Source of the DNA: a virus
Reading direction: 5' to 3' (one strand)
Length of the DNA: 33,974 nt
IMG/VR virus record: IMGVR_UViG_3300028025_003948
Location: 1 to 33,974 of that record
Shown here: positions 1 through 33,974 of the stretch, piece after piece
Position numbering within the stretch: the stretch's first letter is position 1
Layout of the letters: each line of letters starts with the position of its first letter
Notes under the pieces: model-generated
Told to the model about the DNA's origin: nothing
Database searches by the model: none
What the model saw: the letters and a program-made list of their open reading frames with translations, nothing else
Made by a program: the position numbers and the translations under genes

Positions 1-54
1 CTGTTATAGATCTTCCCTTTGTTTATAAGGGTTTTAGATTTGGCTAGAGATCGC

Positions 55-345
55 CTATAAAGGCTTGTTTCCCCTTCGAGAGTTACAGGAGATATGGGCA
101 GGAAGTAGCGGGGAGTTAGAATCGCCTGGAATCAAGTGATCGGCAGAGATTTGTTTGCGGTCTGTGAAGGTTAACCCGCATAGGTGGCAATGAGTAGCTG
201 CCCCCCTTATAGCTTCTCTTTTCTTTTTATATTCGTTGTTGTAATACGCCCCCTTCTTTCGTTCATGAGTTGAACAGTATGAACCCCCTGTTGTTAGTTG
301 ATTACAGGTTAGGCAAGGCTTAGGGAATCTACTCAAGATCATCAT
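55..345 (-). CDS. HNH endonuclease-like protein
   Basis: A 96-aa protein with the layout of a small phage HNH nuclease. CxxC at residues 11-14 and CxxC at 53-56 look like zinc knuckles. ADH at 68-70 supplies the first catalytic His, and PAHISCNSRRG at 82-92 supplies the asparagine and second-His region. In HK97-type phages an HNH protein beside terminase helps packaging, and if the genome is circular this gene would sit just upstream of ParB, Mom and terminase. The start overlaps the previous gene; ATG codons at 345 and 342 are both possible. Packaging is inference from family; a homing-type nuclease is the alternative. Confidence 0.8.
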   Translation of the reverse strand: MMILSRFPKPCLTCNQLTTGGSYCSTHERKKGAYYNNEYKKKREAIRGAATHCHLCGLTFTDRKQISADHLIPGDSNSPLLPAHISCNSRRGNKPL

Positions 346-535
346 CTAAGGGATTGTAGATGGCTTGAAATCCTAGAGCTACTTCGTTACTGCTTAGGAT
401 AGATCCATGCCCTGTATCTGTCTGCTGTGGCTTCTCTGAATGCTTATGGGTCTTTCTCCATGACTTTACTAGGGTTATAGCTTCTCTATCATCCGTTTCA
501 AATTCTGCCCCGCATGAGCATACTTCCCGAATCAT
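329..535 (-). CDS. Small putative zinc-binding protein
   Basis: A 68-aa hypothetical. The N-terminal half has CxC (residues 7-9) and a later HxH in KTHKH, spaced like a C2H2-type metal site; the C-terminal half is polar and low in complexity. Its ATG overlaps the stop of the upstream peptidase gene (ATGA) and its end overlaps the HNH start, so it is co-translated within this operon. Short proteins of this type are common in actinophages. No function can be assigned. Confidence 0.55.
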   Translation of the reverse strand: MIREVCSCGAEFETDDREAITLVKSWRKTHKHSEKPQQTDTGHGSILSSNEVALGFQAIYNPLDDDLE

Positions 536-1035
536 AGAACCCTAATAAATCTTATTTCGCTGTTCTTGAAGTCTGTTAGGGGCTGTATAACTGTTGTTCT
601 ATAGTAACGATTAGCATTTACTATTTGCCCTTTACCCAGATAGATCGCTGAATGATAGAAGTCTGCTGATCCTTTATAGGCGAATACAACGATATCTCCA
701 AGCTTAGGTTTGCTTACCCGCTTACCTATATGCCCTTGTTTATTAGCTGAATGGGGAATAGTTACTCCTAATCTTTGATAAGCGTATCGGACTAAGCCAG
801 AGCAATCCCATCCTTGAACTGTTGAACCTGAAAAGACATAAGCTGTTTTATTTGCCCTTGACTTGATGTAGGAAACAACTTTCTTGAGTTTCTGATATTC
901 GGTTTTTGCTATCAGCTTTGCTCTAATATCTTCTTTGACTATTTGAGAAGGTTTTACTTCAGCTTGAAGGGTTGAAGCGTTTCCTAAGTTTAGAACTGTT
1001 ACTAAAGAAACAATTATCGCTATTTTTGTTTTCAT
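532..1035 (-). CDS. Secreted NlpC/P60 cysteine peptidase
   Basis: A 167-aa peptidoglycan endopeptidase. Residues 1-25 form a Sec-type signal peptide (MKTK basic start, hydrophobic core, likely cut after LQA). The catalytic domain covers about 50-167, with the nucleophile in WDCSG (C78), the His in YHSAIYLG (H128) and a polar third position near NAN 140-142. NlpC/P60 enzymes cut D-Glu-diamino acid bonds in stem peptides. The ATG at 1035 is chosen because AAGGA lies 7 nt upstream and the signal peptide then begins correctly; a longer reading from 1053 is less likely. The gene is far from the endolysin and overlaps the FmdB-like gene. A signal peptide on a phage hydrolase suggests export without holin. 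Confidence 0.85.
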   Translation of the reverse strand: MKTKIAIIVSLVTVLNLGNASTLQAEVKPSQIVKEDIRAKLIAKTEYQKLKKVVSYIKSRANKTAYVFSGSTVQGWDCSGLVRYAYQRLGVTIPHSANKQGHIGKRVSKPKLGDIVVFAYKGSADFYHSAIYLGKGQIVNANRYYRTTVIQPLTDFKNSEIRFIRVL

Positions 1036-1208
1036 CTTGCATCCTTGCCCCATCCGCCACCATTGAAGCGAATGGTTTGAATTCCGAATCTTCTAACCAT
1101 ATCTAATTCGCATAGACCACAATAAGGAACTTTTATTTCTTCATTGAGTTCAGCAACGATTTGTTTAGTTACTCCACAATTAGAGCAGATGTAAAGATAA
1201 GTGGGCAT
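1032..1208 (-). CDS. FmdB-like zinc ribbon protein
   Basis: A 58-aa protein starting MPTYLYICSNCG, the classic opening of FmdB-family single zinc ribbons, with a second pair in CGLC and the usual glycine- and tryptophan-rich end (GGGWGKD). The family is thought to bind zinc and may act in regulation; its role in phage is unknown. The ATG at 1208 abuts the stop of the phosphoesterase gene (TAATG), and an upstream ATG at 1220 lies inside that gene. It overlaps the peptidase start by ATGA, so the three genes form one translational chain. Confidence 0.75.
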   Translation of the reverse strand: MPTYLYICSNCGVTKQIVAELNEEIKVPYCGLCELDMVRRFGIQTIRFNGGGWGKDAR

Positions 1209-2374
1209 TAGATTTTCCAAACTGTTCCTGTGAAGTCTTTATTCTTTTCTAGAACAAAGCACACTAAACCTGGCTGGCTGTCTTCTCCTTGACTTGTTCT
1301 CCACCAATTACTGCCATTATCTAGGGTTGCGGCTTGAACCCAGAATCTTGAAGTTCCCCGATTAGTTGAACCAAGCTCTAAAACTCTCAAATGGTGAAAG
1401 TGTCCGCTAACTCCAATAGTTGCCGCTTGAACAGGTTGCTTTCCAAAAGCTTGCTTTCTCCACCAGTCTGGAACTGCATCAGGTCTAGCAGATTGATGTC
1501 CATGCCACATACCTAAAATATGAAACTGATCTTCAAAAACATCTATAGCTAAGGATTCGTCATGCGGGGCTGGTTCATAAAACTTTATATCTAATCCAAC
1601 TTCTTTACTCAAGCGGGCTAGAGTTCTGCCGATATGGATTCCCCAATCATCTGTAGCCTTGCCTACACGCTGTTTGTTTATTCTGAATTGGCAATGGTTA
1701 GATCCGACAGATAAGTAAGTTATCGGGGCATATTTACTTAGCATCTTCAAAGTTTCCCATGCTAAAGAAGTGGCAAGATCGACTTGTTCCATAAGGCTTA
1801 GATCGTTGCTTTGAAGCTGTGCCATATCCATCTTGCTAGAGAAGCCTTCTATCGTATCTCCGACATCAGCAAAGATTATTTTTTCTGGTTTCTGTTCTTT
1901 TACTTTTGCTAGAAGCTTCACTTGAGTTTCAGCTACTCTATGAATCAACGCTTCAACTCCGCCCCTGTGATCTACTTTTCCAACCTGTAAATCTGACCAA
2001 AGAATAACTAGAGCTTTACCTGAAGAAATAGGTTTTGGGGCTACAGATTTAGTTTTTTTCGCTAAAGAATAAAGCAAGGGAAGATCTATAACAGAGTTTT
2101 TTCTTCTCCATGAGATACGAACTGAAGTTTGCCATGCGGGTTCTAACGGAAAAGGTCTAGCCACCTGCCATCTAGAAATTCGGGGTTGCCCGATAATTTC
2201 TATTTCTTCCGGGTTGATTCCAGCTTCTCTAAGGAAGCCTTCAATATCTGCGGGGTTATCCCCTTCAACTGGTGGAAGTGTCGCTGTTCCCCCTTCACCA
2301 TCAAAAACTACTGAAGGATTCCAGCCTTCAGGAATACTTATTTTAGGGGCGGGAACGCTTAGATCTTCCAACAT
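1208..2374 (-). CDS. Calcineurin-like metallophosphoesterase
   Basis: A 388-aa protein with a full set of metallophosphoesterase motifs: WSDLQVGK near 127-134 (D, with Q replacing the usual H), GDTIEG near 172, GSNH near 225, a WHGH His pair near 288-291 and GHFHH near 325. These residues bind two metals for phosphodiester or monoester hydrolysis. The N-terminal 115 residues lack a recognisable domain. Actinophages often carry such an enzyme in the early region; a DNA nuclease role like SbcD or Mre11 is possible but not shown. ATG at 2374 is preferred to the TTG at 2380; both overlap the upstream HTH gene. Confidence 0.8.
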   Translation of the reverse strand: MLEDLSVPAPKISIPEGWNPSVVFDGEGGTATLPPVEGDNPADIEGFLREAGINPEEIEIIGQPRISRWQVARPFPLEPAWQTSVRISWRRKNSVIDLPLLYSLAKKTKSVAPKPISSGKALVILWSDLQVGKVDHRGGVEALIHRVAETQVKLLAKVKEQKPEKIIFADVGDTIEGFSSKMDMAQLQSNDLSLMEQVDLATSLAWETLKMLSKYAPITYLSVGSNHCQFRINKQRVGKATDDWGIHIGRTLARLSKEVGLDIKFYEPAPHDESLAIDVFEDQFHILGMWHGHQSARPDAVPDWWRKQAFGKQPVQAATIGVSGHFHHLRVLELGSTNRGTSRFWVQAATLDNGSNWWRTSQGEDSQPGLVCFVLEKNKDFTGTVWKI

Positions 2375-2583
2375 GAGCAACGCTTCTCTCTATGATGTTT
2401 GATAGCTGTATCGCTAATCTTGATATCACGCTTCAACAATTCGTTGCTTAGAGTTTTACAAGCCCATTCAGGATTCATAACCGCTGCTTCTAGGATTGCA
2501 GAATCTTTATCGGAAAGTTCATCTCTCAAAGTTCTAACCCTACAACTTGTTATTCTTACTGGGATTTGTAAATCTTCTAGCAT
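2359..2583 (-). CDS. Small helix-turn-helix-like protein
   Basis: A 74-aa protein. Residues about 20-65 read as helices ending in DTAIKHHREKRCSC, resembling a small DNA-binding protein common in actinophages (an acidic DEL-DKD opening, a conserved EWACKTLSNEL helix, and an HR...CSC end). It probably binds DNA or assists regulation, but no target is visible. The first residues MLEDL are shared with the protein encoded immediately downstream. It overlaps that gene by 16 nt. Confidence 0.6.
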   Translation of the reverse strand: MLEDLQIPVRITSCRVRTLRDELSDKDSAILEAAVMNPEWACKTLSNELLKRDIKISDTAIKHHREKRCSCWKI

Positions 2584-2798
2584 TATCTTCTCTCTAGATC
2601 GGGATTGTATGAGCTAGTTCTAGGATAAACGATTTTCTTTGCCAAACTGTCCGCTAAAGTCTGCAACATATCTCCTTGAGCAGCACAAACAAGCAAAAGG
2701 TTAGCTATATCTAGTTTTATATCTTCCATGTCGCTAGACCAAACTAAGTTTTCATCTCTAAGCAAATCTAAGGCAGCTTGAAGGTCTTTAGTAATCAT
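2583..2798 (-). CDS. Hypothetical protein
   Basis: A 71-aa protein of predicted alpha-helical character (DLQAALDLLRDE, then a hydrophobic NLLLVCAAQGDML helix) with a basic end. There is no signal peptide or recognised motif. It overlaps both neighbours by a few bases, so it belongs to the same run of co-translated small genes. Confidence 0.5.
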   Translation of the reverse strand: MITKDLQAALDLLRDENLVWSSDMEDIKLDIANLLLVCAAQGDMLQTLADSLAKKIVYPRTSSYNPDLERR

Positions 2799-3024
2799 TA
2801 GCCTTCTTCTTCAAACTAGCGAGAATAAAAACAAGTTCAGAAATTCTTTCTTGAGTTTTTACATCTGACTTAGATTTACTAGCAGAAAGAACACCTAGTT
2901 CCGCATAGATCAGGGCTATAGCTTCATTTATGCCCGCAACCCTTCCAGTTCTACGAGCTTGAAACCAAAACTGTCGCATAGTCTTCGGAAATAAAACTTC
3001 TAAAACTCTAATCATCTTTTTCAT
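2788..3024 (-). CDS. Hypothetical helical protein
   Basis: About 78 aa, basic N-terminus (RQFWFQARRTGR) and helical C-terminal half ending in LKKK. The start is uncertain: ATG codons at 3030, 3024 and 3015 share the frame, and the only Shine-Dalgarno-like GGAG fits 3015 best. The beginning overlaps the 44-aa membrane protein gene. Function unknown. Confidence 0.5.
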   Translation of the reverse strand: MKKMIRVLEVLFPKTMRQFWFQARRTGRVAGINEAIALIYAELGVLSASKSKSDVKTQERISELVFILASLKKKANDY

Positions 3025-3146
3025 CTCCATCTAAAGGGTCTATATATTTAGCTTGAGTTGCATAAGCCATAAAAATACTTGTGAGAATCAAAAATACAAA
3101 TCCAAGAAGTAGGATAAGCAAAATAACAAGAATTAGTTCTAGCATC
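3008..3146 (-). CDS. 44-aa single-span membrane protein
   Basis: Read directly from the minus strand. It opens MLELILVILLILLLG, one transmembrane helix covering roughly residues 3-28, followed by a polar tail ending in DPLDGDEKDD. The ATG overlaps the end of the upstream gene and the stop lies within the start region of the next, so it fills an otherwise empty gap in phase with the operon's overlap habit. Role unknown; an inner-membrane phage protein such as a superinfection or lysis modulator is possible. Confidence 0.55.
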
Positions 3147-3372
3147 AATCAATATCCTTGGCATCAAGAAGTTTTTCAAGAATCAAATCTAAGATTGATT
3201 GAAGTTGAGCATTAGTAATGATCTCTGCTCTTTCTAGTTCTATTAGGGCATTAGCTGTTCTTTCTGCTTCAGCTTTACGCCCTTGAAGTTCTCCAGCCTT
3301 GAAATCTTTACTGAAGATATTGATCGCATTTTCTCGGCATGAACAAACACCTTCACAAGCTTTACTACACAT
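3145..3372 (-). CDS. Hypothetical Cys-rich N-terminus coiled-coil protein
   Basis: 75 aa. The N-terminus carries four cysteines (MCSKACEGVCSCRE), then a long amphipathic helix rich in Glu, Ala and Leu. The C-C-R-E start followed by a coiled coil is repeated in the protein encoded at 4034-4318, so the two may be diverged duplicates. Function unknown; a zinc-nucleated coiled coil is a reasonable guess. Confidence 0.5.
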   Translation of the reverse strand: MCSKACEGVCSCRENAINIFSKDFKAGELQGRKAEAERTANALIELERAEIITNAQLQSILDLILEKLLDAKDID

Positions 3373-3538
3373 CAGATTCCCCTTCTTTTACTTCTTCATA
3401 TTTAGTAGAACCATCAATATATTCAGATTCAATTTCTATGCCTGTAAGTAATTCGTTACGCCAATTTTCTTGAACTTCTTCAAGCGTTTCGGCTTCTACT
3501 TCGTATCTGTCTGTTTGAGTGATAATAAATTTAGGCAT
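3365..3538 (-). CDS. Hypothetical acidic protein
   Basis: 57 aa from ATG 3538 (MPKFIITQTDRYEV). Short beta-strand-like start, then a strongly acidic helix. The more upstream in-frame start at 3547 lies inside the preceding gene. It overlaps the next small gene. No recognised domain. Confidence 0.5.
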   Translation of the reverse strand: MPKFIITQTDRYEVEAETLEEVQENWRNELLTGIEIESEYIDGSTKYEEVKEGESDV

Positions 3539-3674
3539 CAGATTCACCCTTCAAACAGTTTTCTTCGATAAAGGTATGTAGAAGTTCAAACCCTTCATGC
3601 TGATCACTAACATTTGTAACATTTTGAAGCAGCCTGTAAATCTCTAATAGATCCCAGATTTGTTGTTTAGTCAT
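3531..3674 (-). CDS. 47-aa hypothetical protein
   Basis: Begins MTKQQIWDLLEIYRLL. A good ribosome site (AAGGAG, with a second AAGGA nearer the start) lies just upstream, and the ATG overlaps the end of the membrane protein gene at 3667. The protein is helical and acidic; no family recognised. Confidence 0.5.
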   Translation of the reverse strand: MTKQQIWDLLEIYRLLQNVTNVSDQHEGFELLHTFIEENCLKGESDA

Positions 3675-3843
3675 TTCCTTTTTCTCCTTCGCAATTTTGA
3701 ATTGCTGTTTGTTCTGTTTGATATTTACTCCAACAAGGTTCTTGAGTGCTACCCCAAAAAGAAAGTATTCCTAGAAGTATTGCTAATCCTGCAATAGCTG
3801 AAGCAATAAAGTATGCAGACTCCTTCTTAGTTAGATCACTCAT
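3667..3843 (-). CDS. 58-aa single-span membrane protein
   Basis: One hydrophobic helix at about residues 11-30 (FIASAIAGLAILLGILSFW), a short lysine-rich N-terminus and a polar tail with two cysteines. A strong AAGGAGAAAAT precedes the ATG at 3843. It overlaps the genes on both sides. Likely inserts in the host inner membrane; function unknown. Confidence 0.6.
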   Translation of the reverse strand: MSDLTKKESAYFIASAIAGLAILLGILSFWGSTQEPCWSKYQTEQTAIQNCEGEKGND

Positions 3844-4033
3844 TATTTTCTCCTTTATAAATAAATTCTTGATTTACTCCATCAGGAAATTTGATTACAG
3901 CTACTAATTGCCATTCAGGTTTTGTTACTTCTGCCATCTGCCTAATAACATCATTAGACCAGTCAGATCCAACATCCCATGAAGCCATAGCAAATTGACC
4001 TGTAGGAAGTTTGTATTTAGCCATTACCTTCAT
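3836..4033 (-). CDS. Hypothetical protein
   Basis: 65 aa from ATG 4033, which follows the stop of the upstream gene directly (TAA-ATG) with GGGAG 9 nt before it; ATG 4024 is an alternative. Mixed alpha/beta with a YKLPTGQF start and an AVIKFPDGVNQEFIYKG end. No family recognised. Confidence 0.5.
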   Translation of the reverse strand: MKVMAKYKLPTGQFAMASWDVGSDWSNDVIRQMAEVTKPEWQLVAVIKFPDGVNQEFIYKGENNE

Positions 4034-4318
4034 TTAGTTTTCTCCCTTGATAAGAGCAAATATCTTTTCTCGGTCAAGCGTTTGTGGTGAAGTTATGCTA
4101 TTCATAATGTTTCCCTGTGCATCAAACCAAGTTGTGTAATGAATTTCTATATCCATTTTTTCTAACAATTGAATAATTCTTTGCTGTTCTTTTTCTACGC
4201 CTTGAGCAATCTTATTTTCAAGCATCTCTGTAAAATAGGTTCTAGTCATAACAAGATTTTTTGTGTTCTCTCGGCATTTACAAGTAGTCATTACTAAAGT
4301 TCCGTTAGGTTCATTCAT
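4034..4318 (-). CDS. Hypothetical coiled-coil protein
   Basis: 94 aa. CKCRE near residue 13 is followed by a long Glu/Gln-rich amphipathic helix and a C-terminal segment with aromatic residues. It resembles the CSCRE-coiled-coil protein at 3145-3372. The start overlaps the stop of the preceding membrane protein gene. Function unknown. Confidence 0.5.
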   Translation of the reverse strand: MNEPNGTLVMTTCKCRENTKNLVMTRTYFTEMLENKIAQGVEKEQQRIIQLLEKMDIEIHYTTWFDAQGNIMNSITSPQTLDREKIFALIKGEN

Positions 4319-4481
4319 TGATCCATCTCCTTAGAAGCTTGATAACTACAAGCATGAGAAACCCAAACCAAATACTAAAAACTATTGGATGGGTTAGGAA
4401 AGATATCAGTAAGCTTCCGATAAATAGAAATAAGTAGAAAGCCGCTAAACCTAATATGACTTGAAAAAATAGTTTGATCAT
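4311..4481 (-). CDS. 56-aa two-span membrane protein
   Basis: Starts MIKLFFQVILGLAAF and contains two hydrophobic segments (about residues 3-27 and 30-50) ending in a basic KLLRRW stretch. The ATG overlaps the previous stop (ATGA) and the end overlaps the next ATG. The two-helix, positive-tail form resembles small holins, but the location in the early region argues against a lysis role. Function unknown. Confidence 0.55.
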   Translation of the reverse strand: MIKLFFQVILGLAAFYLFLFIGSLLISFLTHPIVFSIWFGFLMLVVIKLLRRWINE

Positions 4482-4678
4482 GATTGGTTGCTCATCCCTA
4501 GAACAGCTCTAACCTGATTTACTGCTTCAGCTCTAGAGATCATTGCGGTAAAAGAATAAGTATTGATCGCCATATCCCATGCTTCAAACTTATCGGCATG
4601 AAGGTTGAAATCTCTACCGCAAGCCCACCAGTCTTTATAAGCGTTAGTAGCTTCTATAAAAAGTTCTGTAATGTGCAT
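4478..4678 (-). CDS. Hypothetical helical protein
   Basis: 66 aa, helical, rich in aromatic residues (YKDWWACGRDFNLHADKFEAWD). The ATG overlaps the stop of the LPD29-like gene. No recognised family. Confidence 0.5.
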   Translation of the reverse strand: MHITELFIEATNAYKDWWACGRDFNLHADKFEAWDMAINTYSFTAMISRAEAVNQVRAVLGMSNQS

Positions 4679-5013
4679 TATGCACCTACTTCTACAAAGC
4701 GGTTTCTCAAGCTGTTTTCAAAATCGTAATCGCTGTTATCTACGAAAATAAAACTAGCTAAAGAAATAAGCTCTATGCCTTCTTCAACCGCAAAAGCACC
4801 ATTTGAAGATCTCATGTCGGTCATACCATCAAAGGTTTCGCCAGCGTATTTATCAACTACATTGCGAACTTGATTTGCTGGAATAACATTTGATTCATAA
4901 CTGATACGAACACATCTATCTGATCTAACTGAAAATTTGATTTCAGGGAAGTTAGCTTTTAGATCTTTGCGAATAAGCTTTGCTATTTCTGCTGCTGATA
5001 CATACTTTTTCAT
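4678..5013 (-). CDS. LPD29-like domain protein
   Basis: 111 aa starting MKKYVSAAEIAKLIRKDL. The pattern of an N-terminal helix, then FPEIKFSVRS and VRISY beta strands, resembles large polyvalent protein-associated domain 29 (LPD29), a small module in phage and mobile-element proteins of unknown activity. ATG 5013 has AAAGGA upstream; the longer reading from 5061 would run through the leader hairpin and is rejected. It is the first gene after promoter A, so it is probably expressed early and strongly. Confidence 0.6.
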   Translation of the reverse strand: MKKYVSAAEIAKLIRKDLKANFPEIKFSVRSDRCVRISYESNVIPANQVRNVVDKYAGETFDGMTDMRSSNGAFAVEEGIELISLASFIFVDNSDYDFENSLRNRFVEVGA

Positions 5014-5025
5014 TTCGTTTCCTTT

Positions 5026-5089
5026 GTTTGTCCGATTCAGGCTTTTTGCCTGATAGAGCAAATCTATCTGTTTTTAGGGGTTTTAGGCA
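5026..5089 (-). promoter_or_regulatory. Promoter A with 5' leader hairpin
   Basis: On the minus strand: TGCCTA (5089-5084), a 17-nt spacer, TAGATT (5066-5061), 7 nt, then the hairpin TCAGGCAAAAAGCCTGA (5053-5037) and the conserved tail CGGACAAAC (5034-5026), followed by AAAGGA and the ATG at 5013. The same elements with the same spacing recur at 11879-11944. The -10 box is a reasonable TANNNT; the -35 box is unlike TTGACA, so an activator or a phage-specific factor may be needed. Placing the transcription start at or just before the hairpin is inference. Confidence 0.7.
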
Positions 5090-5104
5090 GTATTTTCGCA
5101 AACA

Positions 5105-5126
5105 TTTTAGGTAACTTTTAGGTAAC
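5105..5126 (-). repeat. Tandem 11-bp repeats upstream of promoter A
   Basis: TTTTAGGTAAC occurs twice without a gap (5105-5115 and 5116-5126, plus-strand reading). The pair lies about 15 to 37 bp upstream of the -35 box of promoter A. An 11-bp period is about one helical turn, so both copies face the same side of DNA, as in a dimeric or tandem regulator site. A similar 11-bp-period pair precedes promoter B. Confidence 0.65.
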
Positions 5127-5137
5127 AGAAATAGGTA

Positions 5138-5170
5138 TAAAAAGCCCTAAAAACTATACATATTTAGGGG
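5138..5170 (-). terminator. Rho-independent terminator after RusA gene
   Basis: Minus strand: stem CCCTAAA (5169-5163) pairs with TTTAGGG (5151-5145), followed by CTTTTTA. The stem's first bases include the stop codon of the RusA gene. It separates the replication operon from promoter A. Confidence 0.7.
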
Positions 5171-5595
5171 TAATGAGTAACAGTAACCGCAACGCCTGTT
5201 TGTCCTACAGCGTATTTCTTAGAGATCTCAAGCCTTACAACTAGAGAATCATCCTTCCAGCAAGGTTTCATGCCATCTAGAAGCCCCCGGGCAAGCTTAT
5301 CCAAATCCGGGGGAGTAATAGGGTAATCTCGCTTTACAGTTCTAGGGCGGCTTAGATAGAAAATCGCTTCAACCTTTACCGCCTGATCAAACTGATTTAG
5401 ATCCCCTGAATCTCGCATAGCCTGAACAACCGCTTCCGATACAGCTTTACGCCAAGCAGGAAGCTTCGGAGAAGATTCAACAATCAAAGGAATATTATTT
5501 CCAGCCTCTGTTCTTCTAGTTCCAACATATTTTTTTGAACCTTGCGGGGCGGGATCAGTTCCAAAAACTGTAAAACTAAAGTTACTTCTTGCCAT
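5164..5595 (-). CDS. rusA: RusA-family Holliday junction resolvase
   Basis: 143 aa with the RusA fold signature: an N-terminal PAPQGSKK strand-loop, RPRTVKRDYPITPPDLDKL in the centre carrying the acidic metal-binding residues, GLLDGM, then DDSLVVRLEISKKYA with further acidic residues. RusA cuts four-way junctions as a dimer and fits with the annealing protein and exonuclease upstream. The ATG overlaps the end of the small membrane protein gene, and the stop lies inside the terminator. Length is normal for the family. Confidence 0.88.
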   Translation of the reverse strand: MARSNFSFTVFGTDPAPQGSKKYVGTRRTEAGNNIPLIVESSPKLPAWRKAVSEAVVQAMRDSGDLNQFDQAVKVEAIFYLSRPRTVKRDYPITPPDLDKLARGLLDGMKPCWKDDSLVVRLEISKKYAVGQTGVAVTVTHYP

Positions 5596-5728
5596 AATAA
5601 ATTCCTATAATCATGATCCAAAAGAAAACCCCTACCAGCAAATTTATTGCTGATAAGGGTTGAATAGTTACTAGAGAATTTATTAGAAGAAGGAATCCTA
5701 ATAAATAACCTGGTAACCAAGTTTTCAT
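5582..5728 (-). CDS. 48-aa two-span membrane protein
   Basis: Opens MKTWLPGYLLGFLLLI, with two hydrophobic helices (about 4-22 and 25-44) and a YYGKK end. It directly follows the stop of the SSB-like gene (TAA-ATG) and overlaps the RusA start, so the frame fits the operon. Function unknown. Confidence 0.55.
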   Translation of the reverse strand: MKTWLPGYLLGFLLLINSLVTIQPLSAINLLVGVFFWIMIIGIYYGKK

Positions 5729-6037
5729 TTAGAAGGGGGCAGATAAAACAGGTTCAGCTACCTTCGGGGCATCAACCTGTGCATTGTTGATATCAAGCTT
5801 GACTTTTCTTCCTGGCTTACCAGTCTTATCTTCAAAGTCTTCAATTTTTGCGGATAGCTGACCAAAAACAGTTACTTCTTGATCTACAACAAGGTTGTGA
5901 GATACAGCGAACCAGACAGACCAAGTGCGGGTGTAGTCTTCACCTGTAGCAGACTTATAGGATTCAATCAGAGATAAACCCTGATTACTTGCACCGAAAA
6001 TCTTTGAAACTTTACCTGAAACTTTTACAACAGCCAT
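5729..6037 (-). CDS. Putative single-stranded DNA-binding (OB-fold) protein
   Basis: 102 aa. VKVSGKVSKIF at the start, alternating strands with aromatic residues (TWSVWFAV) and a basic strand GRKVKLDI give an OB-fold-like pattern. The end APF resembles the SSB tail that binds partner proteins, though the acidic stretch before it is weak. The position between helicase and RusA supports a role in replication or recombination. Purine-rich GAAAGAAGAAAAAGA precedes the ATG. Moderately sure; another OB-fold protein is the alternative. Confidence 0.6.
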   Translation of the reverse strand: MAVVKVSGKVSKIFGASNQGLSLIESYKSATGEDYTRTWSVWFAVSHNLVVDQEVTVFGQLSAKIEDFEDKTGKPGRKVKLDINNAQVDAPKVAEPVLSAPF

Positions 6038-6098
6038 TCTTTTTCTTCTTTCATAGATTGATTATTTTATTTGGATGAAACTTTACTGCCTAATTATT

Positions 6099-6374
6099 CT
6101 ATAGGATATCGCTGGCAATATGTGCAGGATTCACACAATCAGTATGACCGCAAATTCTTTCCCCCGGATGAACTAAAACCCCTTCATCATCCACCGGGTT
6201 TAGCTCAAGATCTAAAGCCCCTTGGAATGGAATACAGCGAAGCTTCCCATACTGAATCATTACCGCAGGTTTGACCCTACAGGAAGCACAGAGAAGGTCT
6301 TTCCTTCCCCGCTTCTCCGCATTTACAGTCCAGACAAAGCCACATCTGCGACATTCAACCTGATTATCTTGCAA
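6099..6374 (-). CDS. Zinc-finger / degenerate HNH-like protein
   Basis: 91 aa with CRRCG (near 9-13), CASC (near 29-32) and a C-terminal GERICGHTDCVNPAHI block like the end of an HNH nuclease. The catalytic His pair is incomplete, so it may bind DNA rather than cut. It has a relative at 10487-10885 with the same CxxC pairs and RICGH-DCVN-AHI. The start appears to be TTG at 6374, overlapping the end of the Mom-like gene. Confidence 0.6.
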   Translation of the reverse strand: MQDNQVECRRCGFVWTVNAEKRGRKDLLCASCRVKPAVMIQYGKLRCIPFQGALDLELNPVDDEGVLVHPGERICGHTDCVNPAHIASDIL

Positions 6375-6996
6375 CTAAATCCGCCTTCGGATAAGGTTCA
6401 AGCTTATATCTAAGTAACTTCAGCAAATACTTTTTTCTTCCCTTATTAGCATTGATAAAAATATATCTATGCTTCCTTGATCTTTCCTTCAAACTGAAGC
6501 TATCTCCAAACAGTTCCCGCATCTCAACCGCAGAATATTTATCTGCCCAAGTATGCCCATGCTTCTCAATACCTTCAACAGTCCAATCTGTTCGCTTCGC
6601 ACTCAAGCCAGTATAAAACCAGTTTGTAGCTTGATAAACAATCCCTAAATGGTTTTGTTCAGTATCAGCAAAACTAACGATAATCTCTTTATCAAGTTTT
6701 CGCAAAGTATTCCCGATCAGAAAACTTTCCCCATTCTTTGGAACTGAATCATCAACCCAAAGGCGTGTAAGTTCATAAACATTTTCTACATGATCTTCAC
6801 CGCATAAGCCTTTGCGAAGCGAACTAGAAGCGGGAGTTCCATAAACAACGACACCTAAACAGTTCAAAGGGTCTTCAACATGAAAAAGCCCGAAAGCTAT
6901 AGAACAAGGGGCTTTTCTATGAAGATAATGCTTCTCAACAACAATCTGCATTGCTTCCGCATAACTGACTTGCTCAATAAAGTATTTCTCAAGCAT
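6364..6996 (-). CDS. Mom-like DNA modification protein (copy 1)
   Basis: About 210 aa from ATG 6996, which overlaps the helicase stop; longer readings lie inside the helicase gene. Motifs shared with the copy at 32871-33557: HY near the N-terminus, GVVVYG, YELTRLWVDD, IVSFAD...HLGIVYQATNWFYTG and HRYIFI. These match the Mom family, GNAT-related enzymes; phage Mu Mom converts adenine to N6-carbamoylmethyladenine, blocking restriction. It lies between helicase and a zinc-finger gene. The family call is fairly sure; the chemistry here is inferred. Confidence 0.75.
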   Translation of the reverse strand: MLEKYFIEQVSYAEAMQIVVEKHYLHRKAPCSIAFGLFHVEDPLNCLGVVVYGTPASSSLRKGLCGEDHVENVYELTRLWVDDSVPKNGESFLIGNTLRKLDKEIIVSFADTEQNHLGIVYQATNWFYTGLSAKRTDWTVEGIEKHGHTWADKYSAVEMRELFGDSFSLKERSRKHRYIFINANKGRKKYLLKLLRYKLEPYPKADLVAR

Positions 6997-8272
6997 TAGA
7001 AACTTCTCGCACTCTAGAGAACTCTCCATCAAACTTAGCTTCAAAGAAACCTGTAGCCCCATGCCTATTCTTCACTACATCTAAAGTAATCAAAGACTTC
7101 TGCCCAAAAGCATAAAGCTTCTGACTAAGCCCCGAAGCAATATTTTTATCTTCAATAATATCCGCTTCACTCTGCTTTCTTGAAAGCATAATAATTACAT
7201 CCGCATCCTGTTCAATCTGCCCCGAATCTCTAAGATCTCCCGCAGTTGGTCTTTCATCAGGTTTCCCATCAATACGCCTATTCAACTGGGCTAAAGCGAT
7301 AACAGGAATCCCAAATTCTTTAGCAAGATTCTTTAGATCCATACTTATCTGCGATATCTGTTCATACTTAGGGCTTTTAGGGTTAGCTGCCTGAATCAGC
7401 TGAAGATAATCAACAAATACCGCCTTCACAGGTCGCTGTTGCATCACCGCATTCAAATAACTTCTAATCTGTGAAATAGTTTGCCCGCCACGATCAGAAA
7501 TAATCAGCTTATTCTCTACAGTCCTAATCAAATCCCTAATAGCCCCCTGCCACTCTGGAAGAAGTGTTCCCCTTTCAATACTTTCTAAAGGAATAGCAAG
7601 CTCACCAGAAACAACACGATTCAACAAAGAAGCCTTATCCATCTCAAGCGAAAAGAAAACCACATCTTCCGATCTTGAAAGTTCCCAAGCAAGTTGCATA
7701 CCAACCACAGTTTTACCCACGCCTGGTCTAGCACCGATAACATAAAGCCCCGATTGCTTTAGCCCAACAATCATGCGATTCAAACCAGCAAAACAAGTAG
7801 TCAAAGTTCTTCTAGGATTCAAAATATCGTTTAGCATCATCTGCAAATCCCACCGCAAATCTGGAAGCTCTAAAGATTGAACAACCTTCAACTGATCCAA
7901 CTTCAAGCGGACAGCATCAATCTTTTCCTGAACATTCCCGCCCTTCTGCATCTCCAAAGCAAGCAAACCAAGTTGGCGTTCAACACTCTTTTCTAAAACC
8001 TTAGAAGCGTAACTATGCACATTCTGCGGAGTAAAAGCAAACTGAACAGAATCATAAATCCGCTGCCTAGAAGATTCATTAGCGATTTCGGAACAAATAG
8101 TAAAAACATCAAAGAAGCGTTTCTTCTCAAACTGATCAGACATCACCGCATAAGCATCCCTGAACCAAGGAGAATCAAAATCATCTGCAACTAAAGACAT
8201 TTGCTCCATGCCCAAACCCTGATTGACTAGAAGGCAACCAATAACAAGTTCTTCAAAATCTACAACCTGCAT
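6989..8272 (-). CDS. dnaB: DnaB-type replicative helicase
   Basis: 427 aa. The N-terminal domain (about 1-100) loads primase; a linker leads to the RecA-like motor. Walker A is GARPGVGKT at 180-188, the downstream Glu sits in FFSLEM, Walker B is VFVDYLQLI at about 285-293, and ALAQLNRR follows. It unwinds DNA at the fork as a hexamer. Length is slightly under that of bacterial DnaB. It follows the initiator gene by 2 nt, typical of phage replication modules. Confidence 0.93.
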   Translation of the reverse strand: MQVVDFEELVIGCLLVNQGLGMEQMSLVADDFDSPWFRDAYAVMSDQFEKKRFFDVFTICSEIANESSRQRIYDSVQFAFTPQNVHSYASKVLEKSVERQLGLLALEMQKGGNVQEKIDAVRLKLDQLKVVQSLELPDLRWDLQMMLNDILNPRRTLTTCFAGLNRMIVGLKQSGLYVIGARPGVGKTVVGMQLAWELSRSEDVVFFSLEMDKASLLNRVVSGELAIPLESIERGTLLPEWQGAIRDLIRTVENKLIISDRGGQTISQIRSYLNAVMQQRPVKAVFVDYLQLIQAANPKSPKYEQISQISMDLKNLAKEFGIPVIALAQLNRRIDGKPDERPTAGDLRDSGQIEQDADVIIMLSRKQSEADIIEDKNIASGLSQKLYAFGQKSLITLDVVKNRHGATGFFEAKFDGEFSRVREVSNA

Positions 8273-8274
8273 AA

Positions 8275-8916
8275 TCAGTTCTCCCCTTTAGTCTGCGAAG
8301 CAGAAAACTTTGTTAGATAAGCCCACCAGCGTTCAAGCCTGACCTTCTCGGTGTAAGCAGAACTACATTCATAACTAGAAGCAAAAGCCTGAAGAAGCTC
8401 AAGCACAAGCAAAGGCGGGAGAGAAGAAACATCACAAGATCGCAAATGTAAAACACCAAACTTACTAGCATCAAAAACAGTTATTTCTGGCTTAACTTTT
8501 ATTTCTGTTTCATTACTGTTTAGGGGGGTGATATTGCGGGGGTATTCTTCTTGAAATTCAGGGGGTATTTCACTTGAGTTTCGGGGTGAGTTTCGGGGTG
8601 AGATTAGGGGGGTATTATTCGGGTCAAGATCTAAACCTGGAAGCAAAATATAGTAGCGGTTAGCCCTTCTAGACATATCAGAACCCTTATCCCAAGTTAG
8701 TTCCCGAAGCTCTCTAAGCCTTTTCAAGCAGCGATCAACAGTATCAACATTGCAACGCATAAGGTTTGCAAGCGTTTCCTTAGTGGCATACATGCCCGCA
8801 GGTTGCCTATATTTGACTAAAGCAAGAAGCAAAAGTAAATCGTTTCCTGTAGCTTGACTATGCTTCCAAACAACTTCATAATCTTCATATTTGAATCTTT
8901 TATTCAATTTGTCCAT
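8275..8916 (-). CDS. Replication initiator-like winged-helix protein
   Basis: 213 aa. Residues 20-90 look like a winged helix-turn-helix (GNDLLLLLALVKY, ATKETLANLMRC, TVDRCLKRLREL), resembling lambda O and other phage initiators. A low-complexity linker at about 103-135 contains a repeated SPRN and is encoded by iteron-like repeats. The C-terminal helical part may contact the helicase encoded next. The start ATG 8916 lacks a clear Shine-Dalgarno. Strong by context, moderate by sequence. Confidence 0.7.
   Translation of the reverse strand: MDKLNKRFKYEDYEVVWKHSQATGNDLLLLLALVKYRQPAGMYATKETLANLMRCNVDTVDRCLKRLRELRELTWDKGSDMSRRANRYYILLPGLDLDPNNTPLISPRNSPRNSSEIPPEFQEEYPRNITPLNSNETEIKVKPEITVFDASKFGVLHLRSCDVSSLPPLLVLELLQAFASSYECSSAYTEKVRLERWWAYLTKFSASQTKGEN
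8523..8619 (-). repeat. Iteron-like repeats in the initiator gene (candidate origin)
   Basis: Within the initiator gene, six G-rich blocks on the plus strand (GGGGGGTGATATT, GGGGGTATT twice, GGGGTGAG, GGGGTGAGATT, GGGGGGTATTATT) have G-runs ending near 8528, 8542, 8565, 8586, 8598 and 8612. Two are a perfect 12-bp tandem, GAGTTTCGGGGT. Lambda carries its origin iterons inside gene O in the same way. Origin function is inference. Confidence 0.55.
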
Positions 8917-8926
8917 TTTCTGTTTT

Positions 8927-9370
8927 TTATTGTTTTCTAAAAATAACTATTGCCGAAGGAAAAGGGGCGGCATCCCCATTAGAACCAGGTTTCACAAACT
9001 TCAACCTTCCCCGAATAAATCGGATCTCCGAAGCCTTAGCAGCGTAATCATGCCACCAAGCTGTATCTGTTCTTGCAGGAACTAGACAAACCACAGTAGC
9101 CCCCCCCCCGCCAGACCATGCTTCTAGAGCTTTAGCCATCCAAAGTTTGATATCTCTACCATAAGGGGGATTACACCAAACAACACCATCCCAAACTTGA
9201 GTTAAACCATTCTTTTCTTTATCAAAATAGTTTTCAACCTTAAAATTATGTTCATTTGCACAAACATCAACAGTAAAACCAAATTCTTCATTCAGTTCAT
9301 CAAATAGCTTCTGCGGAGTTCCCCAATCATCAGCGGTGCTTGTATACCAAGAATCATTTATCTTAGTCAT
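8927..9370 (-). CDS. Phage Dam-type adenine-N6 methyltransferase
   Basis: 147 aa of the phage N6-adenine methyltransferase family. An N-terminal DDWGTPQKLFDELNEEFGF block is followed by DVCAN, the catalytic NPPYGR at 67-72, then VVCLVPARTDTAWWHDY and EIRFIRGRLKF. It transfers methyl from SAM to adenine. The gene contains a run of ten G (plus-strand C run 9100-9109) encoding GGGG at 87-90, in a loop between conserved segments; loss or gain of one base would truncate the enzyme. It starts directly after the stop of the C5 methyltransferase gene. Confidence 0.88.
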   Translation of the reverse strand: MTKINDSWYTSTADDWGTPQKLFDELNEEFGFTVDVCANEHNFKVENYFDKEKNGLTQVWDGVVWCNPPYGRDIKLWMAKALEAWSGGGGATVVCLVPARTDTAWWHDYAAKASEIRFIRGRLKFVKPGSNGDAAPFPSAIVIFRKQ

Positions 9371-9935
9371 TTATTTTTTTCCTAGTCTTTCTAGAACTTC
9401 ATCATCAATCAGCAACTCTAATGCTAATTTTGCTTGTTGCGGAACAACTCCATTACCTAAAGCCTTGAGTTGATCGTTACGCTTCAAACCAAGTTCTGGA
9501 TCAGTAACCCAACCTTCAGGCAATCCCATCATCCATTCAACAAATTCAGCGGCTAATCTGTGAGTTCCTTCTTTTCCATCTGGTTTTGTAGGTTCAGGGG
9601 CTTTTCTACCTAAGATTTCTTCCCATCTTCTAATTGCGGGTTCAAACTTACCCCAAGACATCCTTACAGCAACGCCCAAACTTACACCGGGCATTCCCCG
9701 ATATTCTCCAGAATCAGCTTTAGATCTTCTATCTAAATAATCTTCGATAGGTTCATCATGATTACGAATGTGAGCAACTGAAGGAGTAGGAAGAAGATTT
9801 CTTTCTTGCCTAGTAACAGGGAAACCTTGACTTGCAACAAGATCCATTACTTGATCTCTAACTGCGACAGTATTGCCACGCTTCAACGCTTCCGCTTCAC
9901 CTAAAGCCCCGCCAGAACCTTCACTAGCCTTTGGG
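9371..9935 (-). CDS. dcm: C5 cytosine methyltransferase, C-terminal part (other frame)
   Basis: The second half of a DNA cytosine-C5 methyltransferase, continuing in the +1 frame from the gene at 9924-10490. It carries the target-recognition region and the motif IX/X end (KRNDQLKALGNGVVPQQA). This frame is open up to 10147, but the segment before about 9935 is only the shadow of the N-terminal half. If one base of the CCCC run (9933-9936) is skipped, the reading becomes IIAFPKASEGSGG and a 372-aa enzyme of normal length results. Without frameshifting it has no obvious start of its own. Confidence 0.7.
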
Positions 9936-10490
9936 GAACGCAATAATAAACATTCTGAATCTGTTGTGAGCTGCTCCTGTATCGGAAGCCCGAATACCTG
10001 TCCATTTCGCATCATACCCGAGATCATCCAGCGATCCAAGAACGGCCTGGATTGCTGTAAAAACAGGTCTTGCTCCAAGTTCATCCAATATTTCAGTTGA
10101 GTATTCCATTCCGTTATCGGCTTTTGCTGTAAGTAATCCACGCACATTTTCTATAACTACCAATCTTGGTCTAATAATTTCTATAGCTTTAGCAAACTCT
10201 AGCCAAAGCCCTGATCTTGTTCCTTCTTGAAGTCCAGCCCTTTTCCCCGCTAAAGATAAATCTTGGCAAGGGAAGCCGCCAGTTAGAACATCTACTTGCT
10301 CAATACTTGAAAAATCAACTTTAGTTACATCTCGATAATTAGGAACACCTGGAAAGTGTTTTTCAAGAATTTTAGATGGAGCATCTTCCCATTCACAATG
10401 CCATGCCATTTCAGCATCAAGAAATTCCAAAACCGCTAAATCTAAGCCGCCATAACCAGAGAAAAGACTTCCAACTCTTAGCTTACTCAT
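9924..10490 (-). CDS. dcm: C5 cytosine methyltransferase, N-terminal part
   Basis: 188 aa with motif I FSGYGGLDLA (10-19), motif IV with catalytic PCQ (74-76), motif VI ENV (114-116) and motif VIII NRFRMF (176-181). It stops at TAG 9924 right after AFPKG, before the recognition domain and motif X, so alone it should be inactive. The missing part follows in the +1 frame. Explanations: a real single-base insertion, a sequencing error in CCCC, or programmed +1 slippage at TTC-CCC-AAA. The ATG at 10490 overlaps the upstream zinc-finger gene. Confidence 0.8.
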   Translation of the reverse strand: MSKLRVGSLFSGYGGLDLAVLEFLDAEMAWHCEWEDAPSKILEKHFPGVPNYRDVTKVDFSSIEQVDVLTGGFPCQDLSLAGKRAGLQEGTRSGLWLEFAKAIEIIRPRLVVIENVRGLLTAKADNGMEYSTEILDELGARPVFTAIQAVLGSLDDLGYDAKWTGIRASDTGAAHNRFRMFIIAFPKG

Positions 10491-10885
10491 GCTCTAGCCT
10501 TCTTATTGAAGTCCTGTATCTCTATAAGGCTTAAAAGTATTTCTAGATCAGATAAAACTTTAGGTTCAGGCTTCAAGATGTGAGCTGAATTTACACAGTC
10601 TTTATGCCCGCAGATTCTTTTGCCCGGAAGATAAAGATCGCCTACAGCGTTTATAGGCTGCCAAAGCTCATTGACTTCACCAAGATAAGGCACACAAGCT
10701 ATTCTGCCTAAAGTTGGATGAACAAAAACTTCTACTTTCTTAGGGGTAGCGTTACAGTCTTTGCAATGATCCCAGTTATCTCTATTTCTTATTTTCCGTT
10801 TATACCAAACTTCATAAGAAATTATTATTCCGCATTGCCTACAAAAAATATAGCTAGTATCAGGTTTCTCTAAAACTTTAGGCAT
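10487..10885 (-). CDS. Zinc-finger / degenerate HNH-like protein
   Basis: 132 aa. CRQCG near 16-20, CKDC near 41-44 and GKRICGHKDCVNSAHI near 94-109 match the protein encoded at 6099-6374. The HNH core is incomplete, so DNA binding rather than cleavage is the safer reading. It overlaps the methyltransferase start by ATGA and the upstream 53-aa gene by TAATG. Confidence 0.6.
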   Translation of the reverse strand: MPKVLEKPDTSYIFCRQCGIIISYEVWYKRKIRNRDNWDHCKDCNATPKKVEVFVHPTLGRIACVPYLGEVNELWQPINAVGDLYLPGKRICGHKDCVNSAHILKPEPKVLSDLEILLSLIEIQDFNKKARA

Positions 10886-11046
10886 TACTTATCCGCCTGA
10901 AGTTTCTTGATTGCTCTGCGATACTTTCTAAGATCGTGATTCAAAGCATCTACAAGTTCATGTAAGTTTCTAGCCTTAGCATCAATAAGTTCAAGAATTA
11001 TTTCTTCTATCGCAGATTGCAACTGCTCTATGGTTTCTTTAGACAT
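10885..11046 (-). CDS. 53-aa helical protein
   Basis: Opens MSKETIEQLQSAIEEIILEL and is almost entirely alpha-helical, with a basic end (KYRRAIKKLQADK). Both ends overlap neighbours by TAATG, fitting translational coupling. A small coiled-coil or adaptor is possible; no family recognised. Confidence 0.55.
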   Translation of the reverse strand: MSKETIEQLQSAIEEIILELIDAKARNLHELVDALNHDLRKYRRAIKKLQADK

Positions 11047-11318
11047 TATTCGCCAGCCTTTACCGCATGAATGTAATGAACCCCGATAGATCCAGTAATA
11101 CCGATTGAAGCATAGGCGTGCTTAGTAGCTTCCATTTGTTTGAAAACTTTCATAGCATCTCTGCGGGTCTTCTTCTCTATCGCTGTGCCGATTGATTCTT
11201 CAAACTTCTTGCAAGCTTGCTTATATAAATCTGCAAGGCGATCTAATTCAATGTTTGCCCAGATACGCAAGGTTTCTTTTAGCTCTGCTTCAGTTTGTTT
11301 ATTTTGACTAATCATCAT
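11046..11318 (-). CDS. Hypothetical helical protein
   Basis: 90 aa from ATG 11318 (MMISQNKQTEAEL); ATG 11315 is equally possible. Largely helical with repeated Lys/Glu pairs and a SIGVHYIHAVKAGE end. Its end motif KAGE resembles the K-GA ends of the two upstream proteins. Function unknown. Confidence 0.5.
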   Translation of the reverse strand: MMISQNKQTEAELKETLRIWANIELDRLADLYKQACKKFEESIGTAIEKKTRRDAMKVFKQMEATKHAYASIGITGSIGVHYIHAVKAGE

Positions 11319-11596
11319 GCACCTACTTTTTCTTCTACTTGATCGCACCATTCGCAAAGCTCATAATCAAACTTTTTCTGGCAAATCGGGAAGTTACCCA
11401 TTTTATCCATGTATCGTAAATCAAGAAGCATATCTTTCCATGCCCCCGCCTTATCGCCTTCAGAATAGTAATAGATCTGTTCATGAACTTCACCATCAAA
11501 GGTTTTACCTAATGGGGCTTCTAGTCTTAGAAAATCTGGTTCAGTAATAACTGCACCTAGTTTTTTCGCTAAAGCTTCGCATCTTTGCTTAGACAT
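11315..11596 (-). CDS. Hypothetical protein
   Basis: 93 aa from ATG 11596, which overlaps the stop of the preceding gene (TAATG); readings from 11677 lie inside that gene. Mixed alpha/beta, acidic, with CEWC near the end (LCEWCDQVEEKVGA). No family recognised. Confidence 0.5.
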   Translation of the reverse strand: MSKQRCEALAKKLGAVITEPDFLRLEAPLGKTFDGEVHEQIYYYSEGDKAGAWKDMLLDLRYMDKMGNFPICQKKFDYELCEWCDQVEEKVGA

Positions 11597-11865
11597 TATG
11601 CACCAGCCTTTGCTTTGTATTCTGCATCTAGCTTCTTCATGTTTGCGATTTGTCTGCGAAGTGAAGCAATCAACCAATACTGTCTATCTTCAGCGTTGTA
11701 GCCTTGACCTGTTTCACGATCTAAGTCTTCTTCCATGTTGCCTAACCAAACTAAAAACTTTTCGTAAGTAACTGTGTGAAGCCCTGCGGTTTGTGGCATC
11801 CAATCTATATCTGTTTCATGCCCATACCAGCGAGCTATATTTTTATTGATTTTTACTTCAATCAT
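11596..11865 (-). CDS. Hypothetical protein, first gene after promoter B
   Basis: 89 aa from ATG 11865 (MIEVKINKNIARWYG). GAAGGA lies upstream of the ATG, and the reading from 11925 would run through the leader hairpin, so it is rejected. The C-terminal half is a helix rich in Arg and Lys. As leader gene of the operon it is probably made early in infection. Function unknown. Confidence 0.55.
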   Translation of the reverse strand: MIEVKINKNIARWYGHETDIDWMPQTAGLHTVTYEKFLVWLGNMEEDLDRETGQGYNAEDRQYWLIASLRRQIANMKKLDAEYKAKAGA

Positions 11866-11878
11866 TTTTGTTCCTTCA

Positions 11879-11944
11879 GTTTGTCCGATATTCAGGGCTT
11901 TTCCCTGACCTGCCCAATGTACCAAAAAAGCACCGCCATAGGCA
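11879..11944 (-). promoter_or_regulatory. Promoter B with 5' leader hairpin
   Basis: Minus strand: TGCCTA (11944-11939), 17-nt spacer, TACATT (11921-11916), 7 nt, hairpin with arms TCAGGG (11908-11903) and CCCTGA (11897-11892), then CGGACAAAC (11887-11879) and a ribosome site. Boxes, spacer and hairpin distance are the same as at promoter A, while the spacer sequences differ, which supports selection on the elements. It drives the methyltransferase-replication operon. Confidence 0.7.
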
Positions 11945-11957
11945 TAAAAAGGCGAAA

Positions 11958-11977
11958 GTTTTATAAAGGTTTTATAA
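11958..11977 (-). repeat. 11-bp-period repeats upstream of promoter B
   Basis: GTTTTATAA occurs at 11958-11966 and 11969-11977 (plus-strand reading), an 11-bp period, beginning about 14 bp upstream of the promoter B -35 box. Its place and period match the repeat pair at promoter A, although the sequence differs. Confidence 0.55.
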
Positions 11978-11981
11978 CAGT

Positions 11982-12006
11982 AAAAAACCCCTATTTCTAG
12001 GGGTTC
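11982..12006 (-). terminator. Rho-independent terminator
   Basis: Minus strand: AACCCCTAGAAATAGGGGTT followed by a T-run (TTTTTT in all). The 5' arm includes the TAG stop of the 55-aa gene. It ends the recombination operon just before promoter B. Confidence 0.85.
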
Positions 12007-12164
12007 TCTAACATACTTCTAAGCCTTAGACCTTGCTCATTTATTCGAGTTATCAGTTTAGCCTTAAGGATTATCTGATCTTCCCGATCTAAAATTTCTA
12101 GAAGCTCGCAGAGTTCAGCGATATTGCTGATTACTATTGCTTGTTCAGCGGTTAGATATTCCAT
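11997..12164 (-). CDS. 55-aa helical protein
   Basis: Starts MEYLTAEQAIVISNIAEL; all helical, acidic then basic. AAGGAAAAGGCAG precedes the ATG at 12164. It overlaps the annealing protein gene in another frame, and its last codons form the terminator stem. Function unknown. Confidence 0.55.
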   Translation of the reverse strand: MEYLTAEQAIVISNIAELCELLEILDREDQIILKAKLITRINEQGLRLRSMLENP

Positions 12165-12648
12165 CTGCCTTTTCCTTGATTGCTTCCAGAATACTAGACG
12201 GAACTTTATTTTGTTTCGCTTCGTTGTAGAGAGATCTCAAGCCTTCAATATCGTTGATGTTCTCTAGAGCAGCCAGATAGTTTTTAGCTGGAGTTACGCC
12301 CCGATTGACTTTATTCATTTCTTCTCTAGTAACTCTTTTATCGCCAGAATATCCAGCGTTAGCCAGGCTTCTTCCGATTGAGCTTGTTTCCGCATTCTCT
12401 AGAGCAGAAGTTTTATTAGCCATTCCTGCACCATCAATTTCAAAGGCAAGACCTGTAGCCTTCGGCAATCCCCTTGCCTGATCTTCGGAAGAAAGATAAA
12501 CCCAAGATTGAACAACCCAAGTTGAGATAGCTCTATCGTGAGCTTGAGTAATATTTTTGGTTACGATTCTTCCATCCGGGTGGTCTTTGTAGAAGCGGGA
12601 AATTCTTTCAGCAACAGTTTCATAATCTGCCGGGTTGAAGCTTGCCAT
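12145..12648 (-). CDS. Putative single-strand annealing (ERF-like) recombination protein
   Basis: 167 aa. NPADYETVAERISRFYKDHP at the start and the block KTSALENAETSSIGRSLANA in the centre are typical of a small ERF- or Sak-like protein common in actinophages. Such proteins coat ssDNA and pair complementary strands together with a 5'-3' exonuclease. The exonuclease gene lies two genes upstream in the same operon. The family name is moderately certain; the recombination role is supported by context. Confidence 0.6.
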   Translation of the reverse strand: MASFNPADYETVAERISRFYKDHPDGRIVTKNITQAHDRAISTWVVQSWVYLSSEDQARGLPKATGLAFEIDGAGMANKTSALENAETSSIGRSLANAGYSGDKRVTREEMNKVNRGVTPAKNYLAALENINDIEGLRSLYNEAKQNKVPSSILEAIKEKADGISNR

Positions 12649-12857
12649 TAGTTATCACTCCAAGTTACAGCGTAATTATCTTCCAAGTAAATCCATTGGG
12701 GAAGATCAGCAATCTGTAAAGCAACTTTATCTTCTGTCCAATTACTGATACCTGTGCAAATACCAGAAATGCTTGTGTTCTTTGATCCGTTGCGATTGAT
12801 AACGATTGCTACCTTATCGCCAACTTTTAGCCCTGTAATGTCTTTTAGTTTTGGCAT
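12648..12857 (-). CDS. Small beta-rich protein (SH3/KOW-like)
   Basis: 69 aa from ATG 12857 (MPKLKDITGLKVGDKVAIV). GLKVGDKVAIV followed by strands and a YLEDNYAVTW end suggests a small SH3-like barrel. It sits between exonuclease and annealing protein genes, so a helper role in recombination is possible. The longer reading lies inside the exonuclease gene. Confidence 0.5.
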   Translation of the reverse strand: MPKLKDITGLKVGDKVAIVINRNGSKNTSISGICTGISNWTEDKVALQIADLPQWIYLEDNYAVTWSDN

Positions 12858-13744
12858 TATTTTTTTCCTGCTTTCTTGATTGTTAGAAACGGAGTTCCCC
12901 CTGCACGCTGACTTAGAGTGCAAACAGTAACCCCATCTATCGTTCCATTTTTAGCACCATTCAAAGCAGCTACAGTTCTAGATTTGATTTCTCGCAGATG
13001 ATTTTCAGCTTCATCAAATTTGTCTTGTGCATTGAACAGTTCTAAACCTAGTTGCCCTAATTCTTCAGACCTTGCTTCTAAATCTGGAGATAAAGCTTTA
13101 GTTGTTTCATAAGTTGATTCTGATCCATCCCAATCAGGTTGAATATTTTCTAAAACATGATTACGGAATTTTTGAACTTGTTGAAGCATCGAATCCCATT
13201 CAAAGTCATCCCAAAGAAGTTCATATTCTTTATATCTGCCCGCATTGACTACAGCAAAAATAGTTTTCTTCAAACCAAATACATACATGTACCAAAAAAC
13301 TTGAGCTTTGTAATGTTCAGGAATTGAATCCCAATACATGGCGGTATGTTTGATTTCAAGGATGTAAGGGTTTCCTTCAGTATCAAAACAAATTCCATCT
13401 GGGTTTGCGTGCATCCAAGGATCTTCTTTAGCGGCATAAGTTCCCACTTCATAAACTTCATGATCGGGATGAGATTCTTTATAGAGTTCTCTAATCGCTG
13501 GTTCTACAAGTTGCCCTAACCGCATTGCAGTATTTCCTACAGTCTGTCTAGGAAGCTTGCCAGTCTTCTCTGCCCAAAGGGTTATAGCTGAAGTAAAAGG
13601 GGAAAGACCGAGAATAGCCCCGATCTCTGACCCTGAAATTACGCCTACTTCATTTCTTAGGTCGTGCCATTCAGGGCTGTTGTTCTCAAAGTTACCTAGT
13701 GATAAAGCATTTTCTAGGATTTGTTCTAGTTTGGAATTAGTCAT
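12857..13744 (-). CDS. YqaJ/lambda-type exonuclease
   Basis: 295 aa from ATG 13744. Motifs: GVISGSEIGAILGLSPF (34-50), RLGQLVEPAIRELY (75-88), the metal site D116 with E130-x-K132 (ILEIKHT), and YKAQVFWYMYVFG. These make a PD-(D/E)XK exonuclease that resects dsDNA 5'-3' for the annealing protein. An in-frame codon at 13783 would overlap WhiB and is rejected. No Shine-Dalgarno is seen; TATAGT lies 6 nt before the ATG, which suggests a leaderless mRNA. Confidence 0.87.
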   Translation of the reverse strand: MTNSKLEQILENALSLGNFENNSPEWHDLRNEVGVISGSEIGAILGLSPFTSAITLWAEKTGKLPRQTVGNTAMRLGQLVEPAIRELYKESHPDHEVYEVGTYAAKEDPWMHANPDGICFDTEGNPYILEIKHTAMYWDSIPEHYKAQVFWYMYVFGLKKTIFAVVNAGRYKEYELLWDDFEWDSMLQQVQKFRNHVLENIQPDWDGSESTYETTKALSPDLEARSEELGQLGLELFNAQDKFDEAENHLREIKSRTVAALNGAKNGTIDGVTVCTLSQRAGGTPFLTIKKAGKK

Positions 13745-13759
13745 AACTAAACTATAGAC
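13745..13759. promoter_or_regulatory. Divergent leaderless promoters sharing 15 bp
   Basis: The whole gap between two divergent start codons is 15 bp. Plus strand: TAAACT (13748-13753), 6 nt, ATG of whiB (13760). Minus strand: TATAGT (13756-13751), 6 nt, ATG of the exonuclease (13744). The two -10 boxes overlap, and each is 6 nt from its start codon with no ribosome site. Simultaneous use looks sterically impossible, so the two genes may be switched against each other. Confidence 0.65.
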
Positions 13760-14062
13760 ATGACCACTGACAAAGTAACTCAAGAAAGACTAACCCTAGA
13801 CTTAGCGGAAGCAATCCTAAATAATGGCGGGGTTGAATGTGAGCAAGTTCCCGAAATATTCTTTCCCGAAGACTTTAGAGCTAAAACTAAAGGGCAAGAT
13901 ATTCAGATGGCAAAACTAGCAGAACAGACCGCTAGAGAAATCTGTTTCAGATGTCCAGTCATGGCTAAATGCCTGAAAGTCGGAATGTTTGAAGACTTCG
14001 GGATTTGGGGCGGATCAACCGCAGAACAGCGTAAAAGAATCCGTAAAGAAACAGAGCTATAG
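13760..14062 (+). CDS. whiB: WhiB-family transcriptional regulator
   Basis: 100 aa, the only plus-strand gene. It has the four iron-sulphur cysteines (C27, then C62xxC65x5C71), the GIWGG turn (81-85) and a basic tail (RKRIRK). WhiB proteins bind a 4Fe-4S cluster, dock on the primary sigma factor and alter promoter choice; phage copies can repress host whiB genes or activate phage promoters. The family is actinobacterial, which identifies the likely host phylum. It is a candidate regulator for promoters A and B, whose -35 boxes are unusual. Its mRNA is probably leaderless. Confidence 0.93.
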   Translation: MTTDKVTQERLTLDLAEAILNNGGVECEQVPEIFFPEDFRAKTKGQDIQMAKLAEQTAREICFRCPVMAKCLKVGMFEDFGIWGGSTAEQRKRIRKETEL

Positions 14063-14064
14063 CC

Positions 14065-14088
14065 AAAAAAGGCTGTAAATGCCTTTTC
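14065..14088. terminator. Bidirectional terminator between whiB and holin
   Basis: AAAAGGC-tgtaaat-GCCTTTT: a 7-bp stem with an A-run before and a T-run after, so it can act on both strands. It would end whiB from the left and the lysis genes from the right. A second inverted repeat (CTAGCC ... GGCTAG) follows at about 14088-14115 without a T-run. Confidence 0.75.
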
Positions 14089-14119
14089 TAGCCATTTACC
14101 CTTAGAAGCGGGCTAGAAC

Positions 14120-14416
14120 CTACTTCTTATCTTCTGTCTTTTCTTTAGCCTTCTGGATGGCATCTGAAGCACCTTTAGCGACATCTGCCCTAGTAGCTTT
14201 ACCTGTAGTTGCGATTGCGTAACCTAAAGCCGCTAAAACACCTAGCATCAAAGTTCCCCAGGCGATAATTACGCCATCAAACCAAGATCCAGTTAGAGCA
14301 GCACCTACACCCGCAGAACCGCCCAAAATAAATAGGAAAATTCCGAAGCCACGCCAAAGAAGCTCTGAAACAACTTCCCAAACAGCCTTCAACCTAGAAA
14401 TTAAAACAGTTTTCAT
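14120..14416 (-). CDS. Putative holin
   Basis: 98 aa. Two hydrophobic segments (about 22-42 and 48-70), with glycine-rich GIFLFILGGSAGVGAAL and GVIIAWGTLMLGVLAALGYA, then a charged tail of Lys and Glu. The form suits a small two-helix phage holin. It follows the endolysin gene with TAATG-type overlap and ends before the bidirectional terminator. Position supports holin; sequence alone shows only a two-span membrane protein. Confidence 0.72.
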   Translation of the reverse strand: MKTVLISRLKAVWEVVSELLWRGFGIFLFILGGSAGVGAALTGSWFDGVIIAWGTLMLGVLAALGYAIATTGKATRADVAKGASDAIQKAKEKTEDKK

Positions 14417-14904
14417 TATTTTCCTTTTTTCTCTAAAACAAAATCAAGTGGATCAAGTAAATCTTTATATGGGGCTAAATGAATGTTTGGATTGCTCCAA
14501 GCCTTATTAGCTTTACCTATACTTTGATGGAGATGGCTTCCAGTTGATGCAGAACCAGACTTATATTTTCCGCCACCAGTTTTACCTATAACAGTTTCAC
14601 CGCCAACAACCTTATCCCCCTTCTTCAAATCAGACTGTTTAGCCATATGAGCATCCAAAATAAAAACATTATGCTTCACGCCTGCTATATCTGTAAGGAT
14701 TGCAGAATAAACCAAAAACCAACCTAAAACATCAGACCATTCATTAACAAAAACTGTTCCTGTGCCACTAGCTTTAATAAGTGATAGCTCTGCGGGATGC
14801 CAATCCTGCCCCCTGTGTGGCCTACCATTGCGGTAAGGTGATAGATCTCCGAAGATATCGCCCCGAAATTTAGGGCTAAAAGGCTCAAAATAGATTGCAG
14901 ACAT
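14416..14904 (-). CDS. M23-family peptidase endolysin
   Basis: 162 aa. The LytM/M23 zinc site is visible: HRGQD (H30, D34) and HLH (H124, H126), with the strand block FILDAHMAKQSDLKKGD between. M23 enzymes are zinc endopeptidases of peptidoglycan cross-bridges or stems. No signal peptide or separate wall-binding domain is present, so export should rely on the holin encoded next. No Shine-Dalgarno precedes ATG 14904; TAGAAT sits exactly 6 nt upstream, suggesting leaderless expression. Confidence 0.87.
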   Translation of the reverse strand: MSAIYFEPFSPKFRGDIFGDLSPYRNGRPHRGQDWHPAELSLIKASGTGTVFVNEWSDVLGWFLVYSAILTDIAGVKHNVFILDAHMAKQSDLKKGDKVVGGETVIGKTGGGKYKSGSASTGSHLHQSIGKANKAWSNPNIHLAPYKDLLDPLDFVLEKKGK

Positions 14905-14919
14905 ACCGCAATTCTATCA
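14905..14919 (-). promoter_or_regulatory. Leaderless endolysin promoter (extended -10)
   Basis: Minus strand: TGATAGAAT (14919-14911), an extended -10 box (TG-n-TAGAAT), then 6 nt (TGCGGT) and the endolysin ATG. The spacing equals that of the whiB and exonuclease starts. There is no ribosome site in the 24-nt gap. Confidence 0.6.
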
Positions 14920-14928
14920 AAGCAACTT

Positions 14929-15138
14929 TTACGCTAAATCAGCCAGTTCTTGTTCATGAACTGCAATAGCAGATTCAATAATTGAAATGTTTGCTTGAGC
15001 CTGATCTGCAACTTCTTGATTGCCAAGGGCTAGAGCAGATTTTAGGTTTAGTTCATTTTGGTAGCCCTCAAGATTCAGAGCTGTTAAGCGTTCCTGAAGC
15101 AAAGCTGCCTTGTGTTCATTAGATACATTAAATGCCAT
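14929..15138 (-). CDS. Small coiled-coil protein
   Basis: 69 aa, helical throughout (LLQERLTALNLEGYQNEL), with AAGGAA upstream. It lies between tail fibre and endolysin, a place where phages often keep a small virion or lysis accessory. No family recognised. Confidence 0.55.
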   Translation of the reverse strand: MAFNVSNEHKAALLQERLTALNLEGYQNELNLKSALALGNQEVADQAQANISIIESAIAVHEQELADLA

Positions 15139-15152
15139 TAGATTTCCTTTTC

Positions 15153-17213
15153 TTATGCAACCGCAATAGTTGTTATTGTTCCAGAGCTTCCACGATACTT
15201 TAAAGCCCCAGCATCAACATAAAGAATACCGCCACCACTAGGGTTTGATGTTGGAATAGTTCCAGCATTAGCAATACCGATAACACCTGCACCACCACCT
15301 TGGATTGCTGAACCTGTGCCTACTGTGATGCCCCTACCATTTGAAACAGTAATTGCTGTAAGAGTATCTTGCCCTTGAATTCCGTTAGTTAGCAAACCAT
15401 TTGTAGCCCTAACATTTCCAGAACTTGTTACGCTAAATAAAACGCTTGCAGCATTAGACTGAATTTCCAATAAGTTGGCTGTCTGTCCAGAAGCACCCCT
15501 AATAACTGCACCAACTGAAGATGCACCGCCAACAGTATCTGTATTTACAGCAAAGCTAGTTCCAGTAATGACCGAACCGATACCAATCTGCCCACCAGCC
15601 CGAACCCTAGTAACTTCAGTAGCATCAGCAAGTTGCCAAGATTGAAGCGTTCCAGAAGCATAAGTGTTAGCCCTAATTGCTAAACCTGTTGTTCCAGGTG
15701 ATCGCAAAGTTATGCTTGCTTGATTATCAACAGAAACAGTTCCACCGCTAACCCAAGCCGCAGTTGTTGCATTTGCATAAGATAACTGTGTTGTAGATGG
15801 AACAGCAGTAACAATAAAAGTTCCGTTATATCCTGAAGGATTTACACCAGCAACAGTAATTCTTTCACCAACAGAAAGATTATGGTTGAACTGTGTTGTA
15901 ATAGTTGCAGTTGTTCCTGTGCCTGTTGTAGCAGTTACACCCGAACCAACAGCAGTTTGAAGCGGGGCAGTTGAACCAGAATAGATTTGAGCATTAGCAT
16001 TTCTACCACCCATTGTAGTTCCACCAGAGTTTTGTATAACATAACTATCCGCAACAGTTCCAACACCCATACGCATTCTAAATAGATCTACTGTTTGTGC
16101 ATCTCTACCTTGAAATACTGCACCGTTACCACCAGATTCTTGCAATAAATTCAATGCACCAAAATATGCACCAGAACCATATACTGCACCACGCAAGTTA
16201 GCCCTAAGAAATGTAGCCATACCTGAAGAATCTATTTTCGCATTTACAAATGAAGCTGAATCCTGCACCTGTAATAGATCGCCTGATTGAGAAGCCGCAC
16301 CACGCACAACTAAACCCTTATTAGTAGATGCAGTAGAAATAACATTTAATTGAGCAGATAGATTTGTGTTGCCACCAAAACGCCCTTGGCCAACAGTATA
16401 AATAGACCAGCCAGAACTTACACCAAAAGAAGCCGCTCCACCGCTATTTTGTAGCTGAAACATATCTGAAGTTTGGCTAGCAATAGCTTTTAAAGTTAGC
16501 GGGATAGCAGTTGTTGAAGTATTAGTTATGATTTGGGCTTCAGTAAAACTATTTCCGCCTGCAAGCCTAGCTATGTTTGCTTGGGTGAGTGTTCTATTCT
16601 TCCAAAGGTCAGTTGCAGAATCGTATTCAAGAATATCGCCATCAGCTTTGCCAATAATTTGAACATCATGAAGTTCATCAAGTTCATAACCATTCTGAAC
16701 CTTAACAAAAACATGCCCATCACCCGCAGAAACCTTTGTTACAACACCAACATAAACAAGATGGATTGGGGCTTGTGGCTTAGTAACCTGATACGAACCT
16801 GCAACAGTTCCACTTAAATAAAGTTGTGTCCCTGAAGTTAAATCCTGTGTATTTAAACCTTCAAGATAACCTTCAACCTGGCAAAGCCCAGAAGCGTTAT
16901 TAGCAATATCTTCAGCCAACCAACCCAAAGTTCTTGCAGAAGTAGCATCACTAGTAGCAATAGCAGGGGTAACTTGAACATGATTCCCATTAGAACCAGA
17001 AATATAAACAATAGTTCCCTTAGCAAGTGTTGAACCTGTTGCATTGCGAACAGTAACATAAATCGGATCGCCAAAGTTATAGCTTGCACCCTGAACCCCA
17101 GCAGTTGAAGCTGAAACTTCTACTGGATTATTGGTTATAGCAATTTCAACCAGATTATCTGTAGTTGTAACAGATGTAATCGGGTCATTAGTTGAAACGA
17201 TTACATCACTCAT
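15153..17213 (-). CDS. Tail fibre / receptor-binding protein
   Basis: 686 aa. After a short strand-rich N-terminus, residues about 45-180 form a compact domain ([28 protein letters not shown]), then [20 protein letters not shown], a linker found in many fibre proteins. The remainder is Ser/Thr/Gly-rich repetitive beta structure ending in [19 protein letters not shown], a common fibre C-terminus. The N-terminal part should attach to the tail tip and the distal part should contact the host surface. It is the last long tail gene, right before lysis genes. Confidence 0.8.
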
Positions 17214-17557
17214 CTAGTTACATTTCCTACAAGATTGAAAGCACCCTGAAGCAAGCGGGTTACTTCATCACCGCTAGAAATAAGTTCAAGATCATAAGCG
17301 TAAGACCCTGAAGGGATAGCGGCACTTTGGGCGTTAGTTATCTCAACCAAAATTGTTCCAGCAGTTCCCCCTAAAGTGATTCCTGAACCATTAGTTAGAG
17401 AAAGAAGCGTTGCTGTCGCATCAGTAGAGTTTCTGACCTGCATCCTAGAAGTATATCCAGACCAATTTATAGCTGTTCCATCTTGAGTTACAGTAAAAGT
17501 TTTATCGTAATCTGCACCCTGATAGCAAGTAATATCGTATGTTCCTGGAGTAATCAT
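17210..17557 (-). CDS. Baseplate/tail accessory protein (BppU-N-like)
   Basis: 115 aa of beta structure: [17 protein letters not shown], then [13 protein letters not shown] and a [10 protein letters not shown] end. This resembles the small N-terminal domain of phage baseplate upper proteins. It overlaps the fibre gene start, so it may form the adaptor between tail tip and fibre. Confidence 0.6.
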
Positions 17558-17788
17558 TTAGAATCCCATTCCTTTAGTAACAGCCAAAATAAGTATTGAA
17601 GTTATAACTGCTGTAATCAACGCTGGCATCCAAGCGTTACGATTGATTTGCTTTTCAAGCTCTCTAATCCTATTTTCATGATCTCTAGAAGCATCTAGAA
17701 TCTGAATTGAATTTGCTTTCAGTATCTCAATATCTCGAACAATCTGAAGAAGCAGAGTTTGATTAGTTGGTTTCGGTTGCTCATGCAT
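17558..17788 (-). CDS. XhlA-like coiled-coil membrane protein
   Basis: 76 aa. Residues 10-50 form a coiled coil with HENRIRELEKQI, followed by a single transmembrane helix near the C-terminus (ALITAVITSILILAV). This layout matches XhlA-type proteins that help holins lyse cells. It lies among tail genes, not next to the endolysin, so a virion-associated or second lysis role is open. Confidence 0.6.
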   Translation of the reverse strand: MHEQPKPTNQTLLLQIVRDIEILKANSIQILDASRDHENRIRELEKQINRNAWMPALITAVITSILILAVTKGMGF

Positions 17789-17897
17789 CAGCGGTCATTT
17801 CCTGACCACAGAAACAACAAATAACAGGAATACCTTCAGGATGTGGATAATGCTTTTCATCACCCATAAGGCAATCAACAGTTTTACAAGTAATCAT
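17781..17897 (-). CDS. 38-aa putative zinc-binding protein
   Basis: Opens MITCKTVDC and has CCFC near the end: two cysteine pairs that could form one zinc site. A strong AAGGGGAAGAA precedes the ATG at 17897, and the stop overlaps the next gene by ATGA. Tiny Cys-rich proteins of this type recur in actinophage tail regions; function unknown. Confidence 0.6.
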   Translation of the reverse strand: MITCKTVDCLMGDEKHYPHPEGIPVICCFCGQEMTADA

Positions 17898-17906
17898 TTC
17901 TTCCCC

Positions 17907-18260
17907 TTATCCCGCTGCTGTGCCTGAAGTCATTTGAACAGCAAAACCTGTAACAGTAGTATTCGCTGTGCTAGAGCTTGCACCCGCATTATTTGCTAAA
18001 CCGACAGTTACAGTTCCCGAAGTATTAGCAGAAACATATCCAGTTAGCCAAGGTGAAGAAGTGCTTATAGTTACGATTGGGGCAACATTGAATCTTGAAG
18101 CTGGAAACGCTACCGCAAAAGTAGTTGTTACACCGGGGGCTAAAGTAGCAACCTGATTATATGTAAAAGCCGCTGAAGCATAAGGAAGCTTACTGAAGTT
18201 TCCGTTTAGATCGCTGGCAGTAAGAACTTCACCGATAGACCAAATTTTAGTTGCAGACAT
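17907..18260 (-). CDS. Minor tail / fibre-tip protein
   Basis: 117 aa. N-terminus MSATKIWSIGEVLTASDLNGNF is common in small fibre-like proteins; the rest is a beta sandwich (GVTTTFAVAFPASRFNVAP, VTVGLANNAG) like a lectin-type H domain. AGGAG precedes the ATG. Probably a trimeric host-contact or decoration protein. Confidence 0.65.
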   Translation of the reverse strand: MSATKIWSIGEVLTASDLNGNFSKLPYASAAFTYNQVATLAPGVTTTFAVAFPASRFNVAPIVTISTSSPWLTGYVSANTSGTVTVGLANNAGASSSTANTTVTGFAVQMTSGTAAG

Positions 18261-18285
18261 TTTTTCTCCTAAAAACCTATTTTAC

Positions 18286-20133
18286 TTAACCTAAAGTATC
18301 TGTATCAAGAACACCAAGAAAAGGCGAATCAAGTCTAAAAGAAAGATTATCTAGAGAAGCAAGGCTAAAGGTTATTTCATCTCTTTCAGGATCAGCGTTA
18401 GCCGAAATCGCTAGAATCTGATAATACTTATCTACGATAGAACCGCTTGCTGAAGGTTGAAAACAGACACGAACAACATCTCGCAAATCTAAAGCTATAA
18501 CTCGATTTTGATCTGCTGAAGATAAAGAATTCAAAGTAACAGTAATATCGCTTGCCCGATACTCTGGAAGGCGATACTCTCCCCGCAAAGTTGTAGCTAT
18601 TTCTGCGGGCTTAGTTGTAGAAGTAGTTAGATTATCTGTCTGACTATAGCCCCGCAAACCATAAAGAAGCTGGCTAGCAGAATCTTCAACAATCGCTGTA
18701 GCATTTATACCTACAACTTGAACCTTGTTATATAACTGTTCTGATCCATAAGTTATTCCTAAATCAGTAAAAGCAATACCTGTGCCATTACCATAAGCTG
18801 TTCCTTGACTATTTAGATCAGCAAAAGTAACTAGAGAAGGGGCGGCAATCGCTGAAGCAACGCTAGTTAGTAACCCTGATTGACTTGCATAAGGTATTCC
18901 AGCCCAAGCAATCTCGTATGCGGTTGAAGCTGAAGAAGTAAAAGGATTGTAAGCCCCATCAAAATAATTTGGTATTACTGTGCCTTGTTCAACTTGCCAG
19001 CCATTAGCAATAAAGTTATATGCAGTAGCAGTTCCTGGTGCTGAAACGCTTACATAGAAACCTGATACAACAGCAGTTCCAGAATAGTTTGCTGTTCCCT
19101 GCATTTGTGTCCAATCGTTACCTGTAGCCGCTGAAGCGACCATTGAAGCCGCACCAGATAAAGGATTTGCTTTTGAATCAAGCAAAGTCAAACTGCCTGA
19201 AATACCTGCACCAGTTAAGCCCTGACCCCTAAACCATCCTGAAAAAACATATTTAGTTGCTGTTCCTGAAGGATTTATTTTTTGTTGATCTACTTCTTGA
19301 TACCAAAAATCTCTTGTAGCTAAAGTTACTTGAGCAGTATTTACTGTTCCACCAGCATAAAAAGGTGCGGCAGTTCCAGGTTGCCAACCATAAACCCATC
19401 CATCACCTAAACCAGTTCCACCAGCAAGGCTTATAGTAGTCGTATCTTGTGAAAGTTCATTAGGATATTTGATTAGATTCTGTCTATAAGTATTCACCCA
19501 GTTATAGTTTGTGAAGCTTCTATCCTTGAGTTGCATTACCGCTGAAGAATCGCTATAAAAATCTGCTGGTTCAGATCTAGCAACATTTTGAAGGTAAGCT
19601 AAAACATTTTCTCCAGAATCATTTATATCGTAACCAAGTAAAGTATGCCCGCCACGAACTCCCGCATATTCTCCTGCACTAAATCCGTTGTAGTTCATAA
19701 CAGTTTTTATGCGATCTGAAGTAGCTTCAACTTGGAAAGCAGTTCCACCAGTAAAGACAGCATTGCTTACTCGATAGATTTCATCTAAAGCGGTTACTGT
19801 AGCTTTGCCATCTAAACCTGATTCGTCATAACTAAAATTCCAATCTTCAACAAAGCCAGTAAATTTTCTGATTCCGTTAGAACTTACACGAAGTCTTCCT
19901 GCGGGTTGAACTAGCGTATAACCGCCAGCCCCATACCAAAGGGGAGAAGAAGTGTTTAGCGGGTCAAAGATTCTAGAATTATTTACAAAAGTTATAGAAA
20001 TACTTCCTGCGGGATAATCATCTAAAGATCTAGAAATACCCTTAGAGATAGAAATATTTTGAGCATACTGGCTTATATCAATATATGAGCTTGAACCAAA
20101 TTGAAGTTCAATCAGGTAACTAGGTAAAGCCAT
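18286..20133 (-). CDS. Tail-tip/baseplate protein with carbohydrate-binding-like domain
   Basis: 615 aa. The N-terminal third (ELQFGSSSYIDISQYAQNIS, then SRSLDDYPAGSISITFVNNS) resembles distal-tail or baseplate hub proteins. Residues about 225-395 look like a galactose-binding-type carbohydrate module (GLGDGWVYGW, VFSGWFRGQG, GWQVEQGTVIPNYFDG). The C-terminal part again looks like tail hub. It directly follows the tape measure gene, the usual place for the tail tip. An embedded sugar-binding domain suggests contact with the cell envelope. Confidence 0.75.
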   Translation of the reverse strand: MALPSYLIELQFGSSSYIDISQYAQNISISKGISRSLDDYPAGSISITFVNNSRIFDPLNTSSPLWYGAGGYTLVQPAGRLRVSSNGIRKFTGFVEDWNFSYDESGLDGKATVTALDEIYRVSNAVFTGGTAFQVEATSDRIKTVMNYNGFSAGEYAGVRGGHTLLGYDINDSGENVLAYLQNVARSEPADFYSDSSAVMQLKDRSFTNYNWVNTYRQNLIKYPNELSQDTTTISLAGGTGLGDGWVYGWQPGTAAPFYAGGTVNTAQVTLATRDFWYQEVDQQKINPSGTATKYVFSGWFRGQGLTGAGISGSLTLLDSKANPLSGAASMVASAATGNDWTQMQGTANYSGTAVVSGFYVSVSAPGTATAYNFIANGWQVEQGTVIPNYFDGAYNPFTSSASTAYEIAWAGIPYASQSGLLTSVASAIAAPSLVTFADLNSQGTAYGNGTGIAFTDLGITYGSEQLYNKVQVVGINATAIVEDSASQLLYGLRGYSQTDNLTTSTTKPAEIATTLRGEYRLPEYRASDITVTLNSLSSADQNRVIALDLRDVVRVCFQPSASGSIVDKYYQILAISANADPERDEITFSLASLDNLSFRLDSPFLGVLDTDTLG

Positions 20134-21428
20134 TATCTACCAGCTTTACCAGTAAAAGGCAAACTACCATTCGTTTTTAGATATCTAGCCAAAGCATCTA
20201 CAGAAGCTTTAGGATCAACAGCAGTATTATTTATTGTTATATTCGTTACAGGGGCTTTCATGTTTTCCCACCAAGGCTTCCCATTTGTTGAAGAAGGTAA
20301 AGCCATAGTTCCAGAAAAAGTTGAAGCAACGACATTGAATCTCAAACCTTTTTTAGCGGCTTCTTTATTTGTTATGTCTTGAGCTGCTGAAGCGGCGGCA
20401 TAAGTAGCGGCTTGAGAAGCGGCAGCAGTAATAACAACAGGATTAGTTGCCAAACCAGCAACAGGGGGAACTCCACCTGTAGGAGTGCCACCCCTAATAA
20501 GTTGAATAGCATTTACAAGCGAAGCAATAGCCTTGCCACCTGAAGCAAGAAGCATAATACCCTTCAAGGCAATCAAAGCGGGTAAAGCTTGAATCAAACT
20601 TGTTGCAATATTCTTGAAACCTGTTACAGCGTTACCATCACCGAAGAAAGCAAAGAATTCGCCAACTCCCTTTATTACTTCACCTACAGCATTTTTGATT
20701 TCAATAAAAGTTTTACCTACATCAGTTTTAGGATTAGCAACATCTTCAAAGAATTTACCTACAGTTTCAATCAAGCCACCAGGTTTATTCATTTGATCTA
20801 TAGCATCAATAATCAAAGGTAAAACAATTACGCCTAATTTTTCTTTCAGAATATCCATGCTGTTATTGAACTTCATAAAAGGATCTGCATTAGCTTCAGC
20901 TAACCCTTCATAAGTTTTAGCGAAATCACCTAAAACATCTTTAGACTTTCTAAGTTCAGGAAACATTCTTTGCAAGCTTTTAGTATTACCCGCATAAGCT
21001 TGACTAACAGCCTTAGAGATTTTTTCTTGACTACGCCCTGAACCAGCGGCAGCATCTAAAGTAATTTTTAGAAGCTTTTGAGCATCTTTTACATTACCTG
21101 TAACATTTCCAAATCTCGCCATTGCAGGTCTAAGATCATCATCCATGATTCCAGTTTGGAGAGATAAGGATTCTATGAAACGATCATTTTCTTTCAAACT
21201 TTCAGCTGTAGCACCAGCATTACGCTGCAACTGTATGTTTAGAAGTTTTGTTGATTTAGCATCAGCAGCAGCAGCCTTAGCCGCATCAAGTAATCCATCT
21301 GTAATCTGTTTGATACCGAATCCGATACCAATTGCCCCTAGAGTTTTACCTAGTCCGCTGAAACCTGATTGAGCTTTCTTGATACCAGAATTATCAAACT
21401 TAGATAAAAGTTTTATGATTACGGACAT
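20133..21428 (-). CDS. Tape measure protein
   Basis: 431 aa. Ala/Gly/Lys-rich helices, a GLGKTLGAIGIGFGIKQI segment near the start and hydrophobic stretches (LPALIALKGIMLLASGG) in the last third. The gene follows the chaperone and gp10-like genes and precedes the tail tip. It is short for the family; at about 0.15 nm per residue it implies a tail near 65 nm, a rough inference. Confidence 0.82.
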   Translation of the reverse strand: MSVIIKLLSKFDNSGIKKAQSGFSGLGKTLGAIGIGFGIKQITDGLLDAAKAAAADAKSTKLLNIQLQRNAGATAESLKENDRFIESLSLQTGIMDDDLRPAMARFGNVTGNVKDAQKLLKITLDAAAGSGRSQEKISKAVSQAYAGNTKSLQRMFPELRKSKDVLGDFAKTYEGLAEANADPFMKFNNSMDILKEKLGVIVLPLIIDAIDQMNKPGGLIETVGKFFEDVANPKTDVGKTFIEIKNAVGEVIKGVGEFFAFFGDGNAVTGFKNIATSLIQALPALIALKGIMLLASGGKAIASLVNAIQLIRGGTPTGGVPPVAGLATNPVVITAAASQAATYAAASAAQDITNKEAAKKGLRFNVVASTFSGTMALPSSTNGKPWWENMKAPVTNITINNTAVDPKASVDALARYLKTNGSLPFTGKAGR

Positions 21429-22001
21429 TTAGTTAGTCTTCCTGTTGATCTTTCTAGCGAACTTCTCTACAACTAATTTTAGTTCTGCTTCAACACTCGG
21501 CAAACTGTTTTGAACAGCGGGATAAACAAAGTTAGATTTTCTTCTTTCTCGAAGAACCCTAATCATGCTTTCACCTTGACCATTTACCTTATGAGTTCTA
21601 GTTCCACCTTTATAGGCATAAGGCTTAGTAACTAAGCTTCTTGGAACTCCCGAACCTTTACCAGCGATATCTGCGATTGCGGTCATAGGTGAAGCAACAA
21701 TCAATCTGAAAAGGGAAGTAACCGCATACTTTTTAGAACCTGTTGTTCTAGTTGAAAAATTTACTTTATCTGCGGGCTTGACCGCACCCCAAGCAGTTCT
21801 ACCAGAAGGATTCTTCTCAATACTCATACCAGATAAAGGGGCTACATCAGGGATGGCATTTTTTATTAGATCCTGCGGGGTTTTAGCAATCTTTCTTGCT
21901 TCAGAAAGCATTTCTTTTTTCAGCTTTGGTTCAATAGTTTTTAGCTGATTGAAAAGATCCTTAGCATCATAAACAATATTGGAGTTAGCCATGATTTCCA
22001 T
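21429..22001 (-). CDS. HK97 gp10-like tail completion/minor tail protein
   Basis: 190 aa (187 from ATG 21992, which has GGAA upstream). A helical N-terminus (DLFNQLKTIEPKLKKEMLSEARKIA), a basic centre with MIRVLRERRK and a helical end (ELKLVVEKFARKI) recall HK97 gp10-like proteins of the head-tail joint. The position after the chaperone rather than before the tail terminator is unusual, so a minor tail protein is an alternative. Confidence 0.6.
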   Translation of the reverse strand: MEIMANSNIVYDAKDLFNQLKTIEPKLKKEMLSEARKIAKTPQDLIKNAIPDVAPLSGMSIEKNPSGRTAWGAVKPADKVNFSTRTTGSKKYAVTSLFRLIVASPMTAIADIAGKGSGVPRSLVTKPYAYKGGTRTHKVNGQGESMIRVLRERRKSNFVYPAVQNSLPSVEAELKLVVEKFARKINRKTN

Positions 22002-22376
22002 TCTGCGACTGTATAGCGTAATACATGGTATTTAGCATCCGATCAGATTCTTTCAACAAAACTGATGGAGCAATCCCTGTCGCAACCGCTAGATTAGCTA
22101 TAAACCAATGCGAAGAATCAAGCCCTAAAGCATTTAGCCTTTTGGGTCTTCAACCGCCACATCTTCAACTTGATCCACCCAAACTTCAAACTCTAAAGAA
22201 GTCTTAGCAAGTCTTTTAGAAGCAAGCCACGCTAAATAATAAAGGTGAGTTAGTTTCTCAAGCTTATCTATGCTCAAATCAAAATAGGATTCCCATTTGA
22301 TTAGATCAGTAGCGGCAGTTTGGATATTGTAGGCTTCGCCTTCATACATTTTGATTTTGATATCTATTCTTTGCAT
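21985..22376 (-). CDS. Tail assembly chaperone, -1 frameshift product
   Basis: The longer form, about 130 aa. At heptamer CCCAAAA (22146-22140), in phase as C-CCA-AAA, slipping back one base joins residue 79 to a 51-aa extension (RLNALGLDSSHWFIANLAVA, ending near MLNTMYYAIQSQ). The extension has the W, TGIPPS-like and DRM-TM pattern of GT-type chaperone tails. Phage lambda G/GT works the same way, with the extension contacting the tape measure. The site is seen in sequence; frameshifting is inferred. Confidence 0.82.
22134..22376 (-). CDS. Tail assembly chaperone, short form
   Basis: 80 aa, helical (DKLEKLTHLYYLAWLASKRL) with an acidic end (EDVAVEDPKG). The equivalent of lambda gpG: it should bind tape measure helices and major tail protein before tail assembly. 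It lies between major tail protein and tape measure genes. Ribosomes that do not slip at CCCAAAA stop at TAA 22134. Confidence 0.8.
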   Translation of the reverse strand: MQRIDIKIKMYEGEAYNIQTAATDLIKWESYFDLSIDKLEKLTHLYYLAWLASKRLAKTSLEFEVWVDQVEDVAVEDPKG

Positions 22377-22395
22377 GAAGCTAGTCTAGCCTAAT

Positions 22396-22806
22396 TTATG
22401 CGGTTGCTCTAGAAATCGCTGAAGTCGTTGGCCAGGTAACGCTGAAAGTAGCCAGGTCGCCAATATTTCCAGAAACAGGGGTTAGGTCATTTACAACACA
22501 AACCGCTGTATATGCCGGGTTGTTTGCTGAAACCGCTGTAGAAGTAGGCTTGATAACCACAGTTGCATTAGTTCCAAGAAGTGGCCACAAAGTAGCATCA
22601 ACAGTTGAAGTTGCATAATCCTGATTGAACTGAAGTGTAAGAGAACCTTCTTTTAGCCCCGCAACTCTAGTAACCCATGAGCTACCGAAAGCAGTTGTAG
22701 TTACATCATTTGCTGTTGCCTTCAACTCAACTTGAGTTAGGTAAGAAGCTAGAGCAGTAGATCCATTGATTGAAACGCTAAAATCTGTTGCAACAAAAAT
22801 CGCCAT
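22396..22806 (-). CDS. Major tail protein
   Basis: 136 aa, all beta with one helix: DFSVSINGSTALASYLTQVEL, TTTAFGSSWVTRVAGLKEGSL, then FSVTWPTTSAISRA. This fits the short siphophage tail-tube fold. It precedes the chaperone gene, the canonical place, and has its own ribosome site. Confidence 0.82.
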   Translation of the reverse strand: MAIFVATDFSVSINGSTALASYLTQVELKATANDVTTTAFGSSWVTRVAGLKEGSLTLQFNQDYATSTVDATLWPLLGTNATVVIKPTSTAVSANNPAYTAVCVVNDLTPVSGNIGDLATFSVTWPTTSAISRATA

Positions 22807-22816
22807 TTATTTTCCT

Positions 22817-23218
22817 TTATCTTGCGAAAACTTGCACCGAAAACTCGGCACTCAAATAGTCTATGCCATTCACAGTAATAGCCCCATAAGCACTAAGTTC
22901 AGGGATAAAAACTTCATAAGCGAAACCGCCTAAAGTGCGATCAGATTCAACCGCTTCTTTTATAGAACCTGAACCTGGGGCTACTAAAACATCTAAAGCC
23001 TGTTGTGCTGTTCTCTCGCTTACACGCCCTAAAACAACTGTGATCTTGAAAGTATATTCCGCCATACTTCTTTGATTCTGCTGATTATAGGCAACCTTAC
23101 TCAAACCAATCATTGCCATAGGCGGATTGACTACATCAGGCAAAGTTTCAACTACACGAAGCCCAGTAATCTTTTTCAGGTTATTTGCTAAACCTTTTCT
23201 AAGATCGCTTATAGCCAT
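22817..23218 (-). CDS. Tail terminator protein
   Basis: 133 aa. AISDLRKGLANNLKKITGLRV, then PPMAMIGLSKVAYN and a RTAQQALDVLVA helix, with a final strand pair SAEFSVQVFA. This is the pattern of tail terminator (gpU-like) proteins that cap the tube and set its end. It overlaps the connector gene by TAATG. Confidence 0.7.
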   Translation of the reverse strand: MAISDLRKGLANNLKKITGLRVVETLPDVVNPPMAMIGLSKVAYNQQNQRSMAEYTFKITVVLGRVSERTAQQALDVLVAPGSGSIKEAVESDRTLGGFAYEVFIPELSAYGAITVNGIDYLSAEFSVQVFAR

Positions 23219-23823
23219 TATGCACCAGTTCTAAGAAGTCTGAATGGGTTGATTAGTTGAGCTACATCTCCATCAATATTTGAACCTACACGCATAATTC
23301 CGATATCTGATACACCTGCGACACCTAACGGAGATTCTAAACGCTTGAACAATCTTGAAGCCTGAATAATAGTTGCAAACTTGATTGAATCTGGAACGCT
23401 ACTCCAACCAAACTGTCCTGTAACCTTCACTAAAGCGATATCTGCCCAAACAGGAAATAGAAGATTATCTGTTGCGATAATAGAAGTTATCGGATAATAA
23501 CCGCCATTAGATACCCTGTTATTTGGTAGAAGCTGATAATCATCTACACTCCAAGTTGTATCGTAAATAACTGGATCAGTAGCCGAAGTTTCAACAAGGG
23601 AAACGCTTTGGGCATCATCAATCCAACAAGTGAAGCCATCATTAGCTTTGAAATAGCGAACTTCACCCGCAGAACCTGAATAGAAGAAGCGGTTGCAATA
23701 CTGGTCAATCATCCTAGAAGCCGCATTTATGCTGTTTTCTATAAGTAGATCATCAACTGTGTCGCTAATTCTTAGGGCAGCTTTCACATCTGCAAGGGTG
23801 CAATATCCGTTAGTAATAGCCAA
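23218..23823 (-). CDS. Head-tail connector (gp6-like adaptor)
   Basis: 201 aa. CTLADVKAALRISDTVDDLLIEN and the helix AASRMIDQYCNRFF are typical of HK97 gp6-like adaptor proteins under the portal. The C-terminal half is longer than in HK97. The start is a TTG at 23823 with AGGAG 8 nt upstream; no ATG fits. It follows the sugar cassette, which separates it from the capsid gene. Confidence 0.75.
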   Translation of the reverse strand: MAITNGYCTLADVKAALRISDTVDDLLIENSINAASRMIDQYCNRFFYSGSAGEVRYFKANDGFTCWIDDAQSVSLVETSATDPVIYDTTWSVDDYQLLPNNRVSNGGYYPITSIIATDNLLFPVWADIALVKVTGQFGWSSVPDSIKFATIIQASRLFKRLESPLGVAGVSDIGIMRVGSNIDGDVAQLINPFRLLRTGA

Positions 23824-23845
23824 AATAAAACTCCTAAAGTCTTAT

Positions 23846-24289
23846 CTAGTTTATAGGGTTAGGCATTATCCGCTTTTTTAGTTCAGTAGTTGAAATCCCT
23901 TTAGTGTAAGGAACATAAACAAGCTGAATCAAACTAGCATCAAGCCATTTCTGTGTGAATTGCATTTGAGCATAATAATCTTTTCTAGCCCAATCATCAC
24001 CTATAACAATAAAATCGGGATGAACTTGAAGAATAGTAGGTTTAGAATCTGCCCCCGCAATATTAGGAACAACAGAATCAACATACTTACAGGAAAGAAG
24101 AATAGTTTTTCTTTCTTCATAAGACATTATTGGGGCTTGACCTTTATAAGTTTCGATAAATTCATCAGTATTTAGGGCAACTACTACTTGCCCAGAATCT
24201 CCTGCAATCTTTCTGCAAGCTTTCAAGAATTGAACATGACCCGCATGGAATAAGTCAAATGTTCCACCTGTATAAACTACCGATCCCAA
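23846..24289 (-). CDS. Cytidylyltransferase-like nucleotidyltransferase
   Basis: 147 aa of the TagD/RfaE-C type. GTFDLFHAGH (HxGH at about 15-18) binds the nucleotide, GDDWARKDYYAQ is the central motif and ISTTELKKRI (ISTT) closes the site. Such enzymes couple a sugar or polyol phosphate to CTP or ATP, e.g. glycerol-3-phosphate or heptose-1-phosphate. The start appears to be TTG 24289, overlapping the end of the glycosyltransferase gene. It may make the activated donor used by its neighbours. Confidence 0.85.
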   Translation of the reverse strand: MGSVVYTGGTFDLFHAGHVQFLKACRKIAGDSGQVVVALNTDEFIETYKGQAPIMSYEERKTILLSCKYVDSVVPNIAGADSKPTILQVHPDFIVIGDDWARKDYYAQMQFTQKWLDASLIQLVYVPYTKGISTTELKKRIMPNPIN

Positions 24290-24927
24290 GCATTAGCCCT
24301 TCTAATACCTAAATCCCATTGACCTTGAGAGAAATCATCTTCAGCAACCTTCTTACTATAAAGGGCAGAATTAGTTTGAAAAGTCTTATTATTCTCTAAT
24401 TCAAATCCTGAATTCAAAGTGCTTGAATTATCGTGATGCAGAGCAGCGTGAATAAAGTTTGCTTTTACTCCAGCCGCCATAAGTCTTCTTTCATAATCGT
24501 TATCTTCAAAATAGATCGGATGAAATCTTTCATCAAACAAGCCCGCTTTAGCTACAGCCCCTTCACCTAAAACAAAGCCAGACCATTTCGGAAAGATACT
24601 AAGAAAGTTGATTGCTTCAGTATCAACCTTTTCAGAAATCTTCTCTAAAGCACCGGGGGAAAGAACTGAATCATCATTCAATAGAACCCAGTAAGGTGCA
24701 AAGGGCGTAACCTTCACAATCAGATTCAAGCCCCCGCCATAACCTAAGCCATGCGGAACTTGAATAAACCAAAGATTCTTTACCTGATCAGGTTTCACAG
24801 GTTGATATTCACGCTTACCCGAATTATCTATAATCACAAGATTTTCTATAGGGTAATCAATACTTGCAAGCAAGCGATCCGCTAAATCAAATCTTGAATA
24901 AGTTAGAAATCCAAGAACAGGAATCAT
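24277..24927 (-). CDS. Glycosyltransferase family 2
   Basis: 216 aa GT-A enzyme: VLGFLTYSRFDLADRLLASI at the start, IIDNSG, the metal-binding NDD in VLLNDDSVLSPGAL, GEGAVAKAGLFDERFHPIYFEDNDY with the catalytic acidic pair, and a C-terminal HHDNSST loop. It overlaps both neighbours in the sugar cassette. The acceptor is unknown. Confidence 0.83.
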   Translation of the reverse strand: MIPVLGFLTYSRFDLADRLLASIDYPIENLVIIDNSGKREYQPVKPDQVKNLWFIQVPHGLGYGGGLNLIVKVTPFAPYWVLLNDDSVLSPGALEKISEKVDTEAINFLSIFPKWSGFVLGEGAVAKAGLFDERFHPIYFEDNDYERRLMAAGVKANFIHAALHHDNSSTLNSGFELENNKTFQTNSALYSKKVAEDDFSQGQWDLGIRRANAWDR

Positions 24928-26102
24928 TTAGAAGAAAGCTTTGCAATCAAAGGTTTCCAAGATTCTTTATAAACCTTATCGGCATCATAATTCTTTGCAA
25001 AAGCAAGCGTATCGGGGAAGTCTTTTCTTCCACGCTGATAAGCCTGTTCTAAAGCTTCAACAATTCCAGAAACTAAAGGAATATTGAACCAAGTATGTTG
25101 CCCCGCATCCCAGAATGGTTGCCCATTGACTAGAAAAGAATCAGGTGAAGCAAGTTCAGCTGAAGCGGCAAAGTTTGAAGTGATAATGGGCACACCGCAG
25201 GATTGGGCTTCTATCTGGGGAATTCCAAAGCCTTCGCCATAGTTGCAGAACAAACCTACATCCCAAGCAGAATAAATCGCTGCCAAAGTTTCTTGAGAAA
25301 TTCCATAACTGTATGCGATTGGATCTACAAACTTCACCTTATCTGCTGGAACTCCGCAAGCTTGAAGAATGTTAGGTAAAACAAATCCTGATTGCTTTCC
25401 AAATGGTTCAGTATGAAGATAAAGAACAACATCATCATGCTTACTTGCGAATATTGCGAATGCAAGAAGATTCTCTGCAACCGCTTTTCTATGAATAAAG
25501 CCACCCGCTTTATTAGCAAAGTTCATGCCTACAACAAAGTTATCTTCCCCGCCAACAAATTCACGCCCAGAGATACCTTCAGGAAGATTCTCTGTAGGCT
25601 TGAAAAGATTTGTATCTATAGCGTGTGGAATATATTCAGATTCAAGCCCCGCCTTTTCAATCATTTCTTTACCGAATTTAGACATGGCTATAGGGGTTAC
25701 ATTAGGTTTCTTTAGCCACGCTAAAACCTTTTCAGGTGCAGGGCTGTGATCTATTGGAACCCAAGAAGCAATAGGGATTGAATCTAGAGCAGGGTTATCT
25801 AGAACCCAAACATCATAGAGAGTTATTAGAAAGCTTGGAAGTCCTTTATTTTCTGAACTCCAATGCTGATAATTCAAAGGAAGAACATCAGTTGAATACT
25901 GATTCATGCCCCTAGAGTAATGCGGGATAAGTCCTGAACCTGTTTCAATCAAACTATTTACACCTTCACCGCCATAGTTTGAAAGCATAGCTACTTTATG
26001 ACCATCTTTTACAAGTCTAGAAATAACTTGCTTAGATTGTGTTCCGTAGCCTGTAGGTTGATTTAGCGAATTTGAATACCAAGAAATACATGATTTAGTC
26101 AT
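24924..26102 (-). CDS. Glycosyltransferase family 1/4 (GT-B)
   Basis: 392 aa. The N-terminal Rossmann domain begins SWYSNSLNQPTGYGTQSKQV; the C-terminal domain has the donor-binding block EGFGIPQIEAQSCGVPIITS with the ASAEL follow-on. It fits GT4-type retaining transferases using nucleotide sugars. Two bases separate GGAG from the ATG, too close for normal use, while TAGGCT lies 6 nt before the ATG, so this mRNA may be leaderless. It follows the capsid terminator. Confidence 0.85.
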   Translation of the reverse strand: MTKSCISWYSNSLNQPTGYGTQSKQVISRLVKDGHKVAMLSNYGGEGVNSLIETGSGLIPHYSRGMNQYSTDVLPLNYQHWSSENKGLPSFLITLYDVWVLDNPALDSIPIASWVPIDHSPAPEKVLAWLKKPNVTPIAMSKFGKEMIEKAGLESEYIPHAIDTNLFKPTENLPEGISGREFVGGEDNFVVGMNFANKAGGFIHRKAVAENLLAFAIFASKHDDVVLYLHTEPFGKQSGFVLPNILQACGVPADKVKFVDPIAYSYGISQETLAAIYSAWDVGLFCNYGEGFGIPQIEAQSCGVPIITSNFAASAELASPDSFLVNGQPFWDAGQHTWFNIPLVSGIVEALEQAYQRGRKDFPDTLAFAKNYDADKVYKESWKPLIAKLSSK

Positions 26103-26116
26103 AACTCCAGCCTAAT

Positions 26117-26160
26117 GGAAAACGCCCCCTAAATCTGCTATGAACCAGAAATAAGGGGCG
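26117..26160 (-). terminator. Terminator after capsid gene
   Basis: Minus strand: CGCCCC (26160-26155) pairs with GGGGCG (26128-26123); an inner TCTG/CAGA pair extends the hairpin, and GTTTTCC follows. The loop is long, so efficiency may be partial, allowing some read-through to the sugar cassette. Confidence 0.65.
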
Positions 26161-26179
26161 AATCCTTTAGAGCTAAGGT

Positions 26180-27346
26180 TTAGCTTGCGCCACCCTTGAA
26201 CTTCTTGATGTTTGCCTTCTGGATCAAAGCACCATCAATTCTCCAAGTTGCACGCCAGGTTGCAAGGTCATTACCAAAGGCGAAATCGTCTGAACGATCT
26301 ACCTGAAGCCCACCAGCGTTGCGAACATAAAGCGACTTCATGTCTCCAACTGCTAGAGAGTTTGCACCAATAGCAGGTGATGGCATTGCTGGAGTTTCAA
26401 TTACTGGAACACCAAGAACTAGATCTCTGCGGTCTTTTGAATCGCCAACCTGGAACACATAGTTTCCAGCAGTATCTTTCAGCTTACGAAGTGCAGCAAT
26501 AGAAGTGCTGTTTGCTAGCATTGCGAAAGTTGGGCGGTTACGAAGTGATCCATCTAGGCTGTAGATAAGGTCAATAACATTATCTGCGGTGAAAGCACCA
26601 GATACACCAGTTGAACCTGTTACACCAGTTCCAGCAACAGGCAAGAAACCTGTAGGCTCTACTGTTCCAGTTCCATTTACTAGCTTGTCGCCAATTGCGA
26701 AACCAAACGCATTACCAAACTGTTCTGCCAAGAATCCAACAATATCTACGCCAGCATCCAAGATAAGTTCTCTTGAAAGTTGTGCTAGTGCAGAGAACTT
26801 GTAAGCACCCAGGGTGGTGAAGGCATTGAACGCAGGTTCTGAAGTTCCCACGCTTACACCCTGGCCAACAATAGTTGCTGTTGAGAATGTTGATTGAGAT
26901 GGAATCTGTAGGTTCTCACCTGAAGTTGTATTTACAACAGTTGCATACTCAAGAAGTGGATTTACAAGTCTTGCAACCTTTACGATCTCGTTGTAAAAAC
27001 TTGTTGGAACAGGTGCGCCAGTTGAAGACCCGGTGATAGCACGGAACTCATGACCACGAATCTCACCCATAACCATCTTGCGAAGAATGTCTGATTCAGA
27101 ATCAGAAACAGTTGCACCAGCAAAATCTACTGCTGCCTTCTGCATTGCTTCGCTAGTCTTAGCTTCACGCTGCTCTAGCTCAATTAGTTCATTTCTTTTG
27201 TTGATGTCTGCGGTAAGTTCAGCATATTTTGCTTCATCTTCACCAGACCAAACGCCGCCACGAGCTTCAACTGAATCAATCAGTTCCTTAGCTTCGTGCC
27301 ACGCCTTAGCCTTAGCATCAACCTGTTTAGCGATAAATTCACTCAT
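26180..27346 (-). CDS. Major capsid protein, HK97 family
   Basis: 388 aa from ATG 27346 with AAGGAA upstream; the frame continues to 27406 but that part is leader. Residues 1-75 are a coiled-coil delta domain (KAKAWHEAKELIDSV, ELTADINKRNELIELEQRE) that acts as internal scaffold and is removed by the protease. The shell domain follows with NTTSGENLQIPSQS, FGFAIGDKLVNGTGTVEPTGF and a RATWRIDGALIQ end. The gene is bracketed by its own promoter and two terminators. Well supported. Confidence 0.92.
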   Translation of the reverse strand: MSEFIAKQVDAKAKAWHEAKELIDSVEARGGVWSGEDEAKYAELTADINKRNELIELEQREAKTSEAMQKAAVDFAGATVSDSESDILRKMVMGEIRGHEFRAITGSSTGAPVPTSFYNEIVKVARLVNPLLEYATVVNTTSGENLQIPSQSTFSTATIVGQGVSVGTSEPAFNAFTTLGAYKFSALAQLSRELILDAGVDIVGFLAEQFGNAFGFAIGDKLVNGTGTVEPTGFLPVAGTGVTGSTGVSGAFTADNVIDLIYSLDGSLRNRPTFAMLANSTSIAALRKLKDTAGNYVFQVGDSKDRRDLVLGVPVIETPAMPSPAIGANSLAVGDMKSLYVRNAGGLQVDRSDDFAFGNDLATWRATWRIDGALIQKANIKKFKGGAS

Positions 27347-27387
27347 TAGGTTTGTTCCTTTCAAGAACATAATTTTTATTGGATTTT

Positions 27388-27427
27388 GATTCAGAGATAA
27401 ACTCACATAATCGGATCAGGGATAAAC
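27388..27427 (-). repeat. Direct repeat in capsid mRNA leader
   Basis: Plus-strand reading GGATCAGGGATAAAC (27413-27427) and GATTCAGAGATAAAC (27388-27402) match at most positions, 25 bp apart, between the capsid promoter and its start codon. They may be a protein-binding site on leader RNA or DNA, or a chance duplication. Confidence 0.4.
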
Positions 27428-27441
27428 ACGCTGACGAATCT

Positions 27442-27470
27442 AGTTTATACACCATAAAGATACACGCCAA
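27442..27470 (-). promoter_or_regulatory. Capsid promoter
   Basis: Minus strand: TTGGCG (27470-27465), a 17-nt spacer, TAAACT (27447-27442). It begins right after the terminator T-run and gives a leader of roughly 90 nt before the capsid ATG. Unlike promoters A and B it has a TTG-type -35 box. Confidence 0.6.
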
Positions 27471-27499
27471 AAGAAAACCCCCTGGGACAAATCAGGGGG
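27471..27499 (-). terminator. Terminator between protease and capsid genes
   Basis: Minus strand: CCCCCTG (27499-27493) pairs with CAGGGGG (27484-27478), loop of 8, then TTTTCTT. A 7-bp GC-rich stem with a T-run is a strong terminator. It lies about 60 nt after the protease stop and adjoins the capsid promoter; nothing else is seen in this 150-nt gap. Confidence 0.82.
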
Positions 27500-27557
27500 A
27501 AAGAAATTAGCTTCTTTTTTATTGCGATCAGGAAACACAACCAACCGCTAAATCAGT

Positions 27558-29414
27558 TTATACCCTTTGCATCAATAAATCTAGCTGTTTCTTCTTTAGA
27601 TCTAGTAAGGCTTGCGGGTTAGTTACTTCAGGATCTTTCTGAAGAACCTTATTCAAGGTTTCTGTAAGCAATTCGCCCTGTCTTTCGGTCAATTCTTCCC
27701 CTGATTCTAGGGCTAGAAGGGCGGAAGTCAATTCTTCAGCACTAACGCCCCTAATCTCTGCAAGCTTTAGAATCTTTTCTGATAAATCGGTCATAGATCT
27801 AATGGTAGCAGTTCCTTCTGTGGCTGTATATGCTGGCCATGAAACAACTGAAACTTCGTGAATATTTACACGCTTTAGAACTCGCTGATCCGCTGAAGTC
27901 CAAGTATCGCCACCTTGGGCAACTCTGAAACCAAAACTGAAGGCATTTACATCTCCACGCTTGATAAGTGTAGCCGCATCTCTACCCGCTTGAGTATCTG
28001 GCAGATTAGCTTCAATTAGAAGACCTACAGCATCTTCAGTTACTCGTAAAGTTCCCGCCCTAGTGCTTCCTAGAACAGTTCCTGTTTCATGGTTCCAAAG
28101 AAGCTTGATATCGTTTCTAGACTTTAGAGAATCTCTAAACGCACCTGGTTTAATAGTTTCAGTAAAGGGAAGCGGTTGAGAAGGAGAATTGAAGATAGCA
28201 GCATATCCACGAAGGGTCATGCCATCCCCTTCAGATCTAATTTCTAGATCTCTAATGATTTGTCTTCTCTCAATACCCTTAGCAACTCTTTCGCCACGCT
28301 TCGCAAATTCGGCTACAGTTTCAGGTTCAACAAATCTAACTGAATCTTCTTCAACTATTACATCTTCAGAAATAACTTCAGGTTGAACAGTAGTATCAGA
28401 ATTTTCAACTAGATCGGAAAGATTAGAAACAGTTTCAACAAGTTTGCCTACAAGTTCAAGAACATCCCCCTTCAAGTCTTCAAGTTCTGCCATAAGCATT
28501 TCCTTGTTCATAGGCATATCTTCTTCTTGCATATCTTCCAACTGTCTTACTCCATCTGTAGAAGGTAAATTATCTGGTGAATAAACTTTTTCAACGCCAG
28601 CATCTTTATAAGCCTGTCTAGCTTCAGCATTATTTTCAATCACAAAAACCACATCCAAACCTTCTGCTAGTAACTTCGAAGCTACATCACCTTTATAAGT
28701 AGAACTTTTATTCTGATTATCTGGTTGCATAATCAATTCTGAATAATCTACCCCAAGTTTATCTAACAAATCCATAGTAGCCATGCGATTTGATTCATGC
28801 CTACCAGTAACAACAACTAAATTTATATTCTGGGATTTGATAAAAGAATAAACAGGTTCATTCAATTCACCATAAAGGGATAAAGTTTCATCTAGATCGC
28901 TAATGCCAATTTGATTAGGTAAAGCTCTAACTGAAGATTCACTAGGTAAGTTATTTACCCAAGATTGCCCTGCATCTCCGCCCCATGCATCCCACGCCAC
29001 TCTACCAGCCGAAGGAAAACCTTCTTCACCTGAACTAAAACCTGTAGCCTTCTTATCTACCTGGTGCCTGGCGAAATAACTGATCATGCGATTCACTACA
29101 TCAGCAGAAACATCTTGACCTGAAGCAAGTTGAGTTGCCCTTCTTCTACCAACAGAAGTAAAACCTGATCCAGCGTAACCTTCTTCAATCCATTTCAAAG
29201 CCCTTTTAGCTGCTACAGAAACTCCTTCAGGTGGAGAATAAGTTCCCGAACCAACTGCCCGCTTCAACTCTCCCCCTACAGCGATTCCTTCAGAAAGACT
29301 TATTGCAACCATCTGATCTATAGCCTGTTGTTTAGTTTTATGTTTCCCTAAAACAACGCCATCATCTTTCACAGTTTCCCAACCTTCAGGGCTTTTCTTC
29401 ACAAAATAAGGCAC
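27558..29414 (-). CDS. Prohead protease polyprotein with HAD phosphatase-like domain
   Basis: 618 aa, far longer than an HK97 protease (about 200). Residues 1-45: a small WETVKDDGV domain. 60-155: a helical domain ending GRVAWDAWGGDAGQSW, known from other phage head polyproteins. 168-285: a HAD fold with DLDET (173-177), VVVTGR (T203), K241 and VFVIEN (E260). 303-340: a coiled coil. 388-545: U35 prohead protease with H442 (LLWNHE) and S493 (AFSFGF). 550-618: helices. The protease should mature the capsid and itself; the phosphatase role is unknown. It starts at GTG, overlapping the portal stop. Confidence 0.85.
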   Translation of the reverse strand: MPYFVKKSPEGWETVKDDGVVLGKHKTKQQAIDQMVAISLSEGIAVGGELKRAVGSGTYSPPEGVSVAAKRALKWIEEGYAGSGFTSVGRRRATQLASGQDVSADVVNRMISYFARHQVDKKATGFSSGEEGFPSAGRVAWDAWGGDAGQSWVNNLPSESSVRALPNQIGISDLDETLSLYGELNEPVYSFIKSQNINLVVVTGRHESNRMATMDLLDKLGVDYSELIMQPDNQNKSSTYKGDVASKLLAEGLDVVFVIENNAEARQAYKDAGVEKVYSPDNLPSTDGVRQLEDMQEEDMPMNKEMLMAELEDLKGDVLELVGKLVETVSNLSDLVENSDTTVQPEVISEDVIVEEDSVRFVEPETVAEFAKRGERVAKGIERRQIIRDLEIRSEGDGMTLRGYAAIFNSPSQPLPFTETIKPGAFRDSLKSRNDIKLLWNHETGTVLGSTRAGTLRVTEDAVGLLIEANLPDTQAGRDAATLIKRGDVNAFSFGFRVAQGGDTWTSADQRVLKRVNIHEVSVVSWPAYTATEGTATIRSMTDLSEKILKLAEIRGVSAEELTSALLALESGEELTERQGELLTETLNKVLQKDPEVTNPQALLDLKKKQLDLLMQRV

Positions 29415-30751
29415 TATTCGCCTGTTTCGTAACTGCCATCTGGAACAGTTGTAGGATTTTGAAGTTGAACTGAAGGCAAACCTGTATGACCAATCTTAGG
29501 AAGCCCAAGAACTTTTAGGACATCTTCAGGAACAAAACCTAATGCGATAAGTTTCTGTGCCATATCTACCTTAGTTTCTTCTTCAGTTAGAGAAGCAGCA
29601 TTGATATTCACATTCGCTAATGGAACTCGAAGAACATCTCCGCCTTCAATGCCTTCCATGTTTTCTTTTCTGCGAACTTCATTCACAGAGAACACGCCAT
29701 TCTGAAGCATCTTAGAATAACCTTCAATTCGGGTTGCATAATCTCCACGAAGAAGATCATCAGTATTGAAAGCTAAGAAAGCAAAATCAGGTAGAAGACT
29801 TGAGAAAGCATCTTCAAGTTTCGCCAGCCAGGGTCTTAGTGTATGAGTCAAAAATGCTATCTGCTTCTGCTCAATGCTGTTATAACTCTGCCCGCCATTA
29901 TTTAGACCAATCATGTCTGTCGGAACTCGGTAAGCTCTAGCAATATCTTCTACAGCAAGTCTGCGAGAATCTAGCATTTGGGCTTGATCGTTAGCAATAG
30001 TTGTTGGCTTGAAGCTTGCACCGCCAGAAAGAATTCCTGTCTTATGTGCTTTACGGAAACTTTTATGCTGTCTGTCGAAACTTCTTGCAAGGTTCTCTGC
30101 CTGTTCAGCGGTAAGGCTGCCTGGAACTTCTATAACTCCTTGAGTTAGTGTGCCTTGACCAAAGAAGCGGGCAGCGAAACCTTCTAGAGAAATCGCTAAA
30201 CCAATATTTTCTTTTAGGGTATCTATCGGAGATCTAGCTCTAAGTTCTCCAGCAATAAGGATTGAACCGCAGATATGTAAAACATCTTCTGTAGTCAAAG
30301 TCTTATTTGCTTCACCTGTATAAGTGAAAAGTTTTTGCCCTAAAGAATTTCTGGTAACTGTTACCGCTAAAGGATTCAATACCATCATGTTTAGAATTTC
30401 ACCCTTGCTATCTCTAAAGATTCTCACAAAAGCGTTTCCATCAGTAAGAAGGCTAATCAAAGTCTGCTGCCAGAAAGCAACTGAAGGAATCATTACATCA
30501 GGTTTGATAACCCATGCTGGTCTAGGTCTATAAGGAACAGCGATTCCATCTTTACGGATCAAAGTATCTACAGGCAAAGCGGAAATAGTATCTGAAATTA
30601 GAGATACACAAGCCCAAATAGCATTTACTTGTAGGGAAGTGTTGTAATCAACATAGGCGGCAGATTGAGTTTCATAAGAAGTTATATCTCCCGCACCCCA
30701 AATTGATTGAAAGCTTACTGCTCTAGATTCGCCAGAAAGATTTCTAAGCAT
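29414..30751 (-). CDS. Portal protein, HK97 family
   Basis: 445 aa. NTSLQVNAIWACVSLISDTIS near the start, the WQQTLISLLTDGNAFVRI clip region, and GQSYNSIEQKQIAFLTHTLRPWL in the stem are typical of HK97-type portals. It forms the 12-subunit ring through which DNA enters and leaves. It lies between terminase and protease genes, the standard order, and overlaps both neighbouring genes. Confidence 0.92.
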   Translation of the reverse strand: MLRNLSGESRAVSFQSIWGAGDITSYETQSAAYVDYNTSLQVNAIWACVSLISDTISALPVDTLIRKDGIAVPYRPRPAWVIKPDVMIPSVAFWQQTLISLLTDGNAFVRIFRDSKGEILNMMVLNPLAVTVTRNSLGQKLFTYTGEANKTLTTEDVLHICGSILIAGELRARSPIDTLKENIGLAISLEGFAARFFGQGTLTQGVIEVPGSLTAEQAENLARSFDRQHKSFRKAHKTGILSGGASFKPTTIANDQAQMLDSRRLAVEDIARAYRVPTDMIGLNNGGQSYNSIEQKQIAFLTHTLRPWLAKLEDAFSSLLPDFAFLAFNTDDLLRGDYATRIEGYSKMLQNGVFSVNEVRRKENMEGIEGGDVLRVPLANVNINAASLTEEETKVDMAQKLIALGFVPEDVLKVLGLPKIGHTGLPSVQLQNPTTVPDGSYETGE

Positions 30752-30897
30752 TATTTACCGCCCTTATCTAAAGCTAAACCGAATAATAGAACCCCTAAAC
30801 CAGCGACTACTAAACCAGCGGGTAGAAAGATAAGTGAAACTCCGACAGAAATAACTGCGATACCTGAAGCTTGCAAAATTGTCGCTAACAAATTCAT
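30751..30897 (-). CDS. 48-aa two-span membrane protein
   Basis: Opens MNLLATILQASGIAVISVGV, with two hydrophobic Gly-rich helices (about 4-26 and 28-43) and a LDKGGK end. TAAGGAT precedes the ATG, and the stop overlaps the portal start. Small membrane proteins between terminase and portal recur in actinophages; the role is unknown. Confidence 0.6.
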   Translation of the reverse strand: MNLLATILQASGIAVISVGVSLIFLPAGLVVAGLGVLLFGLALDKGGK

Positions 30898-30899
30898 CC

Positions 30900-32423
30900 T
30901 TAGAATACGAAAAATTCTGGAATTGGATCCGATTCTAGTTTAGTGCTTGCTCTATCATATGCGATAACAAAAGCGACAGCCGCATCTATCTTTCTCGCAC
31001 TATTACGAGATTCCTTCACAATCCTTGCACCCATAGCATCAATCTTCAACATGCAGTTATCTAAATGTCTTGCAAGAAGCGGGTTTCCGTCATGGGTCAA
31101 AGTTGATTCAGTAACAGCATCAAAGACTTTTTGGCACGCTGGAATCATTCTGCGGGGGCTAGTAGAAGGGAACTCCACGATTGGCAACCCTAAATCTTGA
31201 AGCACCGCCATAGATCTTTGCCATCTAAAAGGGTCAAAAGCTATTTCTTTTACATACCTATATTTTTGGCAAAACATTTTTATTGTTTCTTCAACTTCTA
31301 AAGTATCTACACGCCATTCAGCATTATCTGTTGGCTGCTTCTCCCATGCCTTGACTAGAAAAACAAAAGGCTTTTCTTCTTTAGTTTTAGGAATAGTAAC
31401 CCCAACTATTGCGGTTGTATCTCCAGAGAAAGATCCATCAACACCTAAAATTATTTCATCATCAAGGGAGATTTCTTTTTCTATTCTTAGGGTCTGCCAA
31501 CTACCAGCTGGAAGCCAAGCATTTTGTGAGCTTACCCATTGATTACAACGCTTTGTTCTGAACTCTGCTTCCGGGGTTCTCTTTACCATTGAAGCAAAAT
31601 CATCCCTAGAATTTAGATCTCCATAACCTGGATTAGCGGCAATCCAAGTTGATTCTTGCCTATGGTCTGCATCAAGCGGGGCTTCCCACCAGGCCATGTA
31701 GAAACTTGGATCGGAAATTTCCCCGGAAGCGACTTTTTGCCCATATTGATAAAGCTGGTATGCGGTTGAATCTTGCCCTGTTGAATCTGACTTCACTCCG
31801 CAAGTAGTGGTTGCAAGCATCATGGGCTGTCTTCTTGAAGCCATAGAAAGTTGCATAACATCCCACATTTTGCGATCTTGGAGAGCATGAACTTCGTCAA
31901 AGATAACTGCCGAAGCATTCAATCCTTCTTTGGAATAACTCTCGGAAGATAGAACACGCCAAACAGATCCAGTTGCTGGAACTTCAATAACATCCCGATA
32001 GATATTACACATTGAAGCTAGTTCAGGTTCTCTATCAATAATTTTTCGGGCATCTCCAAAAGTAATTCGGGCTTGTTCTTTTTCAGCTGCACAAGAATAA
32101 ACTTCACCGCCTTCATCACCATTGAAAAGAAACCACAAACCCAACCCGGTCATTAGGGCAGACTTTCCATTCTTCCTGGCTTTGCCCCAAAGTGCTGTCC
32201 TTTTAGCAAACAAACCATTTTCGTCTAAAGCTAAAGTTTCAGTTAGTAGCTGTTCTTGCCAAGGTCTAAGCCTGATAGATTCACCCGCATTACCTGCAAT
32301 AGAATCCTTAGTCAAAGTTACGAAAGTGTTTATAAAATCAATCGCATCCGCACCTTTAGAACCATGCTGAAGGTCTGTCGGAGTTAGCCAAGCTGGTGGC
32401 CATGAACTATTTGTTTTCTCCAT
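30900..32423 (-). CDS. terL: Terminase large subunit
   Basis: 507 aa. The ATPase domain has Walker A KARKNGKS (81-88) and Walker B VIFDE (173-177) with a following His; the nuclease domain has LGVDGSFSGDTTAIVG near 327-342 and a late acidic KIDAAVAFVIAYDRA. It cuts concatemers and drives DNA into the prohead through the portal. The start ATG 32423 overlaps the small subunit gene. Length is normal for phage terminases of this type. Confidence 0.93.
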   Translation of the reverse strand: MEKTNSSWPPAWLTPTDLQHGSKGADAIDFINTFVTLTKDSIAGNAGESIRLRPWQEQLLTETLALDENGLFAKRTALWGKARKNGKSALMTGLGLWFLFNGDEGGEVYSCAAEKEQARITFGDARKIIDREPELASMCNIYRDVIEVPATGSVWRVLSSESYSKEGLNASAVIFDEVHALQDRKMWDVMQLSMASRRQPMMLATTTCGVKSDSTGQDSTAYQLYQYGQKVASGEISDPSFYMAWWEAPLDADHRQESTWIAANPGYGDLNSRDDFASMVKRTPEAEFRTKRCNQWVSSQNAWLPAGSWQTLRIEKEISLDDEIILGVDGSFSGDTTAIVGVTIPKTKEEKPFVFLVKAWEKQPTDNAEWRVDTLEVEETIKMFCQKYRYVKEIAFDPFRWQRSMAVLQDLGLPIVEFPSTSPRRMIPACQKVFDAVTESTLTHDGNPLLARHLDNCMLKIDAMGARIVKESRNSARKIDAAVAFVIAYDRASTKLESDPIPEFFVF

Positions 32424-32871
32424 TAGCCCTTGCTTCTTGTCTTCGCTTCAACGCTTCCATTTTAGAAATTGCTTTTACTTCAGCAACGCCAAGTCTAGAT
32501 CTATCTGCGGGGGTGAAACCTAGAAGGCTTAGATTGCTGATAATTCTTGAATCAAGTTCCCGCAACGCCCTTCTTTCCCGCCAATCGTTATCTTGCATAA
32601 CCTTGATTCTAAGATTCCAGCGTTCATCAATAAGTTCGCAGGTCATAAGTAAAAGCTCTGAATCAGTATTTGGGCTAATCCAAGTTAGACCAGAGATCCA
32701 AACCTTATCCCAAAACTCCCGCCCATATCTTAGAAGCGGTCTAGCAGGTTCTGGAACTTTAGAAATAGGTTCTAAAAGTTGAATAGTTGAAGTATCAGGC
32801 AAAGCCCTTCTACCCGGATTACCTAATTTCCGTTTTACTTCAACAGGTTTAGTTGGTCTTCCCGCTGGCAT
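32407..32871 (-). CDS. terS: Terminase small subunit (P27-like)
   Basis: 154 aa. The basic opening MPAGRPTKPVEVKRKLGNPG, the central helices REFWDKVWISGLTW, and the end FTPADRSRLGVAEVK match the P27-type small terminase family. It recognises phage DNA and activates the large subunit. The start codon overlaps the stop of the Mom-like gene (TAATG). Confidence 0.87.
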   Translation of the reverse strand: MPAGRPTKPVEVKRKLGNPGRRALPDTSTIQLLEPISKVPEPARPLLRYGREFWDKVWISGLTWISPNTDSELLLMTCELIDERWNLRIKVMQDNDWRERRALRELDSRIISNLSLLGFTPADRSRLGVAEVKAISKMEALKRRQEARANGENK

Positions 32872-33557
32872 TAGTTATCTTCTAGAGCAGTTGGCAGGGG
32901 TCGAACCTGCACTTCAGCAACGGAATTGCTGTGGCTTACCTTCAAGCCTTCAACTGCATTTGGGTATTGCAAAGACAGTTTAGCAAGTTTTCTTCGCAAA
33001 TTCTTATCTAACGGATAAAGATATCTAAACTTTCCTGGCATTGTTCGCTTCGGGGCAAAAGGTCTTTGCGGATGGTGATAAGCGTTTCTAGTGTGCATCC
33101 ATCTTCCATCTATATAGTATTCAACGACAGGATTGCTCTTACCTGTATAAACCCAGTTACCCGCCTGATAGATTCCGCCCTTATGCCCTTCTTTTGGATC
33201 AGCGAAAGAAACAATACATCTAAGACCTGGACTATTCTGCTTCAGCATCTTCAGGCAAGCCGCCACTAATTGAGAAACTGGGGTGATGTGTTTGTCTAAA
33301 GCAATTCGAGTTAGCTCACAAATTTCAGTTTGATCCAAATTCAAGAAACTTCCAAGATGTGGAGAAGCACCCCTAGAAAAAATTATTACCCCAATAAAGT
33401 TACCTGATTCAAATACGCCATATCTAATCAGCTTGCTTGCAGGTAAAGACTTAGAGTAATGCCAATTCTTCACAGCGTAAAGTGCCGCCTGTTGATTGAC
33501 TAACTTTATTTCAAACAATTTCAAAACCTGAAGCGGTCTTCCTAAACTCACAGGCAC
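32871..33557 (-). CDS. Mom-like DNA modification protein (copy 2)
   Basis: Up to 228 aa. Shared with copy 1: HY in NWHYSKSLPASKLIRYG, GVIIFSRG, ICELTRIALD, IVSFADP..HKGGIYQAGNWVYTG and KFRYLYPL. The family (Mu Mom) modifies adenines to evade restriction; next to ParB and terminase it may act before packaging. The start is unsure: GTG 33557 overlaps ParB, while TTG 33524 or 33518 would fit the mature N-terminus. The family part ends near QYPN; the last 28 residues coincide with a predicted tRNA, so they are probably an appended tail. Confidence 0.75.
   Translation of the reverse strand: MPVSLGRPLQVLKLFEIKLVNQQAALYAVKNWHYSKSLPASKLIRYGVFESGNFIGVIIFSRGASPHLGSFLNLDQTEICELTRIALDKHITPVSQLVAACLKMLKQNSPGLRCIVSFADPKEGHKGGIYQAGNWVYTGKSNPVVEYYIDGRWMHTRNAYHHPQRPFAPKRTMPGKFRYLYPLDKNLRRKLAKLSLQYPNAVEGLKVSHSNSVAEVQVRPLPTALEDN
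32886..32957 (-). tRNA. tRNA-Gly(UCC), overlapping the Mom-like gene
   Basis: A 72-nt cloverleaf on the minus strand. Acceptor stem GCAGTTG/CAACTGC pairs fully; D stem GGCT/AGCC with loop TGAAGGTA; anticodon stem CAGCA/TGCTG with loop ATTCCGT (anticodon TCC); T stem GCAGG/CCTGC with canonical loop TTCGACC; discriminator T, as for bacterial tRNA-Gly. CCA is not encoded. Odd points: position 8 is A and 14 is T instead of T and A. It lies wholly inside the Mom-like reading frame. It could be a working gene, a remnant, or an attachment-type sequence copied from the host. Confidence 0.72.
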
Positions 33558-33974
33558 AAGAAGGGCAAGTTATAGAAGCTCTCTGATCTAGCCTTGCTTC
33601 ATCCGAATCATCTAAAAGATTATCTGGCAGAGAAACAGATTCAACTTCAAATGCTAGAAGCTCAATATCAAAACCCGCTTCTTCAAGTTCTGCCAACTGA
33701 CTTGATAGAACTTCTTGATTCCAAGTTGCAAGTTCAGCGGTTCTATTATCGGCAAGTGCATAAGCCTTTACCTTTTCGGCATCCCAATCTTCAGGAATAA
33801 CCGCCACTAAGATTTCTTTCCATCCGATAGATCTAGCAGCCACTAAAGTTCCATTTCCAGCGATAACAGTTTTACGCCAAACGGAGATCGGCTTCCTTTG
33901 CCCGAACTGTTTCAAGCTTTCAGCGATTGCCTTGATGTTTTTATCATCATGCTTTCTAGCATTATTCGGGTCAA
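33511..33974 (-). CDS. ParB/Srx-like nuclease domain protein, 5' end cut by window
   Basis: The frame is open to the right edge. Visible: DPNNARKHDDKNIKAIAESL, then FGQRKPISVWRKTVIAGNGT and ALADNRTAELATW, the ParB N-terminal fold of phage modification and packaging regions; the C-terminus has CPSCACEF, a possible zinc pair. An apparent TTG start at 33915 lies inside the domain, so the true start is beyond 33974 and only a few residues should be missing. In phages this fold is more often a CTP-binding or nuclease accessory than a partition protein. Confidence 0.82.
   Translation of the reverse strand, partial: DPNNARKHDDKNIKAIAESLKQFGQRKPISVWRKTVIAGNGTLVAARSIGWKEILVAVIPEDWDAEKVKAYALADNRTAELATWNQEVLSSQLAELEEAGFDIELLAFEVESVSLPDNLLDDSDEARLDQRASITCPSCACEFRKTASGFEIV

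Follow-up and report, generated by a model that had tools for sequence, protein, structure and literature searches.

The gene and its G10 tract

A viral DNA of 33,974 nucleotides (IMG/VR record IMGVR_UViG_3300028025_003948; this whole stretch is called the window) raises the question of whether a run of ten G inside a small DNA methyltransferase gene acts as a switch. The original prediction, made from the letters alone, held that the run is a phase-variable site. The elements of the gene are listed below.

8927..9370, minus strand: gene for a Dam-type DNA N6-adenine methyltransferase of 147 aa, in the ON state in this assembly (PF05869, E 1.5e-31; AlphaFold2 model)
9161..9172, minus strand: NPPY catalytic motif, residues 67-70, upstream of the tract; invariant among 37 aligned relatives
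9100..9109, minus strand: G10 tract, proposed slippage site; residues 88-90 and the first base of A91
9077..9094, minus strand: VVCLVP strand, residues 93-98, the first conserved element past the tract, absent when OFF (alignment; strand 92-98 in the model)

Assignment of the protein to the phage Dam family is based on a PF05869 profile match over residues 11-145, which scores 109.8 bits against a curated cut-off of 28.1. Sequence search found no solved structure for this protein. The AlphaFold2 model (pLDDT 83, pTM 0.81) retrieved remote adenosine N6 methyltransferases in a fold search and, weakly, the Dam of E. coli, as a class I methyltransferase fold would. In this model helix 74-86, which comes after the catalytic NPPY, is followed by strand 92-98, and the tract encodes the turn that joins them. 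The GGGG stretch thus sits between NPPY and VVCLVP, where it had been placed from the sequence. The glycine preceding ATVVCLVP is nearly invariant among the aligned relatives, and at this turn the window protein is two residues longer than nearly all of them.

Reading of the window sequence confirms the tract: positions 9100-9109 are exactly ten in-frame G when read on the minus strand, although the length of a homopolymer in a contig consensus may be off by one. The surrounding codons are GGC GGG GGG GGG GCT (G87 G88 G89 G90 A91), and the tract is therefore composed of three GGG codons and the first base of the alanine codon. Of the 669 glycine codons in the window 91 are GGG, fewer than for any other, and with the codon usage of the window three in a row would arise through codon choice with p ~0.0025. 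The claim that the tract stands out from AT-rich DNA also holds: the window is 40% G+C and G10 is its longest homopolymer, with the next G or C run reaching at most 6 and A or T runs at most 7. As at a contingency locus, the homopolymer lies inside an open reading frame and well above the background (G10 against 6 for the next G or C run).

The Dam-type gene is directly preceded by a C5 methyltransferase gene (9371-10490, minus strand), which consists of two overlapping reading frames.

9924..10490, minus strand: C5 cytosine methyltransferase, N-terminal ORF (phrog_363, E 9e-62; same split in relatives)
9371..10147, minus strand: C5 methyltransferase, C-terminal ORF, its stop abutting the Dam ATG (phrog_1008, E 5e-50)

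The two ORFs are in different frames. Because the same split is found in many relatives, it looks conserved, as would suit either two subunits or a programmed frameshift; M.AquI is a two-subunit C5 methyltransferase. The C-terminal ORF of the window has no long tract. Elsewhere, the replication-initiation gene (8275-8916, minus strand) contains C-rich short repeats (CACCCCGAAACT) at 8520-8615 and two C6 runs on its coding strand.

Effect of tract length on the reading frame

The open reading frame was recomputed for tract lengths of 6 to 15. Lengths 7, 10 and 13 keep the frame and give proteins of 146-148 aa. Lengths 6, 8, 9, 11, 12, 14 and 15 shift the frame and give products of 94-108 aa that end soon after the tract (95 aa for G9 and 107 aa for G11). 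These off-length products retain NPPY and are without VVCLVPARTDT and all later sequence. A change in length hence both shifts the frame and shortens the product, as expected of a contingency locus.

Recurrence of the tract among relatives

Comparison of tract lengths among related phages, proposed with the original prediction as a check, found tracts of G7-11 at the same loop, with near-identical contigs in opposite ON and OFF states (next section). Among the best 80 IMG/VR relatives, G8-G10 occupies the same turn in L003, L011, L013, L024, L025, L027 and L068; the nearest of these to the window is L003, at ~80% protein identity. The close relatives L004, L007, L008 and L250 are without the tract, and L004-L010 code the turn with mixed codons such as GAA AAC GGC. 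Mixed codons in this loop had been named beforehand as an observation that would speak against a switch; some relatives do have them, and we take this as gain and loss of the tract only.

A frame-blind DNA pattern (G7 or longer shortly before VVCLxPA codons) was used to scan IMG/VR, and 53 contigs carry such a run at the same helix-strand turn. Tract length is 7-11 in all except L094, whose G37 run (L094:30-125) lies with G-rich junk at the contig end and was set aside as an assembly artefact. Among prokaryote genome contigs (~85,000 species) only two have the tract pattern, both from MAGs, and at the scanned pattern the trait is rare in this genome set. These two contigs are L244 (Spirochaetales, G10, off frame) and L245 (Akkermansiaceae). 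A scan for the exact flanks of the window's own locus with a tract of different length gave no match, and a DnaB-based search for near copies of the window phage with Dam yielded two Dam genes in new loci, both tractless.

Whether the frame depends on the tract was assessed with NPPYG codons located 60-120 nt upstream of V-V-x-L-x-P codons in any frame. After exact duplicates were dropped, 189 distinct Dam genes remained. All 138 genes whose longest run is 6 or shorter are in frame. Among the 51 with a run of at least 7, 36 (71%) are in frame and 15 are off frame, so that in-frame alleles exceed the one third expected. Tract length is bimodal: in contigs found by the downstream motif alone, it is 2-5 in 106 of 112 and at least 8 in the other 6. 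Likewise, among the Dam genes runs of 2-5 are common, 6 and 7 are rare, and 8-11 are common within the tract carriers. In the loop interval G alone goes beyond 7, the limit for runs of A, C and T, and elsewhere in the same contigs the background of G or C runs of 8 or longer is ~1 per 100 kb.

The recurrence was also traced on a phylogeny computed from 166 Dam proteins with the loop removed. On this tree, built from few columns and with many weak forks, the tract label changes 19 times; at least 7 of the changes are forced by well-supported (starred) branches, with gains and losses not separable.

Length polymorphism and intact off-frame alleles

Direct evidence for length change between close relatives, a further mark of a contingency locus, comes from pairs of homologous contigs. 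Across 2,881 aligned bp, L101 (G8, ON) and L106 (G7, OFF) are set apart by a single mismatch and a single gap, and the gap is inside the tract. L103 (G10, OFF) and L131 (G9, ON) differ over 1,752 bp by 8 mismatches and one gap. A more distant pair, L097 (G9, ON) and L100 (G8, OFF), shares 96.6% identity over 1 kb. A second Dam tract site is located in the turn before APFPSA, where the nearly identical contigs L034 (at 3558), L035 (at 5121) and L048 (at 6367) have G7, G7 and G10, respectively, with no other difference in the part of the gene that was displayed.

The off-frame genes are otherwise intact. All 15 keep the conserved open 3' half, one of them ended by the contig edge. Downstream of the tract, dN/dS has a median of 0.112 in ON-ON, 0.085 in ON-OFF and 0.08 in OFF-OFF pairs (six of the last kind). 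Because the 3' halves are open and conserved and dN/dS downstream stays near 0.1, the OFF state appears to be recent or reversible rather than decay. The excess of in-frame alleles, together with a dN/dS of ~0.1 even in OFF alleles, argues that the Dam genes are retained. In a separate contig (L118:1103-3156) a G8 in Dam accompanies a G8 in a C5 methyltransferase; its Dam ORF is without the normal 5' part.

Tracts in other phage methyltransferases

The fetched loci (~2.6 Mb) contain 76 distinct G or C runs of 8 or longer: 46 in Dam, a number that partly reflects the choice of loci for their Dam tracts, 23 in DNA methyltransferases of other kinds and 7 outside both groups. Outside Dam, therefore, 23 of 30 runs fall in other DNA methyltransferases, which make up ~3% of the fetched DNA (an underestimate, as they were recognized by homology to seeds from tract-bearing genes). 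The families of part of these non-Dam methyltransferases were confirmed by Pfam PF00145 and PHROGs. The same concentration is seen in 56 new loci fetched through DnaB and chosen for neither tract nor methylase, in which all 8 G or C runs of 8 or longer are in methyltransferase ORFs; 6 of the 8 are in homologues of the C5 gene that immediately precedes Dam in the window.

Homologues of the C5 C-terminal part carry G8-G10 in L013, L014, L269, L272, L276, L278, L293 and L295. These tracts occur at several places, often immediately before LMPTP segments, and L014 has three of them. A DPPH-type methyltransferase near Dam (ORF beginning MKLILDPASSMRSFYF) carries a C tract, eight long in L095 and L119 and nine long in L096. 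The reading past its tract differs between C8 and C9, and the C9 version fits a phage methyltransferase family to the end.

Among uncultivated phages, DNA methyltransferases (Dam-type, C5-type and others) are probably contingency genes as a class, in which polyG or polyC tracts would have been gained repeatedly in turns. Combinatorial methylation states within one population would then hedge against whatever restriction systems the next host may have.

Alternative explanations

The alternative that has to be weighed most seriously is a neutral hotspot: the turn tolerates glycine insertions, the gene is dispensable, and runs grow and shrink by slippage with no benefit from switching. The turn does accept changes in length, many close relatives lack the tract, and phages with a related DnaB often have no Dam. 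Genes under no constraint should, however, be in frame in about a third of cases and should not hold a dN/dS of ~0.1 in their OFF alleles; the 36 of 51 observed in frame point instead to genes that are kept. The tract label also changes repeatedly on the tree, and turns in other genes should be affected too, whereas methyltransferases hold most of the tracts (outside Dam, 23 of 30 within ~3% of the DNA; in the DnaB-fetched loci, 8 of 8). We consider a neutral origin unlikely. Long homopolymers can also induce slippage during expression, so that RNA polymerase or the ribosome could slip on the tract in a programmed manner and set a fixed ratio of full-length to truncated product, with DNA length variation being secondary. 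Such slippage would account for off-length alleles that persist undecayed, but a fixed ratio would favor one conserved length rather than the 7-11 observed, with none in many orthologues, and this reading is very unlikely.

Homopolymers are error-prone, and the G37 run of L094 is obviously artefactual; miscalls in sequencing or assembly might then have produced the tract or its length differences. Errors would not be expected to leave 71% of the long-tract genes in frame, nor to place the tract at the same codon in dozens of independent samples with differing flanks while G or C runs of 8 or longer stay so scarce in the same contigs, and an artefact is accordingly highly improbable. The least probable of the readings is an ordinary glycine-rich loop that uses G-rich codons by chance and does not switch. 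The near-invariant glycine before ATVVCLVP would indeed seed a short G run, but the bimodal lengths, the rarity of GGG among the glycine codons of the window and the length polymorphism seen directly in the on/off pairs of homologues all speak against it.

A model for the proposed switch

The phase-variable reading in the original prediction is supported by the comparison of homologues, with its on/off pairs, its off-frame genes found only with long tracts, and its OFF genes otherwise intact. The tract, its recurrence, its length polymorphism between near-identical contigs and the intact 3' halves of off-frame alleles can all be read in the assembled sequences, and from the homologues we judge it very likely that the tract of the window is a slippage-prone switch. 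In the proposed model, G10 would be a hypermutable contingency site in a phage Dam-type adenine methyltransferase. Slipped-strand mispairing while the tract is copied would add or remove one G. Lengths of 7, 10 and 13 would give the full enzyme, as the glycine-rich turn should tolerate the insertions, and other lengths would shift the frame just past NPPY and leave a presumably dead fragment of ~94-108 aa. Phages that methylate (ON) and phages that do not (OFF) would in this way coexist in one population, and each state could revert to the other. The likely benefit is bet-hedging against host defences, either GATC-type restriction, which cuts sites that are unmodified, or methyl-dependent restriction, which cuts those that are modified; we lean slightly towards hedging against restriction as the advantage of switching.

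The terminase of the window is closest to that of the Pontimonas salivibrio phage phiPsal1 (57%), in which no Dam-type gene is annotated. This terminase match makes it plausible that the host is an aquatic actinobacterium. To our knowledge, most Actinobacteria are without MutS/MutL mismatch repair, a condition that would favor slippage. GATC occurs 155 times in the window against 189 expected, a mild deficit, and, like CTAG and AGCT, is not strongly avoided. Strongly avoided are GTAC (2 seen of 61 expected), GCGC (2 of 86) and ACGT (0 of 18), and also CCGG, TCGA and GGCC; these tetranucleotides are perhaps a footprint of host restriction. The contrast with GATC is compatible with protection of GATC by the Dam of the window, although it does not establish it; GATC as the putative target is taken from the family name.

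Switching of this kind would explain how a phage methylase that is intact in one genome can appear broken in a near-identical relative, and how these genes come to be annotated as hypothetical. It also predicts that one clonal stock would plate variably on restricting hosts.

Comparison with known systems

Within PF05869, the phage Dam proteins of Paenibacillus phage Lily, Brevibacillus phage Abouo and the lactococcal 936 phages share the family and motifs with the window protein at 51-61% identity. Unlike in the window, the turn is free of a G tract in Lily and in most of the PF05869 members sampled. Phage nd12 (OR777946.1) has a Dam-type gene, its CDS annotated as hypothetical, with the tract at the same site as in the window; the deposited allele is a G9, off frame and thus OFF, compared to the G10 and ON state of the window.

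In the literature searched, which is thin on subscription journals, no account of phase variation in a DNA methyltransferase encoded by a phage was found. PolyG phase variation is described for Campylobacter phages, where the switched product is a receptor-binding protein (Sorensen et al. 2021, Cell Rep 35:109214, as described in PMC11868660 and PMC8540345). As those accounts summarize it, hypermutable in-frame G tracts give stochastic ON and OFF members, a likeness to what is proposed here. The differences are that the Campylobacter phages switch a receptor-binding protein and infect a host that is itself rich in G tracts (PMC11868660, PMC8540345), whereas in the window and its homologues the gene encodes a DNA methyltransferase, and the phages are unrelated ones from the environment.

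That bacteria phase-vary their restriction-modification genes is textbook knowledge, and the phages appear to mirror this strategy by switching at random a modification that may guard their own genome. Bacterial DNA methyltransferases are phase-variable in, for example, Neisseria, Helicobacter and Campylobacter, and switching by slippage in a simple repeat is common to these enzymes and to the switch proposed for the window. In the bacteria the restriction-modification gene is chromosomal and acts on the cell that carries it, whereas the Dam-type enzyme of the window, encoded by a phage and without a visible partner nuclease, would mark the DNA of the phage, and that of its host, during infection.

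Follow-up and report, generated by a model that had tools for sequence, protein, structure and literature searches.

Repeated sequences at the starts of actinophage genes have been described since 2011, and their function has stayed unsettled. They comprise the start-associated and extended start-associated sequences (SAS and ESAS) of Cluster K mycobacteriophages (PMC3203893, PMC11373665, PMC12699233) and analogues in the Microbacterium phage clusters EF, EC and EG (PMC7302621), and the repeats of Cluster O (PMC4351075) are also among the nearest described phage elements. In these reports, SAS/ESAS appear as a repeated actinophage cassette ahead of the start codons of unrelated genes, in which a ribosome-site motif is combined with an upstream inverted repeat, and SigA-like promoters are associated with it in Adephagia. 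The ESAS repeat has 17 bp per arm, is imperfect and contains the promoter, and the Cluster K authors judged RNA pairing unlikely.

Structures of a second kind lie at the 5' ends of messages. According to two reviews (PMC3997798, PMC7509114), RppH and RNase E depend on a single-stranded 5' end, and a stem-loop at that end stabilises mRNA. The leaders of ompA and papA in E. coli and of aprE in B. subtilis are single-gene leaders with a terminal hairpin followed by an exposed ribosome site. Promoter-proximal phage RNA hairpins include lambda nut (boxA/boxB) and HK022 put, the latter a double structure, and the phi10 (gene 10) transcript of T7, which is made from a T7 RNA polymerase promoter, has a stem-loop at its start and an efficient ribosome site behind it.

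Here we describe a phage leader that resembles both the actinophage start-associated sequences and the 5' stabilising stem-loops (ompA, aprE) and that, by its sequence, fits none of the described phage elements against which it was tested. Its ingredients are ordinary; what is new is a defined, covarying and gene-independent leader family with a fixed promoter geometry. A literature search restricted to open-licence papers found no description of this leader, and the accessible part of the Planktophila phage report (PMC10202952) mentions none.

Two leaders with a common plan

The DNA analysed is the IMG/VR record IMGVR_UViG_3300028025_003948, positions 1-33,974 (33,974 nucleotides, hereafter the window). 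Nearly all of its large ORFs lie on the minus strand, with genes for a terminase, a portal protein, DnaB, RusA, a RecE-like exonuclease and methyltransferases, and a WhiB gene is found on the plus strand. This gene set, including WhiB, terminase, portal, DnaB and RusA, most probably places the window in a siphovirus-like phage with an actinobacterial host.

Two minus-strand leaders are read directly in the window, A at 5054-5013 and B at 11909-11865, and they follow a common plan: a -10 box, six nucleotides, a purine (+1), a hairpin from +2, CGGACAAAC, a Shine-Dalgarno sequence and ATG. Upstream of leader B, the intrinsic terminator of the preceding gene (AACCCCTAGAAATAGGGGTT and a T tract, 11981-12005, minus strand) ends 78 nt ahead of the hairpin. 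It is followed on the same strand by a tandem 11-bp direct repeat (TTATAAAACCT TTATAAAA, 11958-11977, about -68 to -49), a -35-like TGCCTA (11939-11944) placed 17 nt ahead of the -10 box, and the -10 box TACATT (11916-11921). The seven nucleotides GGGCAGG separate the -10 box from the hairpin, the last of them being the inferred transcription start (G, 11909). The 5'-terminal hairpin TCAGGG-AAAAG-CCCTGA occupies 11892-11908 (folding z of the leader -3.73), the single-stranded tail CGGACAAAC 11879-11887 and the Shine-Dalgarno segment TGAAGGAACAAAA, which includes AAGGA, 11866-11878. The first gene (11596-11865, ATG at 11865) encodes 89 amino acids with no family match.

Leader A has the same elements on the minus strand. 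A terminator-like hairpin with a T tract after the RusA gene (5136-5169) and a perfect tandem 11-bp repeat (GTTACCTAAAA twice, 5105-5126) precede the -35-like TGCCTA (5084-5089) and the -10 box TAGATT (5061-5066), from which the hairpin is again separated by seven nucleotides (TGCTCTA). The inferred +1 (A, 5054) and the 5'-terminal hairpin TCAGGC-AAAAA-GCCTGA (5053-5037) together occupy 5037-5054 (folding z -2.02), and are followed by the CGGACAAAC tail (5026-5034), the Shine-Dalgarno segment AAAGGAAACGAA (5014-5025) and the gene of a 111-aa LPD29-domain protein (4678-5013, ATG 5013; Pfam PF18847, 59.1 bits). Direct reading thus bears out the sequence-only reading of this DNA, which had placed the same hairpin 7 nt after the -10 box, and the same tail behind it, in both leaders. 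That reading had listed neither the TGCCTA at 17 nt ahead of the -10 box nor the upstream 11-bp tandem repeat, both of which are common to A and B.

The tail motif alone is weak evidence, since CGGACAAAC, of which the window holds two exact copies, is no rarer than chance with one mismatch allowed (4 matches against a mean of 3.64 in shuffles). The combination of -10 box, spacing, purine, hairpin and GGACAAA is far beyond chance: it occurs twice on the minus strand of the window and not on the plus strand, and twice in total over 100 resampled windows. A sigma-70 consensus scan listed neither promoter, because their -35 sequence is not TTGACA-like; this is not counted against them. The leaders were absent among the 20 largest of at least 60 families in a direct-repeat search of the window, and an Rfam search of the window returned a tRNA as its only match at the gathering cut-off, so that the leaders belong to no Rfam family at that threshold; at a relaxed cut-off only weak sub-threshold matches fell at leader B.

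The leader in related phages

The first few true relatives came from loose pattern scans of IMG/VR, which also picked up chance matches inside genes (for example L003, L004, L006, L008-L011, L013, L015-L020 and L022-L025); these were dropped on account of their context. Scans with DnaB and RecE gave 58 and 54 loci. We chose 32 seed leaders by hairpin and tail, with no -10 criterion, and built a covariance model, the check proposed in the sequence-only reading, on 28 of the 32 rows. The four rows left out, which were out of register in the MAFFT alignment (L038, L039, L031 at 7047 and L033 at 12598), were recovered afterwards by the model. At E ≤ 1 it returned 52 matches in 60 sources and 20 in 45 sources, so the same leader is present in many related uncultivated phages. 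Ten of the 72 matches repeat a contig already represented, and 55 of the 62 left are distinct in sequence. Most counts below are based on 52 leaders, with L077, L078 and L123 set aside for their different tail; the apex-anchored count is also without L076, which has a weak stem. The hairpin and GGACAAA are not independent evidence, as the seeds were chosen partly for both. No seed was chosen for its -10 box, its +1 purine or its tandem repeat; the -10 and +1 positions are nonetheless columns of the model.

In loci oriented by gene direction the model made 66 matches at E ≤ 1, every one of them on the gene strand. A later scan for the tail and ribosome site gave 58 stretches. Thirty of these were given to the model, which matched them 36 times at E ≤ 1; many of the matches are strong, and some are no better than chance. 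When whole records were searched, two strong copies each were found in the window and in G001-G003, the three most complete of its close relatives, and single copies in G008 and G012; 9 of the 30 records, several of them fragments, had none. Three copies occur in the 63.7-kb phage G030, which is more distant (terminase 48% identical), and four in L164, an 11.6-kb relative. The larger and distantly related lineage of L164 (1917-10955) and G030 (27835-36213) carries three to four near-identical cassettes; their hairpin loop itself contains GGACA, as in the tail, and in G030 the WhiB gene (34390-34593) sits between two cassettes on the same strand. By the same model, no leader was found in the Pontimonas phage phiPsal1, the closest isolated phage by portal (46%; best E 7.8). 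The only match of a DnaB search of genomes was a Thermoactinomyces contig.

Promoter geometry

The alignments establish an exact geometry. All 52 leaders have a -10 box with A at the second and T at the sixth position (NANNNT), then six nucleotides, a purine (50 A, 2 G) and a stem core at +2. The purine lies where a sigma-70-type polymerase would be expected to start, and from such a start the RNA would begin with at most one unpaired nucleotide. This supports the claim that the mRNA opens with the hairpin as its first structure, with the start inferred from the conserved geometry. An SD-like sequence is present in 52 of 52 leaders and is not covered by the hairpin, whose end lies 16-28 nt (median 22) from the ATG. 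GGACAAA was invariant in the 32 seeds, where it was a selection criterion, and is found between hairpin and ATG in 52 of 52, including L035 and L036 by way of a copy at the ribosome site (the first copy being CGACAAA). The same geometry is readable by eye in L123, L077 and L078, which lack GGACAAA; in these distant relatives (L077, L078, L123/L124) promoter and hairpin are kept and the motif is lost.

Further upstream, two T[TA]A[TC] half-sites with a period of exactly 11 bp lie about 70 nt ahead of the start in 48 of 52 leaders, against a background of 0.9%; control periods of 8-10 and 12-14 give 0-7 of 52, with a background of 0.6-1.2%. Within the window the minus strand has the repeat only at A and B, and the B repeat can also be read once on the plus strand. 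Relatives conserve the -35 region as a block, which is not TTGACA-like. Together, the tandem repeat and the unusual -35 region suggest an activated promoter, served by an upstream element or by an activator. Of the records searched for WhiB, 20 of 25 and 4 of 5 contain it, with no link to the tandem-repeat site. Terminator-like hairpins are found upstream of 9 of the 52 leaders, at 70-79 nt in seven and at 92 nt in two, the background within 65-90 nt being 14 of 3000; they are not a general feature of the leaders.

Covariation in the stem

The model aligns 54 leaders, and of the 311 cells in this alignment 98.4% are paired. Both sides change at five of the six pairs, and double changes occupy 24 cells, compared with 4.2 ± 1.8 in shuffles. 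Pairing in slid controls reaches at most 48.7%, and a partner shift of one column halves the pairing. As this alignment was fitted to the structure, we added a count anchored at the apex, in which 51 leaders reduce to 31 distinct hairpins and 15 distinct 5-bp cores (distinct hairpins are not a count of independent events). None of 2000 arm shuffles pairs as well as the real cores. Of their 75 core pairs, 68 are Watson-Crick, 6 are G.U, 1 is A.C and none is of another kind; uncompensated breaks in homologous leaders, which would have spoken against structural selection, are confined to one A.C position in four leaders (L038b, L039b, L040, L041) and to L076, whose stem is cut to about 4 bp. An apparent outer A.A mismatch in L069 was an over-extension by the hairpin finder; its core pairs. 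The earlier argument that the arms differ between the two copies and remain complementary holds through these relatives; within the window the difference is one base pair only, and the relatives supply the other changes.

Pairing is kept although the stem varies in both sequence and length (5-9 bp) and the loop may have 4, 5 or 6 nt. On the sense strand, 16 of the 31 distinct hairpins contain G.U and 2 contain A.C (6 against 1 in the cores), an excess that implies selection on the sense RNA and not on a symmetric DNA operator. Half-sites also differ between copies of one genome (the window, L031, L033, L038, L041, L101; L030 has an identical pair). The strand bias, the loop variation and these within-genome differences favour selection on the transcript. 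The sequence of the 5' arm (A-U-C-A-G-G) is more conserved than a pure shield requires, and all 31 distinct hairpins have A as the first base of the loop, a hint that something recognises them.

Comparison with described elements

These properties separate the leader from ESAS: its arms are 5-9 bp, lie after +1 and covary at the RNA level. The 13-bp SAS GGGATAGGAGCCC, which allows up to two deviations, matched only with three mismatches, at chance level and never at the leaders. The cluster EF element GGGAAAGGACCCC, a ribosome-site sequence, likewise gave only three-mismatch matches at chance level, and the cluster EG inverted repeat GATCAACCNNGGTTGATC, which stands before start codons, gave no match with up to three mismatches. 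The EG repeat of Hyperion (L195) resembles a stem variant of these leaders, ATCAGCC/GGTTGAT; a -10 box in the leader geometry accompanies 0 of 8 Hyperion repeats, and no leader was found in the 29,770 bases of Hyperion searched.

In common with ompA, papA and aprE, the leader has a hairpin no more than one nucleotide from the inferred 5' end and then an exposed ribosome site; a terminal stem-loop with at most a few unpaired 5' nucleotides is present in 52 of 52, assuming +1 to be the purine 7 nt after the -10 box. It differs in being a family-wide phage element with its own promoter. The likeness to T7 phi10/gene 10, drawn by description, lies in a stem-loop first and a ribosome site next; the difference is the T7 RNA polymerase promoter. 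An A-rich 5-nt loop in some copies and the promoter-proximal position recall lambda nut and HK022 put, but the leaders have no boxA beside a boxB (1 of 52 is boxA-like), their hairpin is at +2 and the loop is very variable.

Genomic context

The first genes after 55 leaders are small and fall into 27 unrelated groups by BLASTP, so the leader is independent of the gene that it precedes; in L007, leader B is almost unchanged and a different gene stands behind it. The leader itself usually occupies two fixed genomic places. Where there is room downstream of RusA, it is present at 46 of 46 sites, 40 of them found by script and the other six being L051, L063, L064, L039 and L073 (model-matched and removed as duplicates) and L124 (a weak match). 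After homologues of the gene at 11997-12164 it is present at 5 of 5 sites (4 by script; L007 had been removed as a duplicate). The loci with the leader have common ancestry.

Several other features of the window are recorded here. The overlapping minus-strand ORFs 9371-10147 and 9924-10490 lie in separate frames. The downstream ORF has matches to DNA methyltransferase families, the upstream one resembles by eye the N-terminal part of a cytosine-5 methyltransferase, and the pair is possibly a split gene, a frameshift or an assembly error. A Mom-like DNA modification protein (phrog_1384) is encoded at 6364-7062 (minus strand), adjoining DnaB, and a tRNA-Gly (TCC) at 32885-32957 (minus strand) overlaps the 3' part of ORF 32871-33557. 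At 11034-11061, at 11584-11611 and in many cases in the relatives, small proteins end in ..GA, with the C-terminal codons overlapping the next ribosome site and ATG (AAAGGCTGGTGCATAATG), which by sequence is a recurrent translational-coupling junction.

Function of the leader

Of the roles that the sequence-only reading had proposed for the hairpin, we put protection of the mRNA 5' end in first place and add ribosome loading to it; a bound regulator comes next, and antitermination last. Our leading interpretation, to which we give about an even chance, is a portable operon-start cassette of an actinophage group, whose 5'-terminal hairpin would shield the end of the mRNA and keep the ribosome site open. 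The structure of this cassette is well supported by the alignments, and from it we infer the function. The 11-bp tandem repeat near -70 and the unusual -35 region would recruit RNA polymerase, probably with an activator, and transcription from the purine 7 nt downstream of the -10 box would leave at most one unpaired nucleotide ahead of a 5-9 bp hairpin. This hairpin may hide the 5' end from pyrophosphate removal and from 5'-end-dependent RNases (of the RppH/RNase E or RNase J type), and may insulate the A-rich, unstructured tail GGACAAA...AAGGA, a putative doubled ribosome docking site, from folding with whichever gene follows. Downstream genes could then be exchanged while early or middle messages stay long-lived and well translated. 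Stem sequence, stem length and loop that vary with pairing kept are expected of a shield and not of a sequence-specific site. Points against a shield are the conservation of the 5' arm, the invariant loop A, the four A.C leaders and weak L076, and the loss of GGACAAA in distant relatives.

The hairpin and GGACAAAC could instead be the binding site of a phage-encoded or host RNA-binding protein that controls translation or stability, making all cassette-led operons a post-transcriptional regulon. The same leader stands before unrelated genes of a single phage (the window has two copies, G030 three and L164 four), the first loop base is constant, and the conservation of GGACAAA, found also as GGACA inside the G030 and L164 loops, exceeds the needs of a Shine-Dalgarno sequence. 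We nevertheless consider this reading unlikely, as loop length and stem sequence differ even between the copies of one genome (L031, L033, L038, L041, L101) and no candidate was identified among the window proteins scanned. A joint version, in which an activator at the tandem repeat and a phage RNA-binding factor on the +2 hairpin and GGACAAA tail together switch all cassette-led operons, is put forward equally tentatively.

Less probable again is nut- or put-like processive antitermination, in which the leader RNA would make RNA polymerase resistant to terminators or control early pausing. A promoter-proximal hairpin at operon starts would suit such a role, as would the strong terminator-like hairpin at 5661-5627, between 5729 and 5595 in operon B; but a boxA-like sequence (up to two mismatches from the consensus) is present in only 1 of 52 leaders, the hairpin is single and short, unlike the double put structure, and from +2 it falls within the region still held in the initiation complex. 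This terminator-like hairpin (5627-5661, minus strand) lies just upstream of RusA.

Slightly more doubtful still is that the inverted repeat is the DNA operator of a dimeric phage repressor or activator over +1, with RNA pairing a by-product of dyad symmetry. A palindrome across the start site is in the classical operator place, and the Cluster K authors took their start-associated inverted repeats as likely DNA-binding sites. Symmetric half-sites at constant spacing, common to all copies in a genome, are not what is found here: the asymmetries are strand-biased towards G.U, and half-site spacing shifts by 1-2 bp with loops of 4, 5 and 6. Finally, although the loci share ancestry, it is very improbable that these are functionless chance hairpins inherited with a conserved promoter, given compensatory changes at five of six pairs and the rarity of the combination in resampled windows.

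Implications

For the start-associated repeats of actinophages, a related-looking leader with clear covariation at the RNA level and an exact promoter distance makes the question of function testable with small reporters. If the joint switch by activator and RNA-binding factor were true, it would be actinophage operon control of a new class, with gene content free to turn over behind a fixed transcription-plus-RNA module. The leader is also a compact, gene-independent expression cassette from phages of hosts with few genetic tools, and it suggests how such phages swap small early genes without rebuilding their control signals.

Follow-up and report, generated by a model that had tools for sequence, protein, structure and literature searches.

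The window, i.e., the whole stretch of 33,974 nucleotides analysed here (IMG/VR virus record IMGVR_UViG_3300028025_003948), carries on its minus strand a ParB-like gene (33511..33972 (-), cut by the window edge), a Mom-family open reading frame (ORF; 32871..33557 (-), 228 aa with the GTG start as listed) and a terminase small-subunit gene (32407..32871 (-); PF25673). The Mom ORF matched phrog_1384 and the Pfam Mom domain PF25680 with an E value of 9e-47 and 159.8 bits against a curated cut-off of 27.1. The domain proper, delimited by PF25680 and by AlphaFold (AF2) confidence, covers residues 15-199 (32961..33515 (-)). An AF2 model of the window Mom was built on 49 relatives and reached an overall pLDDT of 83.9; the values were mostly above 90 to about residue 200 and 30-37 from residue 201, and the fold is predicted to end near residue 201, with a disordered tail beyond. 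Foldseek returned Mu Mom (8bv8; E 6.8e-13) as the best match to this model, followed by GNAT acetyltransferases, indicating that the predicted fold is GNAT-like, as in Mu Mom. From its family, the window Mom would be expected to make N6-carbamoylmethyl-adenine. A ParB-like gene also lies directly 5' of mom in phiEf11, Appa and an L. amylovorus plasmid (L453 690-1211; L455 639-1172; L457 720-1226).

A sequence-only reading of the window had proposed a tRNA-Gly(UCC) gene at 32886-32957 inside the Mom-like frame, without stating its strand. ARAGORN and Rfam agreed with this proposal. The single tRNA that ARAGORN found in the window was tRNA-Gly(tcc) at 32885-32957 on the minus strand, and Rfam RF00005 matched 32886-32957 with 51.8 bits (gathering threshold 29) and an E value of 1.7e-8. 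The gene (32886..32957 (-); 71 nt plus the discriminator U73), which is also supported by covariation in 26 relatives, folded into a full cloverleaf at -30.6 kcal/mol, with a z score of -3.6 against dinucleotide shuffles. As the reading had described, all four stems are fully paired (21/21 pairs Watson-Crick, zero G-U) and the T loop, TTCGACC, is canonical. The acceptor stem is formed by the 5' strand GCAGTTG (32951..32957 (-)), whose G1 and C2 belong to glycine identity, and the 3' strand at 32887..32893 (-). The D arm (32933..32948 (-)) consists of GGCU/AGCC with an extra U14-A21 pair and has A, not U, at position 8; its columns 10-14 covary with 21-25. The anticodon arm CAGCA-AUUCCGU-UGCUG (32915..32931 (-)) was delimited by ARAGORN and supported by covariation and by double compensatory changes in the nearest relatives; it holds the anticodon UCC (32922..32924 (-)), whose C35 and C36 are conserved family-wide. 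The T arm GCAGG-UUCGACC-CCUGC (32894..32910 (-)) was identified from the cloverleaf fold and covariation. CCA is absent from the gene, and the bases after U73 are CTA. The covariance model R2, of which the window sequence is a part, scored the tRNA at 86.8 bits.

The tRNA enters the Mom frame in frame at codon 201, two residues beyond the domain end, and spans residues 201-224. Four residues (LEDN) follow before the TAA, which overlaps the terminase ATG at 32871; i.e., the Mom-like frame runs to the terminase start, as had been proposed. The window encodes a second, distant Mom paralogue (6364-7062 (-)) with 32% identity over 149 residues to the tRNA-bearing Mom and no tRNA. The reading had placed this protein at 6364-6996, ending just where the tRNA begins; it does stop a few residues past the PYPK motif common to both proteins, but its true span is 6364-7062. 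It is closest to the Mom of Microbacterium phage Lupine, with which it groups in a part of the tree that lacks the element. One phage thus carries two Moms from different clades. In addition, the adjacent genes at 8927-9370 and 9371-10147 (-) each match DNA methyltransferase families. With two methyltransferase-like genes and two mom genes, the window phage appears to be heavily DNA-modifying.

We compared the 3' ends of mom in IMG/VR relatives of the Mom protein, genome prophages and phage isolates. The ten nearest relatives differed from the window at 2-20 of the 72 bases and in 1-8 of the 24 tail residues, with none of the 21 pairs broken. Up to 8 double compensatory changes were found in these relatives, several of which had both sides of a pair replaced; in L002, for example, pair 27-43 changed from C-G to G-C and pair 30-40 from C-G to U-A. 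Across 26 diverse type I elements, 98.7% of cells were paired, and the covariation score was 0.732 (n=26) compared with 0.174 for shuffled alignments and at most 0.162 for slid structures. RNAalifold recovered the cloverleaf unaided from these 26 elements, and the D arm had not been used in choosing them. Positions 14 and 21 covaried as C-G/U-A, lengthening the D stem.

The family includes two further types. Type II elements measure about 72 nt, with a D arm that lacks GG and a T stem interrupted by a bulged A (20/20); 97.4% of their cells were paired. Type III elements measure 64-66 nt and have no D arm; the bulged A is kept (27/27), and the acceptor and T arms are 100% paired. The types were aligned separately (A2, A4 and A5) because MAFFT alignment of mixed types misplaced the acceptor strand of the short forms. 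In the type III alignment A5, columns 15-16 covaried with 41-42 (GC with GC, CA with UG), joining the former D region to the base of the T arm; these extra pairs may stand in for the D arm. ARAGORN detected type I copies and only a few others. Rfam, run on twelve loci, missed types II and III except for L215, which was above threshold, with L049 just below. By eye and then with covariance models, we found the element in nearly all relatives in the Mom clade of the window; those in L018, L019, L032 and L036 were identified by one or the other of these means. Each of the 61 cluster representatives scanned carried the element beside mom, a count that is partly circular because many of them were used to build the models. 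Covariance-model matches outside model building include L098, L107 and, with strong scores, L100, L106, L111, L114, L119, L133, L137, L437-L440 and L454. Other mom loci spanning 259 kb yielded a single match with E <0.01 outside the vicinity of mom, a tRNA-Leu. As a chance control, a structural parser passed 154/177 mom loci, 0/180 shuffles and none of the loci without an element.

Bacterial glycyl-tRNA synthetase recognizes G1-C72, C2-G71, U73, C35 and C36, and the window tRNA has this entire set. U73 and the initial GC were present in 104/104 distinct elements chosen on pairing alone, and C35 and C36 in 46/46 type I and II elements, in which position 34 is U, A or C (one G). CCA was encoded after U73 in 43/75 non-redundant elements; a strict link between encoded CCA and host phylum was considered, but it appeared to hold only roughly (L119, from a gammaproteobacterial bin, has no CCA). 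The window tRNA and nearly all of the family depart from the decoding-tRNA consensus of U8-A14 and A21, positions 14 and 21 instead forming the covarying pair in type I. The reading had regarded A8-T14 as an odd reversal. Both bases are indeed present; however, A8 is a signature of the family (25/26 type I, 20/20 type II and 26/27 type III). G18G19 is lost in types II and III, T55 is replaced, mostly by G, and the D arm is lost in type III. This pattern of kept and lost features fits a tRNA that would need to be charged with glycine but not to decode. Features likely to weaken use by EF-Tu and the ribosome are strong in types II and III, whereas the window copy is near-canonical (U33, GG and TTCGA) and therefore may decode to some extent.

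Accordingly, the window copy alone might be taken for an ordinary phage tRNA reading GGA/GGG codons that overlaps mom through chance compaction. Phage tRNAs are common, this copy is seen by both ARAGORN and Rfam, and GGA and GGG make up 185/473 Gly codons in 13 window ORFs. For the family, such an explanation is hard to hold: decoding features decay (Rfam misses, U33 kept in only 8/20 type II elements, A8, and the T-stem bulge in 47/47 type II and III elements), the anticodons ACC, CCC and UCC interchange, and an ordinary tRNA would not track mom through clades and positions as described below. We consider it improbable.

Linkage to mom was assessed with two DNA patterns (T arm plus acceptor) that are blind to the Mom protein and were run over viral contigs. 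The scans returned 170 distinct elements, 158 of which lay wholly within a mom ORF and 5 of which contained the mom stop codon. The rest comprised 5 elements at most 400 nt from a contig edge, one at the 5' end of a distant Mom (L413) and one beside another GNAT (L353). Other layouts were also observed. The element lies just downstream of mom in L012, L017 and Salinibacter phage B2_17 (L454); in B2_17, its depositors had labelled it tRNA-Gly. In Microbacterium phages Appa and Pickles13, a tRNA-Gly(ccc) sharing the A8 of the family lies 33 bp past mom on the opposite strand, in convergent orientation (L455 1824-1898 (-) and L456 1824-1898 (-)). In the distant mom genes L133 (1944-2020), L137 (1909-1984) and L413 (reverse complement, about 11340-11430), the element occupies the 5' end of mom and is read as the Mom N-terminus.

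A quick tree of 112 Mom rows, with many weak branches, accounted for presence of the element with 6 changes compared with 25 for shuffled labels. The element occurs widely in one large Mom clade; among its named carriers there are Actinomycetota, Pseudomonadota, Bacillota, Planctomycetota, Thermodesulfobacteriota and Calditrichota. The Mu, Listeria and jumbo-phage groups generally lack it, as do a few nested lineages. With the three covariance models and ARAGORN, no element was detected at mom in Mu, A511, ICP1, Salmonella SP-031 or phiEf11, at the Yersinia, Paenibacillus and Pseudonocardiaceae mom loci, or at the second Mom of the window. Since Moms without an adjoining element exist, the element is not essential to every Mom.

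These layouts bear on the suggestion, made in the sequence-only reading, that processing of the tRNA cuts the messenger and thereby limits Mom or releases terminase mRNA. On that account the element would be a tRNA-like RNase P/RNase Z cut site acting in cis, for which charging is irrelevant. Most elements are nested in the sense orientation at the 3' end, where a cut would take off the mom stop codon, and Mu Mom is toxic under artificial expression (PMC12707154). A cut site does not, however, predict glycine identity (U73, C35 and C36) or an encoded CCA, nor does it account for placement on the opposite strand (Appa) or beyond the ORF (L012, L017 and L454). Where the element is at the 5' end of mom, downstream of mom or on the other strand, a cut before terminase is irrelevant. 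As the main role, this suggestion therefore lacks support, and we regard it as about as improbable as an ordinary decoding tRNA; mRNA cleavage may nevertheless occur as a side effect or by-product. Slightly less probable still is autoregulation, in which Mom would bind a tRNA mimic within its own mRNA. An enzyme with affinity for Gly-tRNA might recognize such a mimic; however, a mimic has no need of synthetase identity in the anticodon and would be unable to act when encoded on the opposite strand, as in Appa.

The last alternative concerns the protein tail. In type II elements, the T-arm motif was read in frame 2 in 77 cases and in frame 0 in 5; in type III, it was read in frame 1 in 64 cases, in frame 0 in 11 and in frame 2 in one. 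The Mom stop codon falls inside the D arm in Arthrobacter phages TaeYoung and Wyborn. The reading had proposed that the tail is translated tRNA, to be doubted if related phages kept the tail while losing the stems; we observed the reverse, with stems kept in relatives whose tails change, shift frame or vanish. Although most relatives have a frame that stays open as far as the terminase start, a functional tail resembling a tRNA by chance, or an attachment-site remnant of integration, is refuted for the family by the three frames, internal stops, predicted disorder, compensatory base changes and 5' placements, and we give it almost no credence. As judged from these alignments, the conserved entity is the RNA, and the overlap yields the protein tail as a by-product.

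The tRNA, its nesting in mom, selection at the RNA level, linkage to mom and the retained glycine determinants are the observations from which our interpretation starts. We consider it very likely that the element is a tRNA dedicated to the Mom that contains it, one that mostly does not decode and that, as glycyl-tRNA, is the donor substrate of this enzyme. The tRNA would be co-transcribed with mom and then trimmed from the transcript. Because excision would remove the mom stop codon, each transcript may be either message or tRNA precursor. Host glycyl-tRNA synthetase would charge the tRNA through the retained glycine determinants, and Mom, with its GNAT fold, would move the glycyl group from Gly-tRNA to the adenine N6 of phage DNA. 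A chemically reasonable route would be acyl transfer to N6 followed by rearrangement through a five-membered ring, converting N6-glycyl to N6-CH2-CONH2. The product, N6-carbamoylmethyl-adenine (the Mu mark), would block host restriction. Much of the family lacks U8, U33, GG in the D loop, a continuous T stem or the entire D arm, which should also keep EF-Tu and the ribosome from using the tRNA. Moms without the element would draw on the Gly-tRNA of the host, which for Mu would be that of E. coli. For the window Mom, we infer expression, charging, processing and use of the tRNA from these sequence features.

The Mom mark is N6-carbamoylmethyl (methylcarbamoyl) adenine, N6-CH2-CONH2 (PMC8281217), a glycine-derived skeleton, and a comparative paper from 2021 assumed a glycyl-CoA-type donor (PMC7824862). 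According to one sentence in a 2025 meeting report, hypermodification in Mu depends on tRNA-Gly for glycyl transfer (PMC12908700). The Gly-tRNA idea had been formed from the mom linkage before we found this report, which, as far as that sentence goes, provides independent support. Mu Mom (PF25680; PDB 8bv8) is of the same family and fold as the window Mom; however, the Mu mom gene lacks the element, whereas the window phage supplies its own tRNA-Gly inside mom. The open-access literature searched for Mom with glycyl-tRNA, tRNA-like or tRNA-Gly did not describe a mom-embedded tRNA; preprints and subscription papers were outside the scope of this search. Within these limits, what is known is the tRNA-Gly dependence reported for Mom, and what is new is that the phage itself encodes the tRNA, throughout a family and in a structurally reduced form, inside the gene of the enzyme that it would serve.

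The nearest precedent, by analogy, is the tRNA-Gly that serves Fem transferases in Staphylococcus, where an isoacceptor likewise feeds a non-ribosomal aminoacyl transferase. The staphylococcal isoacceptors used in building the cell wall bind EF-Tu poorly (PMC4880308), and the chemistry of Fem transferases has been described (PMC10552525). In contrast to the mom element, these are host genes apart from fem and are not nested in the enzyme ORF, and the acceptor is a cell-wall precursor, not DNA. The window tRNA resembles ordinary tRNA genes of tailed phages in that ARAGORN and Rfam can detect it; it differs in being tied to and overlapping one gene, in being specific for glycine only and in belonging to a family most of which has lost decoding features. 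Reduced, D-armless tRNAs are found in mitochondria. Type III elements are similar to these in keeping the acceptor, anticodon and T arms without a D arm, but they occur in phages, are linked to mom and have a conserved T-stem bulge.

What donates the group that Mom adds is a long-standing question, and genomic linkage now points to Gly-tRNA, a proposal that is testable in many phages. Here, the RNA of a tRNA gene is held by selection while the overlapping protein end drifts, shifts frame or moves, and this degenerate tRNA family has been overlooked by standard tools and annotations. If the proposal is confirmed, phage tRNA genes could not safely be assumed to be translational, and mom tails in databases would be translated tRNA.

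The same tRNA-Gly element was observed 3' of a ParB-like gene, beside a PF22559 (GNAT-phage-like) gene, in L353 (reverse complement 1-1310 = L437) and L438-L440; in L353 the GNAT gene lies upstream. All four close relatives of the L353 GNAT (4/4) carried the element; a wider link to PF22559 was rejected, as distant members are without it. The L353-type GNAT is possibly a second Gly-tRNA-dependent DNA modifier. More broadly, and with less confidence than for the donor role in Mom, we think that there is probably a class of DNA-modification tRNAs: phage-encoded, glycine-charged, largely non-decoding and in some cases D-armless, each inside the frame of the GNAT that would consume it (Mom, perhaps also the PF22559 GNAT with ParB), with one transcript giving either the enzyme message or the co-substrate RNA. 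Finally, the element-free mom of Microbacterium phage Lupine is followed by genes for a polynucleotide kinase and an RNA ligase (L085 2167-3609), and that of halovirus HGTV-1 by an RNA ligase gene (L434 2357-3319); such enzymes are able to repair tRNA.
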